Assembly: GCA_016870115.1 (NCBI GenBank)
Contig: VGCH01000021.1
Coordinates: 1 to 49,913, forward strand
DNA length: 49,913 nt
Direction: 5' to 3'
DNA from: Alphaproteobacteria bacterium
Lineage (GTDB): Bacteria > Pseudomonadota > Alphaproteobacteria > Reyranellales > Reyranellaceae
The first letter of the stretch is position 1; every line of letters starts with the position of its first letter. The position numbers and the translations under genes were made by a program. The notes beneath the pieces were generated by a model that was given only the letters and a program-made list of their open reading frames with translations, had not been told where the DNA came from and did not search any database. This document shows, in pieces, positions 1-49,913 of the stretch.

Positions 1-18
1 AATCTCCGGCATGCTTGA

Positions 19-146
19 CTAGAGCGGAATGGGAATAGATGGAACCGCATGCGGTTCCATCTATTCCCATTCGCGCGCCCGATCGGTGTGTGTTTCAGGA
101 GGCACTATGAGTTCAGCTGGTCCCAGGTGAACTCATAGTGCTCTAG
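19..146. repeat. CTAG-ended double-hairpin repeat, copy A
   Basis: A noncoding element running from CTAGAGC (19-25) to its inverse GCTCTAG (140-146). It holds two hairpins. Positions 27-72 form a perfect 46-base palindrome centred on GCATGC. Positions 102-115 pair perfectly with 128-141 (14 bp). A GC-rich linker containing GATCGGTGTGTG separates them. A closely related element lies at 26390-26516, and its stem sequences differ by paired changes, so the hairpins rather than the primary sequence are conserved. It contains no ORF or transposase, so it is a REP- or MITE-like nonautonomous repeat. Seen: the palindromes and the second copy. Inferred: mobility and any function. Confidence 0.85.
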
Positions 147-217
147 AGCGGAATGGGATCGGTGTGTGGTGCAGGAGGCACCACGGGTTCTGAGTCTGGC
201 TGAACTCTTTGTGCTCC
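143..217. repeat. Degenerate tandem copy C of the CTAG repeat
   Basis: It starts with CTAGAGCGGAATGGG, sharing the CTAG at 143-146 with the end of copy A. The first hairpin is absent: AATGGG is joined directly to ATCGGTGTGT. The second hairpin is decayed, with about 163-185 pairing imperfectly with about 203-215, and the copy ends at GTGCTCC rather than GCTCTAG. It ends 6 bases before the stop codon (224-226) of the leftward FAD oxidoreductase gene, so the array forms that gene's 3' flank. The shared CTAG suggests insertion of one copy into the end of another, or slippage duplication followed by decay. Confidence 0.7.
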
Positions 218-223
218 AATCCG

Positions 224-1498
224 TCAAAGCATCGCGCCGCCGGCGCGCAGCCTCTCGCGCAACGTGGCGGGATCGATCGCCGGCGCCGGCAGGTTGCCGG
301 CGGCGACCAGGGCCGCGGCGATGCCCACGGCATGGCTCATAGCCATGGCGGTCGGCATGACACGGATCGCGCCATGCGCCTCGTGCGTCGCCGAGAGCCC
401 CCGACCGGCGACCAGCGCGTTGTCGAGACCCTGCGGCAGGGCGATCCGGTAGGGCAGGGCATAGGCGGTATCCGGTCCCAGCTCCTCGAAGGTGATGGCG
501 GCGCCGGTCGCGTGATGCACGTCGATGGGATAGGCGCCGAGCGCCACCGTGTCCGGAAACTCCGCGCTGCGCCGCAGATCGGCGCCGGTCAGCGTGTAGA
601 GGCCGGCGATCCGGCGGGTCTCGCGGATGCCGAGCTGCGGGGCGAAGGAGACCAGGCGCGCATCGCGGCAGCCCGGCACTTCGGCCGTGATGAAACGGGC
701 CGCGGCCAGGGCCTGCCTGCGACCCTCACGCTCGCCCTCGCTCAGGGCGAACGGATCCGCCGCGTCGATCGCCACGCGCGTGACGTTGAACCAACCATCG
801 TCGCTGCCCGGCACGCGGCTACAATGGAGCGCGGCGCGCGGCAGGGTGCCGGCGGCCACCCCCCGCGCGGCGATCGCCGCCTTGGTCGCGGCGTCCATGC
901 CATCGAAGGCGCGGAAGTCGATCGGGCCCATGCGAAACATCATGGTGGCGGGCTGCAGGGTCTCGCCCTCGTCCAGACCGAGGAACGGGGCGCCGGCCCG
1001 CGCCATCAGGTCGAGATCGCCCGAGGCATCGACGGCGACCCGGGGCCGCACCTCCAGGAGGCCGCCCTTGGTGAGCAGCCGCGCCGAGGATACGACCCGC
1101 CCGCGCCGCGCGACCTCGGCGAGCTGGCAATGGAACAGCACGCGCACGCCTGCCTCGGCGCACATCGTGTCGAGCACCACCTTCAGCACCTCGGTGTCGT
1201 ACTCGACGCGATCCATGCGGTGGCCGGTCGACATGATGAAGTGGCCGTGCCCCGAGCTGCCGCCCATCGCTTCCAGCCGCGCCACGATCTCGGCCGCGAT
1301 GCCGCCCACCGCGCGGCGGCCGGCCCGGGTTTCCCAGCCGACGAACTGTCCGACGGCGCCCGCCGTGGCCGCGCCCCCGAGGAAGCCGTGCCGCTCGAAC
1401 AGCAGCGTGGTGGCGCCCTGACGCGCGGCGGCGAGGGCGGCCACGGTGCCGGCCATGCCGCCGCCGGCCACCATCACATCGCAATCGATCGGGGTCAT
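224..1498 (-). CDS. FAD-dependent oxidoreductase (FAD_oxidored family)
   Basis: A 424-residue flavoprotein with an N-terminal Rossmann dinucleotide fold: GGGMAG at residues 12-17 after a hydrophobic strand, and the ribose-binding acidic residue E35 at the end of the second strand. A second FAD motif, DASGDLDL, follows mid-protein, and the C-terminal part contains NALVAGRGLSATHEA, as in the PF12831 family of soluble FAD oxidoreductases. The substrate is not predictable. There is no signal peptide, so it is cytosolic. It is divergent from the binding-protein gene at 1561 with 62 bases between the starts. They may share a promoter region and substrate, but that is inference. The start gives the fold with no extra leader. 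Confidence 0.85.
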   Translation of the reverse strand: MTPIDCDVMVAGGGMAGTVAALAAARQGATTLLFERHGFLGGAATAGAVGQFVGWETRAGRRAVGGIAAEIVARLEAMGGSSGHGHFIMSTGHRMDRVEYDTEVLKVVLDTMCAEAGVRVLFHCQLAEVARRGRVVSSARLLTKGGLLEVRPRVAVDASGDLDLMARAGAPFLGLDEGETLQPATMMFRMGPIDFRAFDGMDAATKAAIAARGVAAGTLPRAALHCSRVPGSDDGWFNVTRVAIDAADPFALSEGEREGRRQALAAARFITAEVPGCRDARLVSFAPQLGIRETRRIAGLYTLTGADLRRSAEFPDTVALGAYPIDVHHATGAAITFEELGPDTAYALPYRIALPQGLDNALVAGRGLSATHEAHGAIRVMPTAMAMSHAVGIAAALVAAGNLPAPAIDPATLRERLRAGGAML

Positions 1499-1560
1499 GG
1501 CGTATCGTTCCCGCCGGCCAGCATGGCATACTCCCGCGCAATCAACAGCCGGAGGAACCC

Positions 1561-2583
1561 ATGAACCCGCTTTCGATCACCCGTCGCGCCGCCATCGCCG
1601 GCGCGGCGCTTCTGCCGGTCGCCGCGCGCGCCCAGGCGCCGCTCAAGGTCAACCTCGCGCTTTTGCGGCTCTCCTCGTCGGGTCCGATCTTCATCGCGAT
1701 GGAGAAGGGCTGGTTCAAGGAAGAGGGGCTCGAGATCGAGCCCAAGTATTTCCAGGCCGCGGCGCAGGTTCCGCTGGCCATCGTGTCGGGCGACGCCGAC
1801 ATCGGCGTCACCGCCTTCACGGCGGGCTTCTACAATCTGGCGGCCAAGGGCGGCTTGAAGGTCGTCGCGGCGCAGAGCGCGGAGCGGCCCGGCTACCAGC
1901 TGAACGTGATCGCCGCGACCAACGCCGCGCACGAGGCGGGACTGCGGACGGTCAAGGATCTGGCGGGCAAGCGCGTGGCCATCACGACCACCGGCTCATC
2001 GGTGCACTATTCACTGGAGGTGGTGTCGCGCAAACACGGCGTCGATACCAAGGGGATCACCATGGCGGCGCTGCAGACCATCCCCAACATGGTGGCTGCG
2101 TTCAAGGGCGGTCAGGTGGACGCAGCGGTGTTTCCCATCACCACCTTCCGGCAGGTTGAATCGGAAGGCAACGGCAAGCCGATCGCCTATGTCGGCGATG
2201 AAGTGCCGTGGCAGCTGGGCGCGGTGTTCACCTCGCCGAAGACCATCACCGAGCGGCGCCCGGCCGTCGAGAAGTTCATCGCCGCCTACCGCAAGGGCGC
2301 GTCGGCCTACCACACCGCGTTCGGAAAACGGGAGGGCGGGAAGCTCATTCCGGGACCGGGCTACGACGAGATGATCGGCATCCTCGCCAAGGTCGTGGGC
2401 CAGCCGGCCGACCGCGTGGCGGCGGGCCTGCCCTTCATCGATCCCGAAGGCCGGCTCGATGTCGGCGACATCTACAAGCAGGTCGCGTTCTGGCAGGCGG
2501 CGGGACAAGTGGGCCGCGACGCCGATCCCAAGACCTTCATCGATCTCAGCTTCGTGCGCGGCCACCTCAACGTGCCGAACTGA
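1561..2583 (+). CDS. ABC transporter substrate-binding protein, NMT1/SsuA-like, Tat-type signal
   Basis: A 340-residue periplasmic binding protein. Residues 1-25 form a signal peptide with twin arginines at 8-9, a hydrophobic stretch and an A-R-A type cleavage site near 24, compatible with Tat or Sec export. The mature part has features of the NMT1/ThiY/SsuA family: an early FIAMEKGWFKEEGLE segment and a central segment about SGDADIGVTAFTAGF. Such proteins feed nitrate, sulfonate, taurine or pyrimidine-type ABC importers. No permease or ATPase gene is adjacent, so its partner must lie elsewhere. A ribosome site, GGAGG, lies about 7 bases before the ATG. The 3' end overlaps the convergent gene at 2567 by 17 bases. 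Confidence 0.85.
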   Translation: MNPLSITRRAAIAGAALLPVAARAQAPLKVNLALLRLSSSGPIFIAMEKGWFKEEGLEIEPKYFQAAAQVPLAIVSGDADIGVTAFTAGFYNLAAKGGLKVVAAQSAERPGYQLNVIAATNAAHEAGLRTVKDLAGKRVAITTTGSSVHYSLEVVSRKHGVDTKGITMAALQTIPNMVAAFKGGQVDAAVFPITTFRQVESEGNGKPIAYVGDEVPWQLGAVFTSPKTITERRPAVEKFIAAYRKGASAYHTAFGKREGGKLIPGPGYDEMIGILAKVVGQPADRVAAGLPFIDPEGRLDVGDIYKQVAFWQAAGQVGRDADPKTFIDLSFVRGHLNVPN

Positions 2584-2959
2584 GCGTATCCGGGACCCCG
2601 ACGTCGCCCGCCGAGCCGATCTCGACCAGCGTGAAGCGCTGACGACGGCCGCCCGACACAGTCTCGATCTCGCGCGCGCCGCGCTCGGGGTCGATCAGGG
2701 CGGTGGTGGCGAGCTCGAGCGTTGGGCCCGGCGGTGTCGCGAGCCGGTGCCGCGCGGTCTGGCGCCAGGCCTGCGCGTCGTCGTCCCACACCCGCGCATA
2801 GGAAGTCTCGAGAGCCGCACCGAACGGATGCCGGACCGCGATCCAGGCGCGCTGCAGGAGCGTGAGCGGTGCCAGATCGGCCGCCGGCGCGTCCCGCCAC
2901 TCTCGGGCCGATGCCGAGAACGGCGACAGGCCGAGCGCCAGCAGCCAGCTATCGAGCAA
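2567..2959 (-). CDS. Small hypothetical protein, coupled to the upstream TPR gene
   Basis: About 130 codons read from a TTG at 2959-2957 that overlaps the stop codon of the TPR gene (2949-2951), an arrangement suggesting translational coupling. Residues 2-18 are a short hydrophobic segment ending in S-A-S-A and could be a signal peptide. The rest is rich in W and R (RAWIAVRHPF, YARVW) and matches no family I recognise. The start is uncertain because no ATG or GTG exists at the junction. An alternative is that it is the C-terminal part of the TPR protein separated by a frameshift. Convergent overlap of 17 bases with the binding-protein gene. Confidence 0.45.
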   Translation of the reverse strand: MLDSWLLALGLSPFSASAREWRDAPAADLAPLTLLQRAWIAVRHPFGAALETSYARVWDDDAQAWRQTARHRLATPPGPTLELATTALIDPERGAREIETVSGGRRQRFTLVEIGSAGDVGVPDTLSSAR

Positions 2960-3545
2960 CGGCGCGCGCTTCCTCGTTGGCGGGGAAGCGCTCCAGGACC
3001 TGGGCGTAGGCCTGCTTGGCGCCGGCCACGTTGCGCTGCCAGGCGCGGGCGCGGGCGAGATAGACCAGCGCCGTCGCGTCCGACGGCCAGGCCGTCGCGA
3101 CATCACGCGCGTGCTGCTCCAGGTCAGGCCATTGCTTCAGCGCTTCCTCGCAGATCATGAGCCGCACGTGCGCGGTGTAGTCCCAGGGCGAGATCGTCAG
3201 CACCTGGCGCGCCTGTGTCGCGGCGTCCTGCCAGCGCTGCTGGGCGAGCAGCGGCAGGGTGAGTCCGAGCCGGCCGTCGAGCGAGTTGGGATTGGCCTGC
3301 AGGATCCGGTTGTAGTGATTGATCGAGTCGTTGTAGCGGCCGTTGAGATAGGCCAGCCAGCCCAGACGCAACCGCGCGAACTCGTGGCCCGAGTCGGCCA
3401 GCGGCTGGAGAAGCTGCGCGGCCGCGTCGTAGCGCTTCTCACCTTCGAGCTTGTAGAAGTTGGCGAACACCACATCGTTCTGGGCTAGAGACGGTGCCGA
3501 CCAGACGCATGCCACCAACGCCAACGAAGCGATCAACTTTTTCAC
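2949..3545 (-). CDS. Exported tetratricopeptide-repeat protein
   Basis: A 198-residue protein. The GTG at 3545 is chosen because GGGAGG lies about 8 bases upstream and the next residues, KKLIASLALVAC, begin a good Sec signal peptide ending at S-L-A-Q near residue 22. The mature part is made of consecutive 34-residue helical hairpins with TPR consensus spacing (for example Y-x-x-A-x-x-L-L-x-P-L-A and N-P-N-S-L-D-G-R-L), roughly four to five repeats. TPRs are protein-binding scaffolds. The partner is unknown, but the coupled gene just downstream is the first candidate. HxlR lies upstream, 72 bases away, on the same strand. Confidence 0.75.
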   Translation of the reverse strand: MKKLIASLALVACVWSAPSLAQNDVVFANFYKLEGEKRYDAAAQLLQPLADSGHEFARLRLGWLAYLNGRYNDSINHYNRILQANPNSLDGRLGLTLPLLAQQRWQDAATQARQVLTISPWDYTAHVRLMICEEALKQWPDLEQHARDVATAWPSDATALVYLARARAWQRNVAGAKQAYAQVLERFPANEEARAVAR

Positions 3546-3617
3546 TTGAAGTCCTCCCACCGAGAAATCCTGTCTGAACGGGATACGGCAGGGCGCGGGG
3601 CGCCATCCCCGCTCTTT

Positions 3618-3983
3618 TCACTCCGCCGCGCGCGCCGTGGGGCGGTCGTCTTCCGCCATCCATCGCGTGCCCACCGCCGCGAGGCGGTCCAGGACGTCGT
3701 CGAGCTCGTGGCCACGGGTCGTCAGTGAATAGGTCACCTTGGGCGGGATGGTGCGCTCGTAGCGGCGCGCGATCAGCCCGTGTCCCTCCAGCGCCCGCAG
3801 GCGCTCCGTCAGCATCTTGGCGGAGACCCCGGTGATCCGGCGCTTCAACTCGCCGAAACGCTGGGGCCCGTGCGTGCGCAGGTTGTAGAGGATGTAGGTC
3901 GTCCAGGGCCCCATCAGCATGCGCAGGATGAAATCCATGGGGCAGGACGGCCGTTCGGCCGACTGGGGCGCGATCGCATCCAT
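3618..3983 (-). CDS. HxlR-family winged-helix transcriptional regulator
   Basis: A 121-residue regulator with the HxlR layout: an N-terminal C14-P-M-D-F-I-L, the LMGPWTTYILYNL helix, the recognition region GELKRRITGVSAKMLTERLRAL, and the wing YERTIPPKVTYSLT. HxlR proteins bind DNA as dimers and often respond to electrophiles or oxidants through a conserved N-terminal cysteine, here C14. The ATG at 3983 yields the normal family length. A 13-bp inverted repeat (4001-4035) lies just upstream and could be its operator, so autoregulation is plausible. The target may also be the oligopeptide-type binding protein upstream. Confidence 0.9.
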   Translation of the reverse strand: MDAIAPQSAERPSCPMDFILRMLMGPWTTYILYNLRTHGPQRFGELKRRITGVSAKMLTERLRALEGHGLIARRYERTIPPKVTYSLTTRGHELDDVLDRLAAVGTRWMAEDDRPTARAAE

Positions 3984-4000
3984 AGATGCCTCGTTACGAA

Positions 4001-4035
4001 ACGAAACCGGGTAGGAAATCCTTACCCGGTTTCGT
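4001..4035 (-). terminator. Hairpin between the binding-protein and HxlR genes: terminator or operator
   Basis: Perfect 13-base arms ACGAAACCGGGTA (4001-4013) and TACCCGGTTTCGT (4023-4035) with a 9-base loop. It lies 16 bases past the stop codon of the leftward binding-protein gene. Read on the minus strand the hairpin is followed by TTCG rather than a long T run, so it would be a weak intrinsic terminator. It also lies 17 bases upstream of the HxlR start, a normal operator position for a dimeric winged-helix regulator. Confidence 0.45.
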
Positions 4036-4051
4036 CTCTCAAGTCATGCCT

Positions 4052-5632
4052 CTACTTCTTGCTGATGTTCCAGAGCACCGGCGCCGGCGCCTGCAGCCAG
4101 CCCTCCAGCCGGTCCTTCCGGTAGGCACCGAACGCCTTGTACTGGCCCAGCACGAAGTAGTGCGCCTGGTCCATGACGCGGTCCGAGACCTGCATGGCGA
4201 GCGCCTTCTGCTTCGCCGGATCCTGTTCGGAGACCATGGCGGCGCGGATCTTTTCCAGATCCGGGTCGCAGGGCCAGCCGAACCACGCCTTGTCGCAGTC
4301 GCCGCGGGTGAAGGAATTGCCCACCGGATTGTCGGCGTCGACGGTCGTCGTGGTGGTGAAGAAGATGTTCCAGCCGCCTTGCGTCGGCGGTTCCTTGCGC
4401 GAGCGCCGGGCGACCACGGTCTGCCAGTCCATCGCGTGGATATCGACCTTGAAGCCGGCGCGCTCGAGCTGCTGCTTGCCGACCGGCGGCAGCATGTTCG
4501 ACGACGCCAGATCGGTCTGATGCATCATCAGAATTGGCGTGCCGTCGTAGCCGCTCTCCTTCAGGAGCGCGCGCGCCTTTTCGAGGTTGGGCTTGATCAG
4601 CAGATCGCCGTAGGTCTTCTCGTAGGGTGAGCCGCAGACGAGCGGCGCGTTGCAGACGCTATAGATTTCCGGATCGCCGACCTGCGCGCGCAGGAAGTCC
4701 TCCATGCCGAGCGCATACATCGCGGCCTGGCGGGCCTTCACGTTGTTGAACGGCGGATGCAGGTGGTTCATGCGCATGACGATCTGGCTCCCGAGCGGGT
4801 TCCAGGCGTGCATCGCGATGTTGCGGTCCTTGCGCAGCGTCGGGAAGTGGTCGGGGATCGGCACCTCGATCAGGTCGATCTCGCCGCTCAACAGGGCGTT
4901 CACGGCGGTCATCGGGTCGGAGATTGCCAGCCACTCGATGCGGTCCACCTTTGCGACCTTGCCGCCGGCCAGCATCGACGGCGGCTCGTTGCGCGGCTTG
5001 TACTTGGTGTTCTTGACGTAGACGACCTTCTCGCCGGGCTTCCACTCATCCCGCTTGAAGACGAACGGACCGGAGCCGATGAACTCCTTGATCTGTTCGT
5101 TGGGCGAGGTTTCGGCGATGCGCTTGGGCATCATGAACGGAACGTTCGAGGAGGGCTTGCCCAGCGCGTCGAGGACGAGGCCGAACGGCTCCTTCAGCGT
5201 CAGTCGGAACGTGCGGGCGTCGACCGCCACCAACTCGCCGGTGGCCTTCAGCAGCAGCTGGCCCAGCGCGTCGCGCGCGCCCCAGCGGCGGATCGAGGCG
5301 ACGCAATCCTCGGCGGTGACCGGCTGACCGTCGTGCCACTCCAGTCCCTCGCGCAGCGTGAAGGTCCAGACCAGCTTGTCGGGCGACGTCTCGTACTTCT
5401 CGACCATCTGCGGCCGGACCTGCAGCTTGTCGTCCTTCGAGAACAGCACGTCGTAGACGAGGTAGCCGTGGTTTCGACTGATGAAGGCCGTCGTCCAGAT
5501 CGGATCGAGGATCTTGAGGTCGGAGTGAGCGACCATGCGCAATGTCGTCTGCGCCGTCGCGGGCGACGGCAGCGCCGCCATCGTTGCGCTGGCCGCGATC
5601 GCCAGTCCCGCCAGCTTGCCCCACATGCCCAT
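4052..5632 (-). CDS. ABC transporter substrate-binding protein, family 5 (peptide/nickel type)
   Basis: A 526-residue periplasmic binding protein of the DppA/OppA (SBP_bac_5) family, full length. Residues 1-27 are a Sec signal peptide ending at A-T-A-Q. The mature protein shows family landmarks: LKILDPIWTTAF near the start, PQMVEKYETSPDKLVWTFTLREGLEWHDGQPVTAEDC around residues 75-110, and FNNVKARQAAMYAL in the second lobe. It would bind a peptide, glycoside or similar solute. No dppBCDF-type permease or ATPase genes are next to it, so it is an orphan here. The ATG at 5632 follows AAAGGA at good spacing; a second ATG lies 6 bases further in. Confidence 0.9.
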   Translation of the reverse strand: MGMWGKLAGLAIAASATMAALPSPATAQTTLRMVAHSDLKILDPIWTTAFISRNHGYLVYDVLFSKDDKLQVRPQMVEKYETSPDKLVWTFTLREGLEWHDGQPVTAEDCVASIRRWGARDALGQLLLKATGELVAVDARTFRLTLKEPFGLVLDALGKPSSNVPFMMPKRIAETSPNEQIKEFIGSGPFVFKRDEWKPGEKVVYVKNTKYKPRNEPPSMLAGGKVAKVDRIEWLAISDPMTAVNALLSGEIDLIEVPIPDHFPTLRKDRNIAMHAWNPLGSQIVMRMNHLHPPFNNVKARQAAMYALGMEDFLRAQVGDPEIYSVCNAPLVCGSPYEKTYGDLLIKPNLEKARALLKESGYDGTPILMMHQTDLASSNMLPPVGKQQLERAGFKVDIHAMDWQTVVARRSRKEPPTQGGWNIFFTTTTTVDADNPVGNSFTRGDCDKAWFGWPCDPDLEKIRAAMVSEQDPAKQKALAMQVSDRVMDQAHYFVLGQYKAFGAYRKDRLEGWLQAPAPVLWNISKK

Positions 5633-5885
5633 GCCGCGTCCTTTCGGTGTTGGAACCGTGGAATGATAGCAAGGAGTATGCCGCCGGGATAGCCGCGCCG
5701 CCGCACGCCTTTCGACCGTTCTAGCGTTCTACGGCGCCCGGTCCTTGCGGCGTTGGATGGGGATCGTACGCGCGCGACTCAGGCGGCCCAGCGCGGTCGC
5801 CCGGATGCGCATCTGCAAAGTTGACCTGTCGCGCTCGGCTTGGCCCGTTCCGGGACCTGCGGCCGGGCGCTCTATCGCGCCGGTG

Positions 5886-6227
<342 letters not shown>

Positions 6228-6279
6228 GCTCTCTCTCCTCACGGCGCCCGGAGCGCCCAACCGCGTCAATATAGGGGGC

Positions 6280-6516
6280 TCAGGGCCGCCGCGCCATGGT
6301 CGTCAGCTGAAGGGCATGCAGTTCGCCCCCCATCCGGCCGCGCAGGGCGGCATAGACCATCTGGTGCTGCTGGATTCGGCTCTTGCCTGTGAAGATGTCG
6401 CTCACGACGGTCGCGGCATAGTGGTCGCCATCGCCCGCCAGGTCGCGAATCTCCACTTCGGCACCGGGAATGCCCTCGCGGATCATCTGGGCAATCTGGT
6501 CGGCGGGCATGGGCAT
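6280..6516 (-). CDS. bolA: BolA-family protein
   Basis: A 78-residue BolA/IbaG-type protein with a compact alpha-beta fold: an N-terminal helix [22 protein letters not shown], the [12 protein letters not shown] strand-loop, and [30 protein letters not shown]. The C-terminal histidine in the GELHAL segment is the residue used by BolA proteins to share a [2Fe-2S] cluster with a monothiol glutaredoxin, and grxD follows directly downstream. The start at 6516 gives normal family length; the in-frame upstream ATG at 6621 would extend into the purL coding region. purL is 71 bases upstream, so the gene belongs to the purine operon transcript. Confidence 0.93.
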
Positions 6517-6587
6517 GGCGCGGGCTCCGGTCGGTAAGCGGCGGATATGGGTGCTCGCCACTCGGACTGTCAATCTCGTGGGACCTG

Positions 6588-8818
<2,231 letters not shown>

Positions 8819-8822
<4 letters not shown>

Positions 8823-9508
8823 GACAGGGCCTCCACCAGCCCCTCGAACAGCCCGCGTCCATCGCCACCGCCGAACAGCGGCTCGATGGCATTCTCCGGA
8901 TGGGGCATCATGCCCAGCACGGTCTTGCCTTCGTTGAAGACGCCCGCGATGTCGTTGATCGACCCGTTGGGATTGCCCGTGCCGCCCCGCGTGCCGTCAG
9001 GGGCGCAGTAGCGGAACGCGACCTGGCCCCGATCCTCCAGCCGGCGCAGCGTCTCGGCGTCGGCGAAATAGTTGCCTTCGGCGTGCGCCACCGGCACGCG
9101 GATCACCTGGCCCGACTGATATCGGTTGGTGAACAGGCTCTGCCCGGTCTCGACGCGCAGATGGACGTCGCCGCAGATGAACTTGAGCTGCCGGTTGCGC
9201 ATCAGGACGCCCGGCAGCAGCCCGGCCTCGGTGATGATCTGGAACCCGTTGCAGACGCCCAGCACCGGAACGCCGCGAGCGGCGCGGCGCTTCACCTCGG
9301 CCATCACCGGCGACTGCGCCGCCATCGCGCCGCAGCGCAGATAGTCGCCGTAGGAAAAGCCGCCCGGCACCACGATCAGGTCGGCCGCATCGAAGTCGCC
9401 GTCCCCGTGCCACACCATCTGCGGCTTGCGCGCGGTCACCAACTCTATCGCCCTTGCTATGTCGCCTTCCCGGTTCGAACCGGGAAACACCAGAACCGCC
9501 GCCTTCAT
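8819..9508 (-). CDS. purQ: Phosphoribosylformylglycinamidine synthase subunit I, glutaminase (PurQ)
   Basis: A 229-residue class I glutamine amidotransferase. The nucleophile elbow is VLGVCNGFQ with C86, and the His/Glu pair of the triad is in [11 protein letters not shown] near residue 205. It releases ammonia from glutamine and channels it to PurL. Length and motifs are normal. The purS stop lies 7 bases upstream and the gene overlaps purL by 4 bases downstream, giving stoichiometric coupled expression of the three-subunit enzyme. Confidence 0.97.
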
Positions 9509-9515
9509 CGTCGCC

Positions 9516-9758
9516 TCAGCTCAGGATCTCGATCGAGTAGTTCTCGATCACCGTGTTTGCGAGCAGCTTGCGGCACATCTCATCCAGCCGGGTCCGCGCC
9601 GCAGCGGCATCGGTGCCGGCGAGCTCCAGCTCGATGAACTTGCCCTGGCGCACCTCCCCCACCTCCGGGAAGCCGAGGCGATTGAGCGAGTGGCCGATCG
9701 CCTTGCCCTGGGGGTCGAGGACGCCGTTCTTCAACGTCACATGCACGCGTGCCTTCAT
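9516..9758 (-). CDS. purS: Phosphoribosylformylglycinamidine synthase subunit PurS
   Basis: An 80-residue PurS protein with the recognisable start [20 protein letters not shown], the [21 protein letters not shown] core and the C-terminal [11 protein letters not shown]. PurS dimers bridge PurQ and PurL in the FGAM synthetase complex of bacteria with the small PurL. It lies 6 bases downstream of purC and 7 bases upstream of purQ, inside the operon. Confidence 0.96.
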
Positions 9759-9764
9759 GTCGTC

Positions 9765-10529
9765 TCACTGCAACGTGGTGGGGCCGCGCACATCGCCCGG
9801 TCCCTGGTCAATCAGGATGCCAAGCCGCCGCGCCACCTCCTGATAGGCTTCCTCGACCTTGCCGAGGTCGCGGCGGAAACGGTCCTTGTCCATCTTTTCG
9901 TTGGTGCGGAGGTCCCACAGGCGGCAGCTGTCCGGGCTGATCTCGTCCGCCAGCACGATGCGCACTGTGTCGTCCTCGTAGAGCCGGCCGAACTCGATCT
10001 TGAAATCGATCAGCTTGATGCCGCAGCCAAGGAACAGGCCGAACAGGAAATCGTTCACCCGCAGCGCGAGCGCCACCATGTCGTCGATGTCCTGCGGATT
10101 GGCCCAACCGAAGGCGGTGATGTGCTCTTCGGTCACCATCGGGTCGCTGAGCTGGTCGTTCTTGTGGAAGAACTCCATGATTGAGCGCGGCAGCTGCGTG
10201 CCTTCGGTGACGCCAAAGCGCGTGGCGAACGAGCCGGCGGCGTAGTTGCGGACCACCACCTCCAGCGGAATGATCTCGAGCTCGCGTACGAGCTGCTCGC
10301 GCATGTTCAGGCGACGGACGAAATGGGTCGGAACGCCGATCTCGCCCAGCTTGGTCATTAGGTATTCGGAGATGCGGTTGTTGATCACGCCCTTGCCCGT
10401 GATCGTGCCCTTTTTCTTGTTGTTGAAGGCCGTCGCATCGTCCTTGAAATACTGCACGATCGTGCCCGGCTCGGGGCCTTCGTACAGGATCTTGGCCTTG
10501 CCCTCGTAGATGCGGCGGCGGCGGGACAT
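9765..10529 (-). CDS. purC: SAICAR synthetase (PurC)
   Basis: A 254-residue phosphoribosylaminoimidazole-succinocarboxamide synthase. Landmarks are [17 protein letters not shown] at the N-terminus (nucleotide-binding strand pair), the [14 protein letters not shown] segment and [11 protein letters not shown], followed by [10 protein letters not shown] and [13 protein letters not shown]. It joins CAIR and aspartate using ATP. It is the first gene of the purC-purS-purQ-purL-bolA-grxD run. GAGGAG lies 7 bases before the ATG. The 140-base gap to the divergent gene at 10670 should hold the operon promoter. Confidence 0.97.
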
Positions 10530-10619
10530 TCAGCTACTCCTCGGCCGACGGGGCGGCCCGTCCGCCGGCGCGGCGGACTATGTCGGAAAACCCCCGGTGG
10601 GGGACTGGGGAAATTTTGA

Positions 10620-10649
10620 TTGCCAAAAATGACGCTCCCGTCATATTGG
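10620..10649 (+). promoter_or_regulatory. Candidate promoter with an internal inverted repeat, upstream of the diiron gene
   Basis: A possible -35 box TTGCCA (10620-10625) and -10 box CATATT (10642-10647) are separated by 16 bases. The spacer contains the exact inverted repeat TGACG-CTCC-CGTCA (10630-10643). An operator placed between the promoter boxes would normally act as a repressor site. A Shine-Dalgarno GGAG follows at 10657-10660, ahead of the ATG at 10670. Boxes were assigned by eye; the inverted repeat itself is exact. Confidence 0.4.
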
Positions 10650-10669
10650 CCTCCACGGAGCAGGGATCA

Positions 10670-11794
10670 ATGACCGAGCAAATCACCTACGACAAGGCCT
10701 ATGACGCCGTTGGCCCGAACGATTTTCCAGCCATGCTGGAGGTCCCGCGCTACGGCCGGCGCACCGATGCCTTCGACGGCATCATTTCCGCGACCCACGA
10801 CCATTTCTGGGACCCGCTGGACAAGGCCTATATCGACTTCGATCAGCCCTTCGATCTGCAGCGCACACCGATCGTGCCGCTCGACATGACGGTCGAACTG
10901 AAGAGCGCCGTCGCCGACCGGCTGGACGAGGGCCAGAAGATCCAGCTGACCAACGACGTGATGCACTGGTCGGTCTCAAACCTGCTCCATGGCGAGCAGG
11001 GCGCCCTCTCGCTGTCGGCTAGCCTCTGCCACATCCTGCTCGATCCGGGCGCCCAGGAATACGCCGCCAACCAGGCCCGCGAGGAGGCTCGCCACGTCAC
11101 GGGCTTCAGCCGCTATATCGCTGTGCGTTGGGGCAAGCCGCTTCCGGTGGGACGCACCATCTCCACGGTGCTGCAGGACCTGGTCTCCACACCGGAGGTC
11201 TACAAGAAGATTGTCGGTATGCAGATGCTGATCGAGGGGCTCGCGATGGGCTCGTTCGCGACGCTGAACGCCAGGACCAACGATCCGGTGCTGCGGCGAC
11301 TGGTTCAGCTCGTGATGAGCGACGAGGCCTTTCACCATCGGTTTGGCCGCATCTGGGCGCAGCGCACCATCGGCAAGCTGACAGAGGATGAGCATCGCAA
11401 GGTCGAGGATTGGGCCGCGCAAATCTTCCAGATGCTGCTGTTCAACCTGATCAACGCCGAGCAGAAGCAGGTGATCTACGGCAAGTACGGGCTGCACTGG
11501 GAGTGGGTCCGCGACGCCGTGAAGGAAGCATTCGGCGATGATCAGCGTCGCGAACAGCTGAAGGAGAGCACCAACATCTTCCGGGTGCTCATCAAGACGC
11601 TGCTGCACGCCGGCATCATCACCCCGCGCACCGCGCCGCTCTACGCCGTCTGGGTCGACATGAAGGAGCTGGAGGCCGAGGGCGACGCCATTCCGGGCGA
11701 CATCGTGGCCGAGGAAATGCTGGTGACGCTGCGCGAGATCAACTCCCGCCGCAAGCGCATCGTCTCCAAGGATATCGCCGCCGCGGCGAGCTGA
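10670..11794 (+). CDS. Ferritin-like diiron carboxylate protein, putative oxygenase
   Basis: A 374-residue, mostly helical protein with the full set of class I diiron ligands: E109 (HGEQ), E139-A-R-H142 (REEARH), E189 (LIEG) and E219-A-F-H222 (DEAFHH). Spacing fits a four-helix bundle with two E-x-x-H halves, as in ribonucleotide reductase R2, desaturases and bacterial N-oxygenases. Reaction and substrate are unknown; no ferredoxin, reductase or second oxygenase subunit is adjacent. No signal peptide. The start at 10670 is preferred over 10580 because of the GGAG site about 10 bases upstream and the promoter-like sequence between them. It is divergent from purC. Confidence 0.8.
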   Translation: MTEQITYDKAYDAVGPNDFPAMLEVPRYGRRTDAFDGIISATHDHFWDPLDKAYIDFDQPFDLQRTPIVPLDMTVELKSAVADRLDEGQKIQLTNDVMHWSVSNLLHGEQGALSLSASLCHILLDPGAQEYAANQAREEARHVTGFSRYIAVRWGKPLPVGRTISTVLQDLVSTPEVYKKIVGMQMLIEGLAMGSFATLNARTNDPVLRRLVQLVMSDEAFHHRFGRIWAQRTIGKLTEDEHRKVEDWAAQIFQMLLFNLINAEQKQVIYGKYGLHWEWVRDAVKEAFGDDQRREQLKESTNIFRVLIKTLLHAGIITPRTAPLYAVWVDMKELEAEGDAIPGDIVAEEMLVTLREINSRRKRIVSKDIAAAAS

Positions 11795-11905
11795 GCCACC
11801 CCCGGCGGGTCCCGGGGCTGGCCGCCGATCCGAGAAAAGGCTTGCGCGGGGCGCGCGCATTTGATTCCTTGCTCCTTGGGGGCTGAGAGGGGTTCAGGAG
11901 CCGTC

Positions 11906-12949
11906 GTGACGGAACCCTTGCCTGTGCCTATCGAACCCGCCCCACCACCCGCCGCGCTGGCCCGCCAGCTTGCTACGCAGCGCGCCCGGCGCACCTCCGA
12001 TCCGCTGATCTCGATCATCGTCCCGGTGTTCAACGAGGAAGAGTCGGTCGACCTCTTCTGCGACACGCTGATCCCGCTCCTCGAGCGCGGCCGTCTCCGC
12101 TTCGAGATCGTGTTCGTGAACGATGGATCGCGCGATGGCACTTTCGAGCGCCTGCTGCTGCGCGGTACCGACGACGCCCGGCTGCGGGTCGTCAATCTCA
12201 GCCGCAACTTCGGCAAGGAGGCCGCCATGACGGCCGGCATCGACCAGGCGCGGGGCGACGCGCTGGTGCCGATGGATATCGACCTGCAGGACCCGCCCGA
12301 AGTGATTGAGGCGTTCGTCGCGCGCTGGCGGGAAGGCTACGACGTCGTCTACGGCGTCCGGACCGAACGCGCGAACGATACAAGGGCCAAGCGGGTCTCG
12401 GCCGGATGGTTCTATCGCATCTTCAACTCGCTCTCGCCGGTTCGCATTCCGGCCAATGTCGGCGACTTCCGCCTGGTCGATCGCCGCGCGATCGAGGTGC
12501 TGCGCCAGTTGCCCGAGCGCAACCGATTCATGAAGGGGCTGTTTGCCTGGGTCGGCTTCAACGCCATCGGCGTCGAGTACAGCCGGCCGGCCCGCGCGGC
12601 CGGCTCGACCAAGTTCAATTTCTGGCGGCTCTGGAACTTCGCTCTCGACGGGCTGGTGAGCTTCTCGACGGCCCCGTTGCGGGCCTGGTTCTATGTCGGG
12701 CTGGTGGTCGCGGCGGTCGCGTTCATCTACGCCACCTTCATCACCACCCGGGTGATCATCTTCGGTGTCGACACGCCGGGCTTCGCCTCGCTGTTCGTTG
12801 CCGTTCTGGGACTGGGTGGCATCCAGCTCCTGTCGCTCGGCATCATCGGCGAGTACCTGGGACGCCTCTTCCTCGAAGTGAAGGGCCGGCCCATCTACGT
12901 CGTGGAAGGCGTCTACGAGTCCCCGCCGCGGGAACCGACGGCGGACTGA
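11906..12949 (+). CDS. Membrane-anchored glycosyltransferase family 2 (GtrB/DPM1-like)
   Basis: About 347 residues. The N-terminal GT2 domain has IIVPVFNEEESV, FVNDGSRDGTF, NLSRNFGKEAAMTAGI and the DxD-like metal/nucleotide motif MDIDLQDPPE. Two C-terminal transmembrane helices follow (about residues 250-275 and 285-310), the layout of polyprenyl-phosphate hexose transferases that make lipid-linked sugar donors at the inner membrane. The GTG at 11906 is chosen because AGGAG lies 5 bases before it; an upstream TTG at 11861 is possible. The methyltransferase gene begins 4 bases after the stop, so the two are co-transcribed and probably act on the same glycolipid or polysaccharide pathway. Confidence 0.9.
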   Translation: MTEPLPVPIEPAPPPAALARQLATQRARRTSDPLISIIVPVFNEEESVDLFCDTLIPLLERGRLRFEIVFVNDGSRDGTFERLLLRGTDDARLRVVNLSRNFGKEAAMTAGIDQARGDALVPMDIDLQDPPEVIEAFVARWREGYDVVYGVRTERANDTRAKRVSAGWFYRIFNSLSPVRIPANVGDFRLVDRRAIEVLRQLPERNRFMKGLFAWVGFNAIGVEYSRPARAAGSTKFNFWRLWNFALDGLVSFSTAPLRAWFYVGLVVAAVAFIYATFITTRVIIFGVDTPGFASLFVAVLGLGGIQLLSLGIIGEYLGRLFLEVKGRPIYVVEGVYESPPREPTAD

Positions 12950-12953
12950 GCAC

Positions 12954-13658
12954 ATGGACCTCAAGGAAGAAGACATTCTGGGCGCAGATATCGGCCGCCA
13001 CTGGTACTACCGCGCCAAGGCGGCCGCGCTGCGCCGCGCCGTGGGCGGTCTGGCGCCGCGACGCTTGCTCGATGTCGGCGCGGGCTCCGGCTTCTTCTCG
13101 CGGCATCTGCTGGCGGAGAGCGGCGCCGAGAGCGCGCTGTGCGTCGATATCGGCTATGCGGCGGATCGCGACGACAGCCATGCCGGCAAGCCGGTTCTGT
13201 ATCGTCGCGGCTGCGACGCGACCGACTGCGATCTCGTCCTGATGATGGACGTGCTGGAGCATGTCGACGACGATTCGGGACTGGTGCGCCACTACGCCGA
13301 GAGGGTGCCCTCGGGAGCGCACTTCCTCGCGACCGTTCCGGCCTTCCGTTTCCTGTGGAGCGGCCACGACGTCTTCCTGGAGCACAAACGGCGCTATCGG
13401 CTGCCCGAGATCGAGGCGACGATGAAGAAGGCCGGCCTCGAGGTCGTGCGTGGAGCCTACTTCTTCGGCGCGATTTTCCCGCTCGCCGCGGCAGTGCGGC
13501 TGCTGCAGCGCGGCGATGCGCGGCCGCGGTCGGGCCTCGCCCGCCACTCGGCGCCGGTGGACGGGGCGCTGGCCGCGCTCTGCGCGCTCGAACTGCCGGT
13601 GTTCTCGATCAACCGGCTGGCGGGTCTCTCGGCCTTCGTGCTGGCCCGCAAGCCGTAG
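12954..13658 (+). CDS. Class I SAM-dependent methyltransferase
   Basis: A 234-residue Rossmann-type methyltransferase. Motif I is LLDVGAGSGFF (about residues 38-48), followed by an acidic residue in CVDIGYA and motif IV-like DLVLMMDVLEHV, a Methyltransf_11/23-type pattern. The C-terminal third has a hydrophobic segment (FFGAIFPLAAAVRLL) suggesting membrane contact. The acceptor is unknown. It lies 4 bases downstream of the lipid-type glycosyltransferase, which points to modification of a lipid-linked sugar or polyprenyl compound, as an inference. Convergent with the zeta-subunit gene, with 12 bases between stops. Confidence 0.88.
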   Translation: MDLKEEDILGADIGRHWYYRAKAAALRRAVGGLAPRRLLDVGAGSGFFSRHLLAESGAESALCVDIGYAADRDDSHAGKPVLYRRGCDATDCDLVLMMDVLEHVDDDSGLVRHYAERVPSGAHFLATVPAFRFLWSGHDVFLEHKRRYRLPEIEATMKKAGLEVVRGAYFFGAIFPLAAAVRLLQRGDARPRSGLARHSAPVDGALAALCALELPVFSINRLAGLSAFVLARKP

Positions 13659-13670
13659 GGCGACGGCGGG

Positions 13671-14000
13671 TCAGGCCTTGGTCTCACTCATGACCTGGGC
13701 CTTGGCATCGATCATCAGCTTCTCGCCCTGGCGGCGGATCGCGGCCGCGTCGGTTGCCTTGCCGGCCGCGCCGAGATCAGCGATCAGCTTGGCCACGACA
13801 TCGTCGTCGCCGGGCTTGTCGAAGTCGGACATCACGACTTCTTTGGCATAGGCTTCCGCGGCCGCGCCGCTCTTGCCCATCAGACCCGCGGCCCACAGGC
13901 CCAGCAGCTTGTTCTTGCGGTTGGTCACCTTGAACTGAAGCTCCTGATCCTTCTCGAATTTCTTCTCGAAGGCTTTCTCGCGGTCGTTGAAGGTCGTCAT
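13671..14000 (-). CDS. F1-ATPase inhibitor zeta-subunit family protein (DUF1476)
   Basis: A 109-residue, highly charged helical protein beginning TTFNDREKAFEKKFEKDQEL and continuing FKVTNRKNKLLGLWAA, the hallmark of the alphaproteobacterial DUF1476/zeta family (PF07345). In Paracoccus the zeta protein binds F1 through this N-terminal segment and blocks ATP hydrolysis. The remaining four-helix part matches in length. The start at 14000 gives the family N-terminus; an in-frame upstream ATG at 14195 would overlap the divergent gene. It is not linked to atp genes here. The family's restriction to alphaproteobacteria supports the taxonomic assignment. Confidence 0.92.
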   Translation of the reverse strand: MTTFNDREKAFEKKFEKDQELQFKVTNRKNKLLGLWAAGLMGKSGAAAEAYAKEVVMSDFDKPGDDDVVAKLIADLGAAGKATDAAAIRRQGEKLMIDAKAQVMSETKA

Positions 14001-14109
14001 TGAAGGCTCCGTGACAGGGTCGTGCCTGATCATGGTTGCCCGGCGGGCCGCTTTCCAGTGCGGCGGGGCGACGCCGTGATAGGCTTGTCCAATCTTGAGG
14101 GAGGGTATC

Positions 14110-14640
14110 ATGTCCGTCGTCCGACACGGGCCGGGGTGTGGCTGCGCCGTCATGGGCCGCCGGTCGCTGTTCGGCCTGGCCAGCGCCGGCGCCATCGCAA
14201 GCGGTGTTCCAGCGCGCGCGGCGGGTGGGAGCTACGAGGCCATGCTGGTGAATTGCATCGACCCGCGCTTCACGACGTCGTCCTGGGCCTGGATGGCCGG
14301 GCGGGGCTTCAAGGACCTGTACAGTCAATTCACGATCGCTGGCGGCCCGATCGGGGTCGTCTCGCCGCGCTTTCAGGACTGGCACGGCGCCTTCTGGGAC
14401 AATCTCGCGATCACCGTCCAACTCCACAGCGTCAAGCGGGTTGTCGGTCTCACCCACCGCGACTGCGGCGCGGCGGCGCTCGCCTTCCCGAACTCGGCCA
14501 AGGGAGACAGGGCAATGGAGAACCTCGATCATGCCGGCGCGCTGCGGGTCTTCGCGGCCGCGGTCCGGACGCGCCAGCCGGCGTTGCGGGTCGATCTCGG
14601 CATCATGGCACTGGACGGCTCGGTCGACCTGGTGACCTGA
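14110..14640 (+). CDS. Predicted exported beta-carbonic-anhydrase-like protein
   Basis: A 176-residue protein with the ligand pattern of beta-carbonic anhydrases: C49-x-D51-x-R53 in NCIDPRF, and H116-x-x-C119 in THRDCGA. These would supply the two Cys and one His zinc ligands and the Asp/Arg dyad. A twin-arginine leader precedes it (R17-R18-S-L-F, hydrophobic 20-33, A-R-A cleavage near 37), so export is predicted, possibly folded through Tat. Beta-CAs are usually about 200 residues or more and cytosolic, so this is a short exported relative and CA activity is unproven. The ATG at 14110 follows GGGAGGG. The dctP-type gene starts 66 bases downstream. Confidence 0.7.
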   Translation: MSVVRHGPGCGCAVMGRRSLFGLASAGAIASGVPARAAGGSYEAMLVNCIDPRFTTSSWAWMAGRGFKDLYSQFTIAGGPIGVVSPRFQDWHGAFWDNLAITVQLHSVKRVVGLTHRDCGAAALAFPNSAKGDRAMENLDHAGALRVFAAAVRTRQPALRVDLGIMALDGSVDLVT

Positions 14641-14706
14641 GGGCGCGCGGAATGCGCCCCCCGTGCTAGAGTGGGGCCAAGAAAAACGCTGCCTAGGGAG
14701 GATCAA

Positions 14707-15756
14707 ATGGCCGTCCGTCGTCGTTTGTTGCTGGGAGCCGCCGTCGCCGCCGTCGCCGCACCCGCCGTCCTGCGCGAAGGGTTCGCCCAAGCGCCCGAAG
14801 TCACGCTCAAGCTGCATCATTTCCTGCCGCCGGTGTCGAACCCACATCAGCGGTTTCTCGTGCCGTGGGCGCGCAAGGTCGAAACGGAGTCCGGCGGGCG
14901 CCTCAAGATCCAGATTTTCCCCGCCATGCAGCTCGGCGGCGCGCCACCTCAGCTCTTCGATCAGGCGCGCGATGGCGTCGCGGATATCGTCTGGACGCTC
15001 CCCGGCAACACCCCGGGCCGCTTCCCCGGGATCGAGGCGATGGAGTTGCCGTTCGTCGCCCACAAGCGCGGCATTGCCAATTCTCGCGCTCTGCAGGAGT
15101 ACGCCGACAAGAACCTCCGCGACGAGTTCAAGGAGGTGCATCCCATCGTGTGGTGGGCGCATGACCACGGGCTCATCCATGCCGGCAAGCAGATCCGGAC
15201 GATGGAAGATCTCAAGGGCCTCAAGCTGCGCTTTCCGACCCGCCAGGCGGGCGAGGCGCTGAAGGCGCTGGGGGCCAGCGCCATCGGCATGCCGATCCCG
15301 CAGGTACCGGAGAGTCTCGCGCAAAAGGTGATCGACGGCTGTGTGGTGCCCTGGGAAGTCGTGCCGGCCATCAAGGTCCACGAGCTTCTCAAGTTCCACA
15401 CCGAGATTCCGGGGTCGCCGACCCTCTACACCTCGACCTTCATTCTCGCGATGAACAAGGCGAGCTACGGCAAGCTCGCGCCGGAGGCCAAGCGGGTCCT
15501 TGATGCCAACTCTGGCATGCCGGTGGCCGAGATGGCCGGAAAGGTCTGGGACGATGCCGGCGCGGTCGTCGCTGACATGGTGGCCAAACGCGGCAACACC
15601 ATCAGCGCGATCTCGGCCGACGAGGCAGCGCGCTGGCGCAAGACCACGGAGCCGGTCATCGCGGCCTGGATCGAGTCGGTGAAGGCCCGCGGGCTGGATG
15701 GCGGCAAGTTGCTCGAGCAGGTGCGCGCGCTCGTGGACAAGCACAAGGTCGCCTGA
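14707..15756 (+). CDS. TRAP transporter solute-binding subunit (DctP family), system 1
   Basis: A 349-residue periplasmic TRAP binding protein. A signal peptide spans residues 1-27 with R4-R5-R6 and cleavage after F-A-Q. Family landmarks are LKLHHFLPP at the mature N-terminus, ETESGGRLKIQIFPAMQLGG, and the region around IRTMEDLKGLKLRFPT that carries the carboxylate-clamping arginine. It captures an organic acid and delivers it to the QM permease encoded directly downstream. The ATG at 14707 has GGGAGGA at 7 bases. The substrate cannot be told from sequence. Confidence 0.93.
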   Translation: MAVRRRLLLGAAVAAVAAPAVLREGFAQAPEVTLKLHHFLPPVSNPHQRFLVPWARKVETESGGRLKIQIFPAMQLGGAPPQLFDQARDGVADIVWTLPGNTPGRFPGIEAMELPFVAHKRGIANSRALQEYADKNLRDEFKEVHPIVWWAHDHGLIHAGKQIRTMEDLKGLKLRFPTRQAGEALKALGASAIGMPIPQVPESLAQKVIDGCVVPWEVVPAIKVHELLKFHTEIPGSPTLYTSTFILAMNKASYGKLAPEAKRVLDANSGMPVAEMAGKVWDDAGAVVADMVAKRGNTISAISADEAARWRKTTEPVIAAWIESVKARGLDGGKLLEQVRALVDKHKVA

Positions 15757-15769
15757 GCCGGACCGTCCG

Positions 15770-16261
15770 GTGGGCGAAAACGGCCCGGTCCTGCGCGCCG
15801 CGCGGATGATCGCGCTCGCGGGCGCATCGCTCGCGCTCGCGGCCGCGGCCTTGGTCACCCTGAGCGTGACCGCGCGTTGGCTGACGTCGCGGGGGGTGCC
15901 CGGCGACTTCGAGCTGGTGCAGATGGCGAGCGCAATCGCCATCTTCTCCTTCCTGCCGCTCACCCAGCTGCGCTCGGCCAATATCCTCGTCGACACGTTC
16001 ACGCGCGTGTTGCCGCCTTGGGTCGCGCGTGCGCTCGACGGCGTCTGGGACCTCGTCTACGCGGCGGCCGCCGGCCTGATCGCCTGGCGTCTGGCGCTGG
16101 GGGCTGCTGACGCGCTGCGCTCCCAGACCGGCACGATGGTGCTGCTGTTGCCGATCGGCTGGGCGATCGCGGTCTGCGCGGCGCTGATGGCTGTCCTTGC
16201 TGTCGCCGGTGTCCTGACCGCCGTCGGGCGTTGGTCGGTTTCCCGCGAGGAGCGATCGTGA
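15770..16261 (+). CDS. TRAP transporter small permease (DctQ family), system 1
   Basis: About 163 residues with four hydrophobic helices, as expected of DctQ subunits, and the family-typical FELVQMASAIAIFSFLPLTQLRSANILVDTF core. It sits in the inner membrane and docks with DctM. The start is a GTG at 15770, 13 bases after the dctP-type stop; no strong Shine-Dalgarno is visible, so reinitiation after the upstream gene is likely. Its stop overlaps the GTG of the large permease. Confidence 0.88.
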   Translation: MGENGPVLRAARMIALAGASLALAAAALVTLSVTARWLTSRGVPGDFELVQMASAIAIFSFLPLTQLRSANILVDTFTRVLPPWVARALDGVWDLVYAAAAGLIAWRLALGAADALRSQTGTMVLLLPIGWAIAVCAALMAVLAVAGVLTAVGRWSVSREERS

Positions 16262-17577
16262 CCGATACAATGGTCGCGGTCTCGGGCTTCGCTGTCATGC
16301 TGGCGCTGATGGCGGCACGCATGCCGATCGGGCTCGCCATGCTGGTCGTGGGCGGCGCGGGCTACGCGTGGCTCGGCGGCTGGGCGGTGTTTCTGAACTA
16401 CATCAAGGCCACGCCGTACCATAACTTCGCCAACTACACGCTCTCGGTCATACCGCTCTTCATCCTGATGGGCGCGCTGGCCGAGAAGTCGGGCCTCTCG
16501 ACCGCGCTGTTCCGGGCGGCCTCGGCCCTGGTCGGTCATTTCCGCGGCGGGCTCGCCATGGCGTTGATCGGGGCCTGCGCGGCCTTTGGCGCGATTTGTG
16601 GGTCCTCGGTCGCCACCACGGCCACCTTCGGCCGCGCCGCCCTGCCGGAGTTTCAACGCTATCGCTACGATCCCGGCTTCGCGGCGGGAACGGTCGCCGT
16701 CGGCGGCACGCTCGGCATCCTGATCCCGCCCTCGGTGATCCTGGTGGTCTACGGCATCTCGACCGAACAGAACATCGCCAAGCTCTTCATGGCGGCGCTG
16801 ATTCCCGGCTTGATGGCGGCGGCCTTCTATTGCGCCGCCATCGCCTGGCTGGTGCGCCGGCGCCCGGAAATCGGCGCGGCGTTGCCCCGCGCCTCCGCGA
16901 GCGAGACCGCACGGGCGGTTCGCGCGGCCTGGCCCGCCTTGCTGGTCGCCGCGCTGGTCGTTGGCGGCATCTATGGCGGTGTCTTCGCGCCGACGGAGGC
17001 CGCCGCGGTTGGCGTGATCGCCATGCTCACCGTGGCGGTGGGGGTAGGCGGCATGCGCTGGGGCGGCCTGAAGGCCGCGCTGCTGCAGACCGCCGAAACC
17101 ACCGGCATGATCTTTCTCATCCTGCTGGGTGCCGATGTATTCAACGCCTTTCTCGCGCTCTCGCAACTGCCGACCGCCGCCGCCGAATGGGTCACCTCAG
17201 CCGCCTGGCCGCCCTATCTGGTGATCGCGATCTTGCTCGGCTTCTACATCGTCCTGGGCACCATCATGGACGCGCTCGCGATGATCCTGCTGACGCTGCC
17301 GGTCTTCTTCCCGATCGTGCAGGCGCTGGATCTCGGCTTGGCGCCGGATGAGGCGGCCATCTGGTTCGGCATCCTGGTGCTGATCGTCGTCGGCGTCGGT
17401 CTCACCGCGCCGCCGATCGGGCTCAACGTCTTCGTCGTGTCCGCGATCGCCCGCGATGTCGGATTGCCCAAGATCTACCGCGCCGTGCTGCCGTTCATCG
17501 GGGCCGATCTTGTGCGGCTGGGGCTGGTCTTCGCGTTCCCCGCGCTCGCGCTGGCGACGGTTCGCCTGCTGACCTGA
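16258..17577 (+). CDS. TRAP transporter large permease (DctM family), system 1
   Basis: About 439 residues with around 12 hydrophobic segments. DctM landmarks include YTLSVIPLFILMGALAEKSGLS, GACAAFGAICGSSVATTATFGRAALPEF, GTLGILIPPSVILVVYGISTEQNIAKLF and TAPPIGLNVFVV. It is the Na+-coupled ion-transporter family subunit that moves the solute. The GTG at 16258 is preceded by GAGGAG and overlaps the small-permease stop by four bases. The stop lies 3 bases from the convergent purB stop, so any transcription termination must occur inside purB. Confidence 0.94.
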   Translation: MTDTMVAVSGFAVMLALMAARMPIGLAMLVVGGAGYAWLGGWAVFLNYIKATPYHNFANYTLSVIPLFILMGALAEKSGLSTALFRAASALVGHFRGGLAMALIGACAAFGAICGSSVATTATFGRAALPEFQRYRYDPGFAAGTVAVGGTLGILIPPSVILVVYGISTEQNIAKLFMAALIPGLMAAAFYCAAIAWLVRRRPEIGAALPRASASETARAVRAAWPALLVAALVVGGIYGGVFAPTEAAAVGVIAMLTVAVGVGGMRWGGLKAALLQTAETTGMIFLILLGADVFNAFLALSQLPTAAAEWVTSAAWPPYLVIAILLGFYIVLGTIMDALAMILLTLPVFFPIVQALDLGLAPDEAAIWFGILVLIVVGVGLTAPPIGLNVFVVSAIARDVGLPKIYRAVLPFIGADLVRLGLVFAFPALALATVRLLT

Positions 17578-17580
17578 TCG

Positions 17581-18906
17581 TCAGCCGAACACCCGGGTGA
17601 AGATCGTGTCCACGTGCTTGGTGTGGTAGCCCATGTCGAACAGCGCCTCGAGCTCGGCCGCCGGCAACACGCGAGCGATGTCCGCGTCGGCGCGGCAGAG
17701 TTCCAGGAACGAACTGCCCTCGCGCCACGATTTCATCGCGTTGCGCTGGACGGCCGCGTAGGACTCCTCGCGGCTCAACCCCTTCTGCGTGAGGGCGAGC
17801 ATCACGCGCTGGGAGAAGACCAGGCCGCCCAGCGAGTCGAGGTTGGCCTTCATGCGCTCCGGATAGACCACCAGCTGGTTCACCACACCGGCGAGCCGCG
17901 CCAGCGCGAAGTCGAGCGTCACCGTGGCGTCCGGTCCGATGCCGCGCTCGACGCTCGAATGCGAAATGTCGCGCTCGTGCCACAGCGCCACATTCTCCAG
18001 CGCCGGGACGAGTTGGGCACGCACCAGACGCGCAAGCCCCGTCAGGTTCTCGGTCAGGACCGGGTTGCGCTTGTGCGGCATCGCCGAGCTGCCCTTCTGG
18101 CCCTCGGAGAAGAACTCTTCCGCCTCGCGCACCTCTGTCCGCTGCAAGTGGCGGATCTCGGTGGCGAGATTCTCCACGGAGGAGGCGGTGATGGCGAGCG
18201 CCGCGAAGAAGGCCGCGTGCCGGTCGCGCGGGATCACCTGGGTGGAGACCGGTTCGATCGCCAATCCCAGGGCGCGTGCGACGTGCTCCTCGATGCGCGG
18301 ATCGATGTTGGCGAACGTGCCGACGGCGCCGGAGATGGCGCAAGTCGCGATCTCGGCCCGCGCTGTCGCGAGGCGCTGGCGGTTGCGGGCGAAGGCCGCG
18401 TAGTGGCCCGCCAGCTTCACGCCGAAGGTCGTGGGCTCGGCGTGGATACCGTGGCTGCGCCCGATGGTCAGCGTCAGTCTGTGTTCGTGCGCGCGCTTGG
18501 CGATGGCGTCGAGGAGAAGGTCGATATCCTCGAGCAACAGGTCGGCCGCCTCCGTAAGCTGGACGGCAAAGCCGGTGTCGAGAACATCCGACGAGGTCAG
18601 GCCCTGATGCACGAAGCGGGAGTCCGGCCCGATGAACTCGGCCAGCCAGGTCGTAAAGGCGATGACATCGTGCTTGGTGACGCGCTCGATCTCGTCGATC
18701 CGCGCCACCTGCCGGGCCGGCTCCTGTTTCAGCGCCGCCATGGCGTGCGCGCCGCCCGCCCAGATCGCCGTCGCCGCCTCGGCCGGGATGATGCCGATCT
18801 CCGCCATCGCCTGGCAGGCATGGGCCTCGATCTCGAACCAGATGCGAAACCGGTTCGCCGGCTCCCAAATGGCCGTCATGCGGGGGCGCGTGTAGCGGGG
18901 GATCAT
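17581..18906 (-). CDS. purB: Adenylosuccinate lyase (PurB)
   Basis: A 441-residue fumarase/aspartase-superfamily enzyme with the signature GSSAMPHKRNP in the mobile loop, FVHQGLTSSDVLDTG, and TIGRSHGIHAEPTTFG carrying a catalytic-region histidine. It splits adenylosuccinate and SAICAR to release fumarate in purine synthesis. It is not in the purC operon but 7 kb away, which is common. Convergent to TRAP system 1 (3-base gap) and divergent from the HAD phosphatase gene (53-base gap). Confidence 0.97.
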   Translation of the reverse strand: MIPRYTRPRMTAIWEPANRFRIWFEIEAHACQAMAEIGIIPAEAATAIWAGGAHAMAALKQEPARQVARIDEIERVTKHDVIAFTTWLAEFIGPDSRFVHQGLTSSDVLDTGFAVQLTEAADLLLEDIDLLLDAIAKRAHEHRLTLTIGRSHGIHAEPTTFGVKLAGHYAAFARNRQRLATARAEIATCAISGAVGTFANIDPRIEEHVARALGLAIEPVSTQVIPRDRHAAFFAALAITASSVENLATEIRHLQRTEVREAEEFFSEGQKGSSAMPHKRNPVLTENLTGLARLVRAQLVPALENVALWHERDISHSSVERGIGPDATVTLDFALARLAGVVNQLVVYPERMKANLDSLGGLVFSQRVMLALTQKGLSREESYAAVQRNAMKSWREGSSFLELCRADADIARVLPAAELEALFDMGYHTKHVDTIFTRVFG

Positions 18907-18959
18907 GGGCGGCTTTTACCGCCGGGCGGGCCCGTCCGCCATGTTAGGAAAGGCGACCC

Positions 18960-19784
18960 ATGACCGCGCCCACCCTCCAGCCGCTATCCGCCTGCCCCCG
19001 CATCGTGCTGGCGAGGATTCGGGGCGTCTTCACCGACATCGACGAAACGGTCTCGACGGACGGCCGCCTGACCGCCGAGGCCTACGGCGCCCTGGAGGCC
19101 TTGAAGGCAGCGGGATTGACGGTGGTGCCTGTCACCGGCCGCCCCGCGGGCTGGTGCGACCACATCGCTCGGTTCTGGCCGGTCGACGCTGTGGTGGGCG
19201 AGAACGGCGCCTTCTGGATGTGGCTGGACCGGGCGGCCGGCCGTTTGCGGACCCGCTTCGTCCAAAGCCCGGAGGTGCGGGCCGAGGGGCGGCGTCGGCT
19301 CGATGTGATCCGGGAGGAGGTCCTGCGCGTGGTGCCAGGTGCCGGGATCGCCTCCGATCAGCCCTACCGCCTTGCCGACCTCGCGGTGGATTTTTGCGAG
19401 GATGTGCCCGCGCTCGATGGCGCAGCGGTGGATTGGATCGTGTCGATTTTCACCGCGCATGGGGCGCAGGCCAAGGTGAGCTCGATCCACGTCAATGGCT
19501 GGTTCGGCGACTACGACAAGCTGTCCACGACGCGGCTGGCGATGCGCGAGACCTTCGGGGTCGACCTCGATGCCCAGCGCGACGCCTGGGTTTTCGCGGG
19601 CGATTCGCCCAACGACTCGCCCATGTTCGGGTGGTTCCCCAATGGGGTGGGCGTCGCCAATGTCCGGGAGTTCGCCACGCGCATGCCGGCCTTGCCCCGC
19701 TGGATCACCACGGCAAAGTCAGGCGCCGGTTTCGCCGAACTCGCCCGCGCCATCTTGTCAGCGCGCGCCGCATCGCCGGCCTGA
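18960..19784 (+). CDS. HAD-superfamily hydrolase, type IIB (sugar-phosphate phosphatase-like)
   Basis: A 274-residue Mg-dependent phosphatase with all HAD motifs: the nucleophile D26-I-D28-E-T30, motif II V-T-G-R in VVPVTGRPAGW, and motif IV FAGDSPNDSPMF. The cap insertion lies between motifs II and III, as in Cof, sucrose-phosphate and mannosyl-phosphoglycerate phosphatases. The exact sugar phosphate is unknown. Cytosolic. The leader before the DxD motif is slightly longer than usual, so a GTG or later start is possible but no better ribosome site is seen. Confidence 0.87.
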   Translation: MTAPTLQPLSACPRIVLARIRGVFTDIDETVSTDGRLTAEAYGALEALKAAGLTVVPVTGRPAGWCDHIARFWPVDAVVGENGAFWMWLDRAAGRLRTRFVQSPEVRAEGRRRLDVIREEVLRVVPGAGIASDQPYRLADLAVDFCEDVPALDGAAVDWIVSIFTAHGAQAKVSSIHVNGWFGDYDKLSTTRLAMRETFGVDLDAQRDAWVFAGDSPNDSPMFGWFPNGVGVANVREFATRMPALPRWITTAKSGAGFAELARAILSARAASPA

Positions 19785-19881
19785 CGTCACGCGGTCGCCG
19801 GCTCGCTTGACCGGGTGTCGGCGGCTTGGGAGGGTGCGTGCCGCAAAGCGGCGCTGCGGCGCCAAACAAGGGGGAAACGAG

Positions 19882-20754
19882 ATGCGTTTGTGCACGATCC
19901 GCTCGGGCAAGGGCTCCGCCGTGGGCGTCAAGGTCGGGGGCGGCAAGATCGTCGATCTGTCAAAGCAGATGCCGCGCGGGCCGAAGACCATGACCGAGGT
20001 GCTGGCCGGCGGCCGCGCGCTGCAGGCGGCCATCGCCAAGGCCTGCGCCAAGCCCAAGGCGGGCGCTCTGGTGTCGGAGAAGTCGGCCAAGTATCTGCCG
20101 CCCGTCACCAACCCGGGCAAGATCCTCTGCATCGGTCTCAACTATCGCAAGCACGCCGCGGAGACCGGCAGTCCGGTCCCGACCTATCCGGTGGTGTTCG
20201 TGCGCTTCATCAGCACGCTGACGCCGCACAACGGCAAGATGCCGCGTCCGACGGCCTCGCCGCAGCTCGACTGGGAAGCCGAACTCGCCGTCGTGATCGG
20301 CCGCAAGGGTCGCAATGTGGCGAAGGAGAAGGCGCTGTCGCTGGTCGGCGGCTACGCCTGCTTCAACGACGGTTCGGTGCGCGATTGGCAGCGCAAGTCG
20401 GGCGGCCAGTTCACGCTGGGCAAGAACTTCGATGGCACGGGCGGCTTCGGACCCGACATCGTGACGCCGGACGAACTGCCCAAGGGCGGCGCGCCTCTGC
20501 GCATCCAGACGCGGGTGAACGGCGTCACCATGCAGGACAGCAACACCGACGATCTGATCTTCGATGTGCCGACGCTGATCGCCGAGCTCAGCAAGGTCAT
20601 GACGCTGGAGCCGGGCGATGTGATCATCACCGGCACGCCCTCGGGTGTGGCCATGGCGCGCGATCCGCAGCCCTGGCTCAAGCCGGGTGACGTTTGCGAG
20701 GTCGAGATCGAGAAGATCGGCACCCTGCGCAACGTCGTCGTGCAGGGCGCCTGA
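19882..20754 (+). CDS. Fumarylacetoacetate-hydrolase-family protein
   Basis: A 290-residue enzyme of the FAH/HpcE family. The C-terminal catalytic domain shows CIGLNYRKHAAETG, metal-binding acidic residues in DWEAELAVVIG, FNDGSVRDWQ and the closing TGTPSGVAMA loop. Members hydrolyse or decarboxylate 2,4-diketo acids, or act as acylpyruvases in aromatic and sugar-acid breakdown. The N-terminal part (MRLCTIRSGKGSAVGVKVGG) is the usual short beta domain. The ATG at 19882 follows GGGGGAAACGAG. It is convergent with asd, with 4 bases between the stops. Confidence 0.9.
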   Translation: MRLCTIRSGKGSAVGVKVGGGKIVDLSKQMPRGPKTMTEVLAGGRALQAAIAKACAKPKAGALVSEKSAKYLPPVTNPGKILCIGLNYRKHAAETGSPVPTYPVVFVRFISTLTPHNGKMPRPTASPQLDWEAELAVVIGRKGRNVAKEKALSLVGGYACFNDGSVRDWQRKSGGQFTLGKNFDGTGGFGPDIVTPDELPKGGAPLRIQTRVNGVTMQDSNTDDLIFDVPTLIAELSKVMTLEPGDVIITGTPSGVAMARDPQPWLKPGDVCEVEIEKIGTLRNVVVQGA

Positions 20755-20758
20755 TCGT

Positions 20759-22069
<1,311 letters not shown>

Positions 22070-22702
22070 TCAGACCCGCGGCCGCTTCGGCAGCTCCGGC
22101 AATCCGGCCAGCGTCAGCCGGGTGGCGAACTCCGTGGCGCTTGCCGGGTCTGCGGGCTCGCGGGCGACCATGATCACCGACATCTCGAAGGCGATTCCGG
22201 AGATTGCGGCGGCGAGGTAGCCCACATCGGTCTCGGGAAGGATGCTCTTCGCCATCGCCGCCCGCAGGTCCTCGATCAAGGCTTGGCCGAGCGCGCGGAC
22301 ATCCGGCCGGTCCAGAAGCGTGCGGATCGCGGTGAAGTTCCGTCGCGCGAGCGCCAGCAGCTCGGGGTCCTCGACGATGAAATTGAAATAGACCGCGTAG
22401 CTCGCGCGCAGGAACTCTTCGGCCGTGCGCGCGCGGGTCCGGCCCTCGCGGTGGCGGCGCAGGATCTCGCCGGTGAGCTCGCCAACGACCGCCTCGAAGA
22501 CCTCGTCCTTGTCCTTGAAGTAGTTGTAGAACGTCCCCGAGGCGAGCTCGGTCCGGCGCACGATGTCGCGCACGCTGGCGGCGCCGTAGCCCATCTCCGC
22601 GAACACCGCCCTGGCGGCCTTCAGGATGGCGCTCCGGTTCTCGACCTTGTTGCGCTCACGCCGGCCCGAGCGCGCGCCGTGATCGGCCGCCGCGTCGCTC
22701 AT
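22070..22702 (-). CDS. TetR-family transcriptional regulator
   Basis: A 210-residue repressor. The N-terminal HTH is KAARAVFAEMGYGAASVRDIVRRTELASGTFYNYFKDKDEVFEAV (about residues 28-73), a textbook TetR motif. The C-terminal helical domain would bind an effector. The ATG overlaps the stop of the flavin monooxygenase gene by four bases, so it is the last gene of an operon esterase, monooxygenase, tetR and probably controls that operon in response to its substrate. A basic, poorly ordered leader (RSGRRERNKVENR) precedes the HTH. Confidence 0.93.
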   Translation of the reverse strand: MSDAAADHGARSGRRERNKVENRSAILKAARAVFAEMGYGAASVRDIVRRTELASGTFYNYFKDKDEVFEAVVGELTGEILRRHREGRTRARTAEEFLRASYAVYFNFIVEDPELLALARRNFTAIRTLLDRPDVRALGQALIEDLRAAMAKSILPETDVGYLAAAISGIAFEMSVIMVAREPADPASATEFATRLTLAGLPELPKRPRV

Positions 22703-24033
22703 CGCGTCGCCTCGACGAGGGCGCGGTGCAGGCGGGCGAGAAACGGATCGAAATCGACCTGCATGGTGTGACGCTTGCTGGGCACGTAGCGCGCGTACAT
22801 GGCCTTGGCGTCCCTGTCCATCTCCGCCCGCATCGCGGGGACGGACGGTAGCTGCCCTTGTCCCGCCAGCACGGCGGCGGCCAGTTTCGCCTGCGCCTCG
22901 GCCAGCGGCATGATCGCGCCGAGCGGCTGGAACAGGCCGATGAAGAAGAGGTCGGGAACCTCCGGCTTCACCATGCGCAGCCACAGCGGCAGCGTGTTGT
23001 CGGGCGCCGAGAGAAACGCAGGATCGAAGAACGGAAAGACGATGTTGTAGCCGGTGCACCACACGATCGCGTCGATCTCCTCATCGCGTCCGTCGACAAA
23101 GTGGACCCGATCGCCCTCCAGCCGCTCGATCCCGCGGCGGATGTGGATTTCGCCCCGTCCGCACTGCACGAGAAACTCGCTCGACACGGTCGGATGGGCG
23201 GCGAGCGGTGGGTGGTCGGGGTGCGGCACACCGAAATCTTCCAGTCGGCCGACCGCGACGCGGTGCATCAGCCGAAAGATGAACGCGCGGAGGGGAAAGG
23301 GCAGGCCGGCGATGCCCGTCCCGAGCTGGTCCACCGGCTTGCCGAAAAGATAGTTGGGCACGATCCAGGCGCCGCGTCGCGCCGACACCAGCACGCGCGC
23401 GGCGTTGCCGGGACGGCTGAGTTCAACGGCGATATCCATCGCGCTGTTGCCCATGCCGACCACCAGCACGCGCTTGCCGCGCAGATCGTGCGGCTCGGCG
23501 GGATCGATATAGCCATGCGCGTGGAACTGGATGCCGTCGAAGCGGCCCGGCGGCGCCGGATCGGGACCGCGGGGGCTCCAGTGATGGCCGTTGGCGACCA
23601 TCAGCGCATCGTAAGTGCGCGTCTGTCCGTCGTCGGTCTCGATGTGCCAGCCCCCGTTCTCACCCCGGGTCGCGCGGGTCACCGTGACGCCAAACTGGAT
23701 ATGGCGCCGCAGATCGAAGGCATCGACGTAGGACTCGAAGTAGCGCGCGACCGCCTCGTGGCCGCAGAAGTCGGGATAGTCCGCCGGCATCGGAAAGTCG
23801 GCGTACTGCATGCGCGGCCGGCTGGTGTTGATGTGCAGAGATCGATAGGCCGCCGACATGCCGTTGCGGTTGCGGAACACCCAGTTGCCGCCGACGCGGT
23901 CCGAGCGTTCATAGACGTCGAACTCGAGGCCCCGGTCGGCGAGCGCCTTGGCGCTGGGGATGCCGCTCGATCCCGCACCGATCACGCAGACCCGCCGGGC
24001 CCGGGCCGTGGGGCCGCCTGCCGTTGTCGCCAT
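22699..24033 (-). CDS. Flavin-containing monooxygenase
   Basis: About 444 residues. The FAD fold has GAGSSG at 19-24, the NADPH fold has GMGNSA at 193-198, and the class B monooxygenase fingerprint F165-x-G167-x3-H171-x3-Y175 lies between them. Tyrosine (not tryptophan) at the end places it with FMO-type rather than classical Baeyer-Villiger enzymes. It should oxygenate a soft nucleophile or a ketone using NADPH and O2. The start at 24033 lies 7 bases after the esterase stop; an in-frame ATG at 24081 would overlap that gene. Coupled to the TetR gene downstream. Confidence 0.9.
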   Translation of the reverse strand: MATTAGGPTARARRVCVIGAGSSGIPSAKALADRGLEFDVYERSDRVGGNWVFRNRNGMSAAYRSLHINTSRPRMQYADFPMPADYPDFCGHEAVARYFESYVDAFDLRRHIQFGVTVTRATRGENGGWHIETDDGQTRTYDALMVANGHHWSPRGPDPAPPGRFDGIQFHAHGYIDPAEPHDLRGKRVLVVGMGNSAMDIAVELSRPGNAARVLVSARRGAWIVPNYLFGKPVDQLGTGIAGLPFPLRAFIFRLMHRVAVGRLEDFGVPHPDHPPLAAHPTVSSEFLVQCGRGEIHIRRGIERLEGDRVHFVDGRDEEIDAIVWCTGYNIVFPFFDPAFLSAPDNTLPLWLRMVKPEVPDLFFIGLFQPLGAIMPLAEAQAKLAAAVLAGQGQLPSVPAMRAEMDRDAKAMYARYVPSKRHTMQVDFDPFLARLHRALVEATR

Positions 24034-24040
24034 GCTGCGT

Positions 24041-25111
24041 CTAGCGACCAAGTTGCGCGAGCTCGTGGCGCAGTCCCGCAACCATGTCGTCCATCGCGCG
24101 GGCAGCGCCCTGCAGCACGCCGCGCATGCCGATGAAGCCGTGGATCAGGCTTTCGAACTCGCGATGGATGGTCTTCACGCCCGCCGCCTGCAGCCGATCC
24201 GCATAGGCCCGCCCCTCGTCGCGCAGCGGATCGAACCCGGCGGTGTAGATCAGCGCTGGCGCGCATCCCTGGAGATCGGCCGCCCGCAGCGGCGAGAGCC
24301 GAGGGTCTTCAAGGAGCGCCTGAGAGGGGTCGCGACCAATGTAGTGGTCGCGAAACCACATCATGTCCTTTGCCGTCAGCAGGAAGCCGTCGCCGCACGA
24401 ACTGCGGGAGGGGAACTCGCCCGCGAAGTCCGTGACGGGATAGATCAGCCACTGCAGACAAGGCGGGCGCCTCTCCCCGCGCGTGAACTGGGCGAGAACG
24501 GTGGCGATGGCGCCGCCTGCCGAGTCGCCGCCGACGACCAGGCGGGCCGGATCGATGCCCAGAGACACCGCCTCCGCCGACAGCCAGCGAAAAGACGCCA
24601 GCGCGTCGTCGATCGGCGCCGGGAAGCGGTGTTCGGGGGCGAGTCGATAGTCGACGGAAACCACCGCGCAGCCCGTGCGTGCGGCGAAGTATCGGCAGGG
24701 GATGTCGTACCCTTCCAGGCTTCCGGCCGTGAAGCCGCCGCCATGAAAGAACAGGATCGCGGGCAAGAGCCGCGCGACCGAGTCGGCCGGCCGGTAGATG
24801 CGTACCCGCAGCTTGCCGCCGGGCCCATCGATCGTGCGGTCGACGATCTCGCTCACCGGGTGCGGCTTGCCGCTCAGAAGCGGCAGGAAGGCATCGTAGG
24901 ACTCGCGACCTTCGGCGACGGTGCCTTCGTGCAACGCCTTCTGGCCGGAGCGCTTCATCAGCGTCAGCAGCCACTGCGTGCGCGCGTCGAGTGTGCGGCC
25001 ATCCACCGAGACCGGCGGGCCCGCCATGATGTTGACCCACGAGATTGGCATGCGGAGCGCCCAATAGGCCGCCTTGCCCACCATCTCGCGCGCGATTTCC
25101 TTCGCCTGCAT
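24041..25111 (-). CDS. Alpha/beta hydrolase, hormone-sensitive-lipase-type esterase
   Basis: A 356-residue esterase. The oxyanion motif is H123-G-G-G126 in FFHGGGFTAG, the YRLAPEHRFPAP segment is typical of the HSL family, and the nucleophile is S197 in GDSAGG. The acid and base are probably in GFDPLRDEG and in IHGFIGM near the C-terminus. It hydrolyses short-chain or aryl esters. First gene of the esterase, monooxygenase, tetR operon: an oxygenase that turns a ketone into an ester followed by an esterase is a well-known degradative pairing, but here this is inference. Divergent from the MFS gene. Confidence 0.92.
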   Translation of the reverse strand: MQAKEIAREMVGKAAYWALRMPISWVNIMAGPPVSVDGRTLDARTQWLLTLMKRSGQKALHEGTVAEGRESYDAFLPLLSGKPHPVSEIVDRTIDGPGGKLRVRIYRPADSVARLLPAILFFHGGGFTAGSLEGYDIPCRYFAARTGCAVVSVDYRLAPEHRFPAPIDDALASFRWLSAEAVSLGIDPARLVVGGDSAGGAIATVLAQFTRGERRPPCLQWLIYPVTDFAGEFPSRSSCGDGFLLTAKDMMWFRDHYIGRDPSQALLEDPRLSPLRAADLQGCAPALIYTAGFDPLRDEGRAYADRLQAAGVKTIHREFESLIHGFIGMRGVLQGAARAMDDMVAGLRHELAQLGR

Positions 25112-25189
25112 GCGGGTTGTCTAGCACGCGGTCCGGCGGTCGGGCAGGGGGCGGTTCCCCCGCAGCCCGTTCCGCTCTAGCTTCACGCC

Positions 25190-26392
25190 ATGCGGCTCGT
25201 GATTGTGGTGTGTCTGGCCCAGGTGCTGGTGCAGCTCGGCGCCTTCTTCTGGCCGGCGCTGCTGCCGGGCATGATGCCGCTTTGGAACCTCGACAACGGT
25301 GCCGCCGGCTGGATCACCGCGAGCTTCTACGGCGCCTATATGCTGGCTGTGCCGGTTCTGGTCACCCTGACCGACCGGGTGCCGGCCAAGCGCGTCTATC
25401 TCTTCGGCGTGGCCTGTACGGTGCTGGGTCACGGGCTGTTCGCCTGGCTGGCCGAGGGGTTTTGGTCGGCGCTGGCGCTGCGGGCACTGACCGGCGTCGG
25501 GTGGGCCGGAACCTACATGACCGGGCTGAAGCTCCTCGCCGACCAGGTCGACTCGCGGGCCATGTCGCGCGCGGTCACCGGCCACGCCGCCGGCATCGGG
25601 ATCTCGGGGGCCCTGTCCTTCGTCGCCGCCGATCTCATCGCCGATCAGGCCGGTTGGGCGGCGGCCTTCGCGGTGGCGGCCGCTTGCGCCGCGGTCGCAT
25701 GGGTCATGGTCGCGGTCGCCGCACCAACCCGCCCGTCGCCGGGTGCGGCGGTAGGGGGGCGGCTGTTCGACTTCCGACCCGTCTTCGCGAATCGCTCAGC
25801 GATGGCCTACGCGTCGGCCTACTGCGTGCACACGCTGGAGATGAGCGCGCTCAGGGGCTGGGCGGTCGTGTTCCTCGGCTGGGCGGCCGTGACGTCGGGC
25901 GGCGAGGCGTGGCTGGCGCCCGCGCTGGTCGCCACCATCCTGGGACTTGTCGGAACCGCCGCGAGCGTGATGGGAAACGAGCTGGCGATTCGGCTGGGCC
26001 GGGCCCGGTTCATCTCGCTGGTCATGCTGATCACGGCGGCGATGGCGGTGGGAATAGCGCCGCTCGGCGCGACCTCCTACGGGATCGCCGTGGCGGTGCT
26101 GACGCTCTACTCCGCGCTGGTCTGGCTCGACTCGTCGTCGCTGACCGCTGGTGCGGCCGGCACTGCCGATCCGGCGCGGCGCGGCGCCACGCTCGCGGTC
26201 CATTCGATGCTGGGCTACGCCGGTGGCTTCGTCGGACCCATCGTGGTCGGCGAGATTCTGGACGCGATGGGTGGGCGAACTGTGCCGGGCTGGACCGCCG
26301 CCTTCGGCGCGGTGGCGGCTTTGGGACTGGCCGCCCTCCTGATCTTCCGACGCCTGCGGCCGCGCGATCTAGATGGTGATCGCGGCCGATAG
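25190..26392 (+). CDS. Major facilitator superfamily transporter
   Basis: A 400-residue polytopic protein with about 12 hydrophobic segments. An MFS loop 2-3 pattern is seen as TDRVPAKRVYLFGV, and the GWAGTYMTGLKLLADQV region follows in the fourth helix area. It lacks any extra domain. The substrate is unknown; efflux of the substrate or product of the divergent monooxygenase/esterase operon is possible because the two start 78 bases apart. Its stop codon TAG (26390-26392) is supplied by the first bases of the repeat element that follows. Confidence 0.88.
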   Translation: MRLVIVVCLAQVLVQLGAFFWPALLPGMMPLWNLDNGAAGWITASFYGAYMLAVPVLVTLTDRVPAKRVYLFGVACTVLGHGLFAWLAEGFWSALALRALTGVGWAGTYMTGLKLLADQVDSRAMSRAVTGHAAGIGISGALSFVAADLIADQAGWAAAFAVAAACAAVAWVMVAVAAPTRPSPGAAVGGRLFDFRPVFANRSAMAYASAYCVHTLEMSALRGWAVVFLGWAAVTSGGEAWLAPALVATILGLVGTAASVMGNELAIRLGRARFISLVMLITAAMAVGIAPLGATSYGIAVAVLTLYSALVWLDSSSLTAGAAGTADPARRGATLAVHSMLGYAGGFVGPIVVGEILDAMGGRTVPGWTAAFGAVAALGLAALLIFRRLRPRDLDGDRGR

Positions 26393-26516
26393 AGCGGAAT
26401 GGGATCACGTGGAACCACATGAGGTTCCACGTGATCCCATTCGCGCGCGCGATCGGTGTGTCTTGCAGGAGGCACAATGAGTTCAGCTGATTCCAGCTAA
26501 ACTCATTGTGCTCTAG
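26390..26516. repeat. CTAG-type double-hairpin repeat, copy B
   Basis: Same architecture as 19-146. The first palindrome is 26397-26442 with 20-base arms and a 6-base loop. The linker contains GATCGGTGTGT. The second hairpin is 26472-26511 with 17 of 18 arm positions paired, and the element ends GCTCTAG. Relative to copy A, inner stem bases differ on both sides of each stem in matching fashion (for example CACAATGAG/CTCATTGTG here against CACTATGAG/CTCATAGTG there). The left end reads ATAGAGC instead of CTAGAGC. It fills the whole space between the MFS stop and the convergent VOC stop (26518-26520). Confidence 0.85.
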
Positions 26517-26517
26517 A

Positions 26518-26952
26518 TCAGGCGGGTTGGAGCGGCGCCCGCGCGCGGGTCATCGGGTCGTAGCCCTTGACCTCTTCGATGTCGGCCTCGTTCCAGAAAT
26601 TCATCTCGATCATGACGCCGTCGGGATCGTGCACGAACACCTGTTGCAGCGGGCGCGCCGGCACCTTGCGCACGTCGAACTTCACGCCCTCGCGCTTCAG
26701 CGTGTCGACGGTGCCCCGGATGTCGGCGCAATTGATCGCGACATGGTCGATCGCGCCACCCCCTTGGTCGGCGCGGCCGCTTTCCGACACCAGATGCAGG
26801 ATCGCCTTGTCGCCGGCATAGAGCCAGGCGCCGGCGAAGGGGAAGGGCGGCCGGTCGCCATCGCGCAAACCGACATAGCGCTCGTAGAAGCGCACCGTGG
26901 CGGCAAGATCCTTGCAGTAGATATTGAAGTGGTCGAGCGAGAGCGCGGTCAT
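26518..26952 (-). CDS. VOC-superfamily (glyoxalase/dioxygenase fold) protein
   Basis: A 144-residue single-module VOC protein with paired beta-alpha-beta-beta-beta units: LDHFNIYCKDLAATVRFYERYVGL in the first half and IDHVAINCADIRGTVDTLKREGV in the second. Candidate metal ligands are the His of LDHF, the His of ILHLV, the His of IDHVA and the Glu of MIEMNF, consistent with an Fe, Mn or Ni enzyme. The reaction is unknown. GGGAGGAG stands before the ATG at 26952. It lies 28 bases downstream of the transglutaminase-like gene on the same strand. Confidence 0.88.
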   Translation of the reverse strand: MTALSLDHFNIYCKDLAATVRFYERYVGLRDGDRPPFPFAGAWLYAGDKAILHLVSESGRADQGGGAIDHVAINCADIRGTVDTLKREGVKFDVRKVPARPLQQVFVHDPDGVMIEMNFWNEADIEEVKGYDPMTRARAPLQPA

Positions 26953-26980
26953 AGGCTCCTCCCTGCGAGAAGCGTTGAGC

Positions 26981-27829
26981 TTAGCCCGCGGGGTCCACGG
27001 CCTCAACCCGCTCGCGCACGGCATTGAAGACATGGCTCGGGACCGCAAGCCGCGGATCGCGCGCGAGCGAGAGCAGTTCAGTCGTCGGCGCGTCAGGCTC
27101 AAGGGTGAGTGCGGCCAGCCGGTCCAGGAATGGCAGGTCGAGGTCGGAATCGGGGCCCGACATCGCCCCCCAGACATCCCATGGCAGCATCTCGCAGCCG
27201 GCGAGTGCCGCGACATCGCGGACGATGTTGCTCGCGATGAACCACAGTCCGTTCATATCCAGGAGGCCGAAACGCGTCGGATCGGCCTCGCCGCGTCGGC
27301 AGCGTTGCCAAGCGTCGCCCGCGACGAGGAATTCCGTGCGCGGCACATCGAGCGGATCGAACGCGATCCCGAAGTGACGCCGCGAGGTCGGGCAAAGCTC
27401 GGCGTCGAGCAACCGCCACGGCGTCGCGCTCGCCGCCGGCCGATACTCAACGACCCAGTGGTCCACGAAGTGACCTTCCTCGAAGTAGGTCGCGAAGCCC
27501 ACCCGGCACCGCGCCTCCCAACCCTGCACTCGCAATCCCGCGACGGTCGCCAGCGAGAAGTCGCGGCAGGTGCCGAGGAGCTTCTCGTCCACGGTCCGCG
27601 CCTGCGCGAGCGGCCGGGCATCGCGGGCCAGCAACCGGTCGAGCTGGGTCGCGAGCGGCCGGATGTGCGACTCGGCCAGCCGCTCCGGCGTGGGCGGCCG
27701 CCCGCCGAACAGCCCGGTCAAGCGTTCGTGAACCAGGAGTCCCTGAACCGCGCTCGCGACGGCGGCCGGATCGCGCGGCAGGGCGGCGAAGGCCGCGGCG
27801 TGTCTGCCCGGGTCGGACATGCGGATCAT
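26981..27829 (-). CDS. Transglutaminase-like domain protein
   Basis: About 282 residues. A Cys-His-Asp arrangement typical of transglutaminase-like thiol enzymes is visible: C88 in GTCRDFSLA, H124 in DHWVVEY and D142 in LLDAEL, with strands in the right order. It has no signal peptide, so it is probably cytosolic. Such proteins are peptidases, amidases or inactive binding proteins. The start is unsure: ATG at 27829 or 27820, with no strong ribosome site at either. It precedes the VOC gene by 28 bases and follows the LivH-type gene by 64 bases, all leftward. Function not predictable. Confidence 0.75.
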   Translation of the reverse strand: MIRMSDPGRHAAAFAALPRDPAAVASAVQGLLVHERLTGLFGGRPPTPERLAESHIRPLATQLDRLLARDARPLAQARTVDEKLLGTCRDFSLATVAGLRVQGWEARCRVGFATYFEEGHFVDHWVVEYRPAASATPWRLLDAELCPTSRRHFGIAFDPLDVPRTEFLVAGDAWQRCRRGEADPTRFGLLDMNGLWFIASNIVRDVAALAGCEMLPWDVWGAMSGPDSDLDLPFLDRLAALTLEPDAPTTELLSLARDPRLAVPSHVFNAVRERVEAVDPAG

Positions 27830-27893
27830 CGCGCGACGCTGCAGGCGGGGGAACGGCGCGTCAAGCCGGACCCGGTCGAGACACCGCGCCCCA

Positions 27894-28778
27894 TCACACC
27901 CGCTCGACTCGCGCCTGTCCGAACAGCCCATAGGGACGCACCATCAGGAGCGCCAGCAGGGCGATGTAGGGCGCGATGGCACCGAAGCCGCTGCCCAGGA
28001 ACCGATCCAGATAGCCGGCGCCCAGCGTCTCGAGCAGCCCGACCAGGATCGCCGCCACGATCGTGCCCAGGATGCTGTCGAGCCCGCCCAGGATCACCAC
28101 GGGAAACACCTTGAGGCCGATCATCGCGACGCCAAAGCCGCCGCCGACGACCCAGCTCCACAGGACACCCGCGATCACGGCCACCATACCGGCGAGACTC
28201 CAGACGACGGCGAGCTGCCGGTCGAGGTCTATTCCGGATGCCATCGCGGCCTGCGGGTCGTCGGCGATCGCCCGCAGCGCCACGCCGGTGCGGCTGTAGC
28301 GCCAGAAGGCGCCGATCAGCGCGACGCCCAGGGATGCCACGATCGCGGTCGCGAGCTTGCCGGCGACGATCGTCAGCCCGGCGATGGACACGGGTTGGCC
28401 GAACAGGTCCGGCGGCACCAGCGGTTGCGCGCCGGCGAACGCCAGCAGCCCGACGCCGCGCATCGCCATGCCGAGCCCCAGCGTCACCATGATGGCCGCT
28501 ATCGCCGGCCGCGCCACCAGCCGGCGCGCGACCAGCCAGTAGAATCCGGCGGCGAGTGCGGCCAGTCCGGCGACCGCGAAGGCCAGCGCCGCCACCGTCC
28601 CGAGCTGCAATGACTGGGATCCGACACCTGCCAGCACGGCGCCAAGCACCATCCATTCGCCGAGCGCGAAGTTCATGACGCGCGATGCCTTGTAGACAAG
28701 CACGAACGCCAGCGCGATCAGCGCATAGATCGTGCCCGCGAGCACGCCGTCGAGGGCGAGAGCGACGAAGTACGCCAT
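27894..28778 (-). CDS. Branched-chain amino acid ABC transporter permease (LivH type), orphan
   Basis: About 294 residues and eight hydrophobic helices. It shows LivH landmarks: IYALIALAFVLVYKASRVMNFALGEW near the N-terminus, and FWRYSRTGVALRAIADDPQAAMASGI followed by the last helices and GLFGQARVERV at the end. In complete systems it pairs with LivM, LivF, LivG and a binding protein, none of which is within the window nearby. The ATG at 28778 is favoured over a TTG at 28787; no clear Shine-Dalgarno. It may work with partners encoded elsewhere. Confidence 0.9.
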   Translation of the reverse strand: MAYFVALALDGVLAGTIYALIALAFVLVYKASRVMNFALGEWMVLGAVLAGVGSQSLQLGTVAALAFAVAGLAALAAGFYWLVARRLVARPAIAAIMVTLGLGMAMRGVGLLAFAGAQPLVPPDLFGQPVSIAGLTIVAGKLATAIVASLGVALIGAFWRYSRTGVALRAIADDPQAAMASGIDLDRQLAVVWSLAGMVAVIAGVLWSWVVGGGFGVAMIGLKVFPVVILGGLDSILGTIVAAILVGLLETLGAGYLDRFLGSGFGAIAPYIALLALLMVRPYGLFGQARVERV

Positions 28779-28873
28779 GACCGACAAGGTCGGTTCGTTT
28801 TGATGCTGGCGTCAAGCCGGCGGCTGACGTGCGTCCGTTCGTCGGCCTTGAGTCCAGCCGGATCGAGCCGACG

Positions 28874-29845
28874 CTAGAGCAGTCCGAGACTCCGGAAACT
28901 GGCGTGGCCCTTGCGACCGATCACGAGATGGTCGTGGACCTGGATGCCGAGCGCCTCGGCCGCGCGCACGATCTCGCGCGTCATTTCGATGTCTTCCGGC
29001 GAGGGCTTGGGGTCGCCCGAGGGATGGTTGTGCATCAGGATCAGCGCCGCGGCGCCCAACGTCAGCGCGCGCTTCATCACCGCGCGGGGATAGACCGGAG
29101 TGTGGTCGATCGTGCCGCGCTGTTGCACCTCGTCGGCGATCAGTACGTTCTTGCGATCGAGAAACAGGATGCGGAACTGCTCGGTCTTCTCGTGCGCGAG
29201 CGCGGTGTGGGCGTAGTCCACCAGTTGCTGAAAGCGCGTGAGGACCGGCATGTCCTTCACGGCGCGGGCGGCGAGCCGTCGCCCCGCCTCACGCACCGCG
29301 CGAAACAACACCAGCGTCCGGCGGTCGATCTCGAATTCGCGCAGTTGTGCGGGCTCCGCGGCGAACACATCGCCCGGCGTTCCGAAACGCTCGATCGGCC
29401 GCTTGGCCAGCGGCTTGGTGTCGACCCGCGGCACCGCGTAGAACAGCAGCAATTCCAGCAACTCGTAGTCGGCGAATCCGTCCAGCCCCTGTGCCAAGGC
29501 CCGGTCGCGGACGCGGCCACGATGGCCGTGCCAGTGCGGTCGGGCCGCGGCGTCGCCGTCACTGCTGTTGTGGCCCAATCCAGCGGGCTGCGCGGCGAGC
29601 GCGGTGACGAGCAGTTCGGTCGGGTCTTCGCCGGCAAACTCCCAGCATTCATCCAGCCGGTTCCACATGCCACCGGCCTCGCGCAGCAGTGCGCGATTGG
29701 GAAGGGTATTGCCCCGGACGCGCCACAGCCCCTCAGCCGTGTGGAGGTGCAGGCCGGCCGCCAGCAGGGCCGCCGCGCCCGGGTGATCCGGCGTCGCGAG
29801 TTCGGGAGCTCCCTCGGGGACAGAGGCGCGCTTCGTCTTTCCCAT
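28874..29845 (-). CDS. radC: RadC-family JAB/MPN domain protein with extra N-terminal module
   Basis: About 323 residues. The C-terminal two thirds is RadC: HGHRGRVRDRAL (about residue 106), the helix-hairpin-helix-like FADYELLELLLFYAVPR, and the JAMM metal site H272-N-H274-P-S-G-D279. RadC proteins were named for DNA repair, but their biochemical role is unclear. The first about 95 residues are not part of usual RadC (about 220 residues): they hold a TAEGLWRVRGNTLPNR...REAGGMWNRLDECWEF segment with spaced tryptophans that looks like a small separate domain. The start at 29845 is chosen over 29887 for lack of conserved residues before it. Confidence 0.88.
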   Translation of the reverse strand: MGKTKRASVPEGAPELATPDHPGAAALLAAGLHLHTAEGLWRVRGNTLPNRALLREAGGMWNRLDECWEFAGEDPTELLVTALAAQPAGLGHNSSDGDAAARPHWHGHRGRVRDRALAQGLDGFADYELLELLLFYAVPRVDTKPLAKRPIERFGTPGDVFAAEPAQLREFEIDRRTLVLFRAVREAGRRLAARAVKDMPVLTRFQQLVDYAHTALAHEKTEQFRILFLDRKNVLIADEVQQRGTIDHTPVYPRAVMKRALTLGAAALILMHNHPSGDPKPSPEDIEMTREIVRAAEALGIQVHDHLVIGRKGHASFRSLGLL

Positions 29846-30021
29846 GGGTCGAACGATCCGATGCGACCGGGGCGGAAACACGGCCAAACCATGATGTTTT
29901 TGGATGTCGGGGTTGGCGAAGCACGCGCGCGCGGGCCTCGTTCCGCTACAGGTGCTTTCGGCGCAGACGGAACCGATCCCCTCTGATTCCAGTCGGATCG
30001 GAAAGGCGATACGCTGCGGCG

Positions 30022-31407
30022 ATGTTTGCCGAGATTGACGCCGCGTGCGCGGCCTTTGCCGCCCAGCACGATCTTCCCGGTCTCGCGGCCGGAATCGTAC
30101 GCGACGGTCGTCTCGTCCATAGCGTGCGGCTGGGCATGGCGGATCGCGAGGCGGCGCGCTACGTGGGCCCGGGGACGGCGTTTCGCATCGCCTCGATGAC
30201 CAAGAATCTCACGGCCTTGGGAGTGCTCGCGCTTCGGGACCGTGGCGCGCTCGAACTCGACGCACCGCTGTCCCGCTATGAGCCCGCCATTGGCGCCGTC
30301 GCGGCGCCGACGAGCGACAGCCCGCCGGTCACGCTCCGCCACCTGCTGACGCATACGGCGGGGTTCGTCACCGACGATCCGTGGGCGGATCGGGTGCTGG
30401 GTATGAGTCCCGCTGAGCTGGATCGGTTGATCGGCGACGGAGCGTTGTTCGCCCGCTCGCCGGGCCTCGCCTTCGAGTACTCAAATCTGGGCTACGCACT
30501 GCTCGGCCGGGTGCTGACCGTCGTGAGCGGCGAGCCGTATCAGCTCTATCTCCGCCGAACCTTCCTGGAGCCGCTGGGCATGACCGGCACGACGTTCGAC
30601 GCGGTCGCGGCCTCCAGGGGCGACTTTGCATTCGGCTATCGGCTCGATGACGGGGTTTGGTCGCGCGAGCGGATCGAACCGGACGGCGAGGTTGGCGCGA
30701 TGGGCGGGCTCGCGACCACGGTGCCCGACTATGCGCGCTGGGTGGCCTTCCTGCTCGACGCTTGGCCGGCGCGCGACGGTCCGGACACCGGCCCGGTGCG
30801 TCGCGCGACCATCCGCGAAATGGGGCTGTTTCACGCCCCGCCGTTCCAGCCCGACGGCCCCGTGGCGCCGGCGAGTGGCTATGGCTATGGCCTCGTGAAC
30901 TCGTCCGACCGGACGATCGGCCGGTGGCTGCATCATTCGGGCGGTTTGCCGGGCTATGGATCGCATGTGCTGCTGCAGCCGGATCGGGGCTTGGGTGTGT
31001 TCGCTTTCGCCAACCGCACCTACGCCCGCATGTCGACGCTGACGCCGCACCTTGCCACGCTTCTGATCGCGGCCGATCCCGGCGCCCGGCCGGTCGCGCC
31101 CTCGCCGGCCTTGCGCCGAGCCGCCGACGCCGTGGCGCGCGCGCTTGCCACGGGGCGCATCGAAGAGATCGCCGACGCCTGCGCCGTCAACCTCTTGCTC
31201 GACACCCCGCCGCCTCAGCGCAACGCTGAACTCGCGGCACTGAAGAGGAAGTTCGGCGAAGCGACATTGGCGGCCATTGAGCCGACGCACGCACTGGCGG
31301 GCACCGCGGTGCTTGCGTGTGCCAATGGTCGCCTCAGGGTGCAGCTGCTGCTGGCACCGGATGCGCGGAACGGCATCCAGAAGCTGGTCTTCATCGCCGA
31401 GCCCTAG
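30022..31407 (+). CDS. Serine hydrolase of the class C beta-lactamase fold
   Basis: A 461-residue Beta-lactamase (S12) family protein. Catalytic motifs are S58-M-T-K61 in RIASMTKN, Y153-S-N155 in EYSNLGYALLG, and HHSGG in place of the KTG box around residue 312. Family members include D-aminopeptidases, esterases and DD-peptidases; true lactam resistance is unlikely without a signal peptide, and none is seen here. The C-terminal 120 residues after the fold form an extra beta-rich domain seen in some of these enzymes. The ribosome site is weak (GGAAAGG). Divergent from radC with about 175 bases between. Confidence 0.88.
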   Translation: MFAEIDAACAAFAAQHDLPGLAAGIVRDGRLVHSVRLGMADREAARYVGPGTAFRIASMTKNLTALGVLALRDRGALELDAPLSRYEPAIGAVAAPTSDSPPVTLRHLLTHTAGFVTDDPWADRVLGMSPAELDRLIGDGALFARSPGLAFEYSNLGYALLGRVLTVVSGEPYQLYLRRTFLEPLGMTGTTFDAVAASRGDFAFGYRLDDGVWSRERIEPDGEVGAMGGLATTVPDYARWVAFLLDAWPARDGPDTGPVRRATIREMGLFHAPPFQPDGPVAPASGYGYGLVNSSDRTIGRWLHHSGGLPGYGSHVLLQPDRGLGVFAFANRTYARMSTLTPHLATLLIAADPGARPVAPSPALRRAADAVARALATGRIEEIADACAVNLLLDTPPPQRNAELAALKRKFGEATLAAIEPTHALAGTAVLACANGRLRVQLLLAPDARNGIQKLVFIAEP

Positions 31408-31453
31408 GGCGATTCAGATCCGGCTGCGGCTAGCCGGGTCGGCAGCGCTCTCG

Positions 31454-32323
31454 TCAGGCCGTCGCGCCGACTGCGAGCGCGGGGTTGGCGAGATCATAGG
31501 GTGGCTTGGCGAGGCCCTGCGGCGAGAGGGTGAAGATCTCGACGCCGGTTTCCGTCACGCCCACCGAATGCTCGAACTGCGCCGACAGCGACTTGTCGCG
31601 CGTCACCGCCGTCCAGCCGTCGCTCAGCACTTTCACTTGCCAGCTCCCCGCATTCACCATCGGCTCGACGGTGAAGAACATGCCCGGCACCAGCTTCGGG
31701 CCGGCGCCGGGGCGTCCGTAGTGCAGGATGTTGGGCGCGTCGTGGAAGATGCGGCCGAGCCCGTGGCCGCAGAAATCGCGCACGACGGAAAACCGGTTGG
31801 CCTCGACGAACGACTGGATCGCATGGCCGATATCGCCGAGATGGGCGCCCGGCCGGATGGCCGCGATGCCGCGCATCATGCCTTCGTAGGTGACGTCGCA
31901 AAGCTTGCGCGCCTTCACCCCCGGCTCGCCCACAAAGAACATGCGGCTGGTGTCGCCATACCAGCCGTCGAGGATTACGGTGACGTCGATATTGACGATG
32001 TCGCCATCGGCCAGCCGCTTCTCGCCCGGGATGCCGTGGCAAACGACATGGTTGATCGAAGTGCAGATCGACTTCGGAAAGCCGCGATAGCCGAGTGGCG
32101 CGGGGACCGCCTTGTGATCCAGGATGTAGTCGTGACAGAGCTTGTCCAGCCGTTCCGTCGAGACGCCGGGCTGGACATGCGGCAGGATGAAATCGAGCGT
32201 TGCGGCCGCAAGTCGCCCAGCCGCGCGCATTCCCTCGAAGCCCTCGGGCCCATGCAGCTTGATGGAACGCTCGTCGCGCTGCCAATAGTCGTCGCCTGCG
32301 GTGGAGTCTCGAAGGCTGCTCAT
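31454..32323 (-). CDS. map: Methionine aminopeptidase, type I
   Basis: About 289 residues, with the five metal ligands of the pita-bread fold: D113 (NIDVT), D124 (YGDTS), H187 (CGHGLG), E220 (TVEPM) and E251 (FEHSV), plus the substrate-contacting H96 in CHGIPG. It removes the initiator methionine co-translationally. The length includes an N-terminal extension of about 25 residues relative to the minimal enzyme. The ATG at 32323 fits the family better than the GTG-type upstream frame. Convergent with the beta-lactamase-fold gene (46 bases). Confidence 0.95.
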   Translation of the reverse strand: MSSLRDSTAGDDYWQRDERSIKLHGPEGFEGMRAAGRLAAATLDFILPHVQPGVSTERLDKLCHDYILDHKAVPAPLGYRGFPKSICTSINHVVCHGIPGEKRLADGDIVNIDVTVILDGWYGDTSRMFFVGEPGVKARKLCDVTYEGMMRGIAAIRPGAHLGDIGHAIQSFVEANRFSVVRDFCGHGLGRIFHDAPNILHYGRPGAGPKLVPGMFFTVEPMVNAGSWQVKVLSDGWTAVTRDKSLSAQFEHSVGVTETGVEIFTLSPQGLAKPPYDLANPALAVGATA

Positions 32324-32421
32324 GGGCGCCCCTATGACACGGGGCCGGCGGGGCGACAAGGCAGGCCGTTGCCCCGGTATTCGGGGGCGCTACGATGGCA
32401 CCCTGTGACTCCGGAGAAGAG

Positions 32422-33186
32422 ATGACCGACGCCGCCAGAAAGACCGTGACCGCCTGCGTGGTGGTGATCGGCAACGAGATTCTGAGCGGCCGGACTAAGG
32501 ACGCCAACATCGCCTATCTCGCCACCGAACTCGGTGCGATTGGTGTGCGGGTCATGGAGTGTCGGGTCATCCCCGACATCGAGGCCACGATCGCCGCGAC
32601 CGTGAACGAGGTGCGGGCGAAGTTCGACTATGTCTTCACCACGGGCGGCATCGGCCCGACCCATGACGACATCACGGCCGACTGCATCGCCAAGGCCTTC
32701 GGCGTCGGCATTTCGGAGCATCCCGAGGCAGTGGCGCGGCTGACGCGCCACTACGGCGATCCTGCGCTTTTCACCGCCGCGCGCCGACGCATGGCGCGGA
32801 TTCCGCACGGGGCGGCGCTGGTCGACAATCCGATGTCGGTGGCGCCTGGATTCCGGATGGAGAATGTCTACACCTTCGCTGGCATCCCGCGGATCGTCGA
32901 AGGAATGTTCCAGTCGATGAAGCATGAACTGTCGGGCGGCGATCCGGTGCTGAGCCGCACCGTTCGCACGAACCTGCCCGAAGGCGTGATCGCCGAGCCG
33001 CTGGGCGCGCTGCAGCAGCGGCGCGCGGCGCTCGACATCGGCAGCTACCCGGGCTTCCGCAACGGCAAGATCAGCGTGTCGCTGGTGCTGCGCGGCACCG
33101 ATGCGGGCGAACTCGACTCCGCTGCGAGCGAGCTGGTTGGCATCCTGCAAGCCATGGGTGGCGAAGCCGAGGCACTGGCGGGGTGA
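32422..33186 (+). CDS. MoaB/CinA-type molybdopterin-binding domain protein
   Basis: A 254-residue protein with one MoCF-biosynthesis (MoaB/Mog) domain: VVIGNEILSGRTKDANIAYLATEL, FTTGGIGPTHDDITADCIAKAFG and FAGIPRIVEGMF. It equals the N-terminal half of CinA (competence/damage-inducible protein; ADP-ribose pyrophosphatase-like domain) but lacks the C-terminal PncC deamidase domain. In alphaproteobacteria such single-domain forms are common. The exact substrate, a nucleotide or pterin, is uncertain. GGAGAAGAG precedes the ATG at 32422. Its stop overlaps the GTG of the kinase gene. Confidence 0.9.
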   Translation: MTDAARKTVTACVVVIGNEILSGRTKDANIAYLATELGAIGVRVMECRVIPDIEATIAATVNEVRAKFDYVFTTGGIGPTHDDITADCIAKAFGVGISEHPEAVARLTRHYGDPALFTAARRRMARIPHGAALVDNPMSVAPGFRMENVYTFAGIPRIVEGMFQSMKHELSGGDPVLSRTVRTNLPEGVIAEPLGALQQRRAALDIGSYPGFRNGKISVSLVLRGTDAGELDSAASELVGILQAMGGEAEALAG

Positions 33187-33704
33187 GCGCCCGGCCGCCT
33201 CTCCTGGTTGCGACCTGCGGGTTGGCCTTTTCGGGCAAGTCGACGCTCGCTCGGCGGGTGGCGGAGCCCCTGGCTGCCGAGTTGGTGTCGCTCGATGCGC
33301 TCAACGCCGAGCGGGGGTTCGATGGCGGTTCCGTCATTGATGACAGCGAATGGGAGCGAACGAGCTGGATGGCCGTGGATCGGGTGGCGGCTGTTCTGGG
33401 ACAGGGTCGTTCGGCCGTGGTGGACGACACGTTCTCGCATCGCTTCTTGCGCGACCGGTTTCGCGCCTGCGCCCACAAAGCCGGAGCCCGATTCGCGATT
33501 CTCTTCATTGATACCCCGCTCGCCATCATCGAAGCGCGCATCGCAGCCAACGCGCTAACGCGGGCGCGCCCCGGAATCGAGCCGGAGGTGTTCGCCCATC
33601 ATCGGGCGCGCTTCCAGTTCCCGAGTTCAGAAGCGGAGGTGGTCCGCATCGCAGAGCCGGGAGACCTCGATTGCTGGCTCGCTGCGGAGTTGGCCACGAC
33701 CTAG
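33183..33704 (+). CDS. P-loop kinase-like ATP-binding protein (AAA_33 / zeta-toxin-like)
   Basis: A 173-residue P-loop protein. Walker A is G13-LAFS-G18-K-S-T21, and there is a Walker-B/lid-like VDDTFSHRFLRDRF segment. This is the pattern of small kinases acting on metabolites, nucleotides or tRNA (AAA_33, the fold shared with zeta toxins). The substrate is unknown. The GTG at 33183 overlaps the stop of the CinA-like gene by four bases, so the two are translationally coupled. The function may be linked to nucleotide or cofactor salvage, as inference. Confidence 0.75.
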   Translation: MSARPPLLVATCGLAFSGKSTLARRVAEPLAAELVSLDALNAERGFDGGSVIDDSEWERTSWMAVDRVAAVLGQGRSAVVDDTFSHRFLRDRFRACAHKAGARFAILFIDTPLAIIEARIAANALTRARPGIEPEVFAHHRARFQFPSSEAEVVRIAEPGDLDCWLAAELATT

Positions 33705-33791
33705 ACGGACTTGGCACGTGGGCGCCGGCTGATCCGGGACATGGTGGGCCGGATGGCTGGACGCGGCGGGTGGGGCGTGTAGGCTCCGGGA

Positions 33792-35177
33792 ATGACCGAG
33801 ATCGTCGATCTTTCCGCCCGCGAGCTGCTCGCGGGGTATCGAGCGCGCAAGCTCTCTCCGGTGGAGGTGCTTGATGCCGTCGTGGCCCATATCGGACGCT
33901 GGGAGCCGCAGCTAAAGGCGCTTTACGCGCCGGATTTCGGTGCCGCCCGTAAGGCCGCCGAAGCGTCGGCGGCGCGCTGGAAAGCGGGAGCGCCTGAGGG
34001 CGCGCTCGAAGGCGTGCCCATCACCATCAAGGAGAACATCGCGACGCGGGGCGTGCCGGTCCCGCTCGGGACGGCGGCGACACCGCTGGTTCCCGCGGCA
34101 AACGACGCGCCGCCGGCGGCGCGGGTGCGCGAGGCTGGCGCGGTGATCCTGGCCAAAACGACGATGCCGGACTACGGCATGCTCTCGTCGGGGCGCAGTT
34201 CTTTCCATCCGCTCACGCGCAACCCGTGGAACCTTGCGTGGAACCCCGGTGGGTCCAGCGCGGGCGCCGGCGCCGCCGCGGCGGCAGGCTATGGGCCTCT
34301 GCATCTCGGCACCGATATCGGCGGCTCCGTCCGCCTGCCAGCCTCTTGGAATGGCATCTTCACGCTGAAGCCCAGCAACGGGCGTGCTCCCGTCGATCCG
34401 CCCTATTTCGGTCGCGTCGTCGGGCCGATGACACGCAGCGTTGGCGACAGCGCGCTCCTGATGTCCGTGATCGCCCGGCCGGACGTGCGCGACTTCACCA
34501 GCCTGCCGGCAGCCGACATCGACTGGAGCGCCGCGCCGCGCGAACCGCGCGGCCTGCGCATCGGTTTGCATCTGGATGCGGGCTGCGGACTCGCGGTCGA
34601 GCCGCAGGTGCGGGCTGCCGTCGAGGCGGCGGCGCGGCTGTTCGAAAGCGCAGGCGCGATTGTCGAACCGTGCGCGGCCTTCCTCACGCCCGACATGCTG
34701 CGGCTGCAGGATCTCTATTGGCGGGTGCGCGGGTGGCTCGATTTCTCCGCTCTCGACCACGCGGCGCAGGCCCGTGTGCTGCCCTTCATCGCCGATTGGT
34801 GCCGCGCCGGTGCGGACGTCTCGGGCACGACGCTGATGCGCTGTCTCAATTCGTACATGGCGATGCGGGCCGCGACGGTCGCGGCGACCGGACGTTTCGA
34901 CTATGTGCTGTCGCCGGTCTCGCCGGTACCGACCTACGCCGCCGAGTGGCCATCGCCGACCAACGATGTACGCCGGCCACTGGAGCATATCGGCTTCACC
35001 ATGCCCTACAACATGAGCGAACAGCCCGCCTCGTCGATCAACTGCGGCTACACCAGCGACGGCAAGCCGATTGGCCTGCAGATCGCCGGCCATCGCTTCG
35101 ACGATTCCGGAGTCATGGCGCTGTCGGCCTGGTACGAGACCGCGCGCGGCCCGCAGAAGCCGTGGCCGCGCCCCTGA
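33792..35177 (+). CDS. Amidase (amidase signature family)
   Basis: A 461-residue amidase-signature enzyme with its Ser-cisSer-Lys triad: K80 in PITIKEN, S155/S156 in PGGSSAGAG and S179 in TDIGGSVR. It hydrolyses a C-N amide bond; family members act on fatty, aryl or carbamoyl amides or on Gln-tRNA, and the lone non-GatCAB context argues for a catabolic amide. There is no signal peptide. It is the first gene of an overlapping trio with a FAD dehydrogenase and a racemase-like protein. Its stop overlaps the next gene's GTG by 16 bases. Confidence 0.93.
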   Translation: MTEIVDLSARELLAGYRARKLSPVEVLDAVVAHIGRWEPQLKALYAPDFGAARKAAEASAARWKAGAPEGALEGVPITIKENIATRGVPVPLGTAATPLVPAANDAPPAARVREAGAVILAKTTMPDYGMLSSGRSSFHPLTRNPWNLAWNPGGSSAGAGAAAAAGYGPLHLGTDIGGSVRLPASWNGIFTLKPSNGRAPVDPPYFGRVVGPMTRSVGDSALLMSVIARPDVRDFTSLPAADIDWSAAPREPRGLRIGLHLDAGCGLAVEPQVRAAVEAAARLFESAGAIVEPCAAFLTPDMLRLQDLYWRVRGWLDFSALDHAAQARVLPFIADWCRAGADVSGTTLMRCLNSYMAMRAATVAATGRFDYVLSPVSPVPTYAAEWPSPTNDVRRPLEHIGFTMPYNMSEQPASSINCGYTSDGKPIGLQIAGHRFDDSGVMALSAWYETARGPQKPWPRP

Positions 35178-36781
35178 TCGACACGGCCGATCCGCTGGAC
35201 TGCGATGCGGTGATCGTCGGGTCCGGCGCCGCGGGTCTCGCGGCGGCGCTGGCGGCCGCGAGCGAGGGCCAGCGCACGCTCGTTCTCGAGAAGTCCCGCT
35301 GGCTCGGGGGCACCACGGCCATGTCGGGTGCCGGCACCTGGATTCCGAACAACCGGCTGATGCGCGAGGCGGGTATCGCCGATTCGTCCGAGGAAACCCT
35401 CACCTACATTCGCGGAGTCTCGCCGCCGGACTGGGAGGCCACCGAAGACGCGCTGTGGCGCGTTCTCGCCGAGCAGTCGGCACCAATGTTCGATTTCCTC
35501 GAGCGCACCACGCCACTGGCCTTCGAACTCGTGCGCCACCCCGACCTCTACGCCGAGGCGCCGGGCGGCAAGGCCTTCGGCCGCATGGTCTCGGTGAAGC
35601 CGATCAGCCGCTATCGGTTGGGACGTCTCTGGAACCGCGTGCGACCGTCGGTGAAGCCGCAATTCTTCACCTACAAGGAACTCGTTGACGGGGTGCTGAA
35701 GGATCCCTGGCGCGGTGCGCTGAAGCTGGCGCCGGCACTCGCGCGGCGGCTCCTGCTGGGCGAGCGGGCCGCGGGCAATGGTCTTACCATCGGTCTGGCG
35801 GCGGGCTGTCTCAAGCTCGGTGTCGATATCCGGCTGGAAGCGGCGGTCGAGCGGCTGCTGTGCGAAGACGATCGCGTGGTCGGCGTCGAGGCGCGCATCG
35901 GCGGCCAGATCCGGCGCATTCGGGCGCGCAAGGGCGTGGTGCTCGCGACCGGCGGCTTCGACTGGGATCCCGCGGCCATGGGACGACACTTCCCGGGGCT
36001 CGATCTCACCGGCGCGCCGGCCAGCAACAGCGGCGATGGTCAGCGCATGGCGGCCGAGGTCGGTGCCGAGCTCGCGCACATGGATCAGGCCAACATCGCG
36101 CCCGCCACCTTCACGCAGTACGAGGGGCAGCGCCACGCCCAGCCGCTCTACGAGACTTACGCGCCGCACGTCATTCTGGTGAACCGCCATGCCGAGCGCT
36201 TCGTGAGCGAGGGCTCCCCAGCGCTGGGCGAGGCGGTCGATGCGCGCGGCGCAGATGGCCAGCACCTGCACTTGCCGGCCTGGCGCATCTTCGACAGCCG
36301 CTTCGCCAGCGCGGCCAAGCTTTCCATGCACTTCGCGTCGCGGGAGCCGGGCTTTGTGCGACAGGCCGACACGATCGAAGCGCTGGCCGTTGAGATCGGC
36401 CTCGATCCGGCGCGGCTGCGCGCGACGGTGGACCGGTTCAACGGTTGGGCGGCCGGGGGCGTCGATCGCGACTTCCATCGCGGCGAGACGGTGTGGGAGC
36501 GCCACTACACGGGCGATCGCGCGCTTGGGACCGTCGCGGAGCCGCCGTTCCACGCCGCACCCTTCCTCTATGTCAGCCTCGGCACCAAGGGAGGGCCGCG
36601 CACCGACGCGCAGTGCCGCGTGCTGCGTGCCGACCGATCGGCCATCGCGGGCCTCTATTGCGCCGGTATCGCCATGGCGTCACCCATCGGCACGCGAGCG
36701 GTGGGCGCGGGCACGACCATCGGGCCGTGTCTCACCTTCGGCTATGTCGCGGGCCGAGCGCTCAGCGAGCGCAATGCCTGA
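35162..36781 (+). CDS. FAD-dependent dehydrogenase of the ketosteroid-dehydrogenase / fumarate-reductase flavoprotein family
   Basis: A 539-residue flavoprotein. VIVGSGAAGLAAALAAA begins at about residue 12 and forms the Rossmann fold, followed by LEKSRWLGGTTAMSGAGTWIPNN (typical of FAD_binding_2 flavoproteins such as 3-ketosteroid delta-dehydrogenases), VLATGGFDWDP, and TLGPCLTFGYVAGR-like FAD-binding C-terminal residues. The catalytic substrate is unknown. A GTG at 35162, overlapping the amidase by 16 bases, is the only start that keeps the Rossmann fold whole without a long leader. The Asp/Glu-racemase-like gene overlaps its end by 8 bases. Confidence 0.88.
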   Translation: MAAPLIDTADPLDCDAVIVGSGAAGLAAALAAASEGQRTLVLEKSRWLGGTTAMSGAGTWIPNNRLMREAGIADSSEETLTYIRGVSPPDWEATEDALWRVLAEQSAPMFDFLERTTPLAFELVRHPDLYAEAPGGKAFGRMVSVKPISRYRLGRLWNRVRPSVKPQFFTYKELVDGVLKDPWRGALKLAPALARRLLLGERAAGNGLTIGLAAGCLKLGVDIRLEAAVERLLCEDDRVVGVEARIGGQIRRIRARKGVVLATGGFDWDPAAMGRHFPGLDLTGAPASNSGDGQRMAAEVGAELAHMDQANIAPATFTQYEGQRHAQPLYETYAPHVILVNRHAERFVSEGSPALGEAVDARGADGQHLHLPAWRIFDSRFASAAKLSMHFASREPGFVRQADTIEALAVEIGLDPARLRATVDRFNGWAAGGVDRDFHRGETVWERHYTGDRALGTVAEPPFHAAPFLYVSLGTKGGPRTDAQCRVLRADRSAIAGLYCAGIAMASPIGTRAVGAGTTIGPCLTFGYVAGRALSERNA

Positions 36782-37478
36782 GCCCGCGGGTCCGCTCGGC
36801 ATCCTGATGCTCGACACGCGGTTCCCGCGGATCGTGGGCGACATCGGCAATCCCGCCTCGTTCGACTTCCCGGTGATCTATCGCCGACTCGAAGGAATCG
36901 GCCCCGCGGACGCGGTGACCGCGACGCCGGACCGGACGCGCATCGAAGCGGCGCTGGCGGCCAATGCGCGGTCGCTGGTTGACGCGGGCGCGGTTGGCAT
37001 CTCGACGAGCTGCGGCTTTCTCGCCCTCTTCCAGCGGGAATTGTCGGCGCTGTCGGCGGTACCGGTGGCGACGTCGGCGCTCCTCTTGCTGGCCGAGGCC
37101 AGAGGTCGTCGCGCGGGCGTGCTGACGGCGTCGGCCGCGAACCTGACGCCGCGCCACTTCCAGGTGGTCGGCGCCGATCCCGGGACTCCGGTCGAGGGCC
37201 TGCCGCCCGACGGCGCCTTCGCCGGGACGTTCCTGCGCAATGGCACGACGCTTGATCGTAAGGCAGTCGAGGCGGAGACGGTGGCCGCCGGTCGGGCGCT
37301 GCTCGCCCGTTGCCCCGACCTCGATCTGCTGGTTCTCGAATGCACCAATCTGCCGCCCTACAAGGCGGCGCTGCGGGCGGCACTGGGCATCGAGGTGCGG
37401 GACGTCCTAGATCTTCTGGCCGGCTTCCACGCCGCGATCATCGCGCGGCGTTCACCATCAGGCTCGGCAGCCAGCTGA
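36774..37478 (+). CDS. Aspartate/glutamate-racemase-superfamily protein
   Basis: A 234-residue protein with the two-cysteine pattern of cofactor-independent racemases and isomerases: C80 in ISTSCGFLALFQ and C190 in LECTNLPPY. The superfamily includes amino-acid and hydantoin racemases, and maleate isomerases and decarboxylases. The substrate is unknown. An ATG at 36774 starts inside the FAD gene (8-base overlap). It runs 41 bases into the convergent TRAP large-permease gene. The trio amidase, flavoprotein, racemase-like could act in sequence on one amide-containing acid that TRAP system 2 imports, as an inference from context. Confidence 0.82.
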   Translation: MPEPAGPLGILMLDTRFPRIVGDIGNPASFDFPVIYRRLEGIGPADAVTATPDRTRIEAALAANARSLVDAGAVGISTSCGFLALFQRELSALSAVPVATSALLLLAEARGRRAGVLTASAANLTPRHFQVVGADPGTPVEGLPPDGAFAGTFLRNGTTLDRKAVEAETVAAGRALLARCPDLDLLVLECTNLPPYKAALRAALGIEVRDVLDLLAGFHAAIIARRSPSGSAAS

Positions 37479-38754
37479 CCAGGCCGGGGAAGAAATAGAG
37501 CAGGAGCACGCAGAGATTCATCATGAGGAAGAACGGCAGCGACACCCAGCCGATCCAGAAGATCGAGCGGCCGGTCATGCCTTGCAGCACGAAGAGGTTG
37601 AAGCCGACCGGTGGGGTGATCTGCGCCATCTCGACCACGATGGTGATGAAGATGCCGAACCAGATGAGATCGATGCCGGCCTTCTCGACCATCGGCAGGA
37701 CGATGGCGGCGGTCAGGACCACCATCGAGATGCCGTCGAGGAAGCAGCCCAGGATGATGTAGAGGACGGCCAGCGTCAGCAGCAGCATGCCGGGTGTGAG
37801 CTGGAGTGCGGCGATCGCCTCGGCGAGCTGGCGTGGCAGGCCGGTGTAGCCCATGGCGAGCTTCAGGAACGACGCGCCGGCCAGGATCAGGAGGATCATG
37901 GCGGTGAGGCGGGTGGCACCCATCACGCTGTCGCGGAAGGTGGACCAGGTGAGCCGGCGCTGCCAGGCGGCGATGGCGAAGGAGCCGACCACGCCGAACG
38001 CCGCCGATTCCGTCGCCGTCGCGATGCCGGCATAGATCGAGCCCAGAACCAGCAGGATGAGTAGCACCACCGGGATCAGCGTGCTCGACTCGCGCAGCTT
38101 CGCCAACAGCGGCTTCGGCGGGTCGGGCGGCGGGATCTTGCCGGGATTGGCAAGCGACCAGCCGGCGACATAGAGCATCATGAGGCCGGCCAGCAGGATT
38201 CCGGGGATCAGACCCGCGGCAAACAGCTTGGCGATCGAGACCTCGGCCTGCACGCCATAGACGATCATGATCAGCGAGGGCGGAATCAGCAGCCCGAGCG
38301 TGCCGGCGCCTGACAGGCTGCCGATGGCGATTTCATCGGGATAGCCGCGGCGCTTGAGCTCCGGCACCGTCATCTTGCCGATGGTGGCGCAGGTGGCGGC
38401 GGACGAACCGGAGACCGCGGCGAAAATTGTGCAGCCGATGATGTTGGTGTGGACGAGCCGTCCCGGCAGGCGGCGCATCCACGGCGCCAGTCCGCGGAAC
38501 ATGTCTTCCGAGATGGCGGTGCGAAACAGGATCTCGCCCATCCAGATGAAGAGCGGCAGCGCCGTCAGCGTCCAGGACGAGGTGTCGGAGAAGATGGTCG
38601 TTGCCATCGCGTCGCCGGCCGGTTTGCCGGGCGCGAAAATCCACATGGTGGCGATCGACACGCCGATCATGCTGAGGCCGATCCAGACTCCGGTCCCGAA
38701 CAGGAAGAACAGCGCGCCGATGGCGAGCAGCGCGATATTGAAGTCGACGCTCAC
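37438..38754 (-). CDS. TRAP transporter large permease (DctM family), system 2
   Basis: A 438-residue polytopic protein with DctM landmarks: SWTLTALPLFIWMGEILFRTAIS, GCTIFAAVSGSSAATCATIGKMTVPEL, GTLGLLIPPSLIMIVYGVQAEVSIAKLF and the C-terminal TPPVGFNLFVLQGMTG. The GTG at 38754 lies one base from the stop of the small-permease gene (TGA-G-GTG), a tight coupled junction. Its 3' end overlaps the racemase-like gene by 41 bases on the opposite strand, so both transcripts read into each other. Confidence 0.94.
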   Translation of the reverse strand: MSVDFNIALLAIGALFFLFGTGVWIGLSMIGVSIATMWIFAPGKPAGDAMATTIFSDTSSWTLTALPLFIWMGEILFRTAISEDMFRGLAPWMRRLPGRLVHTNIIGCTIFAAVSGSSAATCATIGKMTVPELKRRGYPDEIAIGSLSGAGTLGLLIPPSLIMIVYGVQAEVSIAKLFAAGLIPGILLAGLMMLYVAGWSLANPGKIPPPDPPKPLLAKLRESSTLIPVVLLILLVLGSIYAGIATATESAAFGVVGSFAIAAWQRRLTWSTFRDSVMGATRLTAMILLILAGASFLKLAMGYTGLPRQLAEAIAALQLTPGMLLLTLAVLYIILGCFLDGISMVVLTAAIVLPMVEKAGIDLIWFGIFITIVVEMAQITPPVGFNLFVLQGMTGRSIFWIGWVSLPFFLMMNLCVLLLYFFPGLVSWLPSLMVNAAR

Positions 38755-38755
38755 C

Positions 38756-39310
38756 TCAGCGCTCCATCGGAGCGCCGCCTTCGGCGGGCTCTTCCATCAG
38801 CGGGCCGCCCAGCGCGACCACAACGAACTGTTCGATCACCGCGATCAGCAGGATGGCGGTGCCAAAGGCGAGGCCAAGCTGGGGGATCCAGAGCGGGATC
38901 GCAATCAGGCCGGTCGACAGGTCGTTGATCTGCCACGACACCCAGCAGAGCCGCACCGAAAACCAGGCGAGGTATCCCGCCAGCAACGCCCCGACACCGA
39001 GACACCAGAGTTCGGCGGCGCGCCGCGCGGGACCCTTGAGGCGCTGGATGAACAGCGTCACCCGGATATGCTCGCCGCGGCCAAAGGTGGACGCCATCGC
39101 GAGGAATGCCGACGCGAGCATGGAGTAGCCCGCGAACTCGTCGGCCGACCGCGCCACGTAGTTGAAGGGATTGGGCAGGCCGAAGCTCGCCTGCATCCAC
39201 AGCCCGATCCCGGGCGCGACCGAGTAGAGGACGAACACCAGAAGCAGGACCATGAAGATCCCGCCCAGCGCGCCGGCGAGTGCGTAGAGTTTGGCGAGCG
39301 CGGCGCGCAT
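38756..39310 (-). CDS. TRAP transporter small permease (DctQ family), system 2
   Basis: About 184 residues with four hydrophobic helices and a GRGEHIRVTLFIQRLKGPARRAAEL loop, the conserved DctQ region after helix 2. It belongs to the class of longer DctQ proteins. The ATG at 39310 is the first start inside the frame giving a normal N-terminus; a longer frame reaches 39412 but would overlap dctP. No strong ribosome site, so coupling with the gene 46 bases upstream is likely. Confidence 0.88.
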   Translation of the reverse strand: MRAALAKLYALAGALGGIFMVLLLVFVLYSVAPGIGLWMQASFGLPNPFNYVARSADEFAGYSMLASAFLAMASTFGRGEHIRVTLFIQRLKGPARRAAELWCLGVGALLAGYLAWFSVRLCWVSWQINDLSTGLIAIPLWIPQLGLAFGTAILLIAVIEQFVVVALGGPLMEEPAEGGAPMER

Positions 39311-39356
39311 GCGAAGCGCCGCCCGACGGGACCGAGGCCCCGTCGGGCGGATCGGC

Positions 39357-40325
39357 TCACATCTTGCGGTAGGCTTCGACCACGGCGCGGCCGTCCGCGC
39401 CGGCCTTCTCAAGCCACTCGTCGGTCAGCCGCTTGCCGAGGTCCTTGTACTCCTGAGCGAGCCTGGCCGACGGCGCCTGCACCTTCATGCCGTTCTTGGC
39501 CAGCGTCTCGAGGAAGCCCTTGGCCAGCCGCTCACTCTCGGCCCAGCCCGCGGCTTCGGCCTTGGCGGCCTCGTCGCGCACGACCTTCTGGGTCGCGGCA
39601 TCGAGCTTGTCGAAGGCCGCCTTGTTCACCATCACGAGGTTCTTCGGCAGCCAGGCTTGCGTGTCGTAGAAGTGAGTGAGCTGTTCCCACACCTTGGAGT
39701 CGACGCCGGTGGCGCCCGAGGAGATGAACGAGTCGGCCTTGCCGGTCGCCAGGGCCTGACTGAGCTCGGCGGCCTGGATGGTGACGGGCTGGGCGCCGGC
39801 GATTTCTGCGATGCGCGAGGTGCCGCGGTTGTAGGCGCGGAACTTCAGCCCCTTCATGTCGGCGAGCGAGTTGATCTCCTTCTTGGCGTAGAGACCCTGC
39901 GGCGGCCACGGCACGCTGAACAGCGCGATCATGCCCTGCGAGGCGAGCTTCTTCTCAAGGCTTGCCTTTTGGGCGGCCCACAGCTTCTTCGCCTCGGGGA
40001 ACGAGGTCGCGAGGAACGGCACGACATCGAGCCCGAAGATGGGATCCTCGTTCTCAAAGTTCGAGATCAGGATCTCGCCGAGCGGCGCCTGGCCGGTCTG
40101 CACCGCGCGCTTGATCTCCGGCGCCTTGAACAGCGAGCCGCCGGCATGCATGACGATTTCGAGCTTGCCCCCTGAGCCCGCCTTCACGGCGTCGGCGAAC
40201 TTCTGGATGTTGATGGAGTGGAAGTTGGTCGCCGGATAGGCGGCCGGAAGATCCCACTTGGTCTGGGCAGCGGCCGGCAGGGCGAGCAGGCCCGCGGCGC
40301 CAGCAAGAATCAAACGACGAAACAT
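39357..40325 (-). CDS. TRAP transporter solute-binding subunit (DctP family), system 2
   Basis: A 322-residue periplasmic binding protein. The signal peptide spans residues 1-20 (FRRLILAGAAGLLALPAAAQ). Mature landmarks are WDLPAAYPATNFHSINIQKFADAVKAGSGGKLEI and SLADMKGLKFRAYNRGTSRI, the latter carrying the arginine that holds a substrate carboxylate. First gene of the leftward dctP-dctQ-dctM run. GGGGAGGAC lies 7 bases before the ATG. Distinct from system 1 at 14707, so the two bind different acids. Confidence 0.93.
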   Translation of the reverse strand: MFRRLILAGAAGLLALPAAAQTKWDLPAAYPATNFHSINIQKFADAVKAGSGGKLEIVMHAGGSLFKAPEIKRAVQTGQAPLGEILISNFENEDPIFGLDVVPFLATSFPEAKKLWAAQKASLEKKLASQGMIALFSVPWPPQGLYAKKEINSLADMKGLKFRAYNRGTSRIAEIAGAQPVTIQAAELSQALATGKADSFISSGATGVDSKVWEQLTHFYDTQAWLPKNLVMVNKAAFDKLDAATQKVVRDEAAKAEAAGWAESERLAKGFLETLAKNGMKVQAPSARLAQEYKDLGKRLTDEWLEKAGADGRAVVEAYRKM

Positions 40326-40431
40326 TCGGTAGGTCCTCCCCTTGGACAGAAACCGAATGCTCGCACGGCCGCGCCGACCCCTTCAAGCGTTCGTGAAGCC
40401 TGGCGGGGCGGATTTCGGCGTATGCTGCGCT

Positions 40432-41880
40432 GTGCGCCGCTTGGCCCTCTTGCTTGCTTTTCTCGGACCCGCGAGCGGCGCCGTCGCGCAGCCGGCCGAT
40501 TGCACGGTCGATGCCGCGCTGGAGCGGTCTGCGTCCGGCCTCGCGCTCGACGTACACTATCGTTGCCGCGGCGCTTCCGACGGGGTGACTTTCCACGCCG
40601 AAAGCGAGCGGATCGCGCGGCATGTGGCGGATTTTTCCGACCCGCGCGGTTATCCCGTCGCGGCCTTGGACGACCGGTGGCGGGTGACCGTGCGCGACGG
40701 CATCGCGCAAGCGCGGTACCGCTACGACCTCTCGGGCTACGCCCGGGTCGCGGCGAGCAACAGCTGGGCGATCCAGCATGGCGGCGGTGTGCTTGCGTTG
40801 CTGTCGAGCTGGCTCTTGGAGCCGCGCGAAGTCGCGAGCGTCCCGACCATCGACATTACGGTGCGACCGGAGACCGGGCTGGCATTCGCCGCCGGTCTGC
40901 CGCGCGCGGGTGACGCCTGGGGGCTGGCCGGGGTGACGCTGCGCTTCGCCGGCTACTCGGTGTTGGGCGCCTTCGATCTGCGAGACATCGACCTTCCGGC
41001 GCCCGGCAGCCTGCGGCCAGGCGCGACCCCGGCGCGTAGCCGTCTTCGTTTGGCAATCCTGGGCGATCGCGAGCCGCAGGCCCGCGACGACCTTGCCGAT
41101 TGGGTCCGCCGGACCGCACTCGCACAGACACACTATTGGGATGGCTTCACCTACGACGGCGCGTTGATGGCGTTGGTCCCGGGAGGCAGCCGGCCGGTCG
41201 GGTTTGGGCGCGTTGTGCCGGGCGGCGGCGTTTCCGGGATGATCCAGATCGGCGCGCGCGTCGATCCGCGACGGCTGTTCGACGATTGGGTGCTGACCCA
41301 CGAGCTGATCCACACCGGCATGCCCTTCGTGCGCGGCCGCGCCACCTGGTTCATGGAGGGGGCGGCCACCTACATCGAGCCCATCGTGCGCGCCCGCGCC
41401 GGCTGGAAGAGCGAGGCCGAGGTCTGGACTGAGTGGTTGGAGCAGATGCCGATCGGCGTCTCCGCTTTCGACGCGCCGCTGGTCCAGGTCCAGGGGCGAC
41501 AGGCCTATTGGGCCGGTGCGCTGTTCATGCTCTTGGCCGACCTCGGCATCCGCCAGGCGAGCGGCGGCGCGCACGGGCTGGAGGATTGCCTCAAGGGCGC
41601 GCTGCATGCGGGGTTCACCGGCGACCGCCGGGTCAGCCTCGCCGAGTATGTCGACGCCTGCGATCGCGCCACCGGCACGACCGCCATGTCCACACTGGTA
41701 CGACGCCACGTCGCCGACGCTACGCCGGTGAACCTCGCTGCGCTTTGGCGTGATCTCGGCGTCGCACGTGAGGACGGCCGCATTGTCCTGGACGACATGG
41801 CGCCGCTTGCGCGCTGGCGACGGCTGATCGTGCCGGGGATCGGCCCACCGCGCCACGTACCGCGTCCCTGGGAGAACTGA
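40432..41880 (+). CDS. Exported gluzincin-type metalloprotease-like protein
   Basis: About 482 residues. The signal peptide is RRLALLLAFLGPASGAVAQ, cleaved near residue 20. A zinc-peptidase motif H290-E-L-I-H294 in LTHELIHTGMP is followed by a third ligand candidate E309 in WFMEGAATYIEP, as in the MA-clan peptidase family (M61-like). The N-terminal half is a beta-rich domain resembling the N-terminal part of M61 peptidases. Activity and substrate are unknown. The GTG at 40432 is chosen for its signal peptide; a longer upstream frame starts at 40342. Divergent from dctP. Confidence 0.78.
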   Translation: MRRLALLLAFLGPASGAVAQPADCTVDAALERSASGLALDVHYRCRGASDGVTFHAESERIARHVADFSDPRGYPVAALDDRWRVTVRDGIAQARYRYDLSGYARVAASNSWAIQHGGGVLALLSSWLLEPREVASVPTIDITVRPETGLAFAAGLPRAGDAWGLAGVTLRFAGYSVLGAFDLRDIDLPAPGSLRPGATPARSRLRLAILGDREPQARDDLADWVRRTALAQTHYWDGFTYDGALMALVPGGSRPVGFGRVVPGGGVSGMIQIGARVDPRRLFDDWVLTHELIHTGMPFVRGRATWFMEGAATYIEPIVRARAGWKSEAEVWTEWLEQMPIGVSAFDAPLVQVQGRQAYWAGALFMLLADLGIRQASGGAHGLEDCLKGALHAGFTGDRRVSLAEYVDACDRATGTTAMSTLVRRHVADATPVNLAALWRDLGVAREDGRIVLDDMAPLARWRRLIVPGIGPPRHVPRPWEN

Positions 41881-41931
41881 TCGCCTGCGGTTCCTGCTGA
41901 TCCGACTGATCCTTGTGGGATCGGAAAGTCT

Positions 41932-42252
41932 CTAGCGGCGCTGCTGCCCGCGACGGCCCGGGGCCTGGTCGCACTGGGCGTCGAAGCTGCCGCAACGGGC
42001 GACGCCGGAAATGCTGAGCGAGACCGAACCGCCATTCTCGATCACTTGCGCGCGGCCATCCTGCACGCGCGTACCGTTGGCGAGGACGCCTTCGGCCTGC
42101 AAGGTGCAGTGGATCGGCCGGCCGCAGCTGTTGATGAAAGTGGTGACGCAGGTCCCGGCCTGGAAGCGGTGCAGACCGGTCAGACACTCCTGGGCACGCG
42201 CCTGCGGAGCGGCGAAAACCACAAGCAGAGCGAGGGCGGCGCGGTGGATCAT
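41932..42252 (-). CDS. Small exported six-cysteine protein
   Basis: 106 residues. The signal peptide is IHRAALALLVVFAAPQARAQ, cleaved near residue 21. The mature part has six cysteines spread through its length (QECL, GTCV, NSCG, IHCT, RCGS, AQCD), so up to three disulfides in the periplasm. A beta-rich middle is followed by a basic tail, RRGQQRR. I do not recognise a family. The start at 42252 is set by the signal peptide. It lies only 22 bases from the start of the divergent creatininase-family gene, so their promoters must overlap each other's coding ends. Confidence 0.65.
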   Translation of the reverse strand: MIHRAALALLVVFAAPQARAQECLTGLHRFQAGTCVTTFINSCGRPIHCTLQAEGVLANGTRVQDGRAQVIENGGSVSLSISGVARCGSFDAQCDQAPGRRGQQRR

Positions 42253-42274
42253 GCGATCATGATACCATCGTCCG

Positions 42275-42967
42275 ATGAATGGACGAAAAGGCGCCTGGCT
42301 CGATGAACTCACCCGGCCGGAAGCGGCCGCCCGCATCGCCGAGGGCGCGCCGATTCTGTTGCCGGTAGGAGCGGGGGCGAAGGCGCACGGGCCTCACCTG
42401 GCGCTGGGCACCGACCGCATCACGGCACGCGCGCTCGCGGACCGGGTCCTGCATCGGCTGCCGCTGCTCGCGGCCCCGGTGCTCGATCTCGGCTACTACC
42501 CGGCCTTTCTGAACTTTCCCGGCAGCCAGCATCTGTCGGAGCCGACCTTTCGCGCCGTGCTGGGCGAGATCCTCGACGGGTTCGCCCGGCACGGCAGCCG
42601 ACGTGTCGCGATCCTGAACATTGGCGTGTCGACCGAGCCGCCGATCGACGCCGTTGTCGCCGGGCGACCGGGCGTGCTGGCGTTGCACATGCGCCATCTG
42701 GGACTCGCGGCGCGCGCGTTGCTGGAGGTTCCCGACGGTGGCCACGCCGACGAGGCCGAGAGCTCGGTCATGCTCGCCCTCGATCCGAAGTCGGTTCGAA
42801 TGGCCGCCCTCGGTCCGGCTGCGCCCTTTACCGAGAGCGCCGCGACCGGCGACTCAAGCCGCGCCAGCGCGTTCAAGGGCGAACGTCTGCTCGCCGCGCG
42901 CGTCGACGATATCGTCGACGCACTCCAGGCCGCGTGGCCCGATCTCGGAAACTCCGGAACTATGTGA
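42275..42967 (+). CDS. Creatininase-family protein with altered metal site
   Basis: 230 residues with the creatininase fold: LPVGAGAKAHGPHLALGTD, FPGSQHLSEPTFRAVLGEIL, and DEAESSVMLAL. Active creatininases and related amidohydrolases have Glu before the first His (EQHGPHL) and a NGHGGN- or NGHYEN-type motif. Here the first is AKAHGPHL and the second is NIGVSTEP, so two of the expected ligands are missing. It may be a distinct subfamily, a degenerate enzyme or a binding protein. The cytosolic product starts 22 bases from a divergent exported protein gene and overlaps the cupin gene's end by 8 bases. Confidence 0.78.
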   Translation: MNGRKGAWLDELTRPEAAARIAEGAPILLPVGAGAKAHGPHLALGTDRITARALADRVLHRLPLLAAPVLDLGYYPAFLNFPGSQHLSEPTFRAVLGEILDGFARHGSRRVAILNIGVSTEPPIDAVVAGRPGVLALHMRHLGLAARALLEVPDGGHADEAESSVMLALDPKSVRMAALGPAAPFTESAATGDSSRASAFKGERLLAARVDDIVDALQAAWPDLGNSGTM

Positions 42968-43358
42968 CGGTCGTCGTCTCGAAGTCCGCCGGCATGGTGA
43001 TCTCCAGCACCTCGAAATCCTCCGAGTGCGCGATCTCCTTGTGCTTGATTCCAGGCGGCTGATACACGGTCGAGCCGGCCACCAACTTGTGCTCGCCATA
43101 GCCCTCGTACTCGAAGATGGCCCAGCCCTTCAGCACGTAGACGAACTGGAACTCAAGCGTGTGCGTGTGGCGCGGTGCATCGGCATGCTTGCCGGGCTTC
43201 GCGCGAATGACATGGGCGCCAACCTTGCCACCTGTCAGCTCCTTCAGTCCGAGAGGGCGGTACTCGAAAAAGGGTCGCAACCCGTCTTTCTCGAAAGAGT
43301 CCGGTCCCAGATGATTGACGATCTGAGGCTTGGCGCGCGGCTTTTGTCCGTCGGGCAT
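42960..43358 (-). CDS. Cupin-domain protein
   Basis: A 132-residue single-domain cupin: motif 1 has H64-x-H66 in PRHTHTLEFQFVYVLKG, motif 2 has QPPGIKHKEI with H106. It could bind a metal and act as a dioxygenase, isomerase or sensor, but no reaction is evident. The leader starts at an ATG (43358) after GGGGGAACG. It is divergent from urc1 (43470) with 111 bases between, and overlaps the convergent creatininase-like gene by 8 bases. Confidence 0.85.
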   Translation of the reverse strand: MPDGQKPRAKPQIVNHLGPDSFEKDGLRPFFEYRPLGLKELTGGKVGAHVIRAKPGKHADAPRHTHTLEFQFVYVLKGWAIFEYEGYGEHKLVAGSTVYQPPGIKHKEIAHSEDFEVLEITMPADFETTTVT

Positions 43359-43469
43359 GGCGTTCCCCCCTGGTTGGCACCCAGCATGCCGCCGACGCGG
43401 CGACTTTCCAAGCGGCCGGCGGGGCCCTATACTGCCTCGCTTTCCCGCTGCCGAGGGCCCGGAAAGCGT

Positions 43470-44701
<1,232 letters not shown>

Positions 44702-44705
<4 letters not shown>

Positions 44706-45895
44706 GCGACGCCGTCTCCCGACTGCGCGATCCCCGCACCATCCGCGAGCGGGCGACGCGGCTCTTGACGCGTATCGAGCGTGGGCAGTCGGCGTGGTTT
44801 ACGTTCGATCCGGCGGGGCTGGAGCGCGCCGCCGAGGCGACGTTGGCGGTGGCTCGGCGGCGGTTTCCCGACCCCGCCGCGATTCCCCTGCACGCACGCT
44901 GGCGGCACTTCGCCCCCGACGGCACGGATCGGTTCGCGCCGCTCTTGCCGCGCCTGTCGACCCTGGCGCCGCGCGAGCGGGCGCGGCGCATGATCGATCT
45001 CGCCGTCGTTTCGGTGTTGCTCGATGCCGGCGCGGGCCCCGACTGGTCGTGGCGCGAGCCCGGAAGTGCCAATCGCTTCGCGCGATCCGAGGGTCTGGCG
45101 TTGGCCTCGCTGGACATGTTTGCGCGCGGCGCGTTCAGCCGCGATGCGACCGATCCGCTGCGGGTGGATGCCGAGCGGCTGGTTCGCTTCACCGCCGGCG
45201 ATCTGGCCGTCGGATTTCAGGTGCGGGCGCACAATCCGCTCGCCGGATTGGACGGCCGTGCCGGCCTGCTGCAGCGGCTGGGGACGGTCGGTCTCGATCG
45301 GCCCGGCGATCTCCTGGATCTGATCGCACCGCCGGCCGTGAAGGAGATCTCGGCTACCGCGCTTCTCAGCGCCATCCTCGAGAGGTTGGGCGCGATCTGG
45401 CCGTCGCGGCTTACGCTGGACGGCGTGGCGCTGGGCGATGTCTGGCGCCACGACGCGGTGCGGACCGACGACGCAACGGAGGGCTACGTCCCGTTCCACA
45501 AGCTCTCGCAATGGCTCGCCTACTCGCTGGTGGAGCCGCTGCTCGAGGCCGGAGTCGCGGTGCGCGACCTCGATGCGCTGACCGGCCTGCCGGAGTATCG
45601 CAATGGCGGCCTGTTGATCGACCATGGCGCGTTGGTGCCACGCCGGCCCGAACTTCTGCGCGACAGCTTCGCGCCCGCCGACGAGCCGATCGTCGAGTGG
45701 CGCGCCGCGACGGTAGTGCTGCTCGACCGGATCGCCATGCTGGCGCGCGAGCGACTCGGCCTCGACGCCGTCTCATTGCCGCTCGCGAAGATTCTCGAAG
45801 GCGGCACTTGGGTCGCCGGCCGCGAGATCGCGCGCGAACGCCGCCCCGATGGTGGCCCGCCGATCCGCGTGCAGAGCGACGGTACGGTCTTCTAG
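44702..45895 (+). CDS. urc4: DUF1688 protein (Urc4) of uracil catabolism
   Basis: A 397-residue DUF1688 protein. Seen: LLTRIERGQSAWFTFDPAGLERAA at the start, RWRHFAPDGTDRF, an internal PFHKLSQWLAYSLVEPL segment and a C-terminal LAKILEGGTWVAGREIARERR. DUF1688 has no solved reaction but is Urc4, required with Urc1 and Urc6 for uracil breakdown in yeasts and found next to them in some bacteria. The GTG at 44702 overlaps the urc1 stop by four bases, so the two are made together and probably work on consecutive steps. The SGNH hydrolase gene begins 6 bases after its stop. Confidence 0.88.
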
Positions 45896-45901
45896 ATCGC
45901 C

Positions 45902-47368
45902 ATGCGTCGCATTCTCGCCAACCTGGCGCTCGTACTCGTGAGCCTCGGACTCTCCGTGGGCGCTGCGGAGATCGTCGCGGGCTGGCTGGAGCGCGGCGAT
46001 GCGGGACCGGATGCGGGATCCCGGCACCTCGATGCCATTGCGCGGGCGCCCGGCGTGGAGCGCGCCTGGTTCGCCGAGGATCCGCCACCGCTGCCCAACC
46101 GCAAGCCGTGGCCGCCCGAGTGGGATCAGCTGGTTCGGCGGGTCGAGATATCGCGTCAGATCGAGGGCTCGCGGCGGGCGGACATGTTCAAGGCGTGGAA
46201 CGCCGTGCTGGTCGGCGATCCGTGCGCGCACCGATACCTGCGTTTCGCGCCCGGACGACTGTTTGTCTACGACCCGCCGGATGGGGTGCCATACCCCGCC
46301 TACCGCTATCTGCCCGATGCCACGACGCCGATCGGGCTGGTCACCAACGCCTTCGGGTTTCGCGGTCCGCCGGTTCAGGCAGAGCGGCGACCCAACACGC
46401 TGCGCATCGTGTTCGTCGGTGCCTCGACCACAGTGGAGTCGCACCACTTCCCGTTCTCGCCGCCGGAACATGTCGCGCACTGGCTTCAGCGCTGGGCCCG
46501 CGCGCGGGCGCCGGGCCTTGAGATCGAGGTGCTGAACGCCGGGCGCGAGTCGATCAATTCGACCGACATCGCGGCCGTCGTGCGCAATGAGGTGGCGCCG
46601 CTGCGTCCCGACCTCGTCGTCTACTACGAGGGCGCCAACCAGTTTCATCTCCAGAGCCTCGTTCCCGGAATGCCGCCATTCGAGGCCCCGCCAGTGCCCC
46701 CGCCGCAGCCGCCCCCCGACCTGCTGGAGCGAGCCGCCTATTCGCTGGCCCTCGCTCGGCGCCTGCAGGCCTGGCGGGATGCTCGAAGCGTGCCGGGCGA
46801 TGGCCGCGAGTGGCCCAAGGCGAGCCCTGAACTGGTCTGGCCGGCGGGCCTTGATCGTGCCCGTCCCGATCTCGATCGACCCGATCTTCCGGTCAAGTTG
46901 CCGCGCATTCTACACGATCTCGACGACATCGATCGATCGGTGCGGGCGGCTGGCGGCGAATTGGCCATCGCGTCCTTCAAGTGGCTGGTGCATGAGGGCC
47001 TCGTGCTCGATCCTGTGCGCCACCGCGGCATGCTTCAGCACCTGAACGACGGCTATGGCCCCTTCGCCTACCGTGATCTCGCGGAGTTGGCCGCGTTCCA
47101 GAATCGCGTCCTCGCCCTGCATGCCCGACGGCGCGATCTTGAGTTCCTCGACGTGGCCGGCGCCATGCCATCCGATCCCGCGCTCTTCATCGACGGCGTC
47201 CACAACACGCCAGCCGGCCTCCGGCTGCGCGCCTGGATTCTCGTGCAGCAGCTGGTACCGCTGATCGAGGCCCGCTTGGCATCACGGGCCTGGCCGAAGA
47301 CGGCTCATGCTCCCGTCGCGTTCCCGCCCTTCGCCGCCCGTGTTCTGGAGTTCGCCTGCCGACCCTAG
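45902..47368 (+). CDS. Exported or membrane-anchored SGNH/GDSL-type hydrolase inside the URC cluster
   Basis: 488 residues. An N-terminal hydrophobic segment (residues 4-22) is a signal peptide or anchor. The SGNH blocks are in order: GAS175-T-T (nucleophile), NAGRESINS (block II), YYEGAN246 (block III), and D431-G-V-H434 near the C-terminus. Linker insertions make it longer than typical SGNH esterases (about 200), and a proline-rich stretch lies near residues 256-275. It should hydrolyse an ester in the cell envelope; acetyl removal from a polymer is possible. It is separated from urc4 by 6 bases and from upp by 60. A role in uracil breakdown is not evident. Confidence 0.85.
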   Translation: MRRILANLALVLVSLGLSVGAAEIVAGWLERGDAGPDAGSRHLDAIARAPGVERAWFAEDPPPLPNRKPWPPEWDQLVRRVEISRQIEGSRRADMFKAWNAVLVGDPCAHRYLRFAPGRLFVYDPPDGVPYPAYRYLPDATTPIGLVTNAFGFRGPPVQAERRPNTLRIVFVGASTTVESHHFPFSPPEHVAHWLQRWARARAPGLEIEVLNAGRESINSTDIAAVVRNEVAPLRPDLVVYYEGANQFHLQSLVPGMPPFEAPPVPPPQPPPDLLERAAYSLALARRLQAWRDARSVPGDGREWPKASPELVWPAGLDRARPDLDRPDLPVKLPRILHDLDDIDRSVRAAGGELAIASFKWLVHEGLVLDPVRHRGMLQHLNDGYGPFAYRDLAELAAFQNRVLALHARRRDLEFLDVAGAMPSDPALFIDGVHNTPAGLRLRAWILVQQLVPLIEARLASRAWPKTAHAPVAFPPFAARVLEFACRP

Positions 47369-47428
47369 AGTCGTTCCGAGCTTGCAAGCGGCGTCCGATC
47401 CCGCGAGTCTCGACCCTGGAGGAAACGC

Positions 47429-48067
47429 ATGAAGCTGCCGCCGTCGATCCATGTCGTCGACCATCCGCTCGTTCGACACAAGCTCACCAAGCTGCGCGAC
47501 AAGGAGACGTCGAGCGCGAATTTCCGCCGTCTTCTTCGCGAGATCGGCCTGCTGCTCGGCTACGACGCCACGCGCGACCTCGCGCTGGTCGATGCCGATA
47601 TCGCGACGCCGCTGGGGCCGATGCGCGCGCCGCTGCTGGACGGAAAGAAGCTCACCATCGTGCCCATCCTGCGGGCAGGACTTGGTCTGGCCGAGGGGCT
47701 GATGGATCTCGTGCCGTTGGCGCGAGTCGGCCATATCGGCCTCTACCGCGACCCGCGCACGCTCCAGGCGGTCGAGTATTACTTCAAACTGCCGCCGGAT
47801 ATCGGCGGCCGTGACGTGCTGGTGTGCGATCCGATGCTGGCCACCGCGCATTCTGCCATTGCGGCAGTGGATCGACTGAAGGAGGCGGGAGCGCGCAAGC
47901 TCAAGTTCATCTGCATCCTCGCCGCCGATCACGGTGCGCGGGCGTTCGCGGAGGTCCACCCCGATGTGCCGGTCTTCACCGCCGCCGTCGATCCGACGTT
48001 GAACGATCACGGCTACATCGTGCCCGGCCTTGGCGACGCCGGCGACCGCCTGTTCGGCACGCGCTAG
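47429..48067 (+). CDS. upp: Uracil phosphoribosyltransferase (Urc6 role), divergent active-site loops
   Basis: A 212-residue PRTase of the Upp family with [28 protein letters not shown] and the C-terminal [17 protein letters not shown] loop that binds uracil. It makes UMP from uracil and PRPP. Two conserved spots differ from ordinary Upp: DPMLAT-AHS (residues 134-142, normally DPMLATGGS, the PRPP loop) and AADHG (165-169, normally AAPEG). GGAGGAAACGC precedes the ATG. In the URC route Urc6 is such an enzyme, so it likely feeds uracil into the urc1/urc4 pathway rather than simple salvage. Confidence 0.93.
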
Positions 48068-48076
48068 GGTGAAGAC

Positions 48077-48838
48077 GTGATTCGAACCGAAGCGCGCGAC
48101 GGCGTCCACCGCATCGCGATCGACCGGCCCGAGCGGCGCAACGCCATCGATACCGCGACCACCGACCTGCTGGTGGAGGCGATCGGCCGCGCACAGGCTG
48201 ATCCCGAGGCGCGGGTGCTGGTCATCAAGGGGGTGGGCGACACGTTCTGCGCCGGGCGCGATCTGCGCGCGCAGGCGGAGCGCGCCGACGAAACCGGCGT
48301 TGAGCGCGATCCCTGGGCCGGCCAACAGGCATGGGCGGAAATCTTCCAGCGCCTCCAGCGCGGGCCCGTTCCGTCCGTCGCGGTGGTGCGCGGCCACGCG
48401 GTGGCCGGCGGCTTCACGCTCGCAATGGCCTGCGACTATGTGCTGGCCGATCGTACCGCCGTGTTCGGCGCGTTCGAAATGCGCAACGGCTTCGCCGCGA
48501 CGATCTGCACGCCGCTCCTGTCGCGGCTGGTCGGACCGCGGCTGGGGCTCGAGTTCGCGACGTTCGGTGAAGCGATTCCCGCCGAGCGATTGCTCGCCTG
48601 CGGCCTGATCAATCGTCTGGCCGAGGACGCTGCCGATCTTGCGCGTATCGAGGTCGAGTTCGTCGGTCGACTGGCCGCACTCGACCGCGGTGCGGTGCGC
48701 ATGACCCGTGAAATTTTCCGAGCCGCCGAAACCATGCCCATCGCCGAGGCGCTGACGATGGGGAAACATATGAACAATCTGATTGCCGCCACCGGCGGGT
48801 TCGCGCAGGCTGGTCGCAAGCTCGGGAAGAAGAACTGA
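48077..48838 (+). CDS. Enoyl-CoA hydratase/isomerase-family protein
   Basis: 253 residues, normal crotonase length. The oxyanion region is FCAGRDLRAQAE, the second is VRGHAVAGGFTLAMACDYVLADRTAVFGAFEMRNGF. The usual glutamate/glycine positions around FGAFE are altered from the classical FGQPE-x-x-LG-x-x-PG pattern, so it is a crotonase-fold enzyme of unsure activity. GTG start with weak GGTGAAG, 9 bases after the upp stop, so probably co-transcribed. A link to 3-carbon products of uracil breakdown is possible but speculative. The MAPEG gene follows after 21 bases. Confidence 0.88.
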   Translation: MIRTEARDGVHRIAIDRPERRNAIDTATTDLLVEAIGRAQADPEARVLVIKGVGDTFCAGRDLRAQAERADETGVERDPWAGQQAWAEIFQRLQRGPVPSVAVVRGHAVAGGFTLAMACDYVLADRTAVFGAFEMRNGFAATICTPLLSRLVGPRLGLEFATFGEAIPAERLLACGLINRLAEDAADLARIEVEFVGRLAALDRGAVRMTREIFRAAETMPIAEALTMGKHMNNLIAATGGFAQAGRKLGKKN

Positions 48839-48859
48839 CTCCGGGCGGGAGGGCGCGAC

Positions 48860-49249
48860 ATGAAATCGCCGGATCTGATCTATCTCCTCTACGCCACCAT
48901 CCTCTGCTTCGTGCAGGTCGTTGTGACGGCGATCGGCGCCACCCAGCAGGTCGGCCTGAATACGCTCGCCGGCAATCGCGACAATTTGCCGGCGCTTGAG
49001 GGCTGGGTGGGCCGCTCCAAGCGCGCCCACGCCAACATGCTCGAGAATCTGATCCTGTTCGCCGTGCTGGTGCTGCTGGCCCACGTCTCGGGCAAGGCCA
49101 ATGCCACAACCGCGCTCGGCGCCACACTCTTCTTCTGGGCGCGACTGGTCTATGCCGGGGTCTACATCGCTGGCGTTGCCTGGGTGCGCACAGTGGTGTG
49201 GTTCATCTCGGTGATTGGCCTCATCCTGATCGCCTCGCAGCTCCTCTGA
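48860..49249 (+). CDS. MAPEG-family membrane protein
   Basis: 129 residues, four hydrophobic helices, and the conserved loop RAHANMLENLILF (glutathione-binding region of MAPEG proteins), with VGLNTLAGNRD before it. MAPEG proteins are membrane glutathione transferases or peroxidases of the inner membrane. Start ATG with GGGCGGGAGGG upstream. It follows the crotonase gene by 21 bases and is probably the end of the same transcript; the convergent SDR gene ends 9 bases later. Confidence 0.87.
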   Translation: MKSPDLIYLLYATILCFVQVVVTAIGATQQVGLNTLAGNRDNLPALEGWVGRSKRAHANMLENLILFAVLVLLAHVSGKANATTALGATLFFWARLVYAGVYIAGVAWVRTVVWFISVIGLILIASQLL

Positions 49250-49258
49250 GCCGCGAGG

Positions 49259-49913
49259 TCAGCCGAATCTGAAGGGCGGTGGCTGGCGTCCATCGCCGTC
49301 GGTGAAGCCGTAGTCGCGGGCAAGCTCGGCCGCCGTCACAAGTTTGCCCGATCGCTCCAGCGCATCGGGATCGCACGCAAGTGCTGCGACCGCGCGTCCG
49401 GCGTAGAGGGCGCTCTCGGTCGCGGCGAGCTTCGTGGCGTCACCCGCGAGCGCGCGCTCGACCCGCTCGGTACGCACGAAGCCCGGCGCCAGAGCGACGC
49501 AGGTGATATCGGCCGGAGCGGTTTCGCGCGCCAGGCCCTCGATCATCCGGATCGCCGCCGCCTTGGCGACGTCATACCAGAGATTGCCGAGATACTCGCC
49601 GAACGCCCAGGCGACCACATTCACGATTGTCCGCGGAGGCGCATCGACTGGCCGTGGGGTCGTCATCAGTGGGAGTGCGTGCCGAGTCGTGAGGAACGCG
49701 GGCTTCAGGGCGCCCTCGAACATGTCAGCCCAGAAGTGCGTCGGCAGTCCCTGGAATGGCGCGGCGAAGGAGCCGTCGCCCGTGTTGCGCTCGTAGCCAC
49801 CCCAGGCGTTGTTCACCAGCACGTCGAGCCGATGACGCTCTCCGGCGATCCGCCGCATCTGGGCCTGGGCGGCGGCCTCGTCGTGATGATCGCAGGCAAG
49901 CGCGATGCCCTCT
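49259..49913 (-). CDS. Short-chain dehydrogenase/reductase, truncated by the window end
   Basis: The open frame continues to the right edge, so the start lies outside the window; 218 residues are visible. It shows the SDR core: NNAWGG (block II), an S-to-P region leading to NVVAWAFGEYL, and the catalytic Y-x-x-x-K in WYDVAKAAAIRM. The glycine-rich cofactor motif is beyond the edge. The C-terminal part has LAPGFVRTERVERAL. Substrate unknown. Confidence 0.85.
   Translation of the reverse strand, partial: EGIALACDHHDEAAAQAQMRRIAGERHRLDVLVNNAWGGYERNTGDGSFAAPFQGLPTHFWADMFEGALKPAFLTTRHALPLMTTPRPVDAPPRTIVNVVAWAFGEYLGNLWYDVAKAAAIRMIEGLARETAPADITCVALAPGFVRTERVERALAGDATKLAATESALYAGRAVAALACDPDALERSGKLVTAAELARDYGFTDGDGRQPPPFRFG

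Follow-up and report, generated by a model that had tools for sequence, protein, structure and literature searches.

Copies of the element in the window and their neighbours

The window, i.e., the whole stretch of 49,913 nucleotides that was analysed, contained two copies of a short element built of two hairpins joined by a linker, as well as a decayed third copy. The following features were distinguished:

19–146, + strand: copy 1, a candidate double-hairpin MITE with CTAG ends (core GAGC...GCTC at 22–143, flanking TA at 20–21 and 144–145)
27–72, + strand: hairpin 1 of copy 1, a perfect palindrome with 23-nt arms (arm comparison and covariation)
73–101, + strand: linker of copy 1, GCGCGC...GATCGGTGTGTGTTTCAGGAG (sequence)
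102–141, + strand: hairpin 2 of copy 1, with 19-nt arms, the outer arm being the right terminal inverted repeat (arm comparison)
143–216, + strand: older, decayed, internally deleted copy (C21:157-216), sharing the CTAG at 143–146 with copy 1 (sequence)
224–1498, − strand: FAD-dependent oxidoreductase gene, its 3' end toward copy 1 and the decayed copy (gene call and profile match)
25190–26392, + strand: MFS transporter gene, its stop TAG at 26390–26392 lying inside the left end of copy 2 (MFS_1, E-value = 2.4e-30)
26389–26516, + strand: copy 2, with left end ATAG and right end CTAG (core 26392–26513, TA at 26390–26391 and 26514–26515)
26397–26442, + strand: hairpin 1 of copy 2 (arm comparison)
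26472–26511, + strand: hairpin 2 of copy 2 (arm comparison)
26518–27216, − strand: glyoxalase/VOC-family gene, convergent, its 3' end 2 bases behind copy 2 (gene call and profile match)

In both copies, the hairpins were palindromes of 46 and 40 nt, perfect or nearly so: the complementarity of the arms was 100% (27–49/50–72) and 95% (102–120/123–141) in copy 1, and 96% (26397–26419/26420–26442) and 94% (26472–26489/26494–26511) in copy 2. The linker pattern GATCGGTGTGTNNNNCAGGAGGCAC was found three times in the window, the third occurrence being in the decayed copy, versus 0.00 expected from 100 shuffles. The preliminary description of this DNA had reported two copies with a common linker and two hairpins, which was borne out at 19–146 and 26389–26516, and a stem exchange between them (CACTATGAG/CTCATAGTG versus CACAATGAG/CTCATTGTG), which was correct and leaves the pairing intact. 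CTAG ends, attributed there to both copies, were present at both ends of copy 1 and at the right end of copy 2, whereas the left end of copy 2 was ATAG.

The sequence at the start of the window fits a nested arrangement, in which copy 1 would have been inserted at the terminal CTAG of the older decayed copy. Positions 1–341 overlap a second contig of this genome at its end (G000:C31:33105-33445) with five differences in 341 bases, reflecting either strain variation or an assembly overlap; searches thus count this locus twice, and the C31 copy was left out as not independent. Hairpin 2 at window positions 97–109 and 26467–26479 resembles a ribosome site and start (AGGAGG-CAC-N-ATG) with a very short frame, a resemblance also present in some other subfamilies (e.g., L147) and absent in others (e.g., L034). 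A homologue of the glyoxalase-family gene adjoins a copy of genome G020 (L076), where the other convergent neighbour is a different one, as judged by eye; the L076 copy and copy 2 are possibly separate insertions behind the same glyoxalase-family gene.

Distribution, termini and target sites

The element had been presented as a member of a repeated family, and a search of the whole genome and its relatives by DNA search and a covariance model confirmed this, with about 14 places in the own genome and numerous copies among its relatives. In the own genome (G000; 3.56 Mb, 59 contigs), the covariance model revealed 14 places at E ≤ 1.6e-10, with the C31/C21 overlap counted once, and ten near full-length copies were aligned. 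The DNA search gave matches in 2 of 41 genomes. Matches to the covariance model were detected in 28 of 75 genomes of the source's family, the own genome included; 18 of these 28 contained at least 15 matches and five at least 46, the counts covering both strands of the hairpins and being lower bounds. In a class-level sample, 5 of 142 genomes matched the model, namely, the own genome and four genomes from other families. Named records with copies in the scan of 94 stretches were mostly Reyranella or Rhodospirillales MAGs, together with Reyranella soli. An apparent spread to Planctomycetia was rejected: the flanks of locus L095, on a contig binned there, are those of the Reyranella locus L113, and the contig is likely mis-binned. 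The class-level match L293 was also rejected, since by eye it does not look like an element, as were three viral-contig matches to the left arm, which look like chance and have no hairpin behind them. In plasmid records, no place covering 80% of a copy was found, and four records had short matches.

The forms from other families had quite different stems on the same plan. In L287 and L291, both hairpins had inner ends resembling GCTCTG/CAGAGC, and in L289, L290, and L292, hairpin 1 did; L294 was a single hairpin with TA ends; and L162 and L164 contained two single-hairpin elements 12 bases apart, the outermost ends in L164 being CTGG and CTAA. These forms suggest that the double element may have arisen by fusion of two single-hairpin elements, the inner ends of which would have decayed in the Reyranella form and would still be recognisable in the forms of other families. 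L155 and L158 are copies in which the tip of hairpin 1 or 2 carries additional sequence. A 198-bp element at L170 (1501–1698; G012), with long terminal repeats TAGAGCACATCCCGARCAGGTGGAATCGCC around another hairpin sequence and GAATC at 21–25, is probably a different MITE of the same class.

The scan of 94 stretches required GAGCG and the inner parts of hairpin 1, so construction accounts in part for the left-end GAGC, the GAACC motif, and the perfect pairing inside hairpin 1; the scan pattern did not constrain hairpin 2, the TA flanks, or the outer stretch of hairpin 1. The copy tables drew on 80 + 14 of the 94 loci, near full-length copies on the right strand being kept, and comprised 136 copies (96 + 19 from the 94 loci, 10 from the own genome, and 11 from other genomes), of which 134 were distinct. 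Left out of the 134 were the partial own copies L011, L015, L020, L026, and L029, the own copy C31:19212, and L148; the duplicates L002, L150, and L154; and L156, L157, and L162–L171, which were short, cut, or divergent. The coordinates of L129 were extended by four bases at both ends.

Of the 134 distinct copies, 120 had TA next to GAGC at the left end and 114 at the right; the most frequent four-base end was CTAG (102 left, 79 right). Where both TAs were present, the outer bases were C..G in 79 of 102 copies, followed by C..A (7), A..G (4), C..C (4), T..G (3), G..G (3), and others. The outer bases on the two sides vary independently, which points to duplication of TA alone rather than of 4 bp.

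Empty sites were sought in 75 genomes for eight loci (L108, L100, L083, L064, L076, L104, L101, and L003). Alignable ones were found for the first four, and none was present for the last four among the relatives' loci listed in this search. The filled site of L108 was GATCGCGA-CTAG(element)CTAG-CAGTTGCT, and the empty site in G070 (93% identical) was GATCGCGA-CTAA-CGGTTGCT; of the 13 aligned relatives, the closest four had CTAA (G070, G056, and G045) or CTAG (G068), and TGA predominated among the others; in all, eight of the 13 had TGA or no TA at the junction. At L100, CTAG, TTAG, or CTAA stood at the junction in six of ten aligned relatives, with a displaced CTAG in two more. The filled site of L083 was TTAG(element)CTAG, and its 14 aligned relatives had TTAG (4), CTAG (2), CTAA (3), or GTAG (1), i.e., TA in 10, and TGA in the remaining 4. 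At L064, the sole aligned relative, G050, had GCGGCGGA-CTAG. Taken over several sites, in relatives that are not near-identical strains, these junctions point to duplication of TA at insertion. Two copies (L058, 1594–1721, and L062, 1637–1764) were located in the centre of another palindrome (TCTGATTGAACCG|CGGTTCAATCAGA), which CTAG targeting of a hairpin loop would give; palindromic flanks of at least 8 were found at 3 of 133 sites (null mean 0.4), the third being L127, in a different hairpin.

CTAG is infrequent in the genome, and those occurrences that fall outside coding sequence are often stop codons. A gene stop lay exactly at the element end in 46 of 105 copies. In loci L051–L144, the element was found at a stop codon in 44 of 102 cases versus 65 of 226 for other CTAGs (723 kb), and thus the position at gene ends is mostly due to the choice of CTAG as a target. 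The enrichment over other CTAGs had a Fisher p of 0.012 overall and 0.12 without coding sites, with gene calls made by a simple purpose-made codon model and not a standard caller. The stop codon as a separate target specificity was rejected, the CTAG background accounting for most of the effect. Because CTAG is self-complementary and TA appears to be duplicated, the gene on either side would keep its TAG stop. At L108, L100, L083, and L064, the relatives also have the stop of a flanking gene at the junction or no more than a few codons from it, so the element did not make the gene end by truncation at these four sites.

Covariation of the arms and its possible causes

In the ten own-genome copies, 92.7% of cells were paired, and 10 of 40 pairs were changed on both sides (shuffle mean 3.4; reached by 0 of 500 shuffles). 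When 15 copies of the relative G020 were included, two-sided changes affected 19 pairs and 127 cells, versus 49.8 shuffled, which was again reached by 0 of 500 shuffles, and the number of further pair types was not unusual (36 versus 34.2 shuffled; reached by 112 of 500). The shuffles do not keep relatedness, whereas slid controls do; in the latter, 0–33 cells and 0–9 pairs were two-sided in the enlarged set, and 0–4 cells and 0–3 pairs in the own copies. Since the two-sided changes exceed these relatedness-keeping controls as well as all shuffles, the claim that stem differences between copies keep the pairing stands. The preliminary description had ascribed them to selection on structure or concerted correction of the arms and not to random drift; the retention of pairing agrees with this, and both of its alternatives still fit.

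It is possible, although less likely than not, that templated correction of the palindrome (template switching), rather than selection on transposase binding, is the main process by which the arms are matched. The analysis covered the two clusters with at least five copies (29 and 34), private changes being counted in those parts of the stem that the search pattern left free. The 34-copy cluster favours templated correction: it had 67 two-sided compensated cells versus 14 one-sided, where 0.012 doubles would be expected from independent changes, and its private one-sided changes were rarer in the stem (5 of 1,768 bases) than in the linker and loop (21 of 1,122), with six private two-sided changes. 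The 29-copy cluster, however, had 12 two-sided cells versus 8 one-sided, 11 of the 12 being one shared change, and its private one-sided changes were not clearly rarer in the stem (6 of 1,508) than in the linker (6 of 928), with one private two-sided change. Moreover, the arms of different hairpins agree too, which correction inside one palindrome leaves unexplained; agreement between two hairpins needs selection on master copies or repeated fusion. The matching of the arms is compatible with either selection on master copies or templated correction.

A structured RNA or terminator kept for its function at gene 3' ends is a very improbable source of the constraint. The strong covariation, the gene stops exactly at the end in 46 of 105 copies, and the very stable folding (z = −12.2 versus shuffles for a single strand of copy 1 folded as RNA, and z = −11.5 for a single strand of copy 2 folded as DNA) would all be compatible with it. 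However, an RNA would keep G.U over A.C on its strand, and the mismatches among 5,199 pairs, counted in 130 of the 134 copies, comprised 52 G.T, 49 A.C, and 38 others (per hairpin, 26 versus 32, p = 0.51, and 26 versus 17, p = 0.22). This equality gives no sign of an RNA role, and the constraint looks to be at the DNA level. There was no orientation bias of the hairpin facing the stop codon either (33 versus 26, p = 0.43); orthologous sites without the element exist at 4 of 8 sites; the position is mostly explained by CTAG; and an Rfam search of five loci yielded seven matches, all below the gathering cut-off and mostly microRNA-like. RNA function as the main constraint was rejected on the mismatch and orientation counts. 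The same counts, together with CTAG targeting, bear on the expectation in the preliminary description that copies at gene ends would support a functional repeat: the mapping of flanks confirmed that copies are often at gene ends (44 of 102 at stops), but a functional repeat at gene ends as such was not supported. The constrained unit looks like a putative transposase-binding end, acting at the DNA level.

Relation to IS630-family elements and known repeats

DDE_3 (IS630-family) genes were detected in all 6 genomes of a first set and in 11 of 13 of a second; in this search of 19 genomes, none was found in the MITE-bearing G066 and G072. Among the 40 DDE_3 loci examined, eight elements of 1,046–1,067 bp had C-TA-GAGC...GCTC-TA-G ends, and the other loci had different ends or none recognised. 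GAATC was located at 21–25 of one end in all eight, and two further IS630 ends of this kind were found in L269 and L275, the latter with a 313-aa IS630 transposase (NF033545, E-value = 7e-63; DDE_3). Protein models named an IS630 family transposase for 5 of 5 proteins. Each MITE end is laid out as TA-GAGC-(variable box at roughly 5–13)-...-GAA(T/C)C at 21–25, like one end of these roughly 1,050-bp IS630-family elements of the same genus; the GAATC-type end is present twice in the MITE and once in each IS. GAATC was found at 21–25 of the right end in 93 of 134 copies, and GAACC at the same place of the left end in 129 of 134, the latter partly fixed by the search pattern; the GAATC motif was first noticed by eye and counted afterwards. 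The interior of the right end agreed with the best IS end at a mean of 11.9 of 21 positions, versus 7.4 shuffled, only IS ends with GAATC being used.

The box varies among the MITE subfamilies in all four arms. In a comparison of 10 IS ends with 130 distinct MITE ends, the exact box runs summed to 42, versus a mean of 15.9 and a maximum of 33 in 2,000 shuffles, the signal coming from five of the ten IS ends and the other five having runs of only 2 nt. The longest exact runs were 9 nt (L267 of G058 with a G059 MITE) and 7 nt (L269 with MITE ends). Thus, the layout of the terminal inverted repeats is like that of the IS630 family in its GAGC, in GAATC at 21–25, and in a box match above all 2,000 shuffles. 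Among the IS630 elements examined, none had both ends identical to a MITE subfamily, the box identity within the genus being partial. The single DDE_3 match in the own genome (C57, 192 aa) lay at a locus where GAGC ends could not be recognised, and no partner IS was found for this genome. A GANTC site in central hairpin 2, present in 98 of 134 copies, is the GAATC common to the IS630 ends; GANTC is the site methylated by CcrM, and a methylation switch of transposition is conceivable.

We give very little credence to a REP/BIME-type element moved by a Y1 (RAYT) tyrosine transposase reading hairpins with a tetranucleotide foot: the two hairpins, the conserved tetranucleotide at each foot, and the outward arrangement recall BIMEs, and Y1_Tnp genes occurred in 5 of 6 MITE-bearing genomes tried, but RAYT-type mobility was rejected, as the 12 Y1 loci of five genomes were not flanked by these hairpins (no CTAGAGC end pair or model match, and a lone TTAGAGC in L261), the own genome had no Y1 match, the foot is CTAG and not the GTAG or CGTC of REP (PMC3733652), the right end resembles the inverted left end, including GAA(T/C)C beside the hairpin tip, and the end layout matches IS630 instead.

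The best explanation, to which we assign a probability of about 0.87 from sequence comparison, is that the element is a non-autonomous IS630/Tc1-mariner-type transposon (MITE) with a core of about 122 bp. The family, left unnamed in the preliminary description, is thereby placed as an IS630-type MITE by its TA flanks, empty sites, common end layout, and box match, and the nonautonomous nature proposed there agrees with the short core without a transposase gene. An IS630 transposase with matching box specificity would act in trans, excising the MITE and putting it into the TA within CTAG. Behind each MITE end lies its own sequence in inverted form, and the two together make the hairpin. The four arms would change together through reading of the box by one transposase lineage, through correction of the palindrome arms in replication, or through both. 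A further proposal, which we regard as rather doubtful, is that each MITE end is a self-copying palindrome, in which template switching would write a mutation of one arm into the other, so that the boxes would change as a whole and could track new IS630 specificities or switch to them; the four arms would be retuned together, and CTAG targeting would park the element on overlapping stops with both genes intact.

The IS630-type placement would tie this unnamed family of hairpins to a transposase class already known and account for three oddities together, namely, the CTAG ends, the stop-codon position, and the covarying stems. It is also a caution that covariation in a repeat strong enough for a structured RNA can stem from a constraint that acts on transposon ends as DNA. 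Matched MITE-box/IS630-box sets from the family can serve for studying end recognition by transposases, and its many natural palindromes for measuring arm-to-arm correction.

Among known systems, enterobacterial REP/BIME are likewise paired palindromes between genes, with another foot sequence and transposase. RIME has a similar size and a two-palindrome build. RIME of Rhizobium (named in PMC2573895) and Bru-RS1/Bru-RS2 of Brucella (103–106 bp; PMC2267715, PMC10800456) are likewise alphaproteobacterial intergenic palindromic repeats of similar size, likened here by description and not by sequence. The element works in the manner of the 107-bp RUP of pneumococcus, which shares with it the size, TA at the ends, many copies, and IS630-family-like ends, and has been linked to IS630-Spn1 (PMC2229807, PMC3049150). 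RUP differs in phylum, in its 9-bp terminal repeats (PMC2229807), and in being AT-rich (PMC3049150); the excerpts of these two papers mention neither two palindromic ends nor box subfamilies. The Sphingobium plasmid element AP027332.1 (L173, about 2501–2607) likewise has CTAGAGC at its ends, is about 105 bp long with two halves resembling hairpins, and has GAATC at 21–25 of the left end (offset read from sequence), whereas its linker is different and its hairpins are imperfect. IS630 and ISY100, autonomous IS630/Tc1-mariner elements, share the TA duplication, described for IS630-family elements in PMC2170065, and the CTAG preference, the preference of IS630 for TA in CTAG being given in the title of Tenzen and Ohtsubo 1991, cited in PMC2170065. 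The IS630-family elements found here have the same GAGC...GAATC end layout as the MITE; IS630 and ISY100 encode a transposase, whereas the MITE is a core of about 122 bp with palindromic ends. No such family is named in the excerpts of the open-licence literature on comparable repeats, IS630, and Reyranella. With Bru-RS and RIME compared by description only, we assign the element to a new family of IS630-type MITEs, distinguished as a variant by two palindromic ends with subfamily-specific boxes.
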